Positions 1 through 64,000 of a DNA stretch of 64,000 nt are shown piece by piece. How positions within the stretch are numbered: position 1 is the first letter of the stretch; each line of letters starts with the position of its first letter. Under the pieces are notes generated by a model. It was not told the origin of the DNA and searched no databases. It was given only the letters and a program-made list of their open reading frames with translations. The translations under genes were made by a program, and so were the position numbers. The stretch is from Watersipora subatra (taxonomy: Eukaryota; Bryozoa; Gymnolaemata; Cheilostomatida; Watersiporidae): NCBI RefSeq assembly GCF_963576615.1, contig NC_088716.1:56947681-57011680 (forward strand). The letters run 5' to 3'.

Positions 1-1472
1 TCTAGCTTAAATACAGCAGATTTTATGGTCAATAAACTGCATGCACGTTTACCATCAGTGCGAAAACATAGTTCCGAGAAAACTGGTGTTAAAGTCTGAG
101 AAACGAGAACCGATGCACAGTTTTGTTTACATTTCAAAACGTCATAGCAACCAATATTAAGAGGTTGTGATATTCATCTAGATTTCTGTCTTTATATCAA
201 AAACATTATGCTGAATTAATAAATCTAAACAGATTTTGGCTGGTTGTCATAGAAATGGCTGTATATCTATAAGAAAATGTATTACCTAATTTTGCAGATA
301 TTAAAAACGGCTTGGCAGTGCCGCGATATTGAGTACAACCGTAGTATGATCAACAAAATGTTAAAACAATAATAACAGTAACATATTGCCCATCATCGGT
401 CACTCTATACTTTGATCTTGCAAATTCGAATAATTTTCTTATAATCAAATCTTATAAAATCGAATAATTATTCTTATAACTAAATATTGTAAAAATCTTA
501 TAAGAATGGTTAGGAATATACCACGGTCATTCCCTTTATTTACACTGCTTTTGGTATTAGTGGGAATACCCAAGTACTCATTATAAGTGTTCAAAATGTC
601 AGAATTATCCTTCAAATCGGCAAAAAAGAAACGATTACGTTTTTCAGACGCCATTTTTTAGTACTTCCTGTTTAGCATAGCAACGGTTTTAAGGGTTTTT
701 TTCTGAGGTTTTAAGACATTTATTATCTAAACCGACTTCAGATACAAAAAGATCACGCTTTGATTGGTCCAGAAGCACGTGCTACAAAAATCCTTTCCAA
801 ATTTATAAATTCAGTTAGTGGAACTTTAAAGTCGAATAACTCAACTTCGTGATTTGCGACTTAACCATGGTTTTTGTGACCGCGACCCATATAGGCATAT
901 TTCTTATTTCGGTGTAATCACCAAACCGACTGCCAAATTTGAATTCCGGATAAATTTGTGTCGATTTCGCATGGCGAAAAATATTTCGTATGGAGGTGAA
1001 AAATCAGCTTGTTCTACATCACATAGCGACAAAATTGTATTTTAGACAAATTCTATTTTTTTGCATCATATACTTTGTTTAAAAAAGTGAACAAAAAATT
1101 GCTTTAGATTGACATCAAGGCATGTGGGTCCCTTGAATTTACTGTGAAATTACTGTAGACATGGATCCTAAAGCAAGTGAAGTGATAACAAAAAAGTGGT
1201 CCATACAAACCAATAATACCACAGTTACTGTAAAGTAATTAAATAAAAAAGGTAAACTTAGTTTTTCCCTTTTTGATGAGCCAAAGTGGTAAGCTTGGGA
1301 AGCTCTTGCAACGGATTAGGCAATTTATATGTACTTATATAAAAAGGATTACTCACATCATGGGGATGTCTACTATATATAGGAAGTTTGTGCTGATTCG
1401 CAGCTTAAAAGACCTTGCTGGAATGCTACACAAATTAAATGAAACCTCATTAACCATTTGAATGAAGCATCC
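1..1472. other. Left flank without a recognised gene
   Basis: No exon of a recognised gene is seen. Bases about 1090-1345 resemble 7780-8010 (shared motifs include CAAACCAATAATAC and ACGGATTAGGCAATTTA), so this part is a fragment of the TA-flanked element annotated at 7216-8088. An open frame at 445-654 on the minus strand begins ATGGCGTCTGAAAAACG, but its product is not recognised and it turns low-complexity. The stretch is probably the intron that follows the last visible exon of the PP6 regulatory-subunit gene. Confidence 0.45.
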
Positions 1473-2301
1473 TAAAGGCGTGGTCACACGAGCACCGAAC
1501 CGACGTAGGATCAGTTCGGAGGCTGGTTCGGTTCGTGGCACATGTCACACGGCCACCGAAGTAACTTCGCTTCTTAGATCCAATACGTATAGAGACAGGA
1601 CACGGTTTCATTAGTAGTTTTTATGTATTTGAGTTAAATATTTCTATTGTAAACAAAAAACTTTGAGGAACTATTATAAATCATAATTACACAGCAGATT
1701 TATCAGAAGATCGTTCAGCTGCTCAAAATAAATCACTCGATACAAAGATTTTGCTAACCCTTCCCATCAACATAATTATATTTTTTTAATAACATATGAA
1801 TGTTTTTCTATGCTGAGTACATAACAAACAAAAACAGTCTTTATCATAGTACTGTGGTTTTACATAAATAAATCAGTCAACGATAGTTCATCAGGATGAA
1901 TATGACTCATTACTTATATTCTACACGAAAGAAAATCACAACCATTCCCTTACATTTATGCAAAACTTAAGTGCAACATCTTACATTTATGCAACCCAAT
2001 CACAAGTCCGGGTGAACCTTGTCGTAAATTGCTTCATGTTGTTTATTTAACGAAATAAAAGTATCGTCCCATTTCTTTTTTAACTTTACTCACACGCACG
2101 TAAGAAGAAATGTGACGCGTGCTCGCTAGAATTCTAGAATTTTAACCAGCCAATAAGAGCAAGGGTTCGGCACGAAATTTCGAGCAGTGCCGAAATAGTT
2201 CGTTTCGGCCAGAAATGTCCTCAGCCGAACTTTTTAGAGCTGAAAACGACGTCGTTTTGCGTCATTTAGTTCGGTTCGGTGCCCGTGTGACCACGGCTTT
2301 A
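1473..2301. mobile_element. Small DNA transposon with ~30-bp terminal inverted repeats (829 bp)
   Basis: The left end reads TAAAGGCGTGGTCACACG and continues AGCACCGAACCGA. The reverse complement of the right end reads TAAAGCCGTGGTCACACG and continues GGCACCGAACCGA. About 27 of 31 bases agree. No transposase frame is visible inside, so the copy is non-autonomous. The immediate flanks are not an obvious direct duplication, and the superfamily is left open. It sits just downstream of the last visible exon of the PP6 subunit gene, presumably in an intron. Confidence 0.75.
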
Positions 2302-2453
2302 GTTGACCGGCTTTGTGTTGTGTAATGCCCTAGCGGTCTCCTGGTCAAGGAGACGTACACAGCAATGTCTTGTGAATACATTTTGTAATGGTTGTGTCTG
2401 CCTTTTATAAAGATACAAGGAGAGTCCGCAGTAGCCAAAGAAAATGCAAATAC

Positions 2454-5400
2454 CTTTCGATGATGTCAAGTAGAGGGTCTGCCTGAGGTACTTCACTGCC
2501 AAGTTGCTCCCTGCCGAACCTGACAATATCACATAGAACACTCGCAGCGTTGTAGTGATCCTCATCATCCTTATCTTTATGAATAAGTCCAACTAACTTT
2601 GGTACGAGCGCCTGTTCATCCATCCACTAGAAAACGCACTATAAGTGCACATGTTGGTGAGAAAAAGGTGTGGAGATTTGCAAATAAAAGCGGGTCTCAA
2701 TAATACTTACTTTGAGTATTTTAGCCTTAGTTTCATACATGGGTTCATAGGTGACGAGCCGCATAAGCAAGTCCATGATAGCAGAAGTGCCAATGTGTGA
2801 AAGAAGATTGCCAAGGAAATCATCTTTAGAGGTGAGATAGTCAAAAAGCTGCAAAAGAAAGACTACTTAATCAGGAAAGCGCTGTAGATCTGTAGGATGA
2901 AACTTAGGAAAAAGATTTCAATCGGACTTACATAGTCTGCTTTTCGAAGAAGCAATAGTCCGAGTACTTTGGTGAAGAAGCTGGCTAGGAGAGGATTGAG
3001 TTGTTCATTGCGCAACATAAACGCATAGATTTTGTCTATGAGAATGTTATCTTCTACAAGTTTATCTAAGATCTGTGATACGTCGGATGTCAGCAGTTCA
3101 CAGGCAATATTTGGATATCTGCAATACAAGTCACCAGCCATGACTCGCACTGGGCAAGTGCCAATGATCAAAGGTGAGAGAGATATATATACAGTGTATA
3201 TACAGACAAACTTAACGCACAGGGCAATAAGAGAGATAGATATAGCATAGAAGGAATAGAGACAGGAAATCCCAATAATGAATCAATAAAGAGCTACTAC
3301 AAATGCATTAGTAAAAAAAAACTAGGGAACTACTGAAGAAGTCTTTCTACTCCACAGCCCCAAGGTGATTGTACAAGTAACCTACAGTTACTTGTTCAAC
3401 GAAATAGTGTAAGTAACTCTTTCGCTGTGATAAAACTGGTACTACACAAAGAATGATGTATGACAACTGAACAATTTTCACCGATGACCAGAACTGCGAT
3501 GTCATTGAAAAAAAATGACATTCAAATGACAAGTGTTTTATGCTGAACCAATTATAGATTGATGTTTTAGATATGCCATAATTTGCGAAGCAGATGAAAA
3601 TTCATTTTTGGCAATTTATTATTTGCTCTGGGTAATCATTTCAAAAAGTAAAAAACACACTATCCAGCATAAAGCCTTTATGAATGGTTGCCATGTAAAC
3701 ACACCTTTAGCAATTGATCGCACCAATTCAACGTACTACCAAAAATTTAAGTAAAACTCACCGAAAAACTATTTTATCATTTAGTTTTACATTTCAGAAT
3801 GAGCAAACAACTGGATAATGAATCCGGTTTGAAATCATAATAACTCCAGACAAGCTGGTGCGTGTGCATGGAACATACACAGAAGGCGGTGGTCTTTTTG
3901 TATGTACATGTAAAATTGGCATTAATAATTTCAAACTACAGTCATACCTTGACATTCGAGTGTGCCAACATATGAGAAAACTGAGAGGCGAGGATAACTT
4001 TGAGCAGTTTTGTTGCTTGGAGATGCAAGACAAATTTGAGATACAAGTATACGAGACGGTTCTCGATGCGATCGCTAGGTAGTCGAGTATGGAAGAAGCC
4101 GCTTACAAGAACAGCATCACTCAGGTATTCTTGTCTAGATCAGTTTGAAGAGTCTTAAAAAGACCGGCTAGGCGTAAAGACAAAAGTGAGTATAAAAGCG
4201 AGACAAAAAGAGTATGGTGAGAAAAAGACGAAACATACGAAATGAAAATAAAAACTAAATTAGAATCAAGTTAAGAGTAGTGTAAGGTTAACACTTATTT
4301 TCAAATATGTGTATAGTATGTGTATAGTAAGTATGTGTATAGTAAGTATGCGTATAGCAAGTATGCGTATAGTAAGTATGCGTATAGTATGTGTATAGTA
4401 AGTATGTGTATAGTATGTGTATAGTAAGTATGTGTATAGTATGTGTATAGTAAGTATGTGTATAGTATGCATATAGTAAGTATGCGTATAGTAAGTATGC
4501 ATATAGTAAGTATGTGTATAGTAAGTATGTGTATAGTATGTGTATAGTAAGTATGCGTATAGTATGTGTATAGTAAGTATGTGTATAGTATGCGTATAGT
4601 AAGTATGTGTATAGTAAGTATGTGTATAGTATGTGTATAGTATGTGTATAGTATGTGTATAGTAAGTATGTGTATAGCAAGTATGCATATAGCAAGTATG
4701 TGTATAGTAAGTATGTGTATAGTATGTGTATAGTAAGTATGCGTATAGTAAGTATGTGTATAGTAAGTATGTGTATAGTAAGTATGTGTATAGTATGTGT
4801 ATAGTAAGTATGCGTATAGTAAGTATGCATATAGCAAGTATGCATATAGCAAGTATGCGTATAGTAAGTATGTGTATAGTATGCATATAGTAAGTATGCG
4901 TATAGTAAGTATGCATATAGCAAGTATGCATATAGTAAGTATGCGTATAGTAAGTATGCATATAGCAAGTATGCGTATAGTAAGTATGTGTATAGTATGT
5001 GTATAGTAAGTATGCGTATAGTAAGTATGCATATAGCAAGTATGCGTATAGTAAGTATGCATATAGCAAGTATGCATATAGCAAGTATGCGTATAGTAAG
5101 TATGTGTATAGTATGTGTATAGTAAGTATGCGTATAGTAAGTATGCATATAGTAAGTATGCATATAGTAAGTATGCGTATAGTAAGTATGCATATAGTAA
5201 GTATGCGTATAGTAAGTATGCATATAGTAAGTATGCATATAGTAAGTATGCGTATAGTAAGTATGCATATAGCAAGTATGTGTATTAATAGTAAGTATGT
5301 GTATAGTATGTGTATAGTATGCGTATAGTAAGTATGCGTATAGCAAGTATGCGTATAGTAAGTATGCGTATAGCAAGTATGCTTATAGTATGTGTATAGT

Positions 5401-8400
5401 AAGTATGTGTATAGTAAGTATGCATATAGTAAGTATGCGTATAGTAAGTATGTGTATAGTAAGTATGTGTATAATATGTGTATAGTAAGCTAAGTTTATT
5501 TAAGTAAAATTTTAAGTTTAGGTAATCTTATGCAATGCCCCTAAAGTGTAGGGTATCGCACGTGTTGCCATCAAGTCTCTCTCACACCGCTGTTAACCGC
5601 TACCGTTTGTCTCTAAGGTAGAACTCCATAAAGTACTGTACATAATTTTACATTTTATTGTGGACCATAACCATTAGATACACAACTGCTACTTTTAGAG
5701 CGTAGGTGTGAATTAGAACAATTAAAAACACATTTTTTCATTGTAATATCATGTTTTATAGCAATTCTTCAGAGGGTGGAAACAGAATAATTTGAATCAA
5801 GTTATTTTATATAGGAAAGATTGATTGGAGATATGAGAAAATTGACATACAAGCTCGGCCCGGGAAAGTATTAAGATCGTATGTTGAGGCATGACTGTAA
5901 GACTTGATGCTTTTGATTAGATTGAATCATACCGAACCCATTAACTAGTCTCCTTGTGATCGTGAAAACTATTTTGGTGGAATTATCCGTTGTGGATTTT
6001 AAATTAGACATAATTATTACAGGTATGTTAACAATGCATCGCATTCATTTAAAAAATCCTTCAATGATCAAAATAACATTCAACCATACTGTTGCTGCAA
6101 GATTTGCTCTAAATGAGAACTAATTCGACATGCAATAGGCTATAATATTTGATCCCGTTATGAAAACAATGCTCACCTAGCAACTTAGTGGTAGGTCAGC
6201 CTGCTGGAGCATCAACATTACATAACTTTAATAAGATTACATATGAACAAACATAATATATGCTGATTTTTGTCAGTTTAAAAATGTATACGTGTTTTTC
6301 ATTACACTCTGATATGAAATTGAAGAGCCTAATGCTCCCAAGTGTACAAGTCATATTACAGAAAAAGTAGAGTTACCAAATGTAAAAACCATTTAAGATA
6401 TTACAAAACTCATGAAGTTGAATGTGATCAGGCCTACTACGCACATCCAACAAAAACGTATATGTTAAAAATTAATGTCGGCATGCCGAAAACGTTATTT
6501 ACATTTTGCAATTCCTTTTTTCTAAAACATGCCTTTGCTTCGTTTGGCACAGAGCCCTTCATTGTACAATTGATATTATTTGGTAACATGATGCATAGCA
6601 TTACTTTGCCTTGTTCATAGCAAAAAAGAAACTAACTTGTATCGAACTTTATCCTCGACCTCTTCGCTTGGCTCACATGTGATGAGTTGTACCAATTCTT
6701 CCATTACCTCCGGTGTAATGAGACTATAAGAAATAAAAGGAATGTCATAACAAATCAGCTATTATCAAACCTAAAATATTGGAACATAACTCCCCAAATA
6801 GCTACCGTAAAACCTGTATTCGAATGCCACCTTTAACTGAATGCCACCTCTATTTGAACGCCATCGCTATTTGAACACCACTGCTATTTGGCTAGCACTA
6901 TTTGACACTCTTAATCTTTATAAACCTATAATAACAATAACAATTAGTTCATTGTTTCTGTTCAGAACAAAGTCTGTCTTCCAACTCCTAGTTGTTACGA
7001 TTTTCTAAAACTGTGAATGCAACACCATAAACATAATTAGTAACTGTATCAGGCTAATAGCACTTGCTCTTTTTACTCCGGTCTTGTTACCTCAATGTAT
7101 GTGAAAAAGGTCTCGCACTTACGATTGAATCTGTGCTACTACATATTTTGAGGCTGAAAATGTGAAGCCCTTTTGATTACATGAGGTTTCTCTTTATTTG
7201 CGCGAGAAGTGTATACAGTAGATGCTCTTATAACGTATACCTCCTATAACAGAAATTCCAGATAACGTAAAAAATTTATGTGAAGTTTTTGTTTCGTACT
7301 ACTTAAAAAATTCCATAAAGCATCAAGTGTCAAGTCGGGCGAGTTTTCAAAATCAATTTGAATGGTAGTTTAACTCGCTGCGCTTGTGGAAGAAAAACGA
7401 CGTAAGTATAACACATAGCGTATTACCGTATATATAACTTTCGTGACATTCTAGTTCATCATAATAGATCGTCAAATGTGTCGACAAAACAGAGCATAGG
7501 ATAGATGCGCTATTGTTCATAAATCCTTGAAAGCGATCGATTGGTGCAGGTGTTACAGCATGGGTGTACCAATCTGAATGTCACGAGTTGGAGTATCGTC
7601 GAAAGTTATCTGTTATCCTAACCTTGACTCCTGGATACAGATAGACGAATACAAGTAGAACCGCTTTTTATAGTAAAAAGAGTTTGTTGTCTAGCCTTAT
7701 TGTAGAAGTACAAAATATTTGTTACTAGGTTTACTTTACAAAACAGACTTTAGAAAAAATAAGCAAATTGTTGTAAATGAACGTTGAAAATGTGCAGTAC
7801 CCATGTACTTGTAAATTTACCGCAATCATGGTCTATGATACAACAAGTGAGATTGATTGATCATATAAAGGAGAAAGTTGTTGAGGCAAACCAATAATAC
7901 TGCACTTACGGTACAGCATACAAATTAAAAGGCTCAAGTCAAGTTTTTGCATGGCCAAAGGGTTGAGTTTGGAAACATCTTGGAACGGATTAGGCAATTT
8001 ACATGTATTTTACTGTTCTTATAACATAAATTCCCTATAACGCAGATGTCCCTGGAACGGATTATTTACGACGTAGAAGCGCCTACGGTACATGCATTTT
8101 AAAGTACATTGCATAAAAGTTTTGCTCTGCTAAAAAAATGTTTGGATGCTAATATCAACTAGCTCAGCTGTGCAGAGTAGGAGTTGAGGTCAGAAGACAC
8201 TGTGGAAGGTATTGAACAGTCAGAATAATATGAAACGGTTCCAAACGGAAGCAACAATCAGAACGCAACTGGCTGAGAAAATGGTAAATTTTTGCTTTGA
8301 CATTGTCAGCTTTTGTTTTAAAATGTTAATTTCTGTTTTTGAATGTATTATAAATACGGTTTCTTGATGTGACTTGTTCTTGAATATATATTTGCAGCAT

Positions 8401-9559
8401 TTGATAGATTATTATTACATGAATAGAAATTATGAACTTGCAGATTTTTAGCGTATTATTTCCTAGTATTATTGCGCTAGTCTAAAGTTGGCTTACAATG
8501 GATCCTAACTTCATCTAGGTTCATAACTTCTCTTGGTACTATGCAACCTCGTTAAATATAGTTATAAATGAAAACATGCCTTTAAATTTAGAACAGAATA
8601 AAAAACTTGAAAGCTCTAACAAATTGCAACGCAGGCTATAAGATCATGGTAGGTTAATTAAAGGTTTTACGATATATTAAACTTGTTCATACTTGAAGGT
8701 TGACTGGCAACAGAGTTCACATTACAGTTATTTAGTATCAAAAGTTTCACCATGACTTATTCCGCTGGGTTGTAGGTGCAAAATATGTGGAAATGTGATT
8801 ACAAGCTCTTAAAAGCTCAAAAATGAACAGCTAATCGTCGCCATCACGAAACTGCCGCAGATTGGAGATCGTAGATCTCTAAATTAATATGCATTGGGGA
8901 TGAAATAAATTGGATTGGCAATAAAATGCAACAAACATATTCAAAAACAAGTGACATAAACCATAATTACAATGCATGCAAAAACCAAAATTAACATTTT
9001 TGGAACAAAAATATTTGCATCACTTGCTGGGCAGATTGCGCTCTGATTGTTGCTTTTCTATGAAATCCCTCCCACAGTGTCATCTGACCTCAACTCTTCT
9101 TCTGCATTACTGAACTAGTCAATATTAGCGCCCAAAAAATTTTTTAGCAGATCAGAACTTTAAAAAAAGTATTTTATTATTTAAAAACCTTTCACGAAAA
9201 TAATGATAAACTTTTTATTGTTGCTATATGTTATCTTATTTTCTAAAAACTTCAAGTATTATACTTACAAATCTATAAGTTTGTGATTTTGCCCCTTGCA
9301 CTCCTGCAATATGTCATCTTCATCCATTAACTCATGTAGAGTTACGCTCTACGAAACAACATAGTGTGAGAACTACTTTCACACGTATTCATACATCATT
9401 CAGTAAAAGATTAGAAATGTAATCAATGAGATAGCTAATGTTCACAAGCATGTCGTGAGCATGTAGTAGAGGAACACAGATAAAAGCAAGAGCGATAAAT
9501 ACCTCTTTCTCTAGCAGGGTATCGATATGAGAGGTAAGGGCGTTGTACCTCCAAAACAT
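2454..9559 (-). CDS. PPP6R: Serine/threonine-protein phosphatase 6 regulatory subunit (SAPS family), N-terminal part
   Basis: Family members bind the PP6 catalytic subunit and direct it to substrates; that role is known for the family. Six coding exons on the minus strand join in frame: 9503-9559, 9269-9348, 6637-6723, 2932-3118, 2711-2848 and 2454-2626 (722 nt, 240 codons plus two bases). The protein starts MFWRYNALTSHIDTLLEKE, matching the conserved family start (MFWK...HIDTLL). It continues with LMDEDDILQECKGQNHKLID, then VRYKYPNIACELLTSDV (around residue 72), LNPLLASFF, HIGTSAIMDLLMRLV and a NAASVLCDIVR segment near the visible end. All are SAPS-domain hallmarks. An acceptor (TTATTCAG) lies one base before the ATG, so an untranslated exon is expected upstream. 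Vertebrate members are 800-900 residues; the rest must lie left of position 1. Which paralogue it equals cannot be told. Confidence 0.93.
3937..5899 (-). mobile_element. Pogo-like (TA-flanked) element carrying an expanded internal array
   Basis: Bounded by TA on both sides (3937-3938 and 5898-5899). The left end is CAGTCATACCTTGACAT; the reverse complement of the right end is CAGTCATGCCTCAACAT. These inverted repeats match the copies at 37051-37739 and 53393-54081. Non-repetitive parts align along both sides of the array (GAGCAGTTTTGTTGCTTGGA around 4000; TGTTGCCATCAAGTCTCT around 5560; TACATTTTATTGTGGACC around 5650). Without the array it would be about 776 bp, close to the 689-bp sister copies. 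No transposase frame; a non-autonomous Tc1/mariner-pogo-type element is the best guess. Confidence 0.8.
4305..5487. repeat. Minisatellite, 11/15-bp units, ~1.18 kb
   Basis: The array mixes an 11-bp unit TATGNNTATAG with a 15-bp form that adds TAAG or CAAG. The two variable bases are almost always TG, CG or CA. The long open frames it creates in several frames are artefacts of repeat length and lack of stops, not genes. It lies inside the element at 3939-5897. Confidence 0.95.
6803..6905 (+). repeat. Interspersed repeat end (GAATGCCACCTCTATTTG motif)
   Basis: It starts ACCGTAAAACCTGTATTC and then repeats variants of GAATGCCACC and TATTTGAACGCCA. A similar sequence in opposite orientation lies at about 14960-15115 (GTAAAACCTCTAACTTAATGCC on the minus strand). 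This looks like the end of a DNA-transposon family; the element's other end was not found. Confidence 0.5.
7216..8088. mobile_element. TA-flanked small transposon (873 bp)
   Basis: The left end is CAGTAGATGCTCTTATAACG. The reverse complement of the right end is CCGTAGGCGCTTCTACGTCG, an imperfect inverted repeat. TA dinucleotides flank both ends (7214-7215 and 8089-8090), as in Tc1/mariner-type elements. Internal sequence is shared with 1090-1345. No coding capacity seen. Confidence 0.6.
8114..9163. mobile_element. Transposon with long (~150-190 bp) inverted repeats
   Basis: The two ends are inverted copies. The left end contains CTGCTAAAAAAATG, GCTAATATCAACTAG, GTTGAGGTCAGAAGACACTG and GCAACAATCAGAACGCAA. 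The right end, read on the other strand, contains CTGCTAAAAAATTTTTT, GCTAATATTGACTAG, GTTGAGGTCAGATGACACTG and GCAACAATCAGAGCGCAA. Internal sequence around 8690-8850 recurs at 13560-13710 on the opposite strand. No transposase frame is visible. It lies in the intron between the second and third coding exons of the PP6 subunit gene. Confidence 0.7.
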
Positions 9560-9659
9560 TCTGAATAATTCTTTTTATAGCAAGTAATCCACCATGAACT
9601 GTTCGAGGGCATACACCCTGCCCTACAAAACACAGCAATAGTTGATGCAGTAAGTTATT

Positions 9660-11770
9660 TTCTAAAAGCTACTTAGCAAAAGAACACGGGTGTCTAACTA
9701 TTCGAACCACACTACTCCTATTGAACTTGTATTACAAATACAACAAATTTTGGTGAGAAAAAGTAATAAAAAGCTCCATTACATAAAGATTGCAATATTC
9801 ATCTAACAACTCTTACTATTTGTTCATCATGTCTTTTCTACAGATAAACGTAACACAACAGCACCAAAAATTTGAGCTAAATCTTCATGGATAATTTGTT
9901 TATAAATTATACTTTCTGTTTGTAAACGTAAAATACTTCATGATTTTAAGCAATTACTAGCTCACAAGCTGGCATTGAGCAAACTTCGTAAATACAATCG
10001 GTTAAGGATAAAACAATCTGAGCATCCACATTAAACTCTCGACTCGCTACCTCTATATACAAATCTTTAACAAATATTTGTCTGGTAATAGATAATAACA
10101 TCCATCCTGCATGATAAAAAATTTCTTGAAACATTGCTGTTTCATAAATCAATCCGTAGTCCTATGTACCAAGTTTTCGTTCAGTTAGTTTAGAGTCTAA
10201 ACTTTTATAGATGTATCTGTTAGCCTGTAAGAAAGTGTCTAGGTGCTCAGGTTCTGTACTTTATTGCTTTAATAATTACCACAATGCTCAAATTTATTGC
10301 TCCAACTTATTACCATATTGCTCCAATGACATTAAACAGTGCATGATCCTTTTTTTAGTTTTAAAATTTATAGATCTGATATAAAATTTTTATACTTGTG
10401 CATGCAGTAATAGTTATGAAAAAGGGAAAGCACTACAAAATACTTGTGCTAAAACAAAAAATAAGTTATTAAAAAAAAGTCCAGTCATCTAACAGTTGAC
10501 ACGGAGAAAACAATAGTAATAAAAAGAACAGAATAGCGCAGAAAAGTACAAATAGAAAAGCTGATTATGTTTATAATATAATTTGAACTTAGCCAATCTA
10601 AAAACAAAAACATGTATAAGTTATGCCATATTATCAAATTTGTAGTCTAATTATACGAGCTCCTTAGCTTTAATGTGACCTCTACCTATGTCTCCGCGTC
10701 TCCTGCATGGCCAAGACCATAACTACATTCGCCCGTCCATAATGGGGAGGCGATGAGACAAGCAAAGCTTGTTATTAACTAATGCATAATTTATATATGG
10801 TTCTGTACCTATAAAATGCTTTTAAGCTTTTTTACGTAGTTTACTATAACACATTTGTTATGAAACTGTTTGCATTTACCCAAAATAGTTATCAGGTTTG
10901 TTGGGTTAAAGAGACATTAAAAAATACCCTTCATTTTTTTAAATGATGGTCTTGACAGGTATTCGTATGTCAGTTAGACTACAGTTTATCTGAGCAAATC
11001 TTTATAACACTAGCTTACTAGTCTTAAACATTAAAGTAATTGTGGAACAAAACCAACGAAATTATTTCAACTTGAGCGATAATTTTTCGTTTCCCTTAAT
11101 TTTTAATAGTGATATCATCGACAAAGCCAAGCGAAAAAGTATTTGGTAATAATAGATGAGAATTAATGGCTTGCAAACAAAATTATAAAAGGTAGCCTAA
11201 CATTATAAAGTACAATAATAAAACGCAAAGTATCGGATAGGGTATGTTTCTGTAGCAAAACGCATACTATGATTTCGCTTATTGTACTCACTTTATCCAG
11301 CAGAATTAGGAACAATCTGGAAGTTAACACCTACACAGTGTAGTTGATATTAATCTCAATAATTCATACCTTCTGTTTATCGGTTTTTGATGCAATACTA
11401 GTTCAGATTGCTAAAACTACCCACACATAAATATTGGCTAATAACTACACAACGTCTTCGGAAAAATATGCCCATGAGGTAGTATCACATATTTGACGTC
11501 TATAAAATTATTGATTGATCTACATTCACAAGCACTTGCAGAAATAAAGAACTTCAAATAAAATAAAACTACACATCATATCGTAGCTATGCTAGTACCT
11601 AAATTTCAATGCAATTTCCCATATGGTGCAGCTGCAAAAATTTGGTCATGACAATGTTCGATTATGCAACGAGCAATTTTTATTTCACCACAGAGCAAGC
11701 TAAGCAAAAGCTAGTTATTCAAAGCGCATCGCTTATAATATTGTTCAGTTTATGCGTCGTCATGTGACAA
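9660..11770. other. No gene recognised (upstream of the PP6 subunit start codon)
   Basis: AT-rich sequence with no exon that could be tied to a family and no long repeat. It probably contains the 5' untranslated intron of the PP6 regulatory-subunit gene, because an acceptor abuts that gene's ATG. Confidence 0.4.
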
Positions 11771-11779
11771 GTAAATAAT

Positions 11780-11960
11780 AAATGTCTCATAAAATACCCG
11801 ACAAAGTCTCACAAAATGGCGAGAAGTTTCGTTTCCTACTAACGTACGCATGCGCGGCTTTAATGGGCCAGCTAAAGTTCGCGTCATCAACACCGATCAG
11901 CTGTTCCATTTGTTTTGTTGGTTTCGCTTCGAGCGTGCGTGCTTATACAAAATTATTGTC
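11780..11960 (-). promoter_or_regulatory. Candidate promoter of the PP6 subunit gene (NRF1-like and YY1-like motifs)
   Basis: ACGCATGCGCGGC around 11844-11856 resembles the NRF1 palindrome. CGCCATTTTGTGAG (minus strand, about 11808-11821) resembles a YY1 site. The local CpG density is higher than its surroundings. Position and orientation suit the start of the minus-strand PP6 subunit transcript, whose first exon must be upstream of 9559. This is inference only. Confidence 0.3.
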
Positions 11961-13082
11961 AAAGCTTTCTACAAGTTGGTGTTGTCGCTATTGAACTGGC
12001 TAAAACTAATTAGAAAACTAATATTTCATAGAAAATTGATCTAACATTGATAGGTATAAGTAATGTTCTCTAACAATAGACAGTTACTCGTAAACCGTTA
12101 TAGATTTTAAATTGATTCATTTGGCACACTGACAACTATGATACTATTTTATTTGTTACATTGTAGTAGTACACATTTAGTTTGTAAGCAACCAACTCGC
12201 TAAATGTTAAGTCTATTCAAATCTGCTGTAAGTTTTTTTCATTAAATTCGGTGTTCAAAGTAATGGCGTGGAAAATCTTCAGTTCTTTGTGTTGCAAAAC
12301 TTTAAAAAAGTGCAATGCTGAGCGCTTTGGGTTTTGCCGTAAATAGATTTTTTTGTGCTGATTAAATGGAATATGCCGTTAGCTGCATTATCATTCACCG
12401 TATCAAATAAAAGCTTGCGCTATCATTTTTAGCAATACAACTGTCATAAATAAAAAATGCATCAATAACTCTATGGGGTTAATAACAGCTTTGTTTAGGG
12501 CTAATTAATGTAACATTTTAACAAAGTTAGGTTAGTTTTTAATAATCATCTATTCATTAGATAACATAAGGATAGAACACTTGTGTGGTGTTACAGAAGG
12601 TTCATCATGGTCAACAATTGTTAACCAGATTTGAATCGTGTCAATTTGTCATGTGTGTTTAAGGAGAAATTATGTAATGCATAATTAATTCAAATCTGCA
12701 CACAACATCAGTGTTGAATCTACTTTGTTAACTTATTCTGTTTTGATTATGTTCAGTTTGTGCACTTTGCTTTGCTTGTCCGATCTAAATTGATAATTAC
12801 TGGTTCAGGTACTTGTGAAGGTGTAAGGAATACTGATATTTACCGGCAAAAGTTACCTTCTTATTCTATAAATCAAACAATTAAAATACACAACTTATAA
12901 AATTTTATACAACAGTATTAATGACAAATGGTTAAAATAGCCAATAAAAGTTACACTTTTACTCGAATGGTCATCCATGTTCGCTTTCTTCGTCCTGTAC
13001 GGTTATGGGTTTTGACGGTCAAACAAATGATATGACAGTTCATAGATATAGAGGCTCAGCTGATGATGTAAGAAGCTAGTTT

Positions 13083-13103
13083 ATGACCAACACTTCCGGT
13101 CCT
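13083..13103. promoter_or_regulatory. Candidate ETS site, possible SINHCAF promoter region
   Basis: ACTTCCGGT around 13088-13096 is the reverse complement of the ETS/GABP consensus ACCGGAAGT, common at housekeeping promoters. It lies upstream of the plus-strand SINHCAF gene, whose first coding exon has an acceptor and so needs an upstream untranslated exon. Weak evidence. Confidence 0.2.
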
Positions 13104-13559
13104 ACCGAAAAACCCGTATCAAATATAGGTACTCGCTGCTTTGCAGTTTTGTTTCGGCTTAGTCTAATCGTCTAGTCGTAATCTGATCATGTGACTCATA
13201 TGTCCTGCTAAACAGCACGAATATTTTCAGCAGCATTTTTCTACTATCACAGGTAACCAATAGGCTTGTCATGTTTATCAGAGGATGATATGAAAACCTT
13301 CAAGCTAACGTTAAAAAATTAAACGAATTTGTACGGTAAGTTTTGAGATATCAGTGCTCAAAGTGACAGCATTAAAATGATGATGAAATAGACGCGTGAA
13401 GACAATAAACATGGTTTTATTGAATGTGTAAAGTATACTTGTGAAAATATATTGACGAATGAGGTTGCATGAAAGTGTAAACAGATGCCATCATGTTCAA
13501 CTACGTCCCATTTGAGCCGTTTTGGAAAGGGATTCTGATCTACAGTGTTTTTGTGATGG

Positions 13560-13710
13560 CTGCGATGAACTGTTCGTGTTTGCGCTTTTAAGAGCTTGTA
13601 ATCACATTTTCGCATCTTTGTCACCCACAACACAGCAAAGTAAGACATGGTGAATCTTTTGGTACCAAATAACTGTAATGTGAATTTTGTTGCAAGTCAA
13701 CCTTAAACCA
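13560..13710 (-). repeat. Dispersed repeat shared with 8690-8850
   Basis: Read on the minus strand it contains TTCACATTACAGTTATTTGG, TTCACCATGTCTTACTTTGC and GTGATTACAAGCTCTTAAAA. The plus-strand copy at 8690-8850 carries near-identical strings in the same order. The open frame at 13358-13648 falls partly in this repeat and is not recognised as a gene. Confidence 0.7.
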
Positions 13711-13739
13711 ATTAGAATATATGTGCAGGTTGATTCAAG

Positions 13740-14955
13740 TTGAAAATTTGCAAGGCTTGCTACTGAATGCCTCTTATGTTTATGCTACTGGTAGTATCTA
13801 TGAAGTGCTGTTTATTTTAACTAAGCGCAAAATATGTCATGAGTTGATACTACCAATAGGTATAGAATAATAGTTCTATCATCTTAGAAAGGTAGAGGGC
13901 TGGAAGTATGTATCAAGTCTAAATAGTGTATGATGGCTTTGGGCAAGATAATATAAGTTTGCATATATCTCTGGTCTAGTAAAAGCCATGATAATCGCAC
14001 AGATCAAAAGAAAAATGTTCAAAAATTGAGTTCCAACATTCTAATAACAAGAATACCGCAGGGGCAGTGCATAAGTATATGTATATTAAGGGCCAAGTGC
14101 AAAAAGAGCCTGTCACATTTTTAAATAGTTTGAGCGACAAAAGGTAAACACAATTTAAAACATGGCTAAGTCAATTTTTGTGAAACTGCAATGTTTTCGA
14201 AAAACACTGATATTGATATCGCATGTTCGAAATTACTCAGTATGTTAAGAGACATTTTATGTTGTTAAAAACAGGTATGTTAAGTCAAGGTCATGTATGA
14301 GTCAAGGTTTGTCTGTACTCTGTTGTTTTTGGCTGTATTCTATTTTTGGCTCTATTCTGTTGTTTTTGTCTTTTGCAGCATCTAAATAAAACTTGAATAG
14401 GTATGTGTAAGGTGTATGTGCATGTAGTTTTTAAGAAGTATAGCATGGAAGCTTGGTTGGCATTTGAAAATGGAACAATTTTATTTCAAAATTGTGTAAG
14501 TCTGAATTCTAACTACAAAAATATGAGAAAGTTATATTGGGCAAAAGTCATTTGATTTAATATTTTTTAGCCCTGTGTATTAGAATCAAAGATATATTAG
14601 CCCTGTTACACAGTATGCTAATATCTGCTAAAGTGACAATCGCTTAAATACCTTTAAATCGCTTAAATACTAATGATTACATCAACTATAATTTCAATTT
14701 ATGATATTTACAGTTGATTTTAAAACCGCTTGTGTGTGTTTGTTACTTTGAGTGTAATTGTGCTAGTAACCTAAAACTCAAGTGTTATGACTGTGAAAAT
14801 GATACACAACTGGTTGTATTACTAATTCTTGAATGCCATAACACTTGTGTAGCTTTCTGCTGACTAACCCTTTGTCATCTTTGGTGCTTGTTTAAACTAG
14901 CTGCAGAAAGCTCCACTGGAAAAAGAGGGCAAAATATAGGCGACATTCACTCCGG
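13740..14955. other. No gene recognised
   Basis: Unique-looking AT-rich sequence with a short degenerate duplication of a GTTGTTTTTGGCT-type phrase near 14318-14372. No exon, RNA gene or transposon end was identified. Confidence 0.4.
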
Positions 14956-14959
14956 CCCG

Positions 14960-15115
14960 CCGTAAAAGGGCTAAATTTAGTTTCTCAACATTCTGACGAA
15001 CAATTTGAAAAATACACTGCCAGCCTCTATTTAAACATTACCTTCACTTGACCGCCACTATAGAGGACGAAGTTGAAAAATAGAGCGCCATGGCATTAAG
15101 TTAGAGGTTTTACAA
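14960..15115 (-). repeat. Interspersed repeat end, opposite orientation to 6803-6905
   Basis: On the minus strand it begins GTAAAACCTCTAACTTAATG and includes CTCTATTTTTCAAC and GTGGCGGTCAAGTGAAGG, following the pattern of the copy at 6803. Degenerate. Confidence 0.45.
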
Positions 15116-15547
15116 TATTCAATGCTTCATGACAAGCCTTTTCCTTCAGTACTAGATGAATGCCCGGAAATGCATAATGAAATAAACCCAATGAATTTTA
15201 GTAACTTAAGCTAGTCTAAATCTTTACTATAATAAGATCCATGTCTGTCCCTCTGAAGCCAGATTGGGCTTATAAGTGTGCTTATAATCGTTACGTGTCA
15301 TGATCTCTGACACAATCATGATCTTCAAGGGTGTTAATAGTAACCAGTAGTGTTTTCACCGGGCCTGTATAAGTATGTGCACAATTATTATATAGCATAA
15401 TAAGGACAGCATTGTAGATAGCTTGCCTGTCTGCAGAACTGATAGCTCCGAGGTCAATTCCAATGCGAGGTGGATTTTTGTTCCTAGATATTAATCGCTT
15501 TAGCAGGACACACGAACGACAGACAAACAAACACTGAGATTTATATA

Positions 15548-16510
15548 TGTACTAGCTGTACTGCCCGGATAATAAAAAAGTCTTTGGACAGAAAACTGAT
15601 CTGTATCTAACATATAACAACATTTGCCATTCTAACTTTCAAACTACATATCAAGAGAACTACATATCATATCATGTGTGTTGTGTAGTTGAAATAAACT
15701 AAGAGGAAAATAAAAACAACTGTAAAGGATTTCAAACTTTGTCAAACACCTGTAACTTTTAAACTTCTTATCATGAAGAAAATGTTTTGTGCAGGTCAAA
15801 TAAATTGGAAAAAATAAAACGACTATAAAAATGTTTAAATGTAAATGTTAAATAATTAGCAATTAATAGCCAAATTAAGTCTGTTTTTTCTACGATTACA
15901 ATAAAAGATGATTTGGTAATGATACAATTAGTACGAACTGAGAAAACAAAATAAAAATCCTGAATATGTTGAATTAATAATAACAATTCTTGCAGAGAAG
16001 TGTGTTTATAGAAAAGGTTACTGTTCCACCAAAAAGCTCTTCATCAAAACTCTTAATACAACGATACTGGTACCTCTCAATACTGGTGCAAATGTAAAAA
16101 TGAGATATTGTACTGTTTTTGTCTGACCGAACATAGAGAGAATGTCGAGGCTCTTCCTACGGAGATAATACAATTGTCCGCATGAAAAGAATTGACCTTG
16201 ACCGCGGTTATAGCAATTGAACCTTACGAAAAACCGAAAATAGAAATTCAAGAAAACACGAAAAAACGTCGTGTTTCATAGAATTTCAAATAATACGCCA
16301 TTTAGCGTGTGCATACGGTATATGATAGTTTCTTTGACCAATATGCCTTGCATAGCTCAGTGGTAGATAGCGCCGATTTAAAACTCGAGGTCGCAATATA
16401 CGTGATTTCGAATCCATCAAAATGCAGAGTTTTCATTTCCAAGATTGTAATATCTATAACTGGACATATCGAAGAACAGTAAGATGACAAACTTTGAGAA
16501 ATAAATATAG
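15548..16510 (+). mobile_element. Modular tRNA-related repeat, long form (copy 1)
   Basis: It begins ACTAGCTGTACTGCCCGG followed by ATAATAAAAAAG, passes a ~700-bp body (ACTGGTACCTCTCAATACTG near 16070) and then a tRNA-like part: box A TAGCTCAGTGGTAGA at 16353-16367 and box B GATTTCGAATCC at 16404-16415. It ends in a tail with TATAACTGGACATATCGAAG. The same order is found at 44925-45965 and inverted at 39540-40243. It is a SINE-like composite; the partner element is unknown. It is not a functional tRNA gene, because arms around the boxes do not pair. Confidence 0.7.
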
Positions 16511-16519
16511 ATACATAAG

Positions 16520-17650
16520 GATTAGGTGGCTTTTACAAACCTTCTGTGCATGTTATGTCACACTCATTCTGGTTTACTCCCGCTAGATCCTTTCTATTGG
16601 CAATCTTTACTAATAGTAGCCTTCTGTGAGCAACAAAGGTCGTTGATTTCTCATAAGGACTGCTTTTCCGTTTGTTCAACTCATATCAAGTATACAAGCT
16701 TAAGCATGGCTATTCACTAAAGGTCACGAGTTAAGCTCACCTACAGATTTCAGAGTTTAAACTTGGCATGCTGGGAAAATAATCTTATGTATTTTCAAGT
16801 TAAAATTACAGTTCGTGCGTAGATGCTGAGACTTGGCGATTTATATCATGAATTCATTGGTCTTTTTAGTGGGTTCACTAGTTTGCTAGCGGTTGGTATA
16901 CATCGAGCCTTTCTGATTTTTTTCATTTTACATAAACGTTCAAATTATTTACAAAAATTATAACCATTTATTATATTTCATGCTAGGTTACCTTGCTACA
17001 CCTAGCTTTACTAGATTATTCTGATTATAACTTTATACTGTTACCATAATATTAGCTGATCTAGTTTATTTTTCATGGTGTATTAGAGGCTTATTTTATA
17101 AATTATTCAGACTTCATGGGGAGGAATTCTCTCTTTTTTTCTTGCAGTTGGTTGTTTCGACGATGACTGTCTTATGGTTTAGGGGAGGAATTATCGATGT
17201 TTTATAGCATTACTTTAGGCTATTTTGTTTATCGCTTATTGTATTCTATAGAATTATCTTGTTGATCAACTCAATATACTACGTAGAACTATTTACTTAT
17301 TTGATAAAATACTACGTATTTAATCAATTCCTTATATTAGAGTTATCCTCCTAACCCCTCATAGTAAATCATAGAATTTTATCATTGATAGCTCATAGTA
17401 TTCCGTAGAATTATTTTATGGATAACATATGATGTTACATGAAGCCATCTTACTAATACCTTAAAGAATATCTAATGAGTTATCCTACTAACCATCCTAG
17501 TAATACATAGAGTTACTTCGCTGATAACTCTATGATAATTTGTTGATGTTTTATAGTGAGCTCATATACTGAGTCTTGCTAAATACACGTATAGTTAGTT
17601 TACTAATACGCATAATGTACAGAAGATTTCTCATGCACTTTCTTATTGCA
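16520..17650. other. AT-rich stretch before the first SINHCAF coding exon
   Basis: No coding sequence recognised. A polypyrimidine-AG (CTCTTTTTTTCTTGCAG, ending 17147) could be an acceptor of an untranslated SINHCAF exon but has no independent support. Confidence 0.3.
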
Positions 17651-17672
17651 GTTACACTGGTCCAACTTTAGT

Positions 17673-20600
17673 ATGTCAAATTACCACAAACCGCGCACCT
17701 TCAGAAGTCTTCTAGGCTGCTGTATCTGCAAGGCGAAGTCATCAACCTCACGGTTTACCGACAGCGATAAATATAAACTAAATTTCAGAAAGTGCTTCAG
17801 AGTGTATGACGGTTGGTACAGTTCTCCATTACTTTGAGTTTTAGTGTTTCAAAATTTTGTATATTAAAAACCTTTTGAATTATTTTGTACTACCTACATT
17901 TTTGTTTAGACCAGTGGATATTCTTCCCCTGTCAGATATGTTAACTTATTAAATCGAATAGCTGGACTTCTTCAAACATTATGGTAACGGTGCATCTTAG
18001 GTCGGTACCATGGGTGTACAATGCATGCGCAACGGACATACAAGGCACATGCAACACACAAATACTGTTGATACAACGCGCATACACTATCATCGCAACG
18101 CACATACAACGTTCAATAGAAAATAAATAGAATACTTTGTGTAATGTTTTAAACTTGTTTTATTAACAGACTATAAATAGAATATTGAATAATATAAAAT
18201 TATTACTACTATTATTATTTTTACACATTAATATTATTAATAATATTAATGTGTTAACAGTGTCACGTTGTGGCGCATGCGTTTTTAATTACTTGTGTCG
18301 GCATTGTATCCACAATGTTTTTGTGTTGCAAGTGCCTTGTACGTCCGTTGCGCATGCGTTGTATGCACGTTGTCCTGACGTAAGATGCACCGTTACCAAC
18401 ATTACTGATATGTTTCAATTATCAAGTGCAAATATCCATGGCGGGATAACTCGATTTGGTATTTACTCAAAGATGCACTCAACAATTGGATTGCTAATTG
18501 TTTTAATCTACTTTCAGTGAAATAAGATGCATATCTACACTTAGTAATTTCAGGTTTTCCTGTATAAATTTTTTTGTTGCGTTTATGACACCACACCGCA
18601 ATACCTTTTTATTTATATAGTAAAATATTTACACATATAACATGCTTTACACATAGTTTGTGTAAACATGGTTTGTGTAAATCATTTTTTTTATAAAAAT
18701 GATTATGAACTGCCCAAAAAAAGTATATCTATATATATTCCCAGACCGCACAGGAGACATCTGTAATGCTTGTGTCTTACTGATCAAAAGATGGAAAAAG
18801 CTCCCTCGTGGATCTAAGAAGAGCTGGAGTCACGTGAGTCGTTCTCTCTCTAATACTTATAATTATGTTAGTAATTGGTTTAGTGCCACAACCATGTGAA
18901 GCTTATGAGCTGCTGAACTCTATTAGGTGGTGGATGCTCGAGCGGTTCCTGGAACGAGTCACAAGAATGCCACAGCCCTGGTTCGGCAGCGAAGCAAGAC
19001 GCATGCAAACAAGGAAGATCCTGATCTGAAGATAAGGAAGATTATTAAATCAAGAGCAACGTCTGCTGCTAGCTTCAGCCAATCAAAGACCTCTTCTAGT
19101 AGTATGTTACACTAAGGCCCTATCTTTGTGTTTTGTGGGAACTTTTGATAACTAGTTTAGAATATAGGATTGGTTCTTAACTATCATACAATTCTATAAC
19201 CTAGTTTTTAGAATTGCAGATTTTATTTTACATTCTTACTCCAAACCCAAAACGAAATAAACTCGTTGGTCTGAGGTGAATGAAACTAGGGTAGATGACC
19301 ATAACAAGAGGATAACTCCAACATATGATCATATACATATGGAAGGGCAACTGTCAAGTAAAGTTACAATTACATTGATTATTAAAATTACAATTGAGTG
19401 GAGCTGGTTTAATTAATATCAAATACTTCAGTCAAACCGTACCAACCGATGTAAAAGATCCGGCATGATAATGGCATATTCAAGGGGTGTGAGCTGAATA
19501 TTGGGAAAACCACAATGAAGAATGCGAGTTGTTTCTATTTTCGGGTGAAATAATATATAAACTGTAACTATCTATTGTCAAGCGCTGTCAGGTAGTAAGA
19601 AGCTAAGACTTGTTAGTTTATACCAAGTTAAACTAACTATGCGATGATGTTGCAGGAGAGAGCCGTACAAGTCATCCAGGTGCTTGTGAGAGTCCTACAA
19701 TAACTGAAACATCTGAAGACGTGACGGATAACGACTCCCAGGCTGTCAGCTCTTTTTTAGATCTGGCCTATTGGAAACGGTAACACCGATCAGCGTTTTA
19801 GGATTGAATGTTACTTGCATGTTGTACCTGGAGAGAGACTAAATGTTACTTGAATGTTGTACCTGGAGAGAGACTAAATGTTACTTGCATGTTGTCCCTG
19901 GAGAGAGACTAAATGTTACTTGTATGTTGTACCCGGAGAGAGACTAAATGTTACCTGCATGTTGTACCTGGAGAGAGACTAAATGTTACTTGTATGTTGT
20001 ACCTGGAGAGACTAAATGTTACTTGCATGTTATACCTGGAGAGAGACTAAATGTTACTTGTATGTTGTCCCGGAGAGAGACTAAATGTTACTTGCATGTT
20101 GTACTTGGAGAGAGACTAAATGTTACCTGCATGTTGTACTTGAAGAAAGACTAAATGTTACTTGCATGTTGTCCCTGGAGAGAGACCAAATGTTACTTGC
20201 ATGTTGTACCTGGAGAGAGACTAAATGTTACTTGTATGTTGTACCCGGAGAGAGACTAAATGTTACCTGCATGTTGTACCTGGAGAGAGACTAAATGTTA
20301 CTTGTATGTTGTACCTGGAGAGACTAAATGTTACTTGCATGTTATACCTGGAGAGAGACTAAATGTTACTTGCATGTTGTCCCGGAGAGAGACTAAATGT
20401 TACTTGCATGTTGTACTTGGAGAGAGACTAAATGTTACCTGCATGTTGTACTTGGAGAAAGACTAAATTTTACTTGCATGTTGTCCCTGGAGAGAGACCA
20501 AATGTTACTTGCATGTTGTACCTGGAGAGAGGCTAAATGTTACTTGTATGTTGTACTCGGAGAGAGACTAAATGTTACCTGCATGTTGTACCTGGAGAGA

Positions 20601-23600
20601 GACTAAATGTTACTTGCATGTTGTACCTGGAAAGAGGCTAAATGTTACTTGTATGTTGTACTCGGAGAGAGACTAAATGTTACTTGCATGTTGTACTTGG
20701 AGAGAGACTAAATGTTACCTGCATGTTGTACCTGGAGAGAGACTGAATGTTACTTGCATGTTGTACCTGGAGAGACTAAATGTTACTTGCATGTTGTACC
20801 TGGAGAGAGACTAAATGTTACTTGCATGTTGTCCCTGGAGAGAGTCTAAATGTTACTTGCATGTTGTCCCTGGAGAGACTAAATGTTACTTGAATATTGT
20901 ACCTTTGGAGAGACTAAATGTTACTTGAATGTTGTACCTGGAGAGACCAAATGTTACTTGCATGTTGTACCTGGAGAGAGACTAAATGTTACCTGCATGT
21001 TGTACCTGGAGAGAGACTGAATGTTACTTGCATGTTGTACCTGGAGAGACTAAATGTTACTTGCATGTTGTACCTGGAGAGAGACTAAATGTTACTTGCA
21101 TGTTGTCCCTGGAGAGAGTCTAAATGTTACTTGTATGTTGTACTCGGAGAGAGACTAAATGTTACTTGCATGTTGTACTTGGAGAGAGACTAAATGTTAC
21201 CTGCATGTTGTACCTGGAGAGAGACTGAATGTTACTTGCATGTTGTTCCTGGAGAGAGACTAAATGTTACTTGTCTGTTGTACCCGGAGAGAGACTAAAT
21301 GTTACTTGTCTGTTGTACCCGGAGAGAGACTAAATGTTACTTGTATGTTGTACCTAGAGAGACTAAATGTTACTTGCATGTTGTACCTGGAGAGAGACTA
21401 AATGTTACTTGCATGTTGTCCCTGGAGAGAGACTAAATGTTACATGCATGTTGTACTTGGAGAGAGACTAAATGTTACCTGCATGTTGTACCTGGAGAGA
21501 GACTAAATGTTACTTGCATGTTGTACCTGGAGAGAGACTAAATGTTACTTGCATGTTGTACCTGGAGAGAGACTAAATGTTACTTTAGTACCTGTTGTAC
21601 CTGGAGAGAGACTAATTGTTACTTGCATGTTGTCCCTGGAGAGAGACTAAATTTTACTTGTATGTTGTACCCGGAGAGAGACTAACTGTTACTTGCATGT
21701 TGTACCTGGAGAGAGACTAAATGTTACTTGCATGTTGTCCCTAGAGAGAGTCTAAATGTTACTTGCATGTTGTCCCTGGAGAGACTAAATGTTACTTGAA
21801 TATTGTACCTTTGGAGAGACTAAATGTTACTTGAATGTTGTACCTGGAGAGACCCTAAATGTTACTTGCATGTTGTCCCTGGAGAGAGACTAAATGTTAC
21901 TTGTATGTTGTACCCGGAGAGAGACTAACTGTTACTTGCATGTTGTCCCTAGAGAGAGTCTGAATGTTACTTGAATGTTGTCCCTGGAGAGACTAAATGT
22001 TACTTGAATACTGTACCTTTGGAGAGACTAAATGTTACTTGAATGTTGTACCTGGAGAGACCCTAAATGTTACTTGCTTGTTGTACCCGGAGAGAGACTA
22101 AATACTTTTAAAAAACCTTTAGTCAGAACCCTATCGCATGTATATCTACTGTCCAACACCTTTTAAAATTGCTTAACTCAATCTAGTATTTCACTACTTG
22201 TGTGAACCTTCTCGTCTCTGTGTTATTATGCAATATTTATTTTGCATTGTATTTTATATTTATTCAAACGCCGCCACTCCTTCGAATGGCGCCACTCCTT
22301 CGAACGGCGCCACTTCTTCGAACACACCGTTTCATTCAAACCTCCTAAAACTATGTTTTAATTCTCTCGAAAAATTTAGAAATTGAACTTATATTAAGCG
22401 TTGTACATTTACACCTAAATAGATTTTACAAGTAATAAAGGTGTTCAGTGACTTATATTTTACCTCAACCTGCCAAAAGTCAGGACCTGCCAAAAGTCAG
22501 GACCTGCCAAAAGTCAGGACCTGCCAAAAGTCAGGACCTGCCAAAAGTCAGGACCTGCGTTTACCTACCGAAACATTATCCTCTTTACAGTTTGCCGAAC
22601 CGATCTAAATTCAGCAGTTACGGGTCTCAGAGAAAACAATCTAACAAGTTCAATGACTGCTTGTAACTTACCTAATGTCAAACAACCTTGGCCATTAAGT
22701 CAAGGGTGTTTGACCTTAGGTCAACATGTGCCTAAGCTTTTTAAAACCCTTTTGAACCCTTTCAAAGGTTAAGCTTGCTGTCACTTAATGTGTAGATCAC
22801 AGTCGACAAATACAGCTGCCTCAGCTCGGCTATACTCGATAAGTTAGTCTTCGATCTCTTCCATACATACACCTCAGCTTCCATTAACTTTTGACTACAT
22901 TCTATTTGAACAGCTTTCACCTTTACCTCACTACCATCAGCTGCCACTAAAGCATTCAATTACCTTTCTAATCTTTCGACTGTATTTTGTGGTTTGTCTC
23001 AAAACTTCAATCCCAGCATCAAACATGAACTCAGCATTCTTAATTACTCGCAAACCGTACACCATTTTACAGTCTAGTCATTTATCTTCACCATATTTGC
23101 TCGTGAATCTCACGTTTTTTATTTTTAGTGCTGTACTCACTGTTCTTACACCCTGTGCACTCAACAAATGCATTCTCAACCACTGCATAGTCGCTGCACC
23201 TCTCAATACTGTCCCTTCAATGTTCCTTACTGCGCTAATTCTTTCTTTCATCATTATAGTTGCCCCCCATTATTGTATTATTTTTCTATCCATACTATTG
23301 TATTATTGTTCTATCCATATTACTGTATTATTCTTTTATTCAAATTATTGTATTGTTCTTTTATCCATATTATTATCTCCTGCTCTATAGAACCACCTTT
23401 GATTCTTGTCAGTTGTCCCACTCATGTATCTATCAGTGCTGTTATTATTCGTTCTACAGAACTTTTCGCTGCTGCTTTCTCAACTACTGTATCTCTCATA
23501 ACCGCTGTAGTGGCTGCTGCCTTGCCTAACGCTACCATTTCCTTTGCTCTGACTGTGCCTATTCCAATTTTTTTTCATGGTTTTCACTATAATTCAAATT

Positions 23601-25931
23601 TTGGTAGTTATCCAGCAATCATGAGATACATGGCCTTGTTTGCAACAAAAAACACATATAATGATAAAAAACTTCCAATGTCTGCAACTTCAGTACATCT
23701 GTGAACGCTCTCCTTATTATCGCTTTCTCCACTTCTTTGCCAGTTCACAAGCATTTATTTGGTCAATATCATCTGTAAATTTTATTCTGTCATCTCCTGG
23801 ACTACCTGATGAAGAATGCTGGTTTCTTTCACTATCCCTCCTGGACTACCTGATGAAGAATGCTGGTTTCTTTCACTATCCCTCCTGGACTACCTGATGA
23901 AGAATGCTGGTTTCTTTCATGATCCCTCCTGGACTACCTGATGAAGAATGCTGGTTTCTTTCACTATCCCTCCTGGACTACCTGATGAAGAATGCTGGTT
24001 TCTTTCACTATCCCTCCTGGACTACCTGATGAAGAATGCTGGTTTCTTTCACTATCCCTCCTGGACTACCTGATGAAGAATGCTGGTTTCTTTCACTATC
24101 TCTCCTGGACTACCTGATGAAGAATGCTGGTTTCTTTCACTATCCCTCCTGGACTACTTGATGAAGAATGCTGGTTTCTTTCACTATCCCTCCTGGACTA
24201 CCTGATGAAGAATGCTGGTTTCTTTTGCCATCCCTCCTGGACTATTACACATGACTTTTTTCTGGCACCCAAGATAGCCACTGTTTTAATCATTCTTTTG
24301 GCTGCATCTTCGTTGCTTCCGGTGCTTGAAATTCTTTTTGAACTGATAGCCCTGTCACAGGCCTGCACACTTTCAGTTAGGATGTTATATGCCAAATTTG
24401 CACATTTTGTCAACTCTTCTCTTACTTCTCTATCTTTCTAGCAATTGGCAGCCGCAACTAAACCAAACCTACCTCTATTACTCTTGGTCAGCATATTTAC
24501 TCAAGCTTTCAACCCTTCTTAATCATTATTGCTTTCAACAACACTGGCCTAGGAGTATATAATTTATGCTCTTTTTAAAACATGCCTTCTCTCCCATAGA
24601 TACAATAAATAATAATACGGTTTATTATATCTACATGTATGTTCACTCCTATAATTTGCCCGCAAAGCATCTACAGCATCAATTGCCATCGCTATTCTCT
24701 ATTGCATCTCAGTGAAGCAATAGCGATGGCAACTAGTAGGTGACCAGCTGCCATCACCACTCGCTATTGCATCTCAGTGAAGCAATAGCAATGGCAACTG
24801 GTAGGTGACCAGCTGCCATTGCCACTCGCTATTGCATCGCGGTGAAGCAATAGCGATGGCAATTGGTAGGTGATCAGCTGCCATCGTCACCCGCTGTTGC
24901 ATCTCAGTGAAGCTATAGCGATGGCAACTGGTAGGTGACCAGCTGCCATCGCCACTCGCTATTGCATCTTAGTGAAGTAATAGCGATGGCAACTGGTAGG
25001 TGACCAGCTGCCATCGCTATTCGCTGTTCCTTCGCTGGCACCAATTCTTCACAAGCTCTTCCTTTGTTAATTTTCTTTTCATGTCCATAAAATTAAATTT
25101 AATGTGAAAAAACCTACCATCTTTGCAACTGCACCAATGCATCTGCACTTTCTCCACTCCTGCACCTCACTTGCACCTCATCTACACTTCATGTCTGTCA
25201 CCTGCCCATCATCTCACTTACATCTTACTTTCATCTTACTTACATCTTACTTCCATTAATTCTTACTTTTGAAACTATCAGTAGTTTAAAGATTGGCGAT
25301 TTACCATTACGCATAAAATTGAGGTTTCATCAACTAGATATTATTATACGATTGAATGCTAGTTACTTGCATGTTGAGTGTTTTATCCACACTTGCGTAT
25401 TGACCCTATAGTAATACCTATGATGACCACAACTTCCCTAGCTCTCACCAAATGTCAGTGATATTAACCCTATACTAATACCTACGTTGACCACAACTTT
25501 CCTGGCTCTCACCAAATGTAGTTGATATTAACCCTATATCAATACCTACGTTGACCACAACTTCCCTAGCTCTCACCAAATGTCATTGACCCGAACATCA
25601 ATACTGCGTAAACTGCAGCGACCTCGATAATACAGTATTAAGCTATCCACACTCCGTCACTCCATACTTCAGTGTTGGTCTGTATCAGCTATCTCCCCTT
25701 TTAAGATTATCACCCTACAGCTAATATCTTTAATGTTCCTACAGGACCAAAGTTTGTTGCGGAGTAGTGTTCATTGGTCAGAACAATGACCTAGCTATTG
25801 ATGTAAACCTGTACAGGCCTTGTTCTCTGCACGGAAAGAAGATGCCTCCTATGCCTCTATGTCGAGCGAATAGCAACAGTAGCGCAGTTAGCTCAGCTTC
25901 AAACTCAGTTGGAGCAGAAAGCATCTCATAA
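17673..25931 (+). CDS. SINHCAF: SINHCAF/FAM60A, SIN3-HDAC complex-associated factor (complete)
   Basis: The vertebrate protein is a nuclear subunit of the SIN3-histone deacetylase corepressor. Coding exons 17673-17811, 18745-18833, 18927-19101, 19656-19779 and 25745-25931 join in frame to 237 residues (human protein about 221). The first exon starts at an acceptor at 17651, so the 5' UTR is split. Hallmarks: GCCICKAKSSTSRFTDS at residues 15-31, CFRVYDDRTGDICNACVLL (residues 42-60) running into KRWKKLP, VVDARA, FLDLAYWKR (168-176), then KVCCGVVF with two cysteines, and a divergent Ser-rich tail. The Cys pairs suggest an atypical zinc-binding fold. The second acceptor restores the exact family spacing FxxxxDRTGD. 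Intron 4 (19780-25744) holds four tandem arrays. No AATAAA follows closely; ATTAAA at 26730 is the nearest variant noticed. Confidence 0.94.
17982..18398. mobile_element. 417-bp transposon with ~90-bp inverted repeats and 6-bp target duplication
   Basis: Left end TGGTAACGGTGCATCTTA; the reverse complement of the right end is identical over these 18 bases. The similarity continues for about 90 bp (GCATGCGCAACGGAC is shared). ACATTA is duplicated at 17976-17981 and 18399-18404. The centre is AT-rich without a coding frame. It lies in the first coding intron of SINHCAF. A non-autonomous cut-and-paste element. Confidence 0.85.
19806..22108. repeat. Minisatellite, ~35-bp unit, ~65 copies
   Basis: The unit contains GAGAGAGACTAAATGTTACT followed by TGCATGTTGTACCTG, with variants (31-bp units lacking GAGA, CCCGG/CCTGG/ACTTGG). 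Blocks of about 312 bp (roughly nine units) recur almost unchanged, for example 19948 and 20260. It lies in SINHCAF intron 4, starting about 25 bp after the donor. Open frames are artefacts. Confidence 0.95.
22268..22325. repeat. Short tandem repeat, ~18-bp unit, three copies
   Basis: GCCACTCCTTCGAATGGC is repeated with small changes. In SINHCAF intron 4. Confidence 0.7.
22469..22558. repeat. Tandem repeat, 17-bp unit, five copies
   Basis: CCTGCCAAAAGTCAGGA is repeated five times without change. The unit is a partial palindrome (CCTG...CAGG). In SINHCAF intron 4. Confidence 0.9.
23793..24243. repeat. Tandem repeat, 44-bp unit, ~10 copies
   Basis: The unit holds TCCTGGACTACCTGATGAAG then AATGCTGGTTTCTTTCACTA. 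Copies are nearly identical; one is TTTTGCCATCC at the right edge. In SINHCAF intron 4. Confidence 0.92.
24686..25030. repeat. Tandem repeat of a 65-bp palindromic unit, five copies
   Basis: Each unit contains TGCATCTCAGTGAAGCAATA and GGTGACCAGCTGCCATCG. GCAATAGCGATGGCA is followed by its near reverse complement TGCCATCGCCACTCGCTATTGC-like sequence, so single units can fold. In SINHCAF intron 4. Confidence 0.88.
25395..25595. repeat. Tandem repeat, 64-bp unit, three copies
   Basis: ACCCTATA recurs at 25403, 25467 and 25531, with GACCACAACTT and GCTCTCACCAAATGT in each unit. It ends about 150 bp before the last SINHCAF exon. Confidence 0.85.
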
Positions 25932-27400
25932 AGCTAGTCTCGCTGAATTACCTTGCCCTACAGTATGAGACAAGAGTCCCATAAAGGTCTGATGAAGTTG
26001 TGCACTTTATGATCATTATGGAATTATAGTCATCAGATTTATTCATCGAGAATTTAATTTTGCTCACCAATGATATCATTGAAGATGACAAAATACAAAT
26101 TATTAATTTATTTAAATTATTTTTAAGGTAGTTTATAGGTTTTTAGTTTGATATATTTTGAGATCTCCATTTGGCAATATGTATTTATTTTTTTTAAATG
26201 CATAGTAAGAGCTATATGCAGTCTGGCTTTCAGCATTGACAGCCATCTTTTACTCGCTGACCTCAACTTAACAATCTTCATGCATTTCACTTCTTGATTT
26301 TTATTTTGAAATGTAAGGGTGCTACATTATGCACTGGCAAAGTTTGTTTAGCCATTGAACCAAAGCCACTTACCGACATGCTTAGCAAAAGTATGTCCTT
26401 TGATATTGGATTGCATCATATTTAATATCACGATCCATAGACTTATACCTATGTGTATTTGTTGCTATAGGTTTTAATGCAACAACATTCTTTTATGGGA
26501 ATTATTCAGTCAGTACTGGTGAGAAAAAATTTTTTATAAAAAGTGTGCAAGTCCTAACATTAATATTTTTATGCCTCGTCTGTCTAACACTAGTGTATGA
26601 ACATGTATTGTTTATTCTGATCTACTTGTGCTGGCTTATTATCTACAAGGGTGAGACAGACCTTGCTCATGTGCCTGTTTTACAGACAAATTTAAGATCT
26701 CAGCAATTCCCTTCATATTATAACATAGTATTAAAGTCGAATTTGGAAAAATTAAAATTTAACATATTTTAGATAAAAAATGTTTATATTTTTTTGCCAA
26801 GTGTTAAAAACATTTAAAACGTTCAAGCGCAATTATCAGTTTTCAATACCTAATTATATTAATTCATATACAAAGCTGATTTTTCTAGTTCCCCAGTTAA
26901 ACTAGTCTATTGGCACAAAATATGCTCATGAGCAAGGTCCTTTTTGTCCCTTGAGTATTATTTCCTGTTGTTAGACATATTTTATTTGAGACTTCACTCA
27001 AAAGATTAACCTGAGATTCTGTATAGCCTATAAAATATATTATTAAAGAAATGTAGCTATAAAATGATATCTAATTTACTTCTCAGCTTGGATCTGTTAG
27101 AGAGGCTAAGATTGAGCTTCATTGAACCCAGGCATGGCCTTAGAGTTATCAGCTCTTCTTCATGAGCTTTAACATCTTATGGACAACATTTGCTTTAAGA
27201 TTTTGATAAGGCAGTAGATATTGACATTATGTACATATTGATGATGTCAGTAGGATTCATTACTAGAATTGTAACATGTAAAAAGTTCAATATGTACTAT
27301 AGAATTTTGTTTTTGGTAGCTTTACAGAAAGCTAGTAAGCGATTAGCATGAAACACTAAACATTAAAGCACAGAAACACCGCATGCGGAGACAGTTTACA
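25932..27400. other. Convergent intergenic region
   Basis: It separates the stop of SINHCAF (plus) from the 3' end of the polycystin gene (minus). No exon, RNA gene or repeat recognised. It should contain the 3' UTRs of both genes. Confidence 0.5.
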
Positions 27401-27404
27401 CACA

Positions 27405-27410
27405 TTTATT
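27405..27410 (-). terminator. Candidate polyadenylation signal of the polycystin gene
   Basis: AATAAA on the minus strand, about 255 bases after the polycystin stop codon. No other AATAAA was noticed between it and the stop. Confidence 0.45.
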
Positions 27411-27662
27411 AAACGATATAATAATTAGGCAAATGACAAGTCATTTTTGTCAAAAGAGAAGCAAAGGTCAAGGTTAAATGAAAATAATGACAGTTTTTAT
27501 GATATGTGATTCATTTGTCAGAATAATGGTTTAGATCGCTTGCAGAACAAATAGATTCTATTCTGCTGGGTAGTTTAATAAAGCTGAGTTAGTTTGCATA
27601 GTGTAAGTGACAGGGGTAAAGAGAACACAGAAAGAAGGCGGGATTAGGATGCGTAAGTAGAA

Positions 27663-30600
27663 TTAGTTAGTAGCATAAATGGTTCTGTTCTTTGACATCT
27701 TCTTGGCAGCCATTATCTCCTTCTCATACTTGGCAACGAGTGGCTCTTCACCTCGAGTCTCGTCCATGCAAAACTCTCGGAACATCTCCTCAAAGTCTTC
27801 AAATCTTTCCATCAGCTCCGCGTGTGTCTCTGCAGGAAAGCCATAAATAACTATAAACACCGAGTAAATGGCTGATTAGATGTTTCCAAAATGAGTGAAA
27901 TTGTAGTTGGACTTTTTACAAAATGACGGAAAGATTTCATGTTTGATGTATAATTACATCTTATGGCTAATGTGTAGACTTAGATTCTAGTTAACCACTT
28001 GTGGTATCAATCAACCTTTGTTGCGGCACTTCTGCATTGACATGTTAAAAACTGTTGAAAATGTACGGAATTATAGATTTGTAATCGAGGAGCTGAAATT
28101 TTTTTTCTAAACATGCTTGTAATAGTAGTCATAGTCGAGTGTAAGAAGATAGATGTTGGCGCCACCAACTAAAAAAATTGTGAGCATGTATACACTAAGT
28201 ATTTTTGTAGCTGCCTCTGTTTGATTTAGTAAGAGGCGCTAGTATCAGCTATTTACGGTTTTGACTGTTTGACCAGTTTTGCTCTGGAGAGCAGTCTTGA
28301 TAAGAAATGAGTCTATAGTCAGTGATATTCAAATGGAAGAGAAAACTTTATATACAAACAATAAAATAAACCGATAAGCTTAACTATGAACTAATATAAT
28401 CTAGAAAATAGAGAAAAGATCCATAAAAAATTATTGATATGTACCATTAAAGTCTGAGCCACCTACAATTTCATACACAAATGCTTACAAGTACATAAAT
28501 GCTCACAGGTAAATGCTTGCAGGAAAATGCTCATAGGTACAGTAAGCCCTTACAGGCAATGCTTACTGGCAAATTCTTGCAGGCAAGTGCTTACAGGCAA
28601 ATACTTACAGGTAAGTGCTTCCAGGCAAACGCTCACAGGCAAATACTTACAGACAAGAAGCAAATGCTTACAGGCAAATGCTTACAGGCAAATGTTTCCT
28701 TAAATTTCACTAACAATCTTACATGGTAATACTGCCATGCAAGCATTTCACTCACCGCTGACCATTCCACCAGGTTCCTTATTCATCGGTGGTAGTGAAG
28801 GGCCCGTGCCAAAGCCTATCGCTCCTTTGAACTTACAGACGATGAAGTCTACTATTTCATACTGATTTTCCTTTGCCTTGAGTTCTTCCTGCACATTCAA
28901 ACACATACATGTAGCAAACATGTAGTATAACCGTAGTATACATGTAGTATAACTGTAGTAAAACTAGTATAACTGCATCAAAACAGGTGAACACATAATC
29001 AATGCTTGTATGCTTTCAAAGTGTGCGCTATGGCGGATGACTCACCGTAACAGCTGTAAAGCCTTCGAGGATGATTGTGACCATAAAGCTTAGCAGAAGG
29101 AAGGAAACAAGGATTGTAAATGATAGAAAGATGATTGGAGCGAATATTGGGTTGGCATCTTGCAACTCCTTGTAGTCGAATTTGTCTGCAAACAAAACGT
29201 GTAAATTGAATACACAGAAGAAAACTCCAGTATTATATATAGAGCTAATGATTGACACGCAACTACTAATGCTGGGAATAGCCTTAGAAAACTGCAGTGC
29301 AATGAATGACCAGCAAGGGTAGACATATAACCACTATTGCTGAATTGTAGCAGGTGATCATGTATGCTATAAAACCGCTGTAATGTTCAGCGGGCGATCA
29401 CTATTCTTCTAAAATCGCATCTTTCCAATACATATTCCAAACAAATATGAAACCCATCTTTTGTAACTGATGAAATAAGGAACCGCTTTACACCTTTGGA
29501 AACTTTTGAAAGACAACTGTTTTCTTTTCAAATATCGTTAATTGGGGGTTTTTTAATATGTACTGAAAGGCCTTGATTACAGTAGATTCCGCAAGCCAGT
29601 CTTAGGTTTATCAGCATAAAATTTTACATGGAGAACACAACTCTAAATTAGGAATTGTTTTCATAAAATTTTTTTTGTATAAGTTTAGTTAGGCAGCAGC
29701 TGTAATTATAGGTAATTTAAACTTGTGAAATTTGTTTGTGAAATTTTCATTTAATAAGCATTTGTGAGCAGTTTTCTCTTTAGAACACAAACTCAAAGTT
29801 CATCATCAAATTTGCCTCGACCTATCTTCAGCTATTCCATCAGATGGATGTCAACACTAAAAGAGGCTTTTTCATTTCCACCACGTTAGTAAGAGGAAAA
29901 TGCGTACATACATTATATGCTGATATTGTTAATTCTAAAATTGCCATGCCGCTATTTAGTTATGTGCAATAACATTAACTATACTGTAATATAATTATTA
30001 AAATATCAGTAACTTATTTCATGCCTGTTAAGTAATAGCCCTGCATGAAAATCTAATAGTTGTATGAATCAAGTCAAATCACACTTCGGTGCACTTTCAG
30101 CAAGCGCACCTTCACACAATGAGATGTTGAGAGACCCTCACTCTGCGAAGGGGCGTATTTTGATGCATAAAAGGGCAACTTTATCCATTTATAAATAAAA
30201 CTAGTGCTAGCAATTGATTCGAAACGTACAGTAGAAAGTGTGCAGACCACTTCAGCGATCTGTTTACAGATATGAACAGCATTGATTTCCTCGCATGAAA
30301 CACAATTTTGTATGCCATATACTGTCTTGGTAACTTACTTAACATGAGGGTGAACAGGGTTTCAGACGCCTTGAAAAATGTGCTGAAGGAAAGGAGGAGT
30401 CGGCAGTAGACTAGGAAGGCCAACTGGGCAAAAGCTAAGAAGACGATTCCCAATGTGAAGAGGAATGACATTAGAGGCTTTCCTACAAGCATAAACAGGG
30501 CAGATATTGCGCTGACATTCATAATGAATTAGCTTACAATTATAGATAAGACCAACAGATAATAAATAGCTATAAATAAGAAATAATAATAATAAATGAT

Positions 30601-32325
30601 ACCAATATTTTTATGAAATATTTATTATTATAATTGTTATTATTATAATAATTATATAATTATAATTATTATAAGCATTATTGTAATTATATAATTATTA
30701 TATATTATTTTATAAATAGTTATTGTAAGTATTATTATAATTACATAGTTATTATATATTATTTTATAAATAATAATTATAAATATAAATAAATAAACTT
30801 CATACAAAAATTATAACCAATAGATAATAGATAATAATTACAATTATATAACTATTGTATATTATTATGTAAGTAGTTGTTTTAAATAAATCAATTTTAT
30901 ATAAATAAAATAATAACAAATATGTAATAAATAATATATAGAGAATGAAATACAGACATAGCCTCTTACCAATGTAGGCAAGTGTGAGTCCAAGCATGGT
31001 CATCTTTTTGTTGAAACGTAAAAGTTTCAGGAACTTGACAGTTGCCATAAAGACAATGAAGGAAAGTATGTAGTTATAGATCTACAAGTAGCAAGTAGCA
31101 AGTAACTTTCAAGGACACTATAGAAGAAGTGAATTCATTTTATATGCAACAAAATATGTTGGACATTGAGGTCAAGGCTAGTTTGTACTGACCTCTTCCC
31201 AGGTTGTTGCGAACTGGAAGCTAACAAAGCTTGTAGGATTTGCCCGGAATTCTTTAGCTGTCTTGGCGATGAGCGCAAACCTCATGAAGAACATAACAAT
31301 GGCAACGACACAGAGTAGGAGTGTCGCTACCTCCATACAGTTCCAAAAGCTCTGGAACATTTTAGAGATGATGTCAGCCTACCATACTAGCGGGATTCTA
31401 CTAATTCTATTATACAAAAGCAACTGTAATTAATATGCTCTGACTCAGTTTTGTAAAGGTGATGTTCAAGTCTTTTATGTTGTGACTATGTTTGCTACCT
31501 TTAATCTATCAATGATACCGTTATAAAGTAAATATAAGTAAATATTGATTATCCAGTTGCATGGCAAGCAGATTGAGCTGTCGTGACTGAATTACTTCAA
31601 GATATGAATTGGTAAAGAAGCAAGCTTTTAGAGGAAAAAGTTGATAAATATTCTTTTGCTACCCACACCGCAGGAAGCGTATTGCAAAGGCGTCGTGGTT
31701 CAAAAACAGCTTGCTTCTTCTAAATATTATAGTGCTTTGTAAGCTGCATGCCAAAGTTATCATTGAAATTTAAAACCAGTGCTGAAGAGTTACTCCAGTC
31801 CACTTTAGAAAAGATAGTGTTCATAATTCATTCAAGTTGAACTTTGCAACTACTCAAAAACAGAAATCATCATCAACAAACCGGTTACATTTTAGTTTAA
31901 ATGTTTATGGTGAGTCATTTTCTTTTTAAAGTTTACTCGTGAATTGAGAATAATTTGAGTTGCAAAATGAAATAATAATAAAATAAGATTTGAGCACTCA
32001 GTTTGCTTCAGGAATAATAAAAATGAAAAGAGTGTCTCATATTTTCATAAAGTTTACTTGAAAGTACTTCTTTTTAAGCTTTTTATAAAATTTGTTCCCC
32101 AAGCAATCTCACTTACAAGACTTGTTATATTACTTACACTGAAATAGACTTATAGACTTACACTGAAATACTCCTTCTTTAGCTTTTTCAAAAGCTTTGC
32201 CTCTCTAACAATGAAGTAGATAACATAGAGGAAGGTAAGTATCTCGGTGACGAGCACAGTGATCATGTAAGTGCCAATGTATCTGTCGAGTTTGATCAGG
32301 TTCATTTTGAACACGGGAATAACCG
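27663..32325 (-). CDS. Polycystin-1-like: channel helices S2-S6, pore and C-terminus
   Basis: Exon 32162-32325 holds S2 ([20 protein letters not shown]). Exon 31193-31351 holds S3 after FWNCMEV. Exon 30970-31081 holds S4 with Lys/Arg in [13 protein letters not shown]. Exon 30339-30482 holds S5 ([16 protein letters not shown]) and the pore helix ([12 protein letters not shown]). Exon 29046-29185 holds S6 ([19 protein letters not shown]). The position of the PKD2 filter LGD reads LNK and lies on the junction of the last two exons. The tail (28756-28888, 27663-27829) is acidic then basic ([27 protein letters not shown]) and ends at TAA 27663-27665. No long coiled coil seen. Confidence 0.92.
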
Positions 32326-35300
32326 CTAAAACGGTGAAATCATCAACATGAAAGAGCCATGAATAAGACAAAATTTTGTACTCACAAAATTTTAAGAGCA
32401 CTGTCCTCAGTTGTGACATTCAACTCTTTTGCTGCGAAAAGCCTTCAAAACGGCTCACCTTAAAATCTATACAAATACATCGATGACAGAGTTAATAGAT
32501 CCACCCAAAAGATTGGCACAATAAATTTAGGATTAATATTTTGCTAAAAAAAATTTACCAGTTTTCTTTTTGCTCAAAAGTCTCAGCATAAAATCGTGGT
32601 TTCAATTTTCTTTAACTTTCGGTTTAAGATGGACGAAAAGGAAAATGGTTACCAGTGACCTAAACATACTTCTGCGAGTGAAATTCTTCAACGGTAGATC
32701 TAAAATATTAATGATAGCTACACTTCTTATATTAAAGAATAGAGGTGTGCGTTTTGGTCACACTGCGACAATGATAGCGTTTTTCTTTTGCGGTCAGTTT
32801 TGCAAAACTAAATAAATATTAAACATGGCTTCTTGTTTGTCAAATGCATCGATTCTTGTGCCAAATTTTCTGATAATTCTAAAAAGCCTCAAATTAAAGC
32901 TCTATGGCAACAACTCTTGTTTTTGCAACCAAAATATAAGTGTACGCTAGCAAAGAATTTTCAGCATAAAATAATTTCTTCAGAATAAACTAAACAATCC
33001 GTAGTAAAAAAGTTAAGGAAATATAAACAAGCATCAGATCAACAGTAACTAGCATTCATCGTTTGACTCTGTCAACTTAAATACGATAGATCACAGACTT
33101 AGATCTAACGAGGGGAACTTTAACAAACTACTCATTTAATATGACTTACATTCCATATGACTTACATTCCATATGACTTACATTCCATATGACTTACATT
33201 CCATATGACTTACATTCCATATGACTTACATTCCATATGACTTACATTCCATATGACTAGCATTCCATATGACTTACATTCCATATGACTTACATTCCAT
33301 ATGACTTACATTCCATATGACTTACATTCCATATGACTTACATTCCATATGACTTACATTCCATATGACTTACATTCCATATGACTTACATTCCATATGA
33401 CTTACATTCCATATGACTTACATTCCATATGACTTACATTCCATATGACTTACATTCCATATGACTTACATTCCATAAGTAGAGACTCAAATGTGATACA
33501 CTCAACAGTGAACAATACTTACCTCCGGTAGGAAGAAACTCGAATGTGATAGAGGAGACTGAGAAGAGGTTGATGTTTGAGTTGTAAAGAACAAACTCTA
33601 CAACGACTGCTCTGGTCTCTGGAGTTAACCATTCTAGCTCCTTCAGCTCAGCGATGGTTCTCATTGCAATCTCATGCGTATGTCCTGCAACAGCGAGTAT
33701 CTATCCGTATATCTTTCTATAGAGTTTTATGATTTATAACTCATTATATTCACAGATACAGACGTTTATCTACACATGAAATAGAAGCGATATAAACCTA
33801 GTTCTATGTTGAATCCTCCACCACCGTATGTTGCTTCTTGTCCGCTGAACGGAAAGCCAGAAAGTTCTGAGCCGCTTTGCCAATACCATCCTGGGTAAGG
33901 CCCTTCATAGGCTGGCTCTGTAAGAGAAATACATGTATGTACATGCTGTGTACTGAAAAAACTAACATATGATATAATAGTGTAATGATGCTCTTAGTAT
34001 AGCATAGAATATACTGGTACGTTATTATATGTATATGTATAGCGTGAAGCACAATAGCAGCCAGCATATTATCTATGACAGCGTATATGGTGCTTGAAGA
34101 CTCGTTTCTGCAAATCTGAAGATACATTTAAGCTTAGAAAAGGTTTCATTCATAAGAATCATGACACTAATGTTCAGAAGTTGTCTGCTCACAGAAAAAC
34201 TGTCCATACACTTATTTGACGAAAGTGGTATTCTTTGGGGGCACACAATTTCTAAAGGCACAGTGTATGTATGCTCCCATAGACATTAAATATTTTAATC
34301 ATTGGGTAATATAGTTAGTTGAACAGTAATTTCTAAAATGTTCTACTTCTCTGATGCTTTCTATCGCAGACATAAACCGCTTGGCAGCAATGTCAGATCA
34401 TATTGTCATATATCATTCTGTAATTATTCTCTGTAAAGCATACCTTGCTTTTTTGCTGATTTTCCTATTAGCCAAAGACTAAAACCACCAGTAGAAATTA
34501 GGACTACACTACCCCCCTCTTTAATTAACCCTATGTCCTCAGATTTTGGAAGCAGATATCAGTTAGAGGAAGTTCTGAACAAGTATAAACGAGCTATTGA
34601 TGTCAAATTTTAACGCAGTGCAATTTCGTATTTTAAAGCAGTTTTGATATTCAAAGAGCTACTATTTCTCTATATGCAAAAAATAATTAAAAATGGAGTT
34701 AACATATGTATTCTTGAAAGGTACGCTAAAGAAATTTTCACACAAAGAATAGCAGTAACAAGCTTCTGGTTGCACGCCTTGTAAGCTAAACCAGCTGAGC
34801 TGGTATTCTGCAAAGTCCAAAATTTATTGGTTCACTGGCCAATCAAATTTAAACATTTTATAAATATATGGTCTTAGTTTCTAACAGACTAAAAATGTAT
34901 TCTGCATATATAAAATTCATGTTACTATTTGTTGCTAAAAACTACAATTTACTATCCTGATTTTTCAGCTTCGCTATTACATTAGATTACCAACTTTTAA
35001 ACACTTTTGTTCAACTCACTCAAAAATTCCTGATTCTGTCTTCTCATTTTTGTTTTCGCGTGTAACGAAAAACATCATTTCGTTGACGATTACCGATGCC
35101 GATAAAAGGTTATGTAATACGTACTATATTTATACATTAATTCTGTTAATGCTGCATTGTGGTTGGTTGTCACAAGAGAGTCCGTCACTCTAACTGGTCA
35201 GTGCTGTGTTTTTAGAGACTCTTGCCAGTAATTTTTTTGGTTTCTTAAAGTTTTAACAGTCACCCTAAACGATCTTTTCCAAGTTCTTAAACATGAATAA

Positions 35301-38300
35301 TTCCTTTCAAAGGATGCAAGGAACTACCATTGCATAAGTGCGATTATGAATAGCTCATCAAATGTGGTTTAGTTTACAAAAAAGTAGTGAATACCATGCC
35401 TGTTTTTGTAAAACAACATTTGCCCGAGTATAAAATCAGAATAAGAAGTGAATACCTGAAGTGTTTGCCACAGGAACCCAGCCTGGATAGTAGATTCCCT
35501 CATCTTCTCCAAAAAGGCTGTATCCTAGATTACATTCCTTGGTGTATTTGTAGAGGGGCATCTCACACTCAACTGCAGCAAATTATATTACTTATAGCAT
35601 TTATCTTTAATCTATAAATCTCCAATTTTGTGTCTGTCCTTCGGTATGTCCGGTTATCTTTAAAAGTTATCAGTTATCAGTTAAAATCTCGATATGAAAA
35701 ATCCATTTCGCGGAAGATTTGATCTCAGAACCACCCATTCTCCAGAAGATATGCTAAACCATTGCTGCATGTGAGATTGTTAGATTTCTTGGTCGATATA
35801 TGTCGCTGTGTGGGTAAAAATAGGCTACCGGTCTCCGTTACAGCGCAACATAATTCTATATATTAGTAAGAGCCGTACATAACTAGCTTACTAAAATAAC
35901 CATTGGCAATGTGCCAGGCTAATGGCAAGTGGCATTGTTTATAAGCTGAGTTTATAAGTGTGACATTGCTATCACTGTTTATAAGCTGATTTCTAATACC
36001 CGTGCAACACCGGGCATCCTGCTAGTTTACAGATAATAGAAAACTTGCTAAATAATGAACAATTTGCATCTCAAGTTTACTAATAAACTCATATAATGAG
36101 CATTTACTTATACTCTTATATGCTCACCACTTGGCATACGGAGTTGTCTTAGCCTTGGTACTCCCACCCGATAACTGTTTCTATCAGCGGCGAACATTGG
36201 ATCTCTAGCGACCCCGTCATACCATGGCTCTGGCCAGAGAGAAGGTACAAGGGTGTTCTCACAATATGACCAGAATGACCTGTATTCTGTGACCTAAAAT
36301 ACAGAGCCCATGTTGCTATAGTATGTATATATTATAGTATATTTTAAAAATTATATTAAATAAAGATATAGAGAATACGCTGGAGAGTGTGATCTCACCG
36401 AATCCATGTTGACTCCATTGTCGGGGAGATAAACTGCCCCATGGAACTCATCGTACAGAGATTTGTAGAGGGTGTGCGAAGCTGCATCTCGGTTGCCAAG
36501 GCTTACCATGAAGATAAGAGTAAGGAAGATGACATAGAGGAATACTTCCCATAGCACATCCATCATCTTCAACTCCTTTTGCCTGTAAGTACAGTGAGTT
36601 CAACTTACTAGCTGACTTTGCTTCATGTTCTATAGCCTAGTATTTGAATTATTCACCTGTCTGTTCATCTGTCTGTTCATCTGTCAACTAACTCCGAGTT
36701 TTAGAACTGAATTTTAGCGGTAAGCGCGGTGATGCCGGGAATATCTTTTATTTTTAACCAGATAGCCCGCAGTTGAGTTTTAAAGAAATCTGATTCCCAA
36801 TCAAATCTGTTTAAAAAAACCTTCCATCTGATTCTCAGAAACCAGATAGAAATTTGAAACCAAATATGTTTAGTGACCCGGTGAAAAGTATAGAGCATAT
36901 GCGTGTGAATTTTAGATGAAATCAGTCATAAATTGTAGAAACGGATAACACTTATGCATACCATACATACAATAAACAAGTATGATTTATTAATATAGAT
37001 GCCTATTATAGCCATATATGTATTCTGAAATCCAGCATCGCTAGCTAATACAGTCATACCTCGACATCGAGCTTAACGCGTTATGGTACTATTTCTTATA
37101 TAAGAAACTCAAGTACAAATTAATCCGTTAGCCCACTATGAAAAAAACACTCAAACAGGATATAAGGTAGAAAAACGTGCTTTTAATTATAGTAATTACG
37201 TACAAGCACTAAAAAGTGACAAATACTTATTTAGTTGTTATAATCTGCAATAAAATGTAACATCACTATGTAAACAAATTTATGGAGTTTTTACCTTCGA
37301 GACAGACGTTTTGGATAACAGCTGTCGGAGGGAGACTTGAGAGCAACGCATTCAATACACTAAACTTTGGTTTGAAACTTTGAATTTAACTCGAATTAAT
37401 TTAACTTACTAAACACACATTTGAAGCTAAGTTTTAATCTTTCACAAAACTTACGGTTTACAAAACATTTCCGGTTTACAGCACTTTGTCTCGCACTAAC
37501 TGTAACTTTTAGCCAACCTTTCAAAAACTCTTTTCAAACTGTTTCGAGGAAAAAGACTGAGCGATGCTGTTTTCGAAAAGGGCTTCTCGCATACTTGAGC
37601 CTATAGTGGCCATCGAGAACCTGTTTGTATGCTCGTATCTCAAAGATTACTCATATCTCAAAGAAGAAACTTGCTCGAAAGTCATATCGTATCTCGAGTT
37701 TTTCGAATGTTGAGGCATTCGAATGTAGAGGTATTACTGTAGTTCTGTAGTGCAATAAATCTGGATTATACAATCGTGACTGCCACTGAAAGCTAATGAG
37801 TCTCAAAACCCTTGGTAGCTTCTGATCCATATAGCAAAACTCATTCCAGTTTCGTAATGATCTCCCTTTTAGCTTTCTTATCCTGTAGACACCCGACGAT
37901 ATTGCATAGCGTTAACTCTATTACTAGAAAAAATAGCTCTTGCACTATTACTACCTTGTTATAGTACTAATGCAATCATGCTCAAGACCCATTATCACAA
38001 AAACACTACTTCCCTTGTTCACCTGCTATGATTCTCTCGCTATTCTACAGCCGTGACTGCATTAGTTTTTCTAGCCTTAGATTTATCATAACCCTAATTT
38101 ATCACTTAGCCACTTGTCTATTACTGCATAGACTTATATTTACTGTTGCTCTAATAGCACATAATCTCATATCCATTATACACTCTCAATTGAGAGCTGG
38201 AGTTACCTGAGAGCTCGTGCAGCAGTAAGGTACTCCTCGGAGGGAGGGATGGGCACGTTCTTGTACTTGTTTAGTCGCTTTCTTACTTGCTGATCGAGTT

Positions 38301-41300
38301 TCTGACACTGTTTCTCATGCTTGTGCATGTACTCCTCGCCCTTCTCTAGCCCTGGATCCACATCATCATCATTTGTCGGCTTTCTGATGACCAGCGCCCA
38401 GAAGAGAGCAATACCGACAACCTAGATATTGTCAACAAAACAGTCATGAGTCCTGTATATAAGTTATAATACCAGTTTGGAACTCACACGCTCTAAACCT
38501 TGGTTAACTACCGTATATCCACGCATGCAAGCTGATTCTAGAACGTGCAAGTGTTTTTGCGCAACGAAACTATGGTCAGCGTAAAATGCAAACATGTTTC
38601 CCAATGGCCCAACGCAAACAGATGATTGTTCTCTTTTGATTAATTGGAGACACAATATGCTAGTTATACAACTAACTACTCACCGATCAGAAATGTTTTG
38701 TACTAAGCCTACAAAAGCCGCTCTATTTCCGAAGCCATTTGCTCTGATAGATATGTAGGCCTACAGAGTGTCAAAACTTATATGGTTGGCTTATATATAA
38801 ATATGTAAATTCTTAAATAAATTCCGTGATTTCAGGGCTGTTTTTCTAGTGTTGGCATATATGCGAGGACATACAGTAACTATAGCTAAAATATTTACCT
38901 TGATAGGTTGTGACATAAAGATGCTTTCAATAATCGAAGTACAAAAGGCGGCAGTCCATCCAGCAGACTTCTTGGGTCCAAAAGTACCAGCGACTTCAAC
39001 CGTGTAATAAAATGCTCCCCCCACAACAGCCAGAGCCAGTATATATGCAACGAATCTAAAAAAGAAATTCATTAAATGAAACTTTTAAAGTCTTTATACC
39101 TACAAAGTGTCAAATCGGTGTTTTATCAGTTTTGTAGGGAAGAAATCAATTTGCTGAGTAGATTAGATATATATATATACGGTATATATATATACGGTAT
39201 ATATACGGTATATATACATACCGTATATACCGTATATATATATATATATATACGGTATATATATATACGGTATATATATATACCGTATATACCGTATATA
39301 CCGTATATACCGTATATACCGTATATACCGTATATATATATATACGGTATATATATGGTATATATATATCGTATATATATGGTATATATATACCGTATAT
39401 ATACCGTATATATATACCGTATATATATAATATTACCTTTTGCATTTGTTATTTTTTGAAATTGTTTAAAAAATAATCTTTTCCTACTATCACCTATTGT
39501 CTTTATTTGTAATTTTTAAATGTGTCATTTCAATTTTAAATGTGCCGTTACACTTCCATTTCCAGTTTCCCGCAAGGTTTGAATGTCAAAGTGGTAAAGG
39601 CTACTAATTTTCACGTGAAAAATTGTATTATCTCGAGTAGGAATAACCTCTACATTCTCTCCATTTGGTCAAAGACAGTTCGATATTTCATTTTTACATT
39701 TGTACCAGTATCGAGAGGTACCAGTATTGTCGTATTCAAAGTTTCGATGGATAGCTTCTGCTGGAACAGTAACCTTTTTTACACACGCATGCACGCACAC
39801 CACATACACACATCTATGAACAAATTGTTATTATTAATTCAACATATTCAGGATTTTTTCTTTGTTTTCTCATTTAGTATTAGTTGTATAATTACCAAAT
39901 CATCTTTTATTGTAATCGTAGCAGAACAGAATTTAGCTACTACTTTCTAATTATTTCACATTTACATTCCAACACTTTAGCTGTTTTATTTTGTTTCTCA
40001 ATTTATTTGATCTGCACAAAAAATTTTCCTCATGACATGAAGTTTGAAAGTTGCTGTTGTTTGACGAAGTTTGAAAACCTTTTCCACTTGTTTTATTTTT
40101 TTCTCTTAATTTATTTAAACTGCACAAAACAATTTTCTCATAATATGAAGTTTTAAAATTAAAATGGTAACTGTTGTTATATGTTAAATAAAAATAAATT
40201 TGCTGTGCAAAGACTTATTACCTAGGCATTCATCTAGTATATACAATGTATATATACTAGTGGAAATCCCGGCATTACACGGGTATTAAAAATCAGCTTT
40301 TAAACAGTGACAGGTAATATAGTTGCCTGCCTGGCACAATGCCAATGGATAATTTGAGTAAGCCAATATCCATACAGCTAAACTTACTAAAAGAGCCGTG
40401 AGAGCAAGATTTAGCGGCGTTGTGTAACGCAAAATGCTACGCGTGCTTTAATCGAAATTACGCCTAATGAATCCATTGCATCTCGTGTAGCTTGATTTGT
40501 TAGGTTATCATCTAGTGAACAGGAGGTTTTGAGATGAAATCCAGCATGAAGCGGATCTTTCATTCCTAAATTTTAAGAGCTATAACTGGGCAAGCTGAAT
40601 GACATAGTTTGATATTTATATAGATAAATTTTAATTAATAAATAATGTAGAATAATGCACGTATTCTGCTTACACTGCTGACTCGTTCATAATGTGACTA
40701 GCTTGCAACTTACAGAAAGCCCCAGGGTAGTTTGTACTTTTTGTTACGCTGCTTGGTTTCCTCTGTAACATACTCATTGATAGCCTCATTTTGCCCATTC
40801 ATAGAAGTTAGGCTGGCAAAGCTAGCCGCCCTTGATCCAGTGAAGCCTGTAAAAGTGAGTCAGCATTTTGATATAAAAGTTCTTTTATGGTGTTCAGGAT
40901 GGCCGCTATGAGAACTTCCAATAATGCAAATTTGCATATTATAAAATGACAGAAGGGTAGGACGCACCATCATCCAAGATCTTGGCCTGTTGAGCGAGCT
41001 CATCCGCAGCAAACGTGCCATCATGTTTTTTCTTTTTGCCTTTCTTGCAGGGTGCACAACACCTCTTACCAAGATCATATGGTGGCTCTTTAGTGTTCTT
41101 ATAGATGAGCACTATAAGCAGGTTGACAGGAAAAGCGACAAGACTTGAGAGAATGCCTGTGAGCACTTGTTGGTAGGTGAGACTGATTGGCCCGAGACGG
41201 AACGACTTGATATTTTCATCAGCTTCAGAAGGATCTCGGTAGAACATAATATTAGCTGCCATGCTAGCAAAAAGCAATGAGATGCAGCAGGTCAGCCTTT

Positions 41301-43675
41301 GAACTCTTGTGAAATTGCTTTTGTGAGGCTTTCCAAATATAGAGAACCAGATGTGCCCATCCATTAGATCCTTCCGTGCTTTGGTGAAGAAGAGATGAGA
41401 GAATCCTGTGAGCTCATCTTTTCCTGCTAGAGGAACGATTCGATCGATAATCCCATCGTCTTCTCCAGCTGATAGCCAACGGTCGAGAATGAAAAAGTAT
41501 TTCTCGAGTGTTTGCATATCTACTACCTGCATTCGACTGAAAAACCAGCCAGGGCTCTTTCCTGAATTGTCATGCCACATCCTTACGTGACTAAGTGAGC
41601 CGAGACATCGGGGAGTGGCCATTACGAAGCCATCAACACCTCCGGCTTGAAGAATGGGTCGCTTGTCATCGTAGATGAGCCGAGGAGGAGTCTCGTCCTC
41701 TTCGCCGGAAAAGATAATACTCACTTTGGCTGTCGTGCTTGCACCCGTGCGAGTTCCTGTGTAGACAGTCACTTCGTACAGATATCTATCACGAGGATCG
41801 TTGTCTAGTAGTGGAGAAACGCCAGCCTTGATGGCATCCTTTTTGTCTTGCGCTGAAGCCCAGATGAGGGAACAGAGATAGAGGGCCATGATGGAGACCA
41901 TTATAGAAAAGACAAGCGGATTCTCGCCAAGATTGTTAAAAGCGGAGTTTGCAGGATCTATGGTGTTGAATGGCACAGAAACCCCGGATGCAAATGATAT
42001 TCCTGGAGTTTTCTTGCCCAGCTCAATCTTTCTTTCGTATTCTTCTATAGTTGTAGATTCATCATTCTCATCATACTCAGGAACAGGGGGTGCAAGCAGC
42101 CCACACATGCAATGCGTGACATTGGGCTCAGTTAGTGGACCAACTTCACACCTAGCAAACATATAAATTTTAAAACTAACTATCCAGTCGACACAGTACC
42201 TCATTTTTCTTATATTAATATGAGCAAAGTAGCTCTTCCCATTGCATGCATGTAAAGCTAAATCCAACCATGAGATCTAACCCTGAGATCCAACCATGAG
42301 AAGCAGAGGAGAGTATCTAAAGATATCTTGTGCTGTAGGTAGAAAACTATGATCTAAAATAGCAGCCCATGAAGCTGCATGGCAAAGGGGCAGTAAACTT
42401 GGACCCTACTAAAACATAAATATAATGGGACTTGTCTACTCGTTAAGCACATCTGTAGGCTACACAAGTTATACAAGATCAACAAAGAAGTCACCAGTAA
42501 GCATAATCTAGATGTATGTACAGAATCTAGATGTATGTACAGAATCTAGATGTATATACAGAATCTAGATGTATGTACAGAATTTAGATGCATGTACAGA
42601 ATCTACATGTATGTACAGAATTTAGATGTATGTACATAATCTAGATGTATGAACAGAATCTAGATGTATGTACAGAATCTAGATGTATGTACAGAATCTA
42701 GATGTATGTACAGAATCTAGATGTATGTACAGAATCTAGATGTATGTACAGAATCTAGATGTATGTACAGAATCTAGATGTATGTACAGAATCTAGATGT
42801 ATGTACAGAATCTAGATGTATGTACAGAATCTAGATGCAAGTGCAGAATTGAGAGAGAGAAAGATTTACCCGTCACTGACGTAAGCCTCATAGAATGGTG
42901 ACCAGTATCGGCAGCTCGCAGCAGATACTTCCATGTCATAGTAGATCTTCTCATAGAATTCGTCTGGTATCTCGATCTCTTCATAGGTTGGCATGAGACC
43001 GCGCGAAAACTGAGTGAAGGTCGTGTTATGGAGGTCCAAGTAGGCTGAAGTGTTGACGAAAAGGTAAGACACGCCGATGTACAGTTTCACTTCGGCATCA
43101 TGACTGTAACACAGAAACAGAGTAAACATGAAGGTACTTAGGTTGATTGACAAAAAAAAAGAAAGTCAGCATATATATATATAAAAAAGTTATATTTATA
43201 CACATTAGTAAAAAGAGTGCTCAATGTTAAGAGTAAAAACAGAGCTGATATAAAACTATGTGTACTAAAAAACTACAAGTTTAGGTAAAACATTTTATTA
43301 CTTAAAGTTTTGTGCGGTAGGCTTGCACTCTTCAGATAAATGAACATTTTATCTGAAGAGTGCAAGCCTACCGCACAAAACTTTAAGTAATAAAATGTTT
43401 TACCTAAACTTGTAGTTTTTTAGTACACATAGTTTTATATATATATATATCTATATATAAAATCAATAAAACAGACTATAACTTAAATAAAACACTTTAT
43501 TACTATTAGTTTCATGCTTGGTGAGAGCAGATCTGAAGATTGCTCTCACCAAGCATGAAACTAATAGTAATAAAGTGTTTTATCTAAAGTTATAGTCTGT
43601 TTTACTGATTTTAACTTGCTCTGATTTTATCATTGAGCACTCTGCTCGGATCTCACGCTTTTACTTATGTATATA

Positions 43676-43734
<59 letters not shown>

Positions 43735-46700
43735 GCATACATGTATATATAGATATATACTGACTTATCTTTTATATATATCTTTTTTATATATATAAAA
43801 AAGACATATATATATACATGAATTTAATATATATATATTAATTATTTTCAACAATTATTATAAATAAACTTTTCAAGTTTTAAGTTTACTCTTAAAAATT
43901 CAAAACAATGAAAAGACAATTCAAATGTAAATGTTGAATACGTAACATAGGAAGAACTCACTCTAACTGGATTAGGATTAGAGGATTAGGATTACTGGAT
44001 TAGGATTAGTGAGCATACCATAATGAAATACTAAAACTGGATTTGGGCTAATTTAGCAAGTAGCCTAACCCTATCCATCTGCAAATAGGTCAGTTAAGGT
44101 AAGCCAAAATTATGATCCTAATATGGCAAAGAAATGTTACATAGGTATGGTCAAGAGCGACAACCATACAAATGAGCGAGTTATTGCACAAAATGGAGAA
44201 CTGACTTGTTAAGCCAGGTGTTTGGAATGTAACAGGTCATGTCATCATTTTCCACAATGTCTCTATTAGGTGGGTAGACATGTCGGTTGAGTGTATGCGT
44301 CTCACAGGTAGCGTTTTCATTCTCAGCCAGTATATCGTCACATGATTCCACCTTCATCGCACCACCTATACGTATTCCAAAATGGAAAGCAAGTAGTTGA
44401 AAGTTGACGAAGTATTCATATTAACAATTTACTAATTTGATATTAACGGATATTAACATTACTCCTTATGTTATAAAATCCGGTGTGAAGTACGATTGGG
44501 TGAAATATCTTCAATTGCTGACAGCAAGTAAGAAAAGGGGGATATAAAAACTAACAAAACCTAATTTGTTATAATAATAATAATCTCTACCTAATAGGTT
44601 AGCAAGTATTCTATAATATATATAATATATATAAAATATATATAATTTATCAACAGTACATTTGAAACCCAGTAACAAGTCAGCTCTCACCTAAAGCTAC
44701 AGTTGTATTCTCATCTACACTAAAGTAGGTGATAGGAAGGGTGCAGTTGAAGTCATGGTTATCACTGGTTGGACGAGTGTCCAATCTGAAGAAGAGGACA
44801 AAGACAAGACCCAGATCTTCGAAGAACATGTTTGTTTTGTTTTCAATGTTGGCAGCCTCGACTGGATCAACTAAAACAAAACAATGGCAACTCCTGAGTG
44901 TCGTGAGCTGAGGCTATGTAACTAAACTAGCTGTACTACCAGGAGTTGCTCGGGTAATAAAAAGGTCGTTGGACAGAAAATTTATTTGTATTTAACATAT
45001 AACAACATTTACCATTTTATTTTGCAAACTACATATCATGAAAAAATATGTTTTGTCTAATTGAAATAAATTAAGAGAGAAAATAAAAACAACTGTAAAG
45101 GTTTTTAAACTTTATCAAACAATTGTAACTTTTAAACATCATATCATGAGGAAAATTTTTCGTGCTGGTCAAATAAATTAAAAAAAATAAAACGACTATA
45201 AAAAGGTTTAAATGTAAATGTGAAATAATTAGCTATTAATAGCTAAATTAACTCTGTTTTTTCTACGATTACAATAAAAGATGATTTGATAATGATATAT
45301 ATTAATGATATATACATATTAATTGTATACAATTAATATGAAATGAGAAAACCAAATAAAAACCCTGAACACAATGGATTAATAATAACAATTCTTACAT
45401 AGAAGTGTGTGTATAAAAAAGGTTACTGCTCCACCAGAAGCTCTCCATCAAAACCCTGACTACGACAATACTGGTACCTCTCAATACTGGTACAAATGTA
45501 AAAATGAGATATCGTACTGTCTTTGTCTGACCGGACAGTGAGAGAATGTAGAGGCCATTCCTATGCGAGATAATACAATAGTCCGCGTGAAAAGTATTGA
45601 CCTTCACCGCAATTTAGCAATTGAACCGGCTATTGTAATTTTGGCTTTTACGAAAAGCCTGAAATAGAAGTTCAAGAAAGCGCAGAAAAGCATGGTGTTT
45701 CATATAGTTAATAGAACTCAGAGTTTCAAATAATACGTCACTTAGTGTGTGCATACGCTATACGGTATACGCTATATGATAATGTGTTAGATAAAAAAGC
45801 ATTTCATAGCTCAGTGGTAGATCTTGTGGTTATAAAAACTTGCGGATGCAATCTTCAGGAGTTCAAATTCATCAGGACACAGAATTTTAATTCCAAGATT
45901 TTAATAGCTATAGCTGGACTTACCGAAGGACAGATGACAAACTGTGAGAAATATATATAGGCCTATAGATATGACAAACTCGATACTGACAAGTAGAGCT
46001 ATATAGATACTCTTGCTCGAGGAATATTGGAAGAAGTGACCGTTAAACTCGCATCAATATCTTAATTAAAGTAATAAAGGGTGAAAGATTTACCAGTTGT
46101 AGCTGAACTGTCAAGTATATCGGTAGCATTAGTTCCATTCACAGAAGACTCGGTTATGTTAGGAAGATTATAGGAACGTCTCATCTTAACATGGATTGAA
46201 CTTTGCTTAGGCAACATTATCTATAAAAAATAACGCTATAAAGAAACACATATAGCATATTCACTGTAGTTACCAATGAAAAAATTAGATGGCTACAATC
46301 TTAGTTTCTTAACAATGGATAGAAGATAAATTCAAAATGAAATAAGTACAAAATTCAAACGCCCATTATAGTATCAAAAGTTGAGTATAAACTAATCTGT
46401 AGTGAATTAGTAAAGAAACTAGGAACAAATCAAATGTAAGACCAAAGGCTAAGATACCAACTTGGTTAAGGAGAAACATTTCAAACTGGCTGTCTGCTTT
46501 ACAACGGGGAGAACAAAAACCCAAGCGTCCAAACGAACCTTATGAGGCACCATGGAATTTCCGAATCTAGCCGCAGTGCTTTTCGACACAATTGGATTGG
46601 GAGGATTATCTCGGCTCATAAAGATGTGCGTTATAGCGGGTGTGCTGTTGTCACGCGTGTTATTCAGTGGAATTCCATTTTCATCCTTAAGTACTATCTG

Positions 46701-49700
46701 AAGTATTTGACCCGATGGCTGCACTCCGCTAGAAGTCTCATTGGTAGCGGCCGGTGAAAAGGGCAGAGAGTTGTAGTTGTTTATCTGAAAGTCATAAAAG
46801 TCTGGCTACATATCAATCACAGACTTTTTCTAAAATCAAGAAATCTATTATTATGATACTTTATCTATTATTATTAATCGAAGGGATTCGATTGGCTTGC
46901 TAACTAAAAATACCACCAATGATTTTATTATATCGAAAACTAAACCATCAACTCATGTGCTTATTTAGCTTGGAAAAATAAGTATAAAAGTAATTTTTTG
47001 TAAGCCTCTGTAAGATTTTATAAACCTATCATTCTTTTACCAGAATCGTATATTGTCTATCTTGTCTTACGCTGCTTCAAGCTAGTATCCCTTTGTGTTG
47101 AAAACTAATAAAGAAAAATTGAAACGCTTTCAAAAATAATGCTTTAGGGTTACGCTACCTGACATGGAAAGTTACTACCAGCGTCTAATTGCCTTTAATG
47201 CTGGGAAGCTAAATGCGTTTTTAGATATTTGCTGTTTGAAATACTCAAATCATATCTCCAATCCGCACTATCTATAACATTCCTACTTCTCTATAAAATC
47301 TACTACACCTTATACCAGACACCAACACCTTACCAATTTACATTATATAACAGTGCTATGCATAAACAGCTTTTTCTTTTAATACACAATAATTTACTTT
47401 ACTATTTTTTGTGGTTTTTCATCTCATAGTCTAATTTGCTCTAAACAGCATTGACCGGTATGAATAGAGTTATGAATAGAGTTATGAATAGAGTTATGAA
47501 TAGAGTTATGAATAGAGGTATGAATAGAGTTATGAATAGAGTTATGAATAGAGGTATGAATAGAGTTATGAATAGAGGTATGAATAGAGTTATGAATAGA
47601 GGTATGAATAGAGTTATGAATAGAGGTATGAATAGAGTTATGAATAGAGTTATGAATAGAGTTATGAATAGAGGTATGAATAGAGTTATGAATAGAGTTA
47701 TGAATCGAGGTATGAATAGAGTTATGAATAGAGTTATGAATAGAGGTATGAATAGAGTTATGAATAGAGTTATGAATAGAGTTATGAATAGAGTTATGAA
47801 TAGAGGTATGAATAGAGTTATGAATAGAGGTATGAATAGAGTTATGAATAGAGGTATGAATAGAGTTATGAATAGAGTTATGAATAGAGTTATGAATAGA
47901 GGTATGAATAGAGTTATGAATAGAGTTATGAATCGAGGTATGAATAGAGTTATGAATAGAGTTATGAATAGAGGTATGAATAGAGTTATGAATAGAGTTA
48001 TGAATAGAGTTATGAATAGAGTTATGAATAGAGTTAATATCTATCAAAGCGACGAGTAAAGAAAATTTAAAAAACATCCTTCAACAAGTATGCAGCGGTA
48101 GCATGGAGTTGTAAGTCCAAGTAGAAAAGACAAGATTGCTTGTTAGAAATTTAACATAGTTGACAATTTTTGTTCAAGTTGAGATATTTTTGTTCAAGTT
48201 GAGATGTATGCATAACTTTTAATTGTTAATCATAAAAATGATGTTAATCATTAAATGCTAAAAGGAAAAAAGAACAAACAGATATAAAAAAAATGATAAG
48301 CGAGTCAAACAAACGTCTTTTGAAAGTAGGTAATCTAATAGCATTGCGGAGGAGTCGAAAGATGATTAAGGAAATAGCTGCCTTATCATCTGATTGCAAT
48401 TGTTACTTTTGGTGACCGTGTAAAAGTTTCTAGCATCGCTAAATTAAATTGTTGCATGAGACGATAAAATGTTGTTGAGGATTAATTCTTGAGTACGTTT
48501 TTAAAATTGAGAAAGAAGGATTAAAATGAGCCTGACAAAGGCAGCTTTCTTTATAGTGCATTTATGTATCTTTTATCTCTAGGTTTAGCTGTACCGCCTA
48601 ATAGTCCATCAGCCAGGCATGGGCTAATATTTAAAAACTGGCCTGATACAATTAGATCTAATACTTTCACTTTGTGTTCCAATACTTTCACTTTGTGCTC
48701 CAATACTTTCACTTTGTGTTCCAATACTTTCACTTTGTGTTCCAATACTTTCACTTTGTGTTCCAATACTTTCACTTTGTGTTCCAATACTTTCACTTTG
48801 TATTCCAATACTTTCACTTTGTGTTCCAATACTTTCACTTTGTGTTCCAATACTTTCACTTTGTGTTCCAATACTCAATGTGAATATCCAATACTCAATA
48901 TGCATTGCCAATACTCAATATAAATATCCAATACTCAATATAAATATCCAATACCCTATTTGACAATACTCACGCTGACAATATCCAATACTCAATACCA
49001 ATACCCAACACTTTCTCAGACAACATCCAGTATTCAATATCTAATATAGTGAGCCTTTCTATTTTACATACCCACTATCAATATTAAATAGTTCCACACA
49101 ATTAGTTAACACCAAGTTCCAATAGAGTTTACAATATTCAATAGCATTGGGTAATGTATGTCCAATAATAATGAAAAATAGTGATCATCCCATGCCTGTC
49201 ATGAGCCATGAAAACATATAAAACTAGTAACTAAAACTGACTAAAACTATTGTTGGTTCTGTACTTGTACGAGTAAAATCAAACCTGAGAAGTTACAGAA
49301 GAAGCTGAGTCATTGCCTGTGCCAAGAAGTGCATCCCCCGGAGGCAGTGAAAGGCCATTGTTGGGATCTCCACCGCCCGCTAGCTTTCCTTCAGCAAATG
49401 CGGAAGCAAACTGCTTCATAACTACCATCTTCATTTCCTCAGTGTCAAGGACTGTATCACCTGTATGTATTCACATAAGCGTGACCAAAGCTGGAGACAT
49501 ACCACTATTTTCACAATACTTACAAATACTTTTCTGATTTTATCAGAAAGCATTGGCATTTTTCTATCATTTTTTATGTTTAAAGTGATCTGACTGCCAG
49601 GGTGTTTCAAGATTAAAATCAACCAAACTTGATTGCGGTTAAAACAATCAAATCAAGCAAAATTGTGATTGTGACGTCTGTCGTTGCAAAGAGACCAACT

Positions 49701-52700
49701 GAATAGAGACGGGTAACACTGCAATTTGAATGGAATAGTCAATATCAACTATAGTAGTTGGTGGAGTCATTTTGCACAAATTTTTTTTCTGAGCCTGTTA
49801 ACCAGGTTATTTCCTGTTAACCAGGTTATTTCCTGTTAACCATGGTTATTTCCTGTTAACCATGGTTATTTCCTGTTAACCATGGTTATTTCCTGTTAAC
49901 CATGGTTATTTCCTGTTAACCATGGTTATTTCCTGTTAACCAGGTTGTTTCATGTTAATCATGGTTAATTTTTGTCAATCTTGAAACATCCTGGCAGTCA
50001 GATCAACTCAAACATCAAAAACAATCGCAAACGATAGAAAAATACTGACACTTTCTGATAAAATCAACTAGAACTTCATGCAAGGTCATCTTTAAATGTG
50101 ATTTCAAGTGTGATATTAATGCAGTAACACAAATGATCTGCTACTAAGTAGATGAAAAAGCCAATGCGTTAACAACAAGGTCACATCTATATTTTGATGT
50201 AAAGAAAACAACTCTAACAATCTGTGGAAGTAGAATGATGCTGACCATAATAACCACTGCAATTCATGCTTTGAACTGGTTCAAAGTTGCTGCCACTCCA
50301 AATTATACAAGTAGAAACAATAAAATCCGAATGCCTTCACGACGTTTCGCTTTGCTGAATTTGTGCGAAGCTATTCGCTGTGAGAGTATTTTGACATATA
50401 TAAAAATGCTCATTGTTGGTGGATCTGAATTGAAAGTATTCTTGGCTAAGCTCTCTTCAGCACACAACCATGCGGGTCTCTGCTACGAAAACGTTCGACT
50501 GCTACTCGCTATCGTTTCTACTTGACTTTTTGTCTTTACATTACGATTTACATACCTGGGTTGCTCGTAGGAAGATAGCGATATAATATTGGCCAATAAA
50601 GTAATATATATACAATGACTTTTAGTGCAACTCGTTGCCTACACACAAATTGAAAAGCGACCTTGACCCAAAAGTGAGCCTACTTTAAAGATGTATCCTA
50701 ACTACTCTCGATGTATCCCTCAAAACAAAATAAGTTTGGTTTTGAGGGATATACCACGAGTCTTGGAGCGATCTATGCAACTCTGAAACACGAATGCAAG
50801 ATGCAACTCCATATCGTTAAAACAGTTGGATGCAAACTCATCCTCATCGCGCAACTCCGAACCCATTCTAAGCATGCAAACACAGTGAATGTATCATCAT
50901 CATACATATGGAGAAATTCTGACCATTATTACAGTACCGAAATTTTTCTGATCCACCCAAACTACTGTTAGAGTGAATGAACTCTGACCTTCTCCAGCAA
51001 CTTTGAGAGTGCCAACCAAGCCAGCGAGTTTGCCCAAGGTTCCTTGCACGCTAGCTCCTATATCGTCTGAGGTAGGTTCACCAGCTGCCCTCCTTTTCCT
51101 CTTTCGTTCAGCCAGCACTGGATCAGCAGCCTACAATTAAATGTATTGCAATATAAACTGGTTGTAACAATTAAGGCAAACGGCTTAGCGATCCTTGCCA
51201 TTCGCAGCAAAACATAAAAGGAAGACACAGAACTATCTGTGTCTTCCTTGTAATAGCCATATTTTTCAAGAAATGGCTATAACAAGAAAAGATTGCAACG
51301 TTAAAAACGGATACCAGTTAGCTTGTGCACTTTGTATCTATAAAATATTCTCTCAACTCTAATAAGGCTGAGTATAAATACCATCACATAACTACATCTG
51401 TTTTTCAATTGACAAAAAACAATACGTAACCGTAAAAGGGATCAGTTCATCAAAACAAGTAGAAAAGTAGATGAAACAAAATCTTAAAACCACAAAAAGG
51501 AGGTAAATAGATGAGAGGTTATTATATTGGATATATATAGAGGTCATTAGATAAGATGTTATTATGCTAGCTTATATGGACCAGACCGTGCAGACACCAA
51601 CCTCAGCAGCTTGTTGAGCTGCTACTCCTCGTTGGGCTCGAGCACACGAGTCAGCAACTAACTGCACATTCTCATTCACCGTTTCAGAGTCCAAACTCGC
51701 AGATTCTGCTTCTATACGGTCTGTAGATGTTGTTGTGATTGTAGCAATTTTGTCCAAAGTTTCCTCATTCATCTACCATTAATAAATGATTACGTGTTAA
51801 TGCAATAGAAATATTATATATTATAATATGTTATAATACGTGTTAATGTAATAGAAATATTATATATTATAATATGTTATAATACGTGTTAATGCAATAG
51901 AAATATTATATATTATAATATGTTATAATACGTGTTAATGTAATAGAAATATTATATATTATAATATGTTATAATACGTGTTAATGCAATAGAAATATTA
52001 TATATTATAATATGTTATAATACGTGTTAATGCAATAGAAATATTATATATTATATATTATAATACGTTATAATACGTGTTAATGTAATAGAAATATTAT
52101 ATATTATAATATGTTATAATACGTGTTAATGCAATAGAAATATTATATATTATAATATGTTATAATACGTGTTAATGCAATAGAAATATTATATATTATA
52201 ATATGTTATAATACGTGTTAATGCAATAGAAATATTATATATTATAATATGTTATAATACGTGTTAATGTAATAGAAATATTATATATTATAATATGTTA
52301 TAATACGTGTTAATGCAATAGAATTATTATATATTATAATATGTTATAATACGTGTTAATGCAATAGAAATATTATATATTATATATTATAATATGTTAT
52401 AATACGTGTTAATGCAATAGAAATATTATATATTATAATATGTTATAATACGTGTTAATGCAATAGAAATATTATGACGGTTGTTTACAAAAGATAAGAA
52501 GCACACGGGCACAAACCTCTTTGGGATTACTGCCAAGGCTGCTAGCGGCCTGCGCAATGGCTTGCACGTTGTCTAATGTTTTCATTTCTAATGTACTTAG
52601 AGTACTGGCGACTCGACTTTTTAATTCAATCGCTTGTTCTTGTTTTTGAAGTATTTTCTCTTCGCTTTCCCGTAGTTGCTCTTCACTATCCTGAGAATAC

Positions 52701-55700
52701 AACGAGAACATTTGAAGAAAATTTCGAGAAAGCTACAGCACAATTTGTATTACTGAAAATCATAAGTCATAAATCATTCAATCATAAGTCAAACTATGGC
52801 TAACCACACTCTCCACTGCGCTAATATCCTCTGTGATAACTAATTCATCTGTGAGAGGTTCTTCAGCCTGTTCCTCTTGAGCCTGGTCATTATCTACACT
52901 CTGCATCAAAGCCTCCATGCTATTGGCCGCCTTGTTAACATCTCCCATGGCCATTTCGGTGACGTCGATAGAGTCATACACAATTGGCTTTGGCATCACC
53001 TAAATTTAAACATTGTAGAAAGTTGAAATAATTTGAACATTTAGCAAATGTTTGGCTTAGTGTTTCTTCGTAATATATAGACATGTAGTATATATCATGA
53101 GAATCCTACCGTTACGGTCATAGGTTCAGACATAGTTTTTCCACCAATTGCGTCTCTAGCTCGAACAAAAATTTCATATTCATAGTTGTATTCAGGTGAT
53201 CCTGGGCCAAGCACCATTCCACCTGATGCATCTGTAGCAGAGGGGCGGTATGGTGCCCAACCAATCCGAGTAGTGCCTTTACGCCTTTTGCCGATCTATT
53301 GCAGAAGATAACATCACAACCGATCAACTACATGGCTGTCAATTATTTATAAAATTTATTAAACAGAGAGGTGTCAGGGTACAAATAAACTACAGTTATA
53401 CCTCGATATGTGAGCTTAAATTGTTCCAAGACCGAGCTCGCATGTTAATTGTCTTGTATCTCAAATCAATTTTTTCTACATAAAATAACTCAATACAAAT
53501 CGAATCACTCTCACCATCTGTAAAAACTACATAAAACAGGATTTTACAGGAAAACATGTTTTTAATTGTTCTAGTTTACTACCTACCCTCACAAAGTAAC
53601 AGGTACTTATCTAGTGGATATGGTCTGCAATAAAATGTAACATAATGTAATGTAATAAAATGTAATATAATGTATAGAGTTCTACCTTAGAGACAGATGT
53701 TAGTGGCTAACGGTGTGTGAAAGAGACTTGATGGCAACATGTTAGGTAAGCTAGACTTCGTGACCTACATGTAGGCCAAATAAAATAAACTTCACTTAAA
53801 TGAACTGAGTTTACTAAACACACACGTAAAAAATAAGTTGATTTTATGTTGCACGAACTTAATTCTAACTTGATTTTCATTTTACTTTTTCTTTTTGCTT
53901 TTTCTCTTTTTATTTTTGCTTTTTACCTAGCGGAAGCATCGAATGCATCAGCAGCATCAAGCATCACCTCGTACGCTTGTATCTCAACATTGTCTTGGAG
54001 CTCAAGGCAAAAAATTGCTCGAACTTCTCATATCTCAAACTTCTCATTAGTTGGGACACTCACAATGTCGAGGCATGACAGTATTCGGTATCGCAGAACA
54101 TTTCGGTTTTTAGCAAAGGCAAATCTTGAATTTTTTGTTTTATATATGTTAAACACCGTGGATATAATCTGTTTATTGTTGCAAAATGTATTGTACATGT
54201 ATATAAACTGAAAAGGATAATAGCTTCTCACTGTAGACAAAGAGCGCAAGGTGTTCTCTTCATGGTTTTATAGATTCAAATGCCAAAAAGAAGCTTGCAT
54301 AAAGTTTACCTGATAGAAAACAGGTTTGTGTTGATCTATAAACTCAGTGCAGTTCACATTGTATAAAGTTTCTCTAGCTGTACCATTCAAAGGAAATGCG
54401 GTGCAGTTGCCTTGCTCTGGAGGTTCGTTCACTTGAAAAGCATTTACCGCAATTCCAAAATTATGACGATCATTTCCTCTCCAAACCTTTACAGCCACGA
54501 AATAACTGTAACAGATTAATAATGCTTTTAAGTATTTCATGTCTGCAGGTATGACCCGAAATACTTCAGCTGTGTTTTAAAACTCAGCTGAATCTAAAAC
54601 TCAGCTGAATCTAAAACATGGAGCAAGACTTCTTTGAATACCCGTCTCCTTAGTATAATTCTTTTCTGTATTGAAACTTGAAAACATGCCAAGCACTCCA
54701 AAATAATGACAAAAAAATTGACAGAACAGATAAGTTCACAAATCACTAATGTGAGGTGGGCTTTACCAAGAGCTTACAACTCCCAATAGTTTGCAAGAAA
54801 TATCGTTTAATGCTTACTATAAATCAACACTGTCAAAAGAGAAGAATCCTGGTTCCAAAGCAAATGACTGCTGTCTGTTCCCAGTTGCCACCATTGTTAG
54901 TTTATTAGCTGGTCGATTCTTTTCCCATCTGTAAAAATATCAAGGTACATGCATGTAATCTATTATTTTGCAGACCGCATAGCGACTTACTGCCCGCTGC
55001 TGGCATCTACCAAAACTCCTTTGAACTCTAGCGGCTTCAACTATCAAAGTTCTTACTCTGATGGAAGAATTTCTCGAAGAAGCGGGTCAGCAAAGTCATT
55101 CACTGGACTTTCATAGAGCTCCCATGTATAGCTGTAATCGCCTTTCTTGGCTACGTGAGCATTCATAGAGAAGATAGTCTCATAGTTGACCTTGTCCTAT
55201 ATGCAATCAACAATTCTCAGTTAGAAACGGAACAAGGGTTTTCTGAAGTTAAAACATAAAGTAGATACGTGAGAAGCTCTTGGGTGAGCAAGTTCACTCA
55301 AGTTCACTCAAGTTCACTCAAGTTCATCAACAAATTAACTTGGATATACCGCTTGAAGATAAACTTACACAAAAATCAAATAGATTCAATCAGAAAATAT
55401 TGGTATGTTTTATCAATTATGATTAGTTTTTTATATTTGAAGATGATCTGACTGCCTGACGATCTGACTGCCTGATGATCTGACTGCCTGATGATCTGAC
55501 TGCCTGACGATCTGACTGCCTGACGATCTGACTGCCTGACGATCTGACTGCCTGATGATCTGACTGCCTGATGATCTGACTGCCTGACGATCTGACTGCC
55601 TGACGATCTGACTGCCTGACGATCTGACTGCCTGATGATCTGACTGCCTGACGATCTGACTGCCTGATGATCTGACTGCCTGACGATCTGACTGCCTGAC

Positions 55701-58700
55701 GATCTGACTGCCTGACGATCTGACTGCCTGACGATCTGACTGCCTGACGATCTGACTGCCTGACGATCTGACTGCCTGACGATCTGACTGCCTGATGATC
55801 TGACTGCCTGACGATCTGACTGCCTGATGATCTGACTGCCTGATGATCTGACTGCCTGATGATCTGACTGCCTGATGATCTGACTGCCTGATGATCTGAC
55901 TGCCTGATGATCTGACTGCCTGACGATCTGACTGCCTGACGATCTGACTGCCTGACGATCTGACTGCCTGATGATCTGACTGCCTGACGATCTGACTGCC
56001 TGACGATCTGACTGCCTGATGATCTGACTGCCTGACGATCTGACTGCCTGACGATCTGACTGCCTGACGATCTGACTGCCTGACGATCTGACTGCCTGAT
56101 GATCTGACTGCCTGACGATCTGACTGCCTGACGATCTGACTGCCTGACGATCTGACTGCCTGACGATCTGACTGCCTGACGATCTGACTGCCTGACGATC
56201 TGACTGCCTGACGATCTGACTGCCTGACGATCTGACTGCCTGACGATCTGACTGCCTGACGATCTGACTGCCTGACGATCTGACTGCCTGACGATCTGAC
56301 TGCCTGACGATCTGACTGCCTGACGATCTGACTGCCTGACGATCTGACTGCCTGACGATCTGACTGCCTGACGATCTGACTGCCTGACGATCTGACTGCC
56401 TGACGATCTGACTGCCTGATGATCTGACTGCCCGGGTGTTTTTGACGGTGCGTTGAAAATAAAATCAACTAAACTTGATCGCTGTTAAAATGCTCGGAAA
56501 GAAATAGTGGCTCTCACTAGTTGCTATCGTTGCAATAGTTGATATCGACTTTTGTGTTGAAATTAAGCATTACGCATCTCTATTCTGTTGGTCTGTTTGC
56601 AATTATAGCCATCATGATCGCACTTTCTCTTGATCTGAGAGTTTTAACCGTAATCAAGTTTTGTTGATTTTAATCTTGAAGCACCCTGGCAGTCAGATCA
56701 CCTCAAACATCAAAATCAATCGAAAATAGTAGAAGAATATCGACAATTTCTGATAAAATCTACTGAAATTTTGTGTAAGTTTATCTTTAAATTAAGATCA
56801 AATATATTTGTGAGAAAGGATTAAAAGCAGATTGAAGACAGTTGCAACAGACAGAAAGTACAATAGAATACTCTGATATCTTATAACAACACCTTAAAAA
56901 AATACTATAGCTACAACCTAATAACCTTTTTGTCTCATGACTTTTGCTAATCTAATCTTAGACAATAAGATATCTACTTTTATCTATTTATATATCTATT
57001 TACTGAAAAACTGATTATAAAGTCACGCTTTGCTGTACCAACAACTGTAAATTTTTCTTCACCTAAAATATATATGTATCGCTACTGAAGGCCCGGCGTT
57101 GCACGGGTAATAAAAAAAGTTTTTGCAAAGAAAATTTATTTTTAATCAACATATACAGTATCTACCAGGTGAAGGTGTTCGTTTATTTTTGCGTACTGTG
57201 TTAATTTCTGTGGTCTGTGTTTATTATTTTGTCTATTTCTGTGTAATCCATATCATATTGGCAGCGCCTATGACAAATTTATACTAATTGTAATAGTACC
57301 AAGTTGGCAATGGGTTAAAGCATTTTCTTCACGTATGAACATGCGTTTTTCTTCTAGAATGGCTTCATGCATTTTATTCCAGTATGGCTTCTCGCATAAC
57401 GCTAGCTGCCATATTTAATGTGAAGCATGAAAGACTGGCATGTTTACTATGTACGTGCCAAATTTGTTCCATAGTTTATCCAGTTAGACAGCATAGTCTC
57501 ATAGTGTATTGGATAAATACTGCTCCGCAAAACTAGAGGTTATGAGTTTAAAACCAGTCAGCAGCAGATTTGTAATTTTAAAACTATATCGCTATCAGCG
57601 AACAGACAAATATTGAAATATATAAATTTAAAGTAAATAATAAAATAAATATAGCTTGCATAGAAACTGCCAAAGACATCCAATAATATTTGATAACCAA
57701 CCAACAATGTTATAGTTTCATAAGAAAATGTAGTAATATTACAAATAAAGTCTATATTATTTATTGCTAATGTGATGTACTTAACCTATCCCTAATTGTT
57801 CAAAGCCTGCCAAGAAATGCATTCTAAACTTCACTGTTGTTCACAATATGAATAATATCAGTGCATTTTAACGTATGCCTTGCCAAAAAATTTCCAACGC
57901 ACCTCCAACTAAACTATAAACAATAAAACCTTATAAATAATCAAACCAATTATAGATCAGTATATTATAGATGAGTATATTATAGATCAGTATATTGTAG
58001 ATCAGTATATTATAGATGAGTATATTATAGATCAGTATATTGTAGATCAGTATATTATAGATCAGTATATTATAGATGAGTATATTATAGATCAGTATAT
58101 TGTAGATGAGTATATTATAGATCAGTATATTATAGATGAGTATATTATAGATGAGTATATTATAGATCAGTATATTGTAGATGAGTATATTATAGATCAG
58201 TATATTGTAGATGAGTATATTATAGATCAGTATATTGTAGATGAGTATATTATAGATCAGTATATTATAGATCAGTATATTATAGATGAGTATATTATAG
58301 ATCAGTATATTATAGATGAGTATATTATAGATCAGTATATTGTAGATGAGTATATTATAGATCAGTATATTATAGATGAGTATATTATAGATGAGTATAT
58401 TATAGATCAGTATATTATAGATGAGTATATTATAGATCAGTATATTATAGATGAGTATATTATAAATCAGAATATTATAGATCAGTATATTATAGATCAG
58501 TATATTATAGATCAGTAAGGCTCTCATACATGTACTAGCGAGAACTTTACTAACATATTAGTTTTTTGTTTTAAATATTATAAATACAAACCTGCCTAAC
58601 CAATAATTTAGCTATATATTATTGATTAAATTAACTATTAATTACTATTATTAATTTAATTATTAATAATAACAAGAAAAATTCAAAAGGAAGCCCCACC

Positions 58701-61700
58701 CAGACTCTCTAAACATGAAAATGATATGCCCAATAGTATAATGGTCAGCCATAGCGCGACTGGAACTTCAAAACAAAAATATTGCAAGAATACTTGGGAT
58801 AAAACTGATACTGAATGAATTTTATTTGTTACACTTGAGGAGCTGGTTACACCTCACCTTGCAATTGGAAACGCATAGGTCTGGGTGAATTTGAGGTGGC
58901 ATGCCTTCAGTCACCTCGAGGTATATGCTTGCGTTGCTTGTTCTGTTACCCTGATAGACCATGATTGTTATTTCTAACAACTCCCTTTCATAAGTTTTAC
59001 TCAAATCAAGAGTAACTATTCCTCCATTTGTTTCCGTGAACAGTCCTGTAAAAGATTGGCTTAGTTTTAATCATTCTATGTATTAAAGGTTCGTACTGGT
59101 GACCTGCAAGCAAAGGCCAATGCCATGCCATAAAGGAGTAACGGTAGGAGTAACGGTAGGAGTAACGGTAGGTAAGACCTCTTGCCATTTATTGTCATTT
59201 AAATTACTTTTAAATAACTTTTGCTCATTTGCATTAACAAAACTAACTTAAAAGCTCAGGGCGCATATATATACATACAACTATGAACAGAAACAACATG
59301 ACGCACACACATATACATATAACAATAAACAGAAACAACATGACGCACACACGTATACATATAACAATAAACAGAAACAACATGACGCAAACACACACAT
59401 ATACGTATAACTATGAACAGACACAAAATGATGCACACACGTATACATATAGCATTAAACAGAAACAACATGACGCAAACACACACATATACATATAACT
59501 ATGAACAGAAGCAACATGATGCACACACACACACACATATACATATAACTATGAACAGAAACAACATGACGCACACACGTATATATATATCAATAAACAG
59601 AAACAACATGACGCACACACGTATACATATAACAATGAACAGGAACAAAATGATGCACACATGTATACATATAACTATAATTGTGGAGTGTGTGCATTTC
59701 TGCGAAGTGTGTACATTTTACTTTGAGTTGCTTTTGCTTTACTATTTCAAACCGACTAATGATTGTTTTTTCTTAATACAATGTGTTTTTATTTATTACT
59801 TAAATTTAATTAATTAATTAAATTTTCATACATTTAAAGTTATTTAAAATTGCTAAAACATTTCTAAATAACTTTGCTCATTTACATTATCATTTAATAT
59901 CATTTAAATCATTATCATATATTTAATCATGTACCTGATTGAAGGTAGCCATCCTCAAAAAAGCAGCCATGATCTTCGACTTCAGAAGACAATACGTGTG
60001 TTTCGTTACATGCACTGGTCATGTTTCTCACTATTGTCCAATCCTCATCATATTCTGGATACTCTTCACAAACTCTCCGACAAAGCCACGTGAATGAAAA
60101 GTCTATAAAAATTAACCGAATGAAAGTCTAAGAACAGAGACTGAGGTTGTTACAGAATAATGTTTCAGTAAGAACAGTCCTCTAGCTACAATGGAACATC
60201 GTCTAAAGTGACAATGCTTGTAGGATTTTTATGCTGTGTTTTGTATGCCTTTGTTGCACAATAATTCATATCTAACTACATATGCTAATCTACAGCCACA
60301 TATATTACTCCATAGCTGCCAATGCTAATCTATAACTTCTGCATATGCTTAGCTATAACTACAATTCCATCTATAACCTCACATGCTCATCTAGAATTAT
60401 GTGTAAAAGCTAATCTACAACTAGACACGCTAATCTAAAACTAAACATGCTAATCTATACCTAAGCATGTTAATCTAAAACTAGACACGCTAATCTATAA
60501 TTAGACATGTTAATTTACAACTAGATATGCTAATCTATAACTAGACATGCTGAACTGTAAACGAAGTAGTAGCTAGTCTGGTATAGAGTCTAGAATGAGA
60601 AATGACGAAAACTGAAGCTGAAAAAGATGGATCACCGTCTCTGTCTTCCGGATTGTCTGGATCATAGGTGAAGCTTTCTACATCCATTGTACAATTTGTA
60701 TCCCACTGCCATCTGAACCAGAGCATCTTATAAGGTGAATTGACCGAAATATGGAGAGGGGTTTGCTCTGCAATATTAATGCAATGTGTTTTTATGCTGA
60801 CACGGAGTTATGGAGAATGAACAGAAAACAAATAAATGTAGTAGACAGCATGAGGGAATTAGTTTTGCTTCGCAAAGTCTTTATTAATTATGTTAAAATT
60901 TCATTACATTAAATTCTTTCCAGCCTGGCATTTCTTTATCAGTCTGCCAATCTAATATGATAAAGCCGTGCGTTGCGTAGCAAATTAAAGCGCTACGACC
61001 ATCTTCCAACAAGAATTTTTTTTGTAATATTTCGTGAAAAGTCATGCAAACAAATGTTTCGGCAGTACTTGGTTGGTTGATTACAAATGATGTTAAACTG
61101 CAGAAATGCAAATTCGACTCCGATTGCGTTAGAGGAGAGTAACACAATTGATTTACGCTCATTGCTTAAGTAGTCATAGAGGTCCTTTCGGATTGGCAGA
61201 CCACTAAAAGCAAACAATTTTTCATGACAAATGAGAGCTAATCAAAAAGTTCAGCTCTGAAAAAATATGAACGAGGTTTCCACTGTCCAAACTCAGAGCA
61301 TGCCACTGAGTCACAGTCATACCTGCTGACATTGTCATCACCTGCTGACATTGTCATCACCTGCTGACATTGTCATCACCTGCTGACATTATCATCACCT
61401 GCTGAAATGCTAATAATTGTCCCCGAAGCTAAGTCAACCTTTTTTAAATTCATTATACAGGAGCAGTCATTTGAAATATACATTTGTACTGCAAAAGTTG
61501 TCCTCTCGTGGCAACAGCAGATAAATCTAAGAAATTTTACAAATTTGTTAACGCCGGTCAACTATTTTTTGAGCAATTCTTACTCTTTAGGAATCCAGTA
61601 AAAAGTGCCTTGCAATGACTAAAAACATTAAAAAGTTTTAAAAACTGAAGTAAGCGCTTCTATAATAGCCACAGGTGAGGAAGTAAATGCTAATTAGCGG

Positions 61701-63934
61701 TGAGAGACGCTAAGCTTACCTATGCGGAAATACATGGCGTCCATTGCCCAGATATATTCGTCTTCCATTGTCACATTCAGCGTCACCTTGTATCTGCCAT
61801 AATTGAGCAGTAATGGTGGAATCACTAGTATGTCCAGAGGAACGTCATAGAAGGCGGAAAAGAAGGTTACATTTTCGAGGGGGAGCTAAGGAGAAATAAT
61901 GCCACTAGTTTAGTGTGCAACTTAGGGCATCCAAATCGTAACTTGAAGCAAATCGTAACATATGTCGCAACTTGAGGCATCCAAATTGCGTGGTGATATC
62001 TAAGGCAGCCAAGACACATCTCGCGACTTGAGGCAGCCAAATCACTCGCGCAACTCAAAGCAGTCAAGACTAATGGTGTAACCTGATAAAGCAATGATGA
62101 ATGGTCCATTTTAATTGCATATAACTTTGTAAAACTAACCACAAAAACGATGAAGAATGAATCATATGCATGCAATGTAAGCCTACTAGACATCTGTGTA
62201 TTTGTGTAATCTAGTCTAGTAGATCGTTTTTATATGATCACCTTTTCATCGCTTTCTTGGTTAGTTTTACAAATAGTTTTATGGTAGTCTGTGCATTTGT
62301 GTAACCTATACAGTAACAAAATTCACTTACCCACTCCTCAAAGCCATCCTCGTCTACTGAATACAAGATCCACTTGTAATCTGCTAACCTCGTAGTCGTG
62401 CAGTTGAGACCGATGCCCGACAAGATTGAGATATATTGAGACTTGTAGAAGACCTAAACAAGATGATGAAATAATTCTAAACATTGTTAACTACACTAAA
62501 AAATTGAACTAAAACCATGAGAAGAAAACTTCGTAAAGCATCAACGAAAGAACCTGAAGTGATACGATTATTCTAGAAGCCTTCTGAATAAGCTTTGTCA
62601 GCTTCCTATACAACAAACATACGAATTTTTCCTAGTGAAATATTTGTTCTATAGATAAATGAGATTGGTCTGCGTATCAGGTGAAATTCTCACATTTTAA
62701 TTTTACCCTGGAATACACCTCCAAGGCTGTAATGTCATGCTGTTTCTATAAGAATCAGTCTTACTTGTTGAGTGCTCACACAAAAAAACACAAGGACTGT
62801 AGATAGAGGAGCTATGAGCTACACCGCTGTTATTGTCAGCACGAAATTTGCGACAGAAAGAATTGAAGTTCAACTGACTGACCTTCTCTCCGTCTCGGCA
62901 TAGCGGTTCACACGGGTTCGTAGAGTGCACGTTCACTTCTGGACTGAAGCATGGTCCTTTCGTGATAGCAACATGCAGTTTTACAACATCTACTGAGACA
63001 CGGTTTATCCCCGTCAAAGCCAACCTCTGGGTACTCTTTGTGCCAAACTTGAAAACTCGATCGACACAAAATTCACCATTGTTTTTCTTTTCGTCTTCAA
63101 GGTGCTTCATAGTGTAGGCAGTGAAATTAAGAGGTATTTCCGCCATCTCCAACTTGAAGTAGTCGATACAGGCTAAAAATTGTCAACGAGGATTATAGTT
63201 ACACAATAACAATATTATGTTCGACTAATTATTCTCAGAAAATCTGCTTTGTAAGTGTTTGAACAAAACTTATATATAACGTTTTTAACTTTTCAAAAAC
63301 TCACAAAAACATCTTAATAAATGAAACACTGCTTTAAAGGTAAACTTGCACCAATTTTAGTAGATTTTATCAGAAAGTATCTGTATTTTTATCATTTGTG
63401 ATTATTTTTGATGTTTGAGGTGATCTGACTGTCAGGATGTTTTAAGATTAAAATCGACAAAGCTTGATCGGGGTTAAACGCCCAGATCAAGTAAAAGTAC
63501 GATTACGACGTCTATAGTTGAACCTATGTATAGAACCCAGTAACCAATATCAACGATAGCGACACTGACAGTTAGTGACGTCATGTTCCACGTTATTTTT
63601 TCTGAAGCTGTTAACCATGGTCAAGTTTTGTCGATGTTAATCTTGAAACATCCTGGCAGTCAGATACCCTCAAGCATCAAAAATTGTATGCAAATGATAG
63701 AGAAATACCGACATTTTCTGATAAAATCTACACAAACTTTGTGTAAGTGCATCCTTAGTTACAATGAATTATGCCTGTAATTTGTGTTTCTGTATTACCA
63801 GGAATATACATACAAACAAACCTACTCGCAAACATAAAAAAAATTGTGAAATATCACTCACTATCCTTGTTGCCAAGGAAAACATATCGGTTGCCAACAG
63901 GAAACTCTTCCGTGCCCGTATCCCTGAAGTCGAT
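27663..63934 (-). CDS. Polycystin-1-like protein (REJ-GAIN/GPS-PLAT-polycystin channel), 5' partial
   Basis: Thirty-seven exons join in one frame (7116 nt, 2371 residues plus stop). Exons: 63862-63934, 62883-63172, 62331-62453, 61720-61885, 60636-60767, 59935-60102, 58858-59045, 55057-55196, 54818-54928, 54310-54505, 53110-53295, 52805-52999, 52517-52690, 51602-51772, 50989-51130, 49285-49460, 46458-46784, 46094-46220, 44691-44870, 44206-44365, 42870-43103, 40968-42151, 40714-40846, 38899-39055, 38207-38421, 36399-36582, 36128-36293, 35456-35572, 33798-33917, 33523-33684, 32162-32325, 31193-31351, 30970-31081, 30339-30482, 29046-29185, 28756-28888, 27663-27829. Order of domains: REJ, GAIN/GPS, one helix, PLAT, ten helices including the polycystin channel, short acidic tail. 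These are plasma- or ciliary-membrane receptor-channel proteins. The N-terminal ectodomain lies beyond the right edge. Subfamily (PKD1, PKD1L1-3, PKDREJ) is not resolved. Confidence 0.93.
28495..28695. repeat. Tandem repeat, 14-bp unit, degenerate
   Basis: Variants of CTTACAGGCAAATG repeat about 14 times in the intron between the last two polycystin exons. Confidence 0.8.
30540..30960. repeat. AT-rich low-complexity intron stretch
   Basis: Almost only A and T, with many ATTATTATA- and TAATTATAA-type words and local inverted repeats. No gene content; lies between polycystin exons 30339-30482 and 30970-31081. Confidence 0.6.
33140..33477. repeat. Minisatellite, 16-bp unit, 21 nearly identical copies
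   Basis: ACATTCCATATGACTT repeats with only one clear variant (GACTAGC near 33256). The array ends about 45 bp before polycystin exon 33523-33684, within its downstream intron. Confidence 0.95.
33523..40846 (-). CDS. Polycystin-1-like: central helices and extracellular polycystin (TOP) domain exons
   Basis: Exons 40714-40846 (loop ending YKLPWGF), 38899-39055 and 38207-38421 supply the next pair of helices ([29 protein letters not shown]) and a charged cytosolic loop. Exon 36399-36582 gives channel helix S1 ([20 protein letters not shown]). The TOP/polycystin-mucolipin domain follows: [29 protein letters not shown], two Cys with [22 protein letters not shown] across 33798-33917 and 33523-33684, [19 protein letters not shown] and [16 protein letters not shown]. 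These are the strongest family signatures in the gene. Confidence 0.92.
35635..36030 (-). mobile_element. Modular tRNA-related repeat, short form (copy 2)
   Basis: On the minus strand it starts ACTAGCAGGATGCCCGG and TGTTGCACGGGTATTAG, shares AATCAGCTTATAAACAGTGA and CTGGCACATTGCCAATGG with copy 4 at 40240, and ends with AACCGGACATACCGAAGGAC. It sits in the intron between polycystin exons 36128-36293 and 35456-35572. Confidence 0.7.
37051..37739 (+). mobile_element. Pogo-like (TA-flanked) element, 689 bp, unexpanded copy
   Basis: Left end CAGTCATACCTCGACATCGA; the reverse complement of the right end is CAGTAATACCTCTACATTCG. TA flanks both ends (37049-37050, 37740-37741). Its minus strand contains TTCAAATGTGTGTTTAGTAA followed by GTTAAATTAA, the single-copy counterpart of the array at 4305-5487. 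No transposase. Located in a polycystin intron. Confidence 0.8.
39158..39430. repeat. Self-complementary TATATACGGTATATATACCG repeat
   Basis: Alternating TATATACGG and TATATACCG blocks make both short direct and inverted repeats over about 270 bp, so the stretch can form hairpins or cruciforms. Open frames on both strands are artefacts. In a polycystin intron. Confidence 0.9.
39540..40243 (-). mobile_element. Modular tRNA-related repeat, long form without tRNA part (copy 3)
   Basis: Inverted relative to copies 1 and 5. On the minus strand it begins ACTAGATGAATGCCTAGG and continues TTTAACATATAACAACAG, then the body (GGTACCTCTCGATACTGG region near 39715). It ends before the tRNA-like portion. 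It lies head to head with copy 4; the two heads are separated by a TATATAC palindrome. Confidence 0.65.
40240..40610 (+). mobile_element. Modular tRNA-related repeat, short form (copy 4)
   Basis: Begins ACTAGTGGAAATCCCGG and CATTACACGGGTATTAAAAA, matching copy 2 along AATCAGC...AACAGTGA and CTGGCACAATGCCAATGG. It ends around AGCTATAACTGGGCAAGC. In the polycystin intron downstream of exon 40714-40846. Confidence 0.65.
40968..42151 (-). CDS. Polycystin-1-like: GPS end, first membrane helix, PLAT domain, next two helices
   Basis: One large exon of 1184 nt (residues ~1219-1614). It starts with the end of the GPS ([19 protein letters not shown]), then a linker, a helix with [17 protein letters not shown] (~1300-1316) and the PLAT domain (~1341-1459: [71 protein letters not shown]). 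These are close to the polycystin PLAT consensus, a cytosolic lipid- and protein-binding beta sandwich. Two hydrophobic segments follow ([35 protein letters not shown]), then a Lys-rich loop. Confidence 0.93.
42508..42840. repeat. Minisatellite, 19-bp unit, ~17 copies
   Basis: GTATGTACAGAATCTAGAT repeats with a few substitutions towards the left side. It is in the polycystin intron between the two exons that split the GPS, ending about 30 bp from exon 42870-43103. Confidence 0.94.
42870..53295 (-). CDS. Polycystin-1-like: stalk and GAIN domain exons (residues ~530-1219)
   Basis: Eleven exons. The first (53110-53295) is beta-rich ([18 protein letters not shown]). Exons 51602-52999 are helix-rich and acidic ([20 protein letters not shown]), as in the helical subdomain A of GAIN. 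Exon 50989-51130 contains a basic stretch [10 protein letters not shown] that could be a furin-type site. Exons 42870-46784 form the beta-rich GAIN part ([17 protein letters not shown]) and end with [17 protein letters not shown], the first half of the GPS. Its second half is in the next exon. GPS function is discussed in the findings. Confidence 0.82.
43250..43440. repeat. Long near-perfect palindrome A (~90-bp arms)
   Basis: The arms are reverse complements around a centre near 43345. Each arm contains TCTGAAGAGTGCAAGCCTAC, CGCACAAAACTTTAAG and TAATAAAATGTTTTACC. A very short loop is left. In a polycystin intron, next to palindrome B and a TA-rich tract. Confidence 0.93.
43460..43612. repeat. 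Long near-perfect palindrome B (~65-bp arms)
   Basis: The arms share GAGAGCA...TGCTCTC and CACCAAGCATGAAACTAATA, then GTAATAAAGTGTTTTAT and TATAGTCTGTTTTA. The layout matches palindrome A (core, GAAAC or AAAAC, TAATAAA, TGTTTTA), so the two belong to one family. Confidence 0.93.
43678..43731. repeat. (TA)n microsatellite
   Basis: About 25 uninterrupted TA dinucleotides just beyond palindrome B. Confidence 0.95.
44925..45965 (+). mobile_element. Modular tRNA-related repeat, long form (copy 5)
   Basis: Same order as copy 1. The head is ACTAGCTGTACTACCAGG with GGGTAATAAAAAGG, then the body with ACTGGTACCTCTCAATACTG near 45470. Box A TAGCTCAGTGGTAGA is at 45807-45821, and a degraded box B (GTTCAAATTCATC) is near 45860. 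The tail includes AGCTATAGCTGGACTTACCG. In the polycystin intron between exons 46094-46220 and 44691-44870. Confidence 0.72.
46785..47456. other. Intron stretch without recognised features
   Basis: AT-rich polycystin intron sequence between exon 46458-46784 and the 12-bp array. No repeat or RNA gene seen. Confidence 0.5.
47457..48036. repeat. Minisatellite, 12-bp unit, ~48 copies
   Basis: TATGAATAGAGT alternates irregularly with TATGAATAGAGG; two copies read TATGAATCGAGG. Because 12 is a multiple of 3 it yields long stop-free frames on both strands, which are not genes. Confidence 0.96.
48660..48960. repeat. Minisatellite, 21-bp unit (~10 copies), grading into an 18-bp unit
   Basis: Units contain CCAATACTTTCACTTTGTGT. 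To the right the array changes into CCAATACTCAATATAAAT copies that share the CCAATACT start. Open frames on both strands are artefacts. Confidence 0.93.
49513..50095. mobile_element. GATCTGACTGCC-family inverted-repeat element with a 20-bp array inside
   Basis: The left end contains GATTTTATCAGAAAGCATTG and GTGATCTGACTGCCAGG. The right end on the other strand contains GATTTTATCAGAAAGTGTCA and TTGATCTGACTGCCAGG. The interior matches the copy at 63336 (GACGTCTGTCGTTG versus GACGTCTATAGTTG; GTCAATATCAACTATAG versus ACCAATATCAACGATAG). In a polycystin intron. Confidence 0.8.
49795..49955. repeat. Tandem repeat, 20-bp unit, ~8 copies
   Basis: CTGTTAACCATGGTTATTTC is repeated; some copies lack AT. 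It lies inside the element at 49513-50095. Confidence 0.93.
51205..51290. repeat. Two adjacent small hairpins
   Basis: GGAAGACACAGA, four bases, then TCTGTGTCTTCC: a perfect 12-bp stem. It is followed by AGCCAT...ATGGCT. Intronic, function unknown. Confidence 0.6.
51790..52475. repeat. Minisatellite, 46-bp AT-rich unit, ~15 copies
   Basis: Units contain TACGTGTTAATGCAATAGAA then ATATTATATATTATAATATG; a few carry an extra TATATTA. The second half is close to palindromic. In the intron between polycystin exons 52517-52690 and 51602-51772. Confidence 0.94.
53393..54081 (+). mobile_element. Pogo-like (TA-flanked) element, 689 bp, unexpanded copy
   Basis: Left end CAGTTATACCTCGATATG; the reverse complement of the right end is CTGTCATGCCTCGACATT. 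TA flanks both ends. The interior matches the split halves of the copy at 3939-5897 in reverse orientation: ACCTTAGAGACAGATGTTAG, AGAGACTTGATGGCAACATG and CTTGGAGCTCAAGGCAAAAA. In a polycystin intron. Confidence 0.8.
54310..63934 (-). CDS. Polycystin-1-like: REJ-module exons (residues ~1-529 of the fragment)
   Basis: Ten exons encode an extracellular REJ (receptor for egg jelly) module, known from PKD1 and sea-urchin sperm receptors. Diagnostic is [19 protein letters not shown], formed across the junction of exons 60636-60767 and 59935-60102. The donor at GACG/GTGATC, not the longer open frame, gives this match. Also seen: NCTMD with a preceding WRWQW-like run, [17 protein letters not shown] at the end of 58858-59045, and [17 protein letters not shown] in 54310-54505, the usual close of the module. 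Many Asn-X-Ser/Thr sites fit an exposed, glycosylated domain. Confidence 0.88.
55290..55326. repeat. Short tandem CAAGTTCACT repeat
   Basis: About four copies of a 10-bp word just outside the element at 55355. Confidence 0.8.
55355..56789. mobile_element. GATCTGACTGCC-family inverted-repeat element with a 1-kb array in its left repeat
   Basis: The left end reads GATAAACTTACACAAAAATC; the right end on the other strand reads GATAAACTTACACAAAATTT. Further in, both carry a TTGA(A/G)...TGATCTGACTGCC block: once on the right (56690-56705) but expanded on the left. The remaining interior matches the sister copies (CCGTAATCAAGTTTTGTTGA). In a polycystin intron. Confidence 0.85.
55442..56431. repeat. 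Minisatellite, 16-bp unit, ~62 copies
   Basis: GATCTGACTGCCTGAC repeats; the last base is C or T. The single minus-strand open frame across it is an artefact. Confidence 0.97.
57085..57620 (+). mobile_element. Modular tRNA-related repeat (copy 6)
   Basis: The head CTACTGAAGGCCCGGCGTTG with CACGGGTAATAAAAAAAG is the best preserved in the window. The tRNA-like part near 57485-57575 (ATAGTCTCATAGTGTATTGG; GAGGTTATGAGTTTAAAACC) differs from copies 1 and 5. In a polycystin intron. Confidence 0.6.
57952..58517. repeat. Minisatellite, 15-bp unit, ~37 copies
   Basis: GATCAGTATATTATA with two variable sites (C/G in GATSAG; A/G in ATTRTA). Variants occur in patterned runs, which suggests multi-unit duplications. 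Confidence 0.96.
59145..59175. repeat. Tandem GGAGTAACGGTA, three copies
   Basis: A 12-bp word repeated three times in the intron upstream of polycystin exon 58858-59045. Confidence 0.85.
59279..59675. repeat. Tandem repeat, ~42-bp unit, ~9 copies
   Basis: Units combine AACAGAAACAACATGACGCA with CACACGTATACATATAAC; CA-dinucleotide length varies between copies. Open frames are artefacts. Confidence 0.92.
60290..60550. repeat. Degenerate ~20-bp tandem repeat
   Basis: Variants of CTAGACATGCTAATCTATAA repeat about 12 times and decay leftwards. In a polycystin intron. Confidence 0.75.
61318..61403. repeat. Tandem repeat, 19-bp unit, ~4 copies
   Basis: CACCTGCTGACATTGTCAT repeats almost exactly. 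In a polycystin intron. Confidence 0.9.
61915..62070. repeat. Degenerate repeat of CAACTTGAGGCATCCAAAT
   Basis: About six diverged copies in the intron between polycystin exons 62331-62453 and 61720-61885. Confidence 0.65.
63336..63757. mobile_element. GATCTGACTGCC-family inverted-repeat element, unexpanded copy (~420 bp)
   Basis: The left end contains GTAGATTTTATCAGAAAGTA and GGTGATCTGACTGTCAGG. The right end on the other strand contains GTAGATTTTATCAGAAAATG and GTATCTGACTGCCAGG. CTGTTAACCATGGTCAAG occurs once near 63607. No coding frame. This copy represents the unexpanded state for both arrays born in this family. In a polycystin intron. Confidence 0.85.
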
Positions 63935-64000
63935 CTGTAACAGATGAAATTGATGACTACGGAGAGCAAGTTTATTTCAGCTATAAAACTAAAGGATAAG

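Follow-up and report, generated by a model that had tools for sequence, protein, structure and literature searches.

Layout of the element and its array

The window, a 64,000-nucleotide stretch of the Watersipora subatra genome (NCBI RefSeq assembly GCF_963576615.1, contig NC_088716.1, positions 56,947,681 to 57,011,680), harbors a MITE-type element with a long tandem array in its left arm, together with the two further copies of the same family that the original prediction had recognized (Table 1). TRF describes the array as 61.8 copies of a 16-bp unit with 98% matches (score 1857, 55445-56432), and in a direct count all 61 gaps between its GATCTGACTGCC blocks measure 16 bp. The same count bears out the earlier claim that only the left repeat is expanded, to about 62 units, while the right one keeps a single unit (62 blocks versus 1). 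The units vary at their last base alone, with C in 44 and T in 17, giving the linkers TGAC and TGAT. The order of the two forms along the array is weakly clustered (P 0.055). Methyl-CpG decay as the source of these variants is unsupported: the C form creates a CpG, but the changes comprise 17 CG to TG and no CG to CA.

Table 1. Members of the MITE family in the window and the parts of the array-bearing element (window positions)
Feature	Position	Strand	Basis or remark
MITE-type element with array	55353-56790		array-free family copies ~430 bp
Left target site TTGA, probably a degraded TTAA	55353-55356		layout of the ends of 22 copies
Left outer arm, AGATAAACTTACACAAAA...	55357-55444	+	80% identity to arm consensus
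Tandem array, 62 GATCTGACTGCC blocks, 16-bp spacing	55445-56432	+	TRF and direct count
Left inner arm after last block, CGGGTGTTTTTGACGG...AAAATCAACTAAACTTGATC	56433-56498	+	last 39 bp: 87% to arm consensus
Middle segment separating the arms	56499-56633
Right inner arm	56634-56687	-	89% identity to arm consensus
Right-arm block, single and unexpanded, GGCAGTCAGATC	56688-56699	-	direct count
Right outer arm	56700-56786	-	88% identity to arm consensus
Right target site TTAA	56787-56790
Second family copy, each arm with a single block	49513-50095
Third family copy, without array	63334-63758

The family consists of elements of about 430 bp with arms of roughly 150-200 bp and, being short, many-copy and bounded by inverted repeats, has the characteristics of a MITE. 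A first look yielded 6,123 family candidates, 40 of which were scored; outer-arm 24-mers have 477 exact matches in the genome, and the exact 13-base block TGATCTGACTGCC occurs 3,820 times (array units counted in), versus 3 times for its reversed control. In the array-free and array-bearing window copies, the two examined for reading frames, we found no coding capacity, as is typical of MITEs: stop-to-stop frames overlapping the array-free copy reach at most 78 aa, and in the array copy the long frames, 345-362 aa and on the minus strand, are the translated 16-bp array. Exact TTAA is present at 12 of 22 left ends and 11 of 22 right ends, with both sides intact in 7 of the 22 copies. Many family ends read TTAA followed by AG, where the alignment that defined these ends started with TTAA and this palindrome could itself be the tip of the repeat; TTAA target duplication with a terminal AG is the hallmark of Kolobok and T2-MITE elements in PMC6004289. 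The hallmark of piggyBac MITEs is a terminal CC[C/T]T with TTAA (PMC2872659), an identity that we rejected, the commonest family ends starting with AGATGAACTT instead. The window element is an old, small and probably immobile piece of mobile DNA.

The inverted arms of this element (55353-55440 and 56703-56790) show 72% pairing. It had been expected that ends differing by 1 kb would affect hairpin formation; in folding predictions for the element as DNA, however, the outer ends and inner arms still pair and the array forms a large side structure. The array does not appear to be a structure-former in its own right, with four units folding no better than shuffles (z -0.27). The third copy (63336-63757) folds into a single long hairpin (z -17.25), and the second carries a distinct array of 8.9 units of 20 bp (49794-49967), adjoining its inner right arm.

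Block arrays across the genome

The exact unit of the window forms a single array in the 784-Mb genome, and its other matches (at most one mismatch) are single; a looser block-block pattern finds 227 places, versus 0 for its reversed control. Block arrays are present at at least 16 loci, the window and 15 others, one of which is a segmental duplicate, with units of 16, 23, 24 or 26 bp. Among these listed loci there are 13 unit types, the 26-bp unit being the commonest (11 loci, 10 without the duplicate) and the 16-bp unit accounting for 3. As predicted, the arrays are flanked by the family's own ends: an array edge is visible at 14 of the 16 loci and is family arm every time, while at the other two, C10:44581443-44582500 (+) and C10:19860850-19862100, the sequence read lay inside the array. 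Among the same 16 loci, with edges visible at 14, we saw no block array beyond the family, and none was found in the 40 sampled family copies.

At 13 loci the outer edge of the array can be compared with its unit. Five of them repeat in the unit a non-consensus variant of the host edge, the same motif standing at the outer edge and in the linker (CAAGGT at L040, GATGT at L043, GAAGT at L044, AGAT at L094 and AAGAT at L099). At four loci (L039, L045, L046, L096), edge and linker both read the consensus-type GAGGT, which is uninformative, and at the remaining four (L041, L093, L097, window) the unit mismatches its own edge. L039, L096 and L097 have a consensus-like unit in common, and their arrays may have a single origin. 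Given the 13 unit types and the host-variant units at 5 of 13 loci, we conclude that most arrays arose separately and in place. They also change length in place, since L045 and L046, which lie about 32 kb apart and were duplicated as a segment together with about 1 kb of their right flank, now have 94 and 60 units. A shared descent of the three 16-bp arrays is unsupported by arm identity: the array arm of the window is 0.81 and 0.76 identical to those of the two further 16-bp loci, versus 0.71-0.80 to other arms.

We also considered the family as a hot spot for arrays in general and rejected this idea. The 38 paired elements contain 3 arrays with a TRF score of at least 150, versus 4.1 expected from their flanks, and at lower cut-offs 3 versus 5.0 (score 100) and 5 versus 8.0 (score 60); the pairing rule omitted one array at L071 (21 bp x 14, from the outer arm), with which the counts become 4, 4 and 6, and the set includes the window itself, which biases it toward arrays. 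Arrays are not a special property of this family, whose copies are at the background level of the surrounding DNA.

Origin of the array

Our favored reading, with a probability of roughly 0.8, is that an old, TTAA-flanked MITE copy without coding capacity gave rise to the window array, a minisatellite, in situ within one of its arms. It has the makeup of a TE-derived minisatellite, in that a unit of about 10-100 bp matches the surrounding TE and the rest of the TE flanks it. In a literature search with the block sequence, the 20 of 220 matching papers that were listed are, going by their titles, biomedical and probably contain primer sequences, with nothing relevant among them. The proposed derivation of the unit from the element's own inverted repeat is supported, as the block is family arm sequence. 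The description of the array unit as a 16-bp segment of the inverted repeat holds for the 12-13 bases of the family block and fails for the linker: TGAC/TGAT is absent from the arm consensus.

The starting state would have been thousands of family copies with one block each. The first duplication may have occurred between short direct repeats, by replication slippage or microhomology-mediated repair, and slippage or unequal exchange could have driven the growth that followed, presumably once the element had ceased moving. In the arm consensus, a 7-bp direct repeat, GATGTTT, flanks the block with a spacing of 26 bp, the commonest unit length, and this is the longest exact direct repeat among offsets 8-60. 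The consensus seeds of the other registers measure 3 nt for 16 bp (AGG), 3 nt for the 24-bp unit and 1 nt for the 23-bp dimer, so direct repeats explain the 26-bp register well and the others poorly. Both GATGTTT repeats of the window copy have decayed, to TATATTT and GGTGTTT, which fits with the unit there being a different one, of 16 bp. Since a near-uniform array lies inside arms that are 80-89% identical to the consensus, it is probably younger than the insertion of the element, although its uniformity could reflect homogenization rather than youth. Most likely, the array has no role in transposition, and the earlier expectation that the unequal ends would affect mobility is unsupported.

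Two alternatives were weighed. The array could be an independent satellite that was captured by the element or invaded it, and tandem arrays are indeed common locally, covering 14.9% of the window (TRF score of at least 150). Yet the exact unit is arrayed nowhere else in the genome, the block belongs to the arm sequence of the family, family arm stands at the edges visible at 14 of the 16 listed loci, and the wide occurrence outside the element that had been named as the mark of a captured satellite was not observed among them; we therefore regard capture as extremely improbable. A functional role, which we consider very unlikely if less remote, follows a proposal made for foldback elements, in which additional copies of an arm motif, a transposase-binding site, would raise mobility and travel with transposition. 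The block is abundant and kept (the 3,820 exact TGATCTGACTGCC copies versus 3), L093 carries matching arrays in both arms, and such a role was proposed for Tetris, citing Galileo, in PMC4079207. Against this, block arrays are missing from all 40 sampled copies, and the 13 unit types among the 16 listed loci indicate that no single array-bearing lineage spread widely; the sole shared array pair, L045/L046, is a segmental duplication, and the window copy is old with an almost uniform array.

Foldback elements are defined by tandem repeats in both terminal inverted repeats. The window copy, with an array in its left arm only, is no foldback element, and one other copy, L093, has arrays in both. 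In a scenario that supplements the favored explanation and does not oppose it, an array that started in one arm might be copied to the other by conversion or template switching, such that window-like copies represent stage one and L093-like copies stage two; we put the odds of this at slightly below even. The opposite arms of L093 hold arrays of 16.4 and 11.4 units that agree in their unit, in a truncated inner junction, GATCTGT(A/G)GATGTTTC, and in a derived variant unit (GACTACC) that first appears at unit 7 from the outer edge. The junction exists at three places in the genome only. The third of these, however, is an array-free family copy with a one-arm deletion (L101, 78.6% identical to L093 over 294 bp), so the same small deletion exists without an array. 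Moreover, the inner edges in L093 differ (3 versus 2 units beyond the last variant unit), conversion would have to end within a few bases of the junction, past which the arms differ, and the case is a single locus. Our broader picture is more tentative still: out of thousands of near-identical copies of one 12-bp block, some 15 would have been arrayed independently, in only a few registers that short direct repeats dictate, and one array or more would have been copied arm-to-arm, making an asymmetric element foldback-like.

To our knowledge, the birth of tandem repeats from unique sequence has usually been inferred from single cases whose starting point was unknown. In this family, many unexpanded copies reveal the starting sequence, and separate births can be compared directly in rate, register and edges. 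With arrays in other copies apparently independent, the family constitutes a repeated natural experiment, in which the role of direct-repeat length becomes testable (11 loci have the 26-bp unit, with its 7-nt repeat, and 3 have the 16-bp unit, with its 3-nt repeat), and L093 offers a case for how both arms of a foldback element gain identical repeats.

Comparison with known systems

That repeats are born inside mobile DNA is already known. In Xenopus, Xstir was reportedly amplified and transposed jointly with its terminal repeat, going by the title of Hikosaka 2000. According to PMC6004289 and PMC9659126, its host Xmix, a T2-A1 MITE of the Kolobok superfamily, is likewise short, TTAA-flanked and AG-ended, with an internal segment tandemly amplified; here, by contrast, most arrays have their own unit and the sampled copies have none. 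BrickBuilt of Porphyromonas gingivalis (PMC4596501) also combines a minisatellite (23-bp unit) with a MITE with small inverted ends, but it is bacterial, its tandem repeat makes up the element and it has 19 occurrences in one strain.

Tetris and Galileo are foldback-type examples with tandem repeats in their TIRs (PMC4079207 and PMC4168063). Galileo of Drosophila resembles our case in having direct tandem repeats within its TIRs, in D. willistoni in one copy, and in that an insertion in one TIR later became part of both (PMC4168063). It differs in belonging to the P-superfamily and in its dimensions, with units of about 140 bp in TIRs of 4.2-4.7 kb as opposed to 16-26 bp in arms of about 150-200 bp (PMC4168063). 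In Tetris/TIR-220 of Drosophila virilis, part of the TIR is likewise repeated in variable number, a pattern attributed to duplication and then unequal crossing over, and bigger arrays were suggested to disrupt transposition (PMC4079207); there, however, a family-wide unit of about 220 bp has grown into satellite arrays, whereas here we see several unit types and, among the listed loci, no array outside the element. Lastly, the minisatellites in human Alu and other TEs, reviewed in PMC9659126, share the recurrent birth within copies of one TE family, but they concern a retroelement and are given as totals, while in our case a single 12-bp block is reused in few registers.

The window array and its element family

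The tandem array of the window, on contig C9 of the 784-Mb genome, lies within one copy of a family of short, MITE-type inverted-repeat elements, whose arms carry a 12-13-base block between an outer and an inner part. As the original prediction had it, only the left arm of this copy is expanded: the array is contained within it, while the right arm has a single block at 56688. The 61 full 16-bp units are identical except for their final base (C in 44, T in 17), and a pattern search of the genome with the exact unit found no second array. Given this near-uniformity, as opposed to the identity of the arms to their consensus (outer arms 80% and 88%, inner arms 87% and 89%), the array is either much younger than the insertion or has been homogenised.

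Array-free family copies are about 430 bp long, with arms of about 150-200 bp, and typically start with TTAA followed by AGATGAACTTRCACAAAAT. Among 22 aligned copies, an exact TTAA is found at 12 left ends and 11 right ends, and at both ends in seven. These ends would fit the Kolobok hallmark (TTAA and a terminal AG, as given for Xenopus T2 MITEs in PMC6004289) and not that of piggyBac (PMC2872659); this affinity is only a lead, and the TTAA only a putative target site, because TTAA is palindromic and served as the starting point of the alignment. A DNA search for the family returned 6,123 first-look candidates, of which 40 were scored. Genome-wide, there are 477 exact matches to a 24-base stretch of the outer arm (control: 0) and 3,820 to the 13-base block TGATCTGACTGCC, array units included (reversed-pattern control: 3), with no tandem TGATCTGACTGCC among the 100 matches listed.

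Block arrays across the genome

With looser block patterns, at least 15 further array loci were found, and thus at least 16 with the window. Two of the pattern listings covered about 100 of 227 places (the last being C7:51593686), another 100 of 115, including all 84 on the + strand, and a further, narrower one was complete.

Arrays and elements in the window (plain coordinates) and at other loci of the same genome (L handles; C, contigs); quoted variants are non-consensus and common to outer edge and linker, the rest of the unit beside the block
Feature	Position	Unit	Copies	Remarks
Window copy	55353-56790			TTGA at left end, TTAA at right end
Its array	55445-56432	16 bp, block GATCTGACTGCC	62	every spacing 16 bp; direct count; score 1857 in the tandem-repeat finder TRF
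Array in first window copy	49794-49967	20 bp, CCTGTTAACCATGGTTATTT	8.9	beside inner right arm
Other window array	19807-22103	35 bp	66
Other window array	57949-58517	15 bp	38
L093	C9:29.76M	16 bp, linker AGGT	16.4 + 11.4	both arms
L094	C10:3.245M	16 bp, linker AGAT	13	left arm only; variant AGAT
L041	C3:14.16M	23 bp		dimer
L095/L100	C10:44.58M	24 bp
L039	C1:70.48M	26 bp
L099	C2:33.48M	26 bp		variant AAGAT
L040	C2:38.26M	26 bp		variant CAAGGT
L042	C3:39.33M	26 bp	81
L043	C4:13.70M	26 bp		variant GATGT
L044	C5:60.33M	26 bp		variant GAAGT
L045	C7:51.56M	26 bp	94
L046	C7:51.59M	26 bp	60	segmental duplicate of L045
L098	C10:19.86M	26 bp
L096	C10:26.70M	26 bp
L097	C10:36.04M	26 bp
Outer arm segment	L071:3902-4200	21 bp	14	100% matches

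The expectation that most such arrays would be flanked by this family held: the array edges are family arm at 14 of the 16 loci, at both edges in 11 and at the outer edge, the only one read, in three (L096, partially, L097 and L099), while at L098 and L095/L100 the pieces read lie wholly within the array. The array-bearing arm is recognised on both sides in nine of the 11; L043 and L094 have a recognisable outer arm, and their inner arm can be followed for only about 13-20 bp past the array before the sequence changes. Eight of the 11 keep both arms (the left one partial in L043), and L039, L040 and L042 keep the array-bearing arm alone. L045 and L046 share sequence for about 1 kb to the right of the array, but for just about 20 bp to its left. 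At L044:966-2471, one family copy has two right-arm pieces, one holding 5 and the other 27 of the 26-bp units, a picture that joint duplication of arm and array would give.

No block array was found, at TRF scores of either ≥60 or ≥50, in 40 family copies sampled from the 43 outer-arm matches listed on C1 (three were left out; 20 copies were taken with 5 kb and 20 with 1.1 kb). Likewise, 38 paired elements from this sample and the window exhibit no array excess over their flanking 168 kb (3 vs 4.1 expected at score 150). Since tandem arrays are common in the window (80 TRF rows; arrays scoring ≥150 make up 14.9% of its bases), the block arrays appear to be no more than what a general process yields, one that can here be traced in a repeated sequence.

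Origin and register of the units

The 16 loci exhibit 13 unit types. The outer edge is visible at 13 loci, and at five of these, edge and linker share a non-consensus variant. Four others (L039, L045, L046, L096) are uninformative, since edge and linker alike carry the consensus-type GAGGT, and in L041, L093, L097 and the window copy, edge and linker do not match. The differing units and shared variants are our main evidence, and suggest that most block arrays were born separately and in place. L039, L096 and L097, which have an identical consensus-like unit, could share one origin.

The consensus arm has a GATGTTT on either side of the block, at a spacing of 26 bp; this is its longest exact direct repeat for offsets 8 to 60, and in 26-bp arrays with a visible inner edge, the family sequence resumes in register. 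The 16-bp register (L093, L094, window copy) matches AGG...AGG and is not well explained, as this seed has only 3 nt. The L094 array is a clean repetition of its host's own AGATGATCTGACTGCC; the linkers of L093 and of the window copy differ from the outer edges of their host arms. In the window copy, the GATGTTT pair has decayed to TATATTT and GGTGTTT, which would be in keeping with its use of a register other than 26 bp. Small within-block duplications are seen in single-block arms at L047:1553, L050:1482 and L052:1525 (TGACTGCY twice or nearly, TGCC twice), possibly the earliest steps toward arrays.

Other arm segments are expanded as well. For the 21-bp unit of L071, the consensus has a 5-nt ATTTT repeat at an offset of the same length. 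The 20-bp array of the first window copy contains the palindrome AACCATGGTT; the third window copy has one segment similar to its unit at about 63610.

In L093, one 16-bp unit occupies both arms, with a matching truncated inner junction and the derived unit GACTACC in each. From outer to inner, six ordinary units precede the first variant in either arm; the inner edges differ, with three versus two ordinary units past the last variant. Genome-wide, the truncated junction has three occurrences: the two L093 arms and L101 (C9:28343200-28344050), a family copy with the L093-type deletion (net 6 bp) in one arm and without an array. Arm-to-arm copying appears the likeliest reading for this one locus.

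Predicted folding and precedents

The array-free copy at 63336-63757 is predicted to form a single long hairpin (z -17.25), with a DNA folding energy of -101.9 kcal/mol vs -105 for the window copy, in whose predicted fold the outer ends and inner arms pair despite the array. Four array units alone are predicted to fold no better than shuffles. Sequence and predicted folding yielded no evidence for the anticipated effect of the array on mobility.

No description of the family was found in the literature searched, which did not extend to Repbase and most subscription journals. Close precedents are Xmix/Xstir in Xenopus, where an array likewise lies within an element, the Drosophila elements Galileo and Tetris, the bacterial BrickBuilt and the Alu-derived minisatellites of humans; in Galileo, material of one TIR comes to form part of both. 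In light of these precedents, the window array adds to an already known phenomenon, the emergence of tandem repeats within mobile elements.
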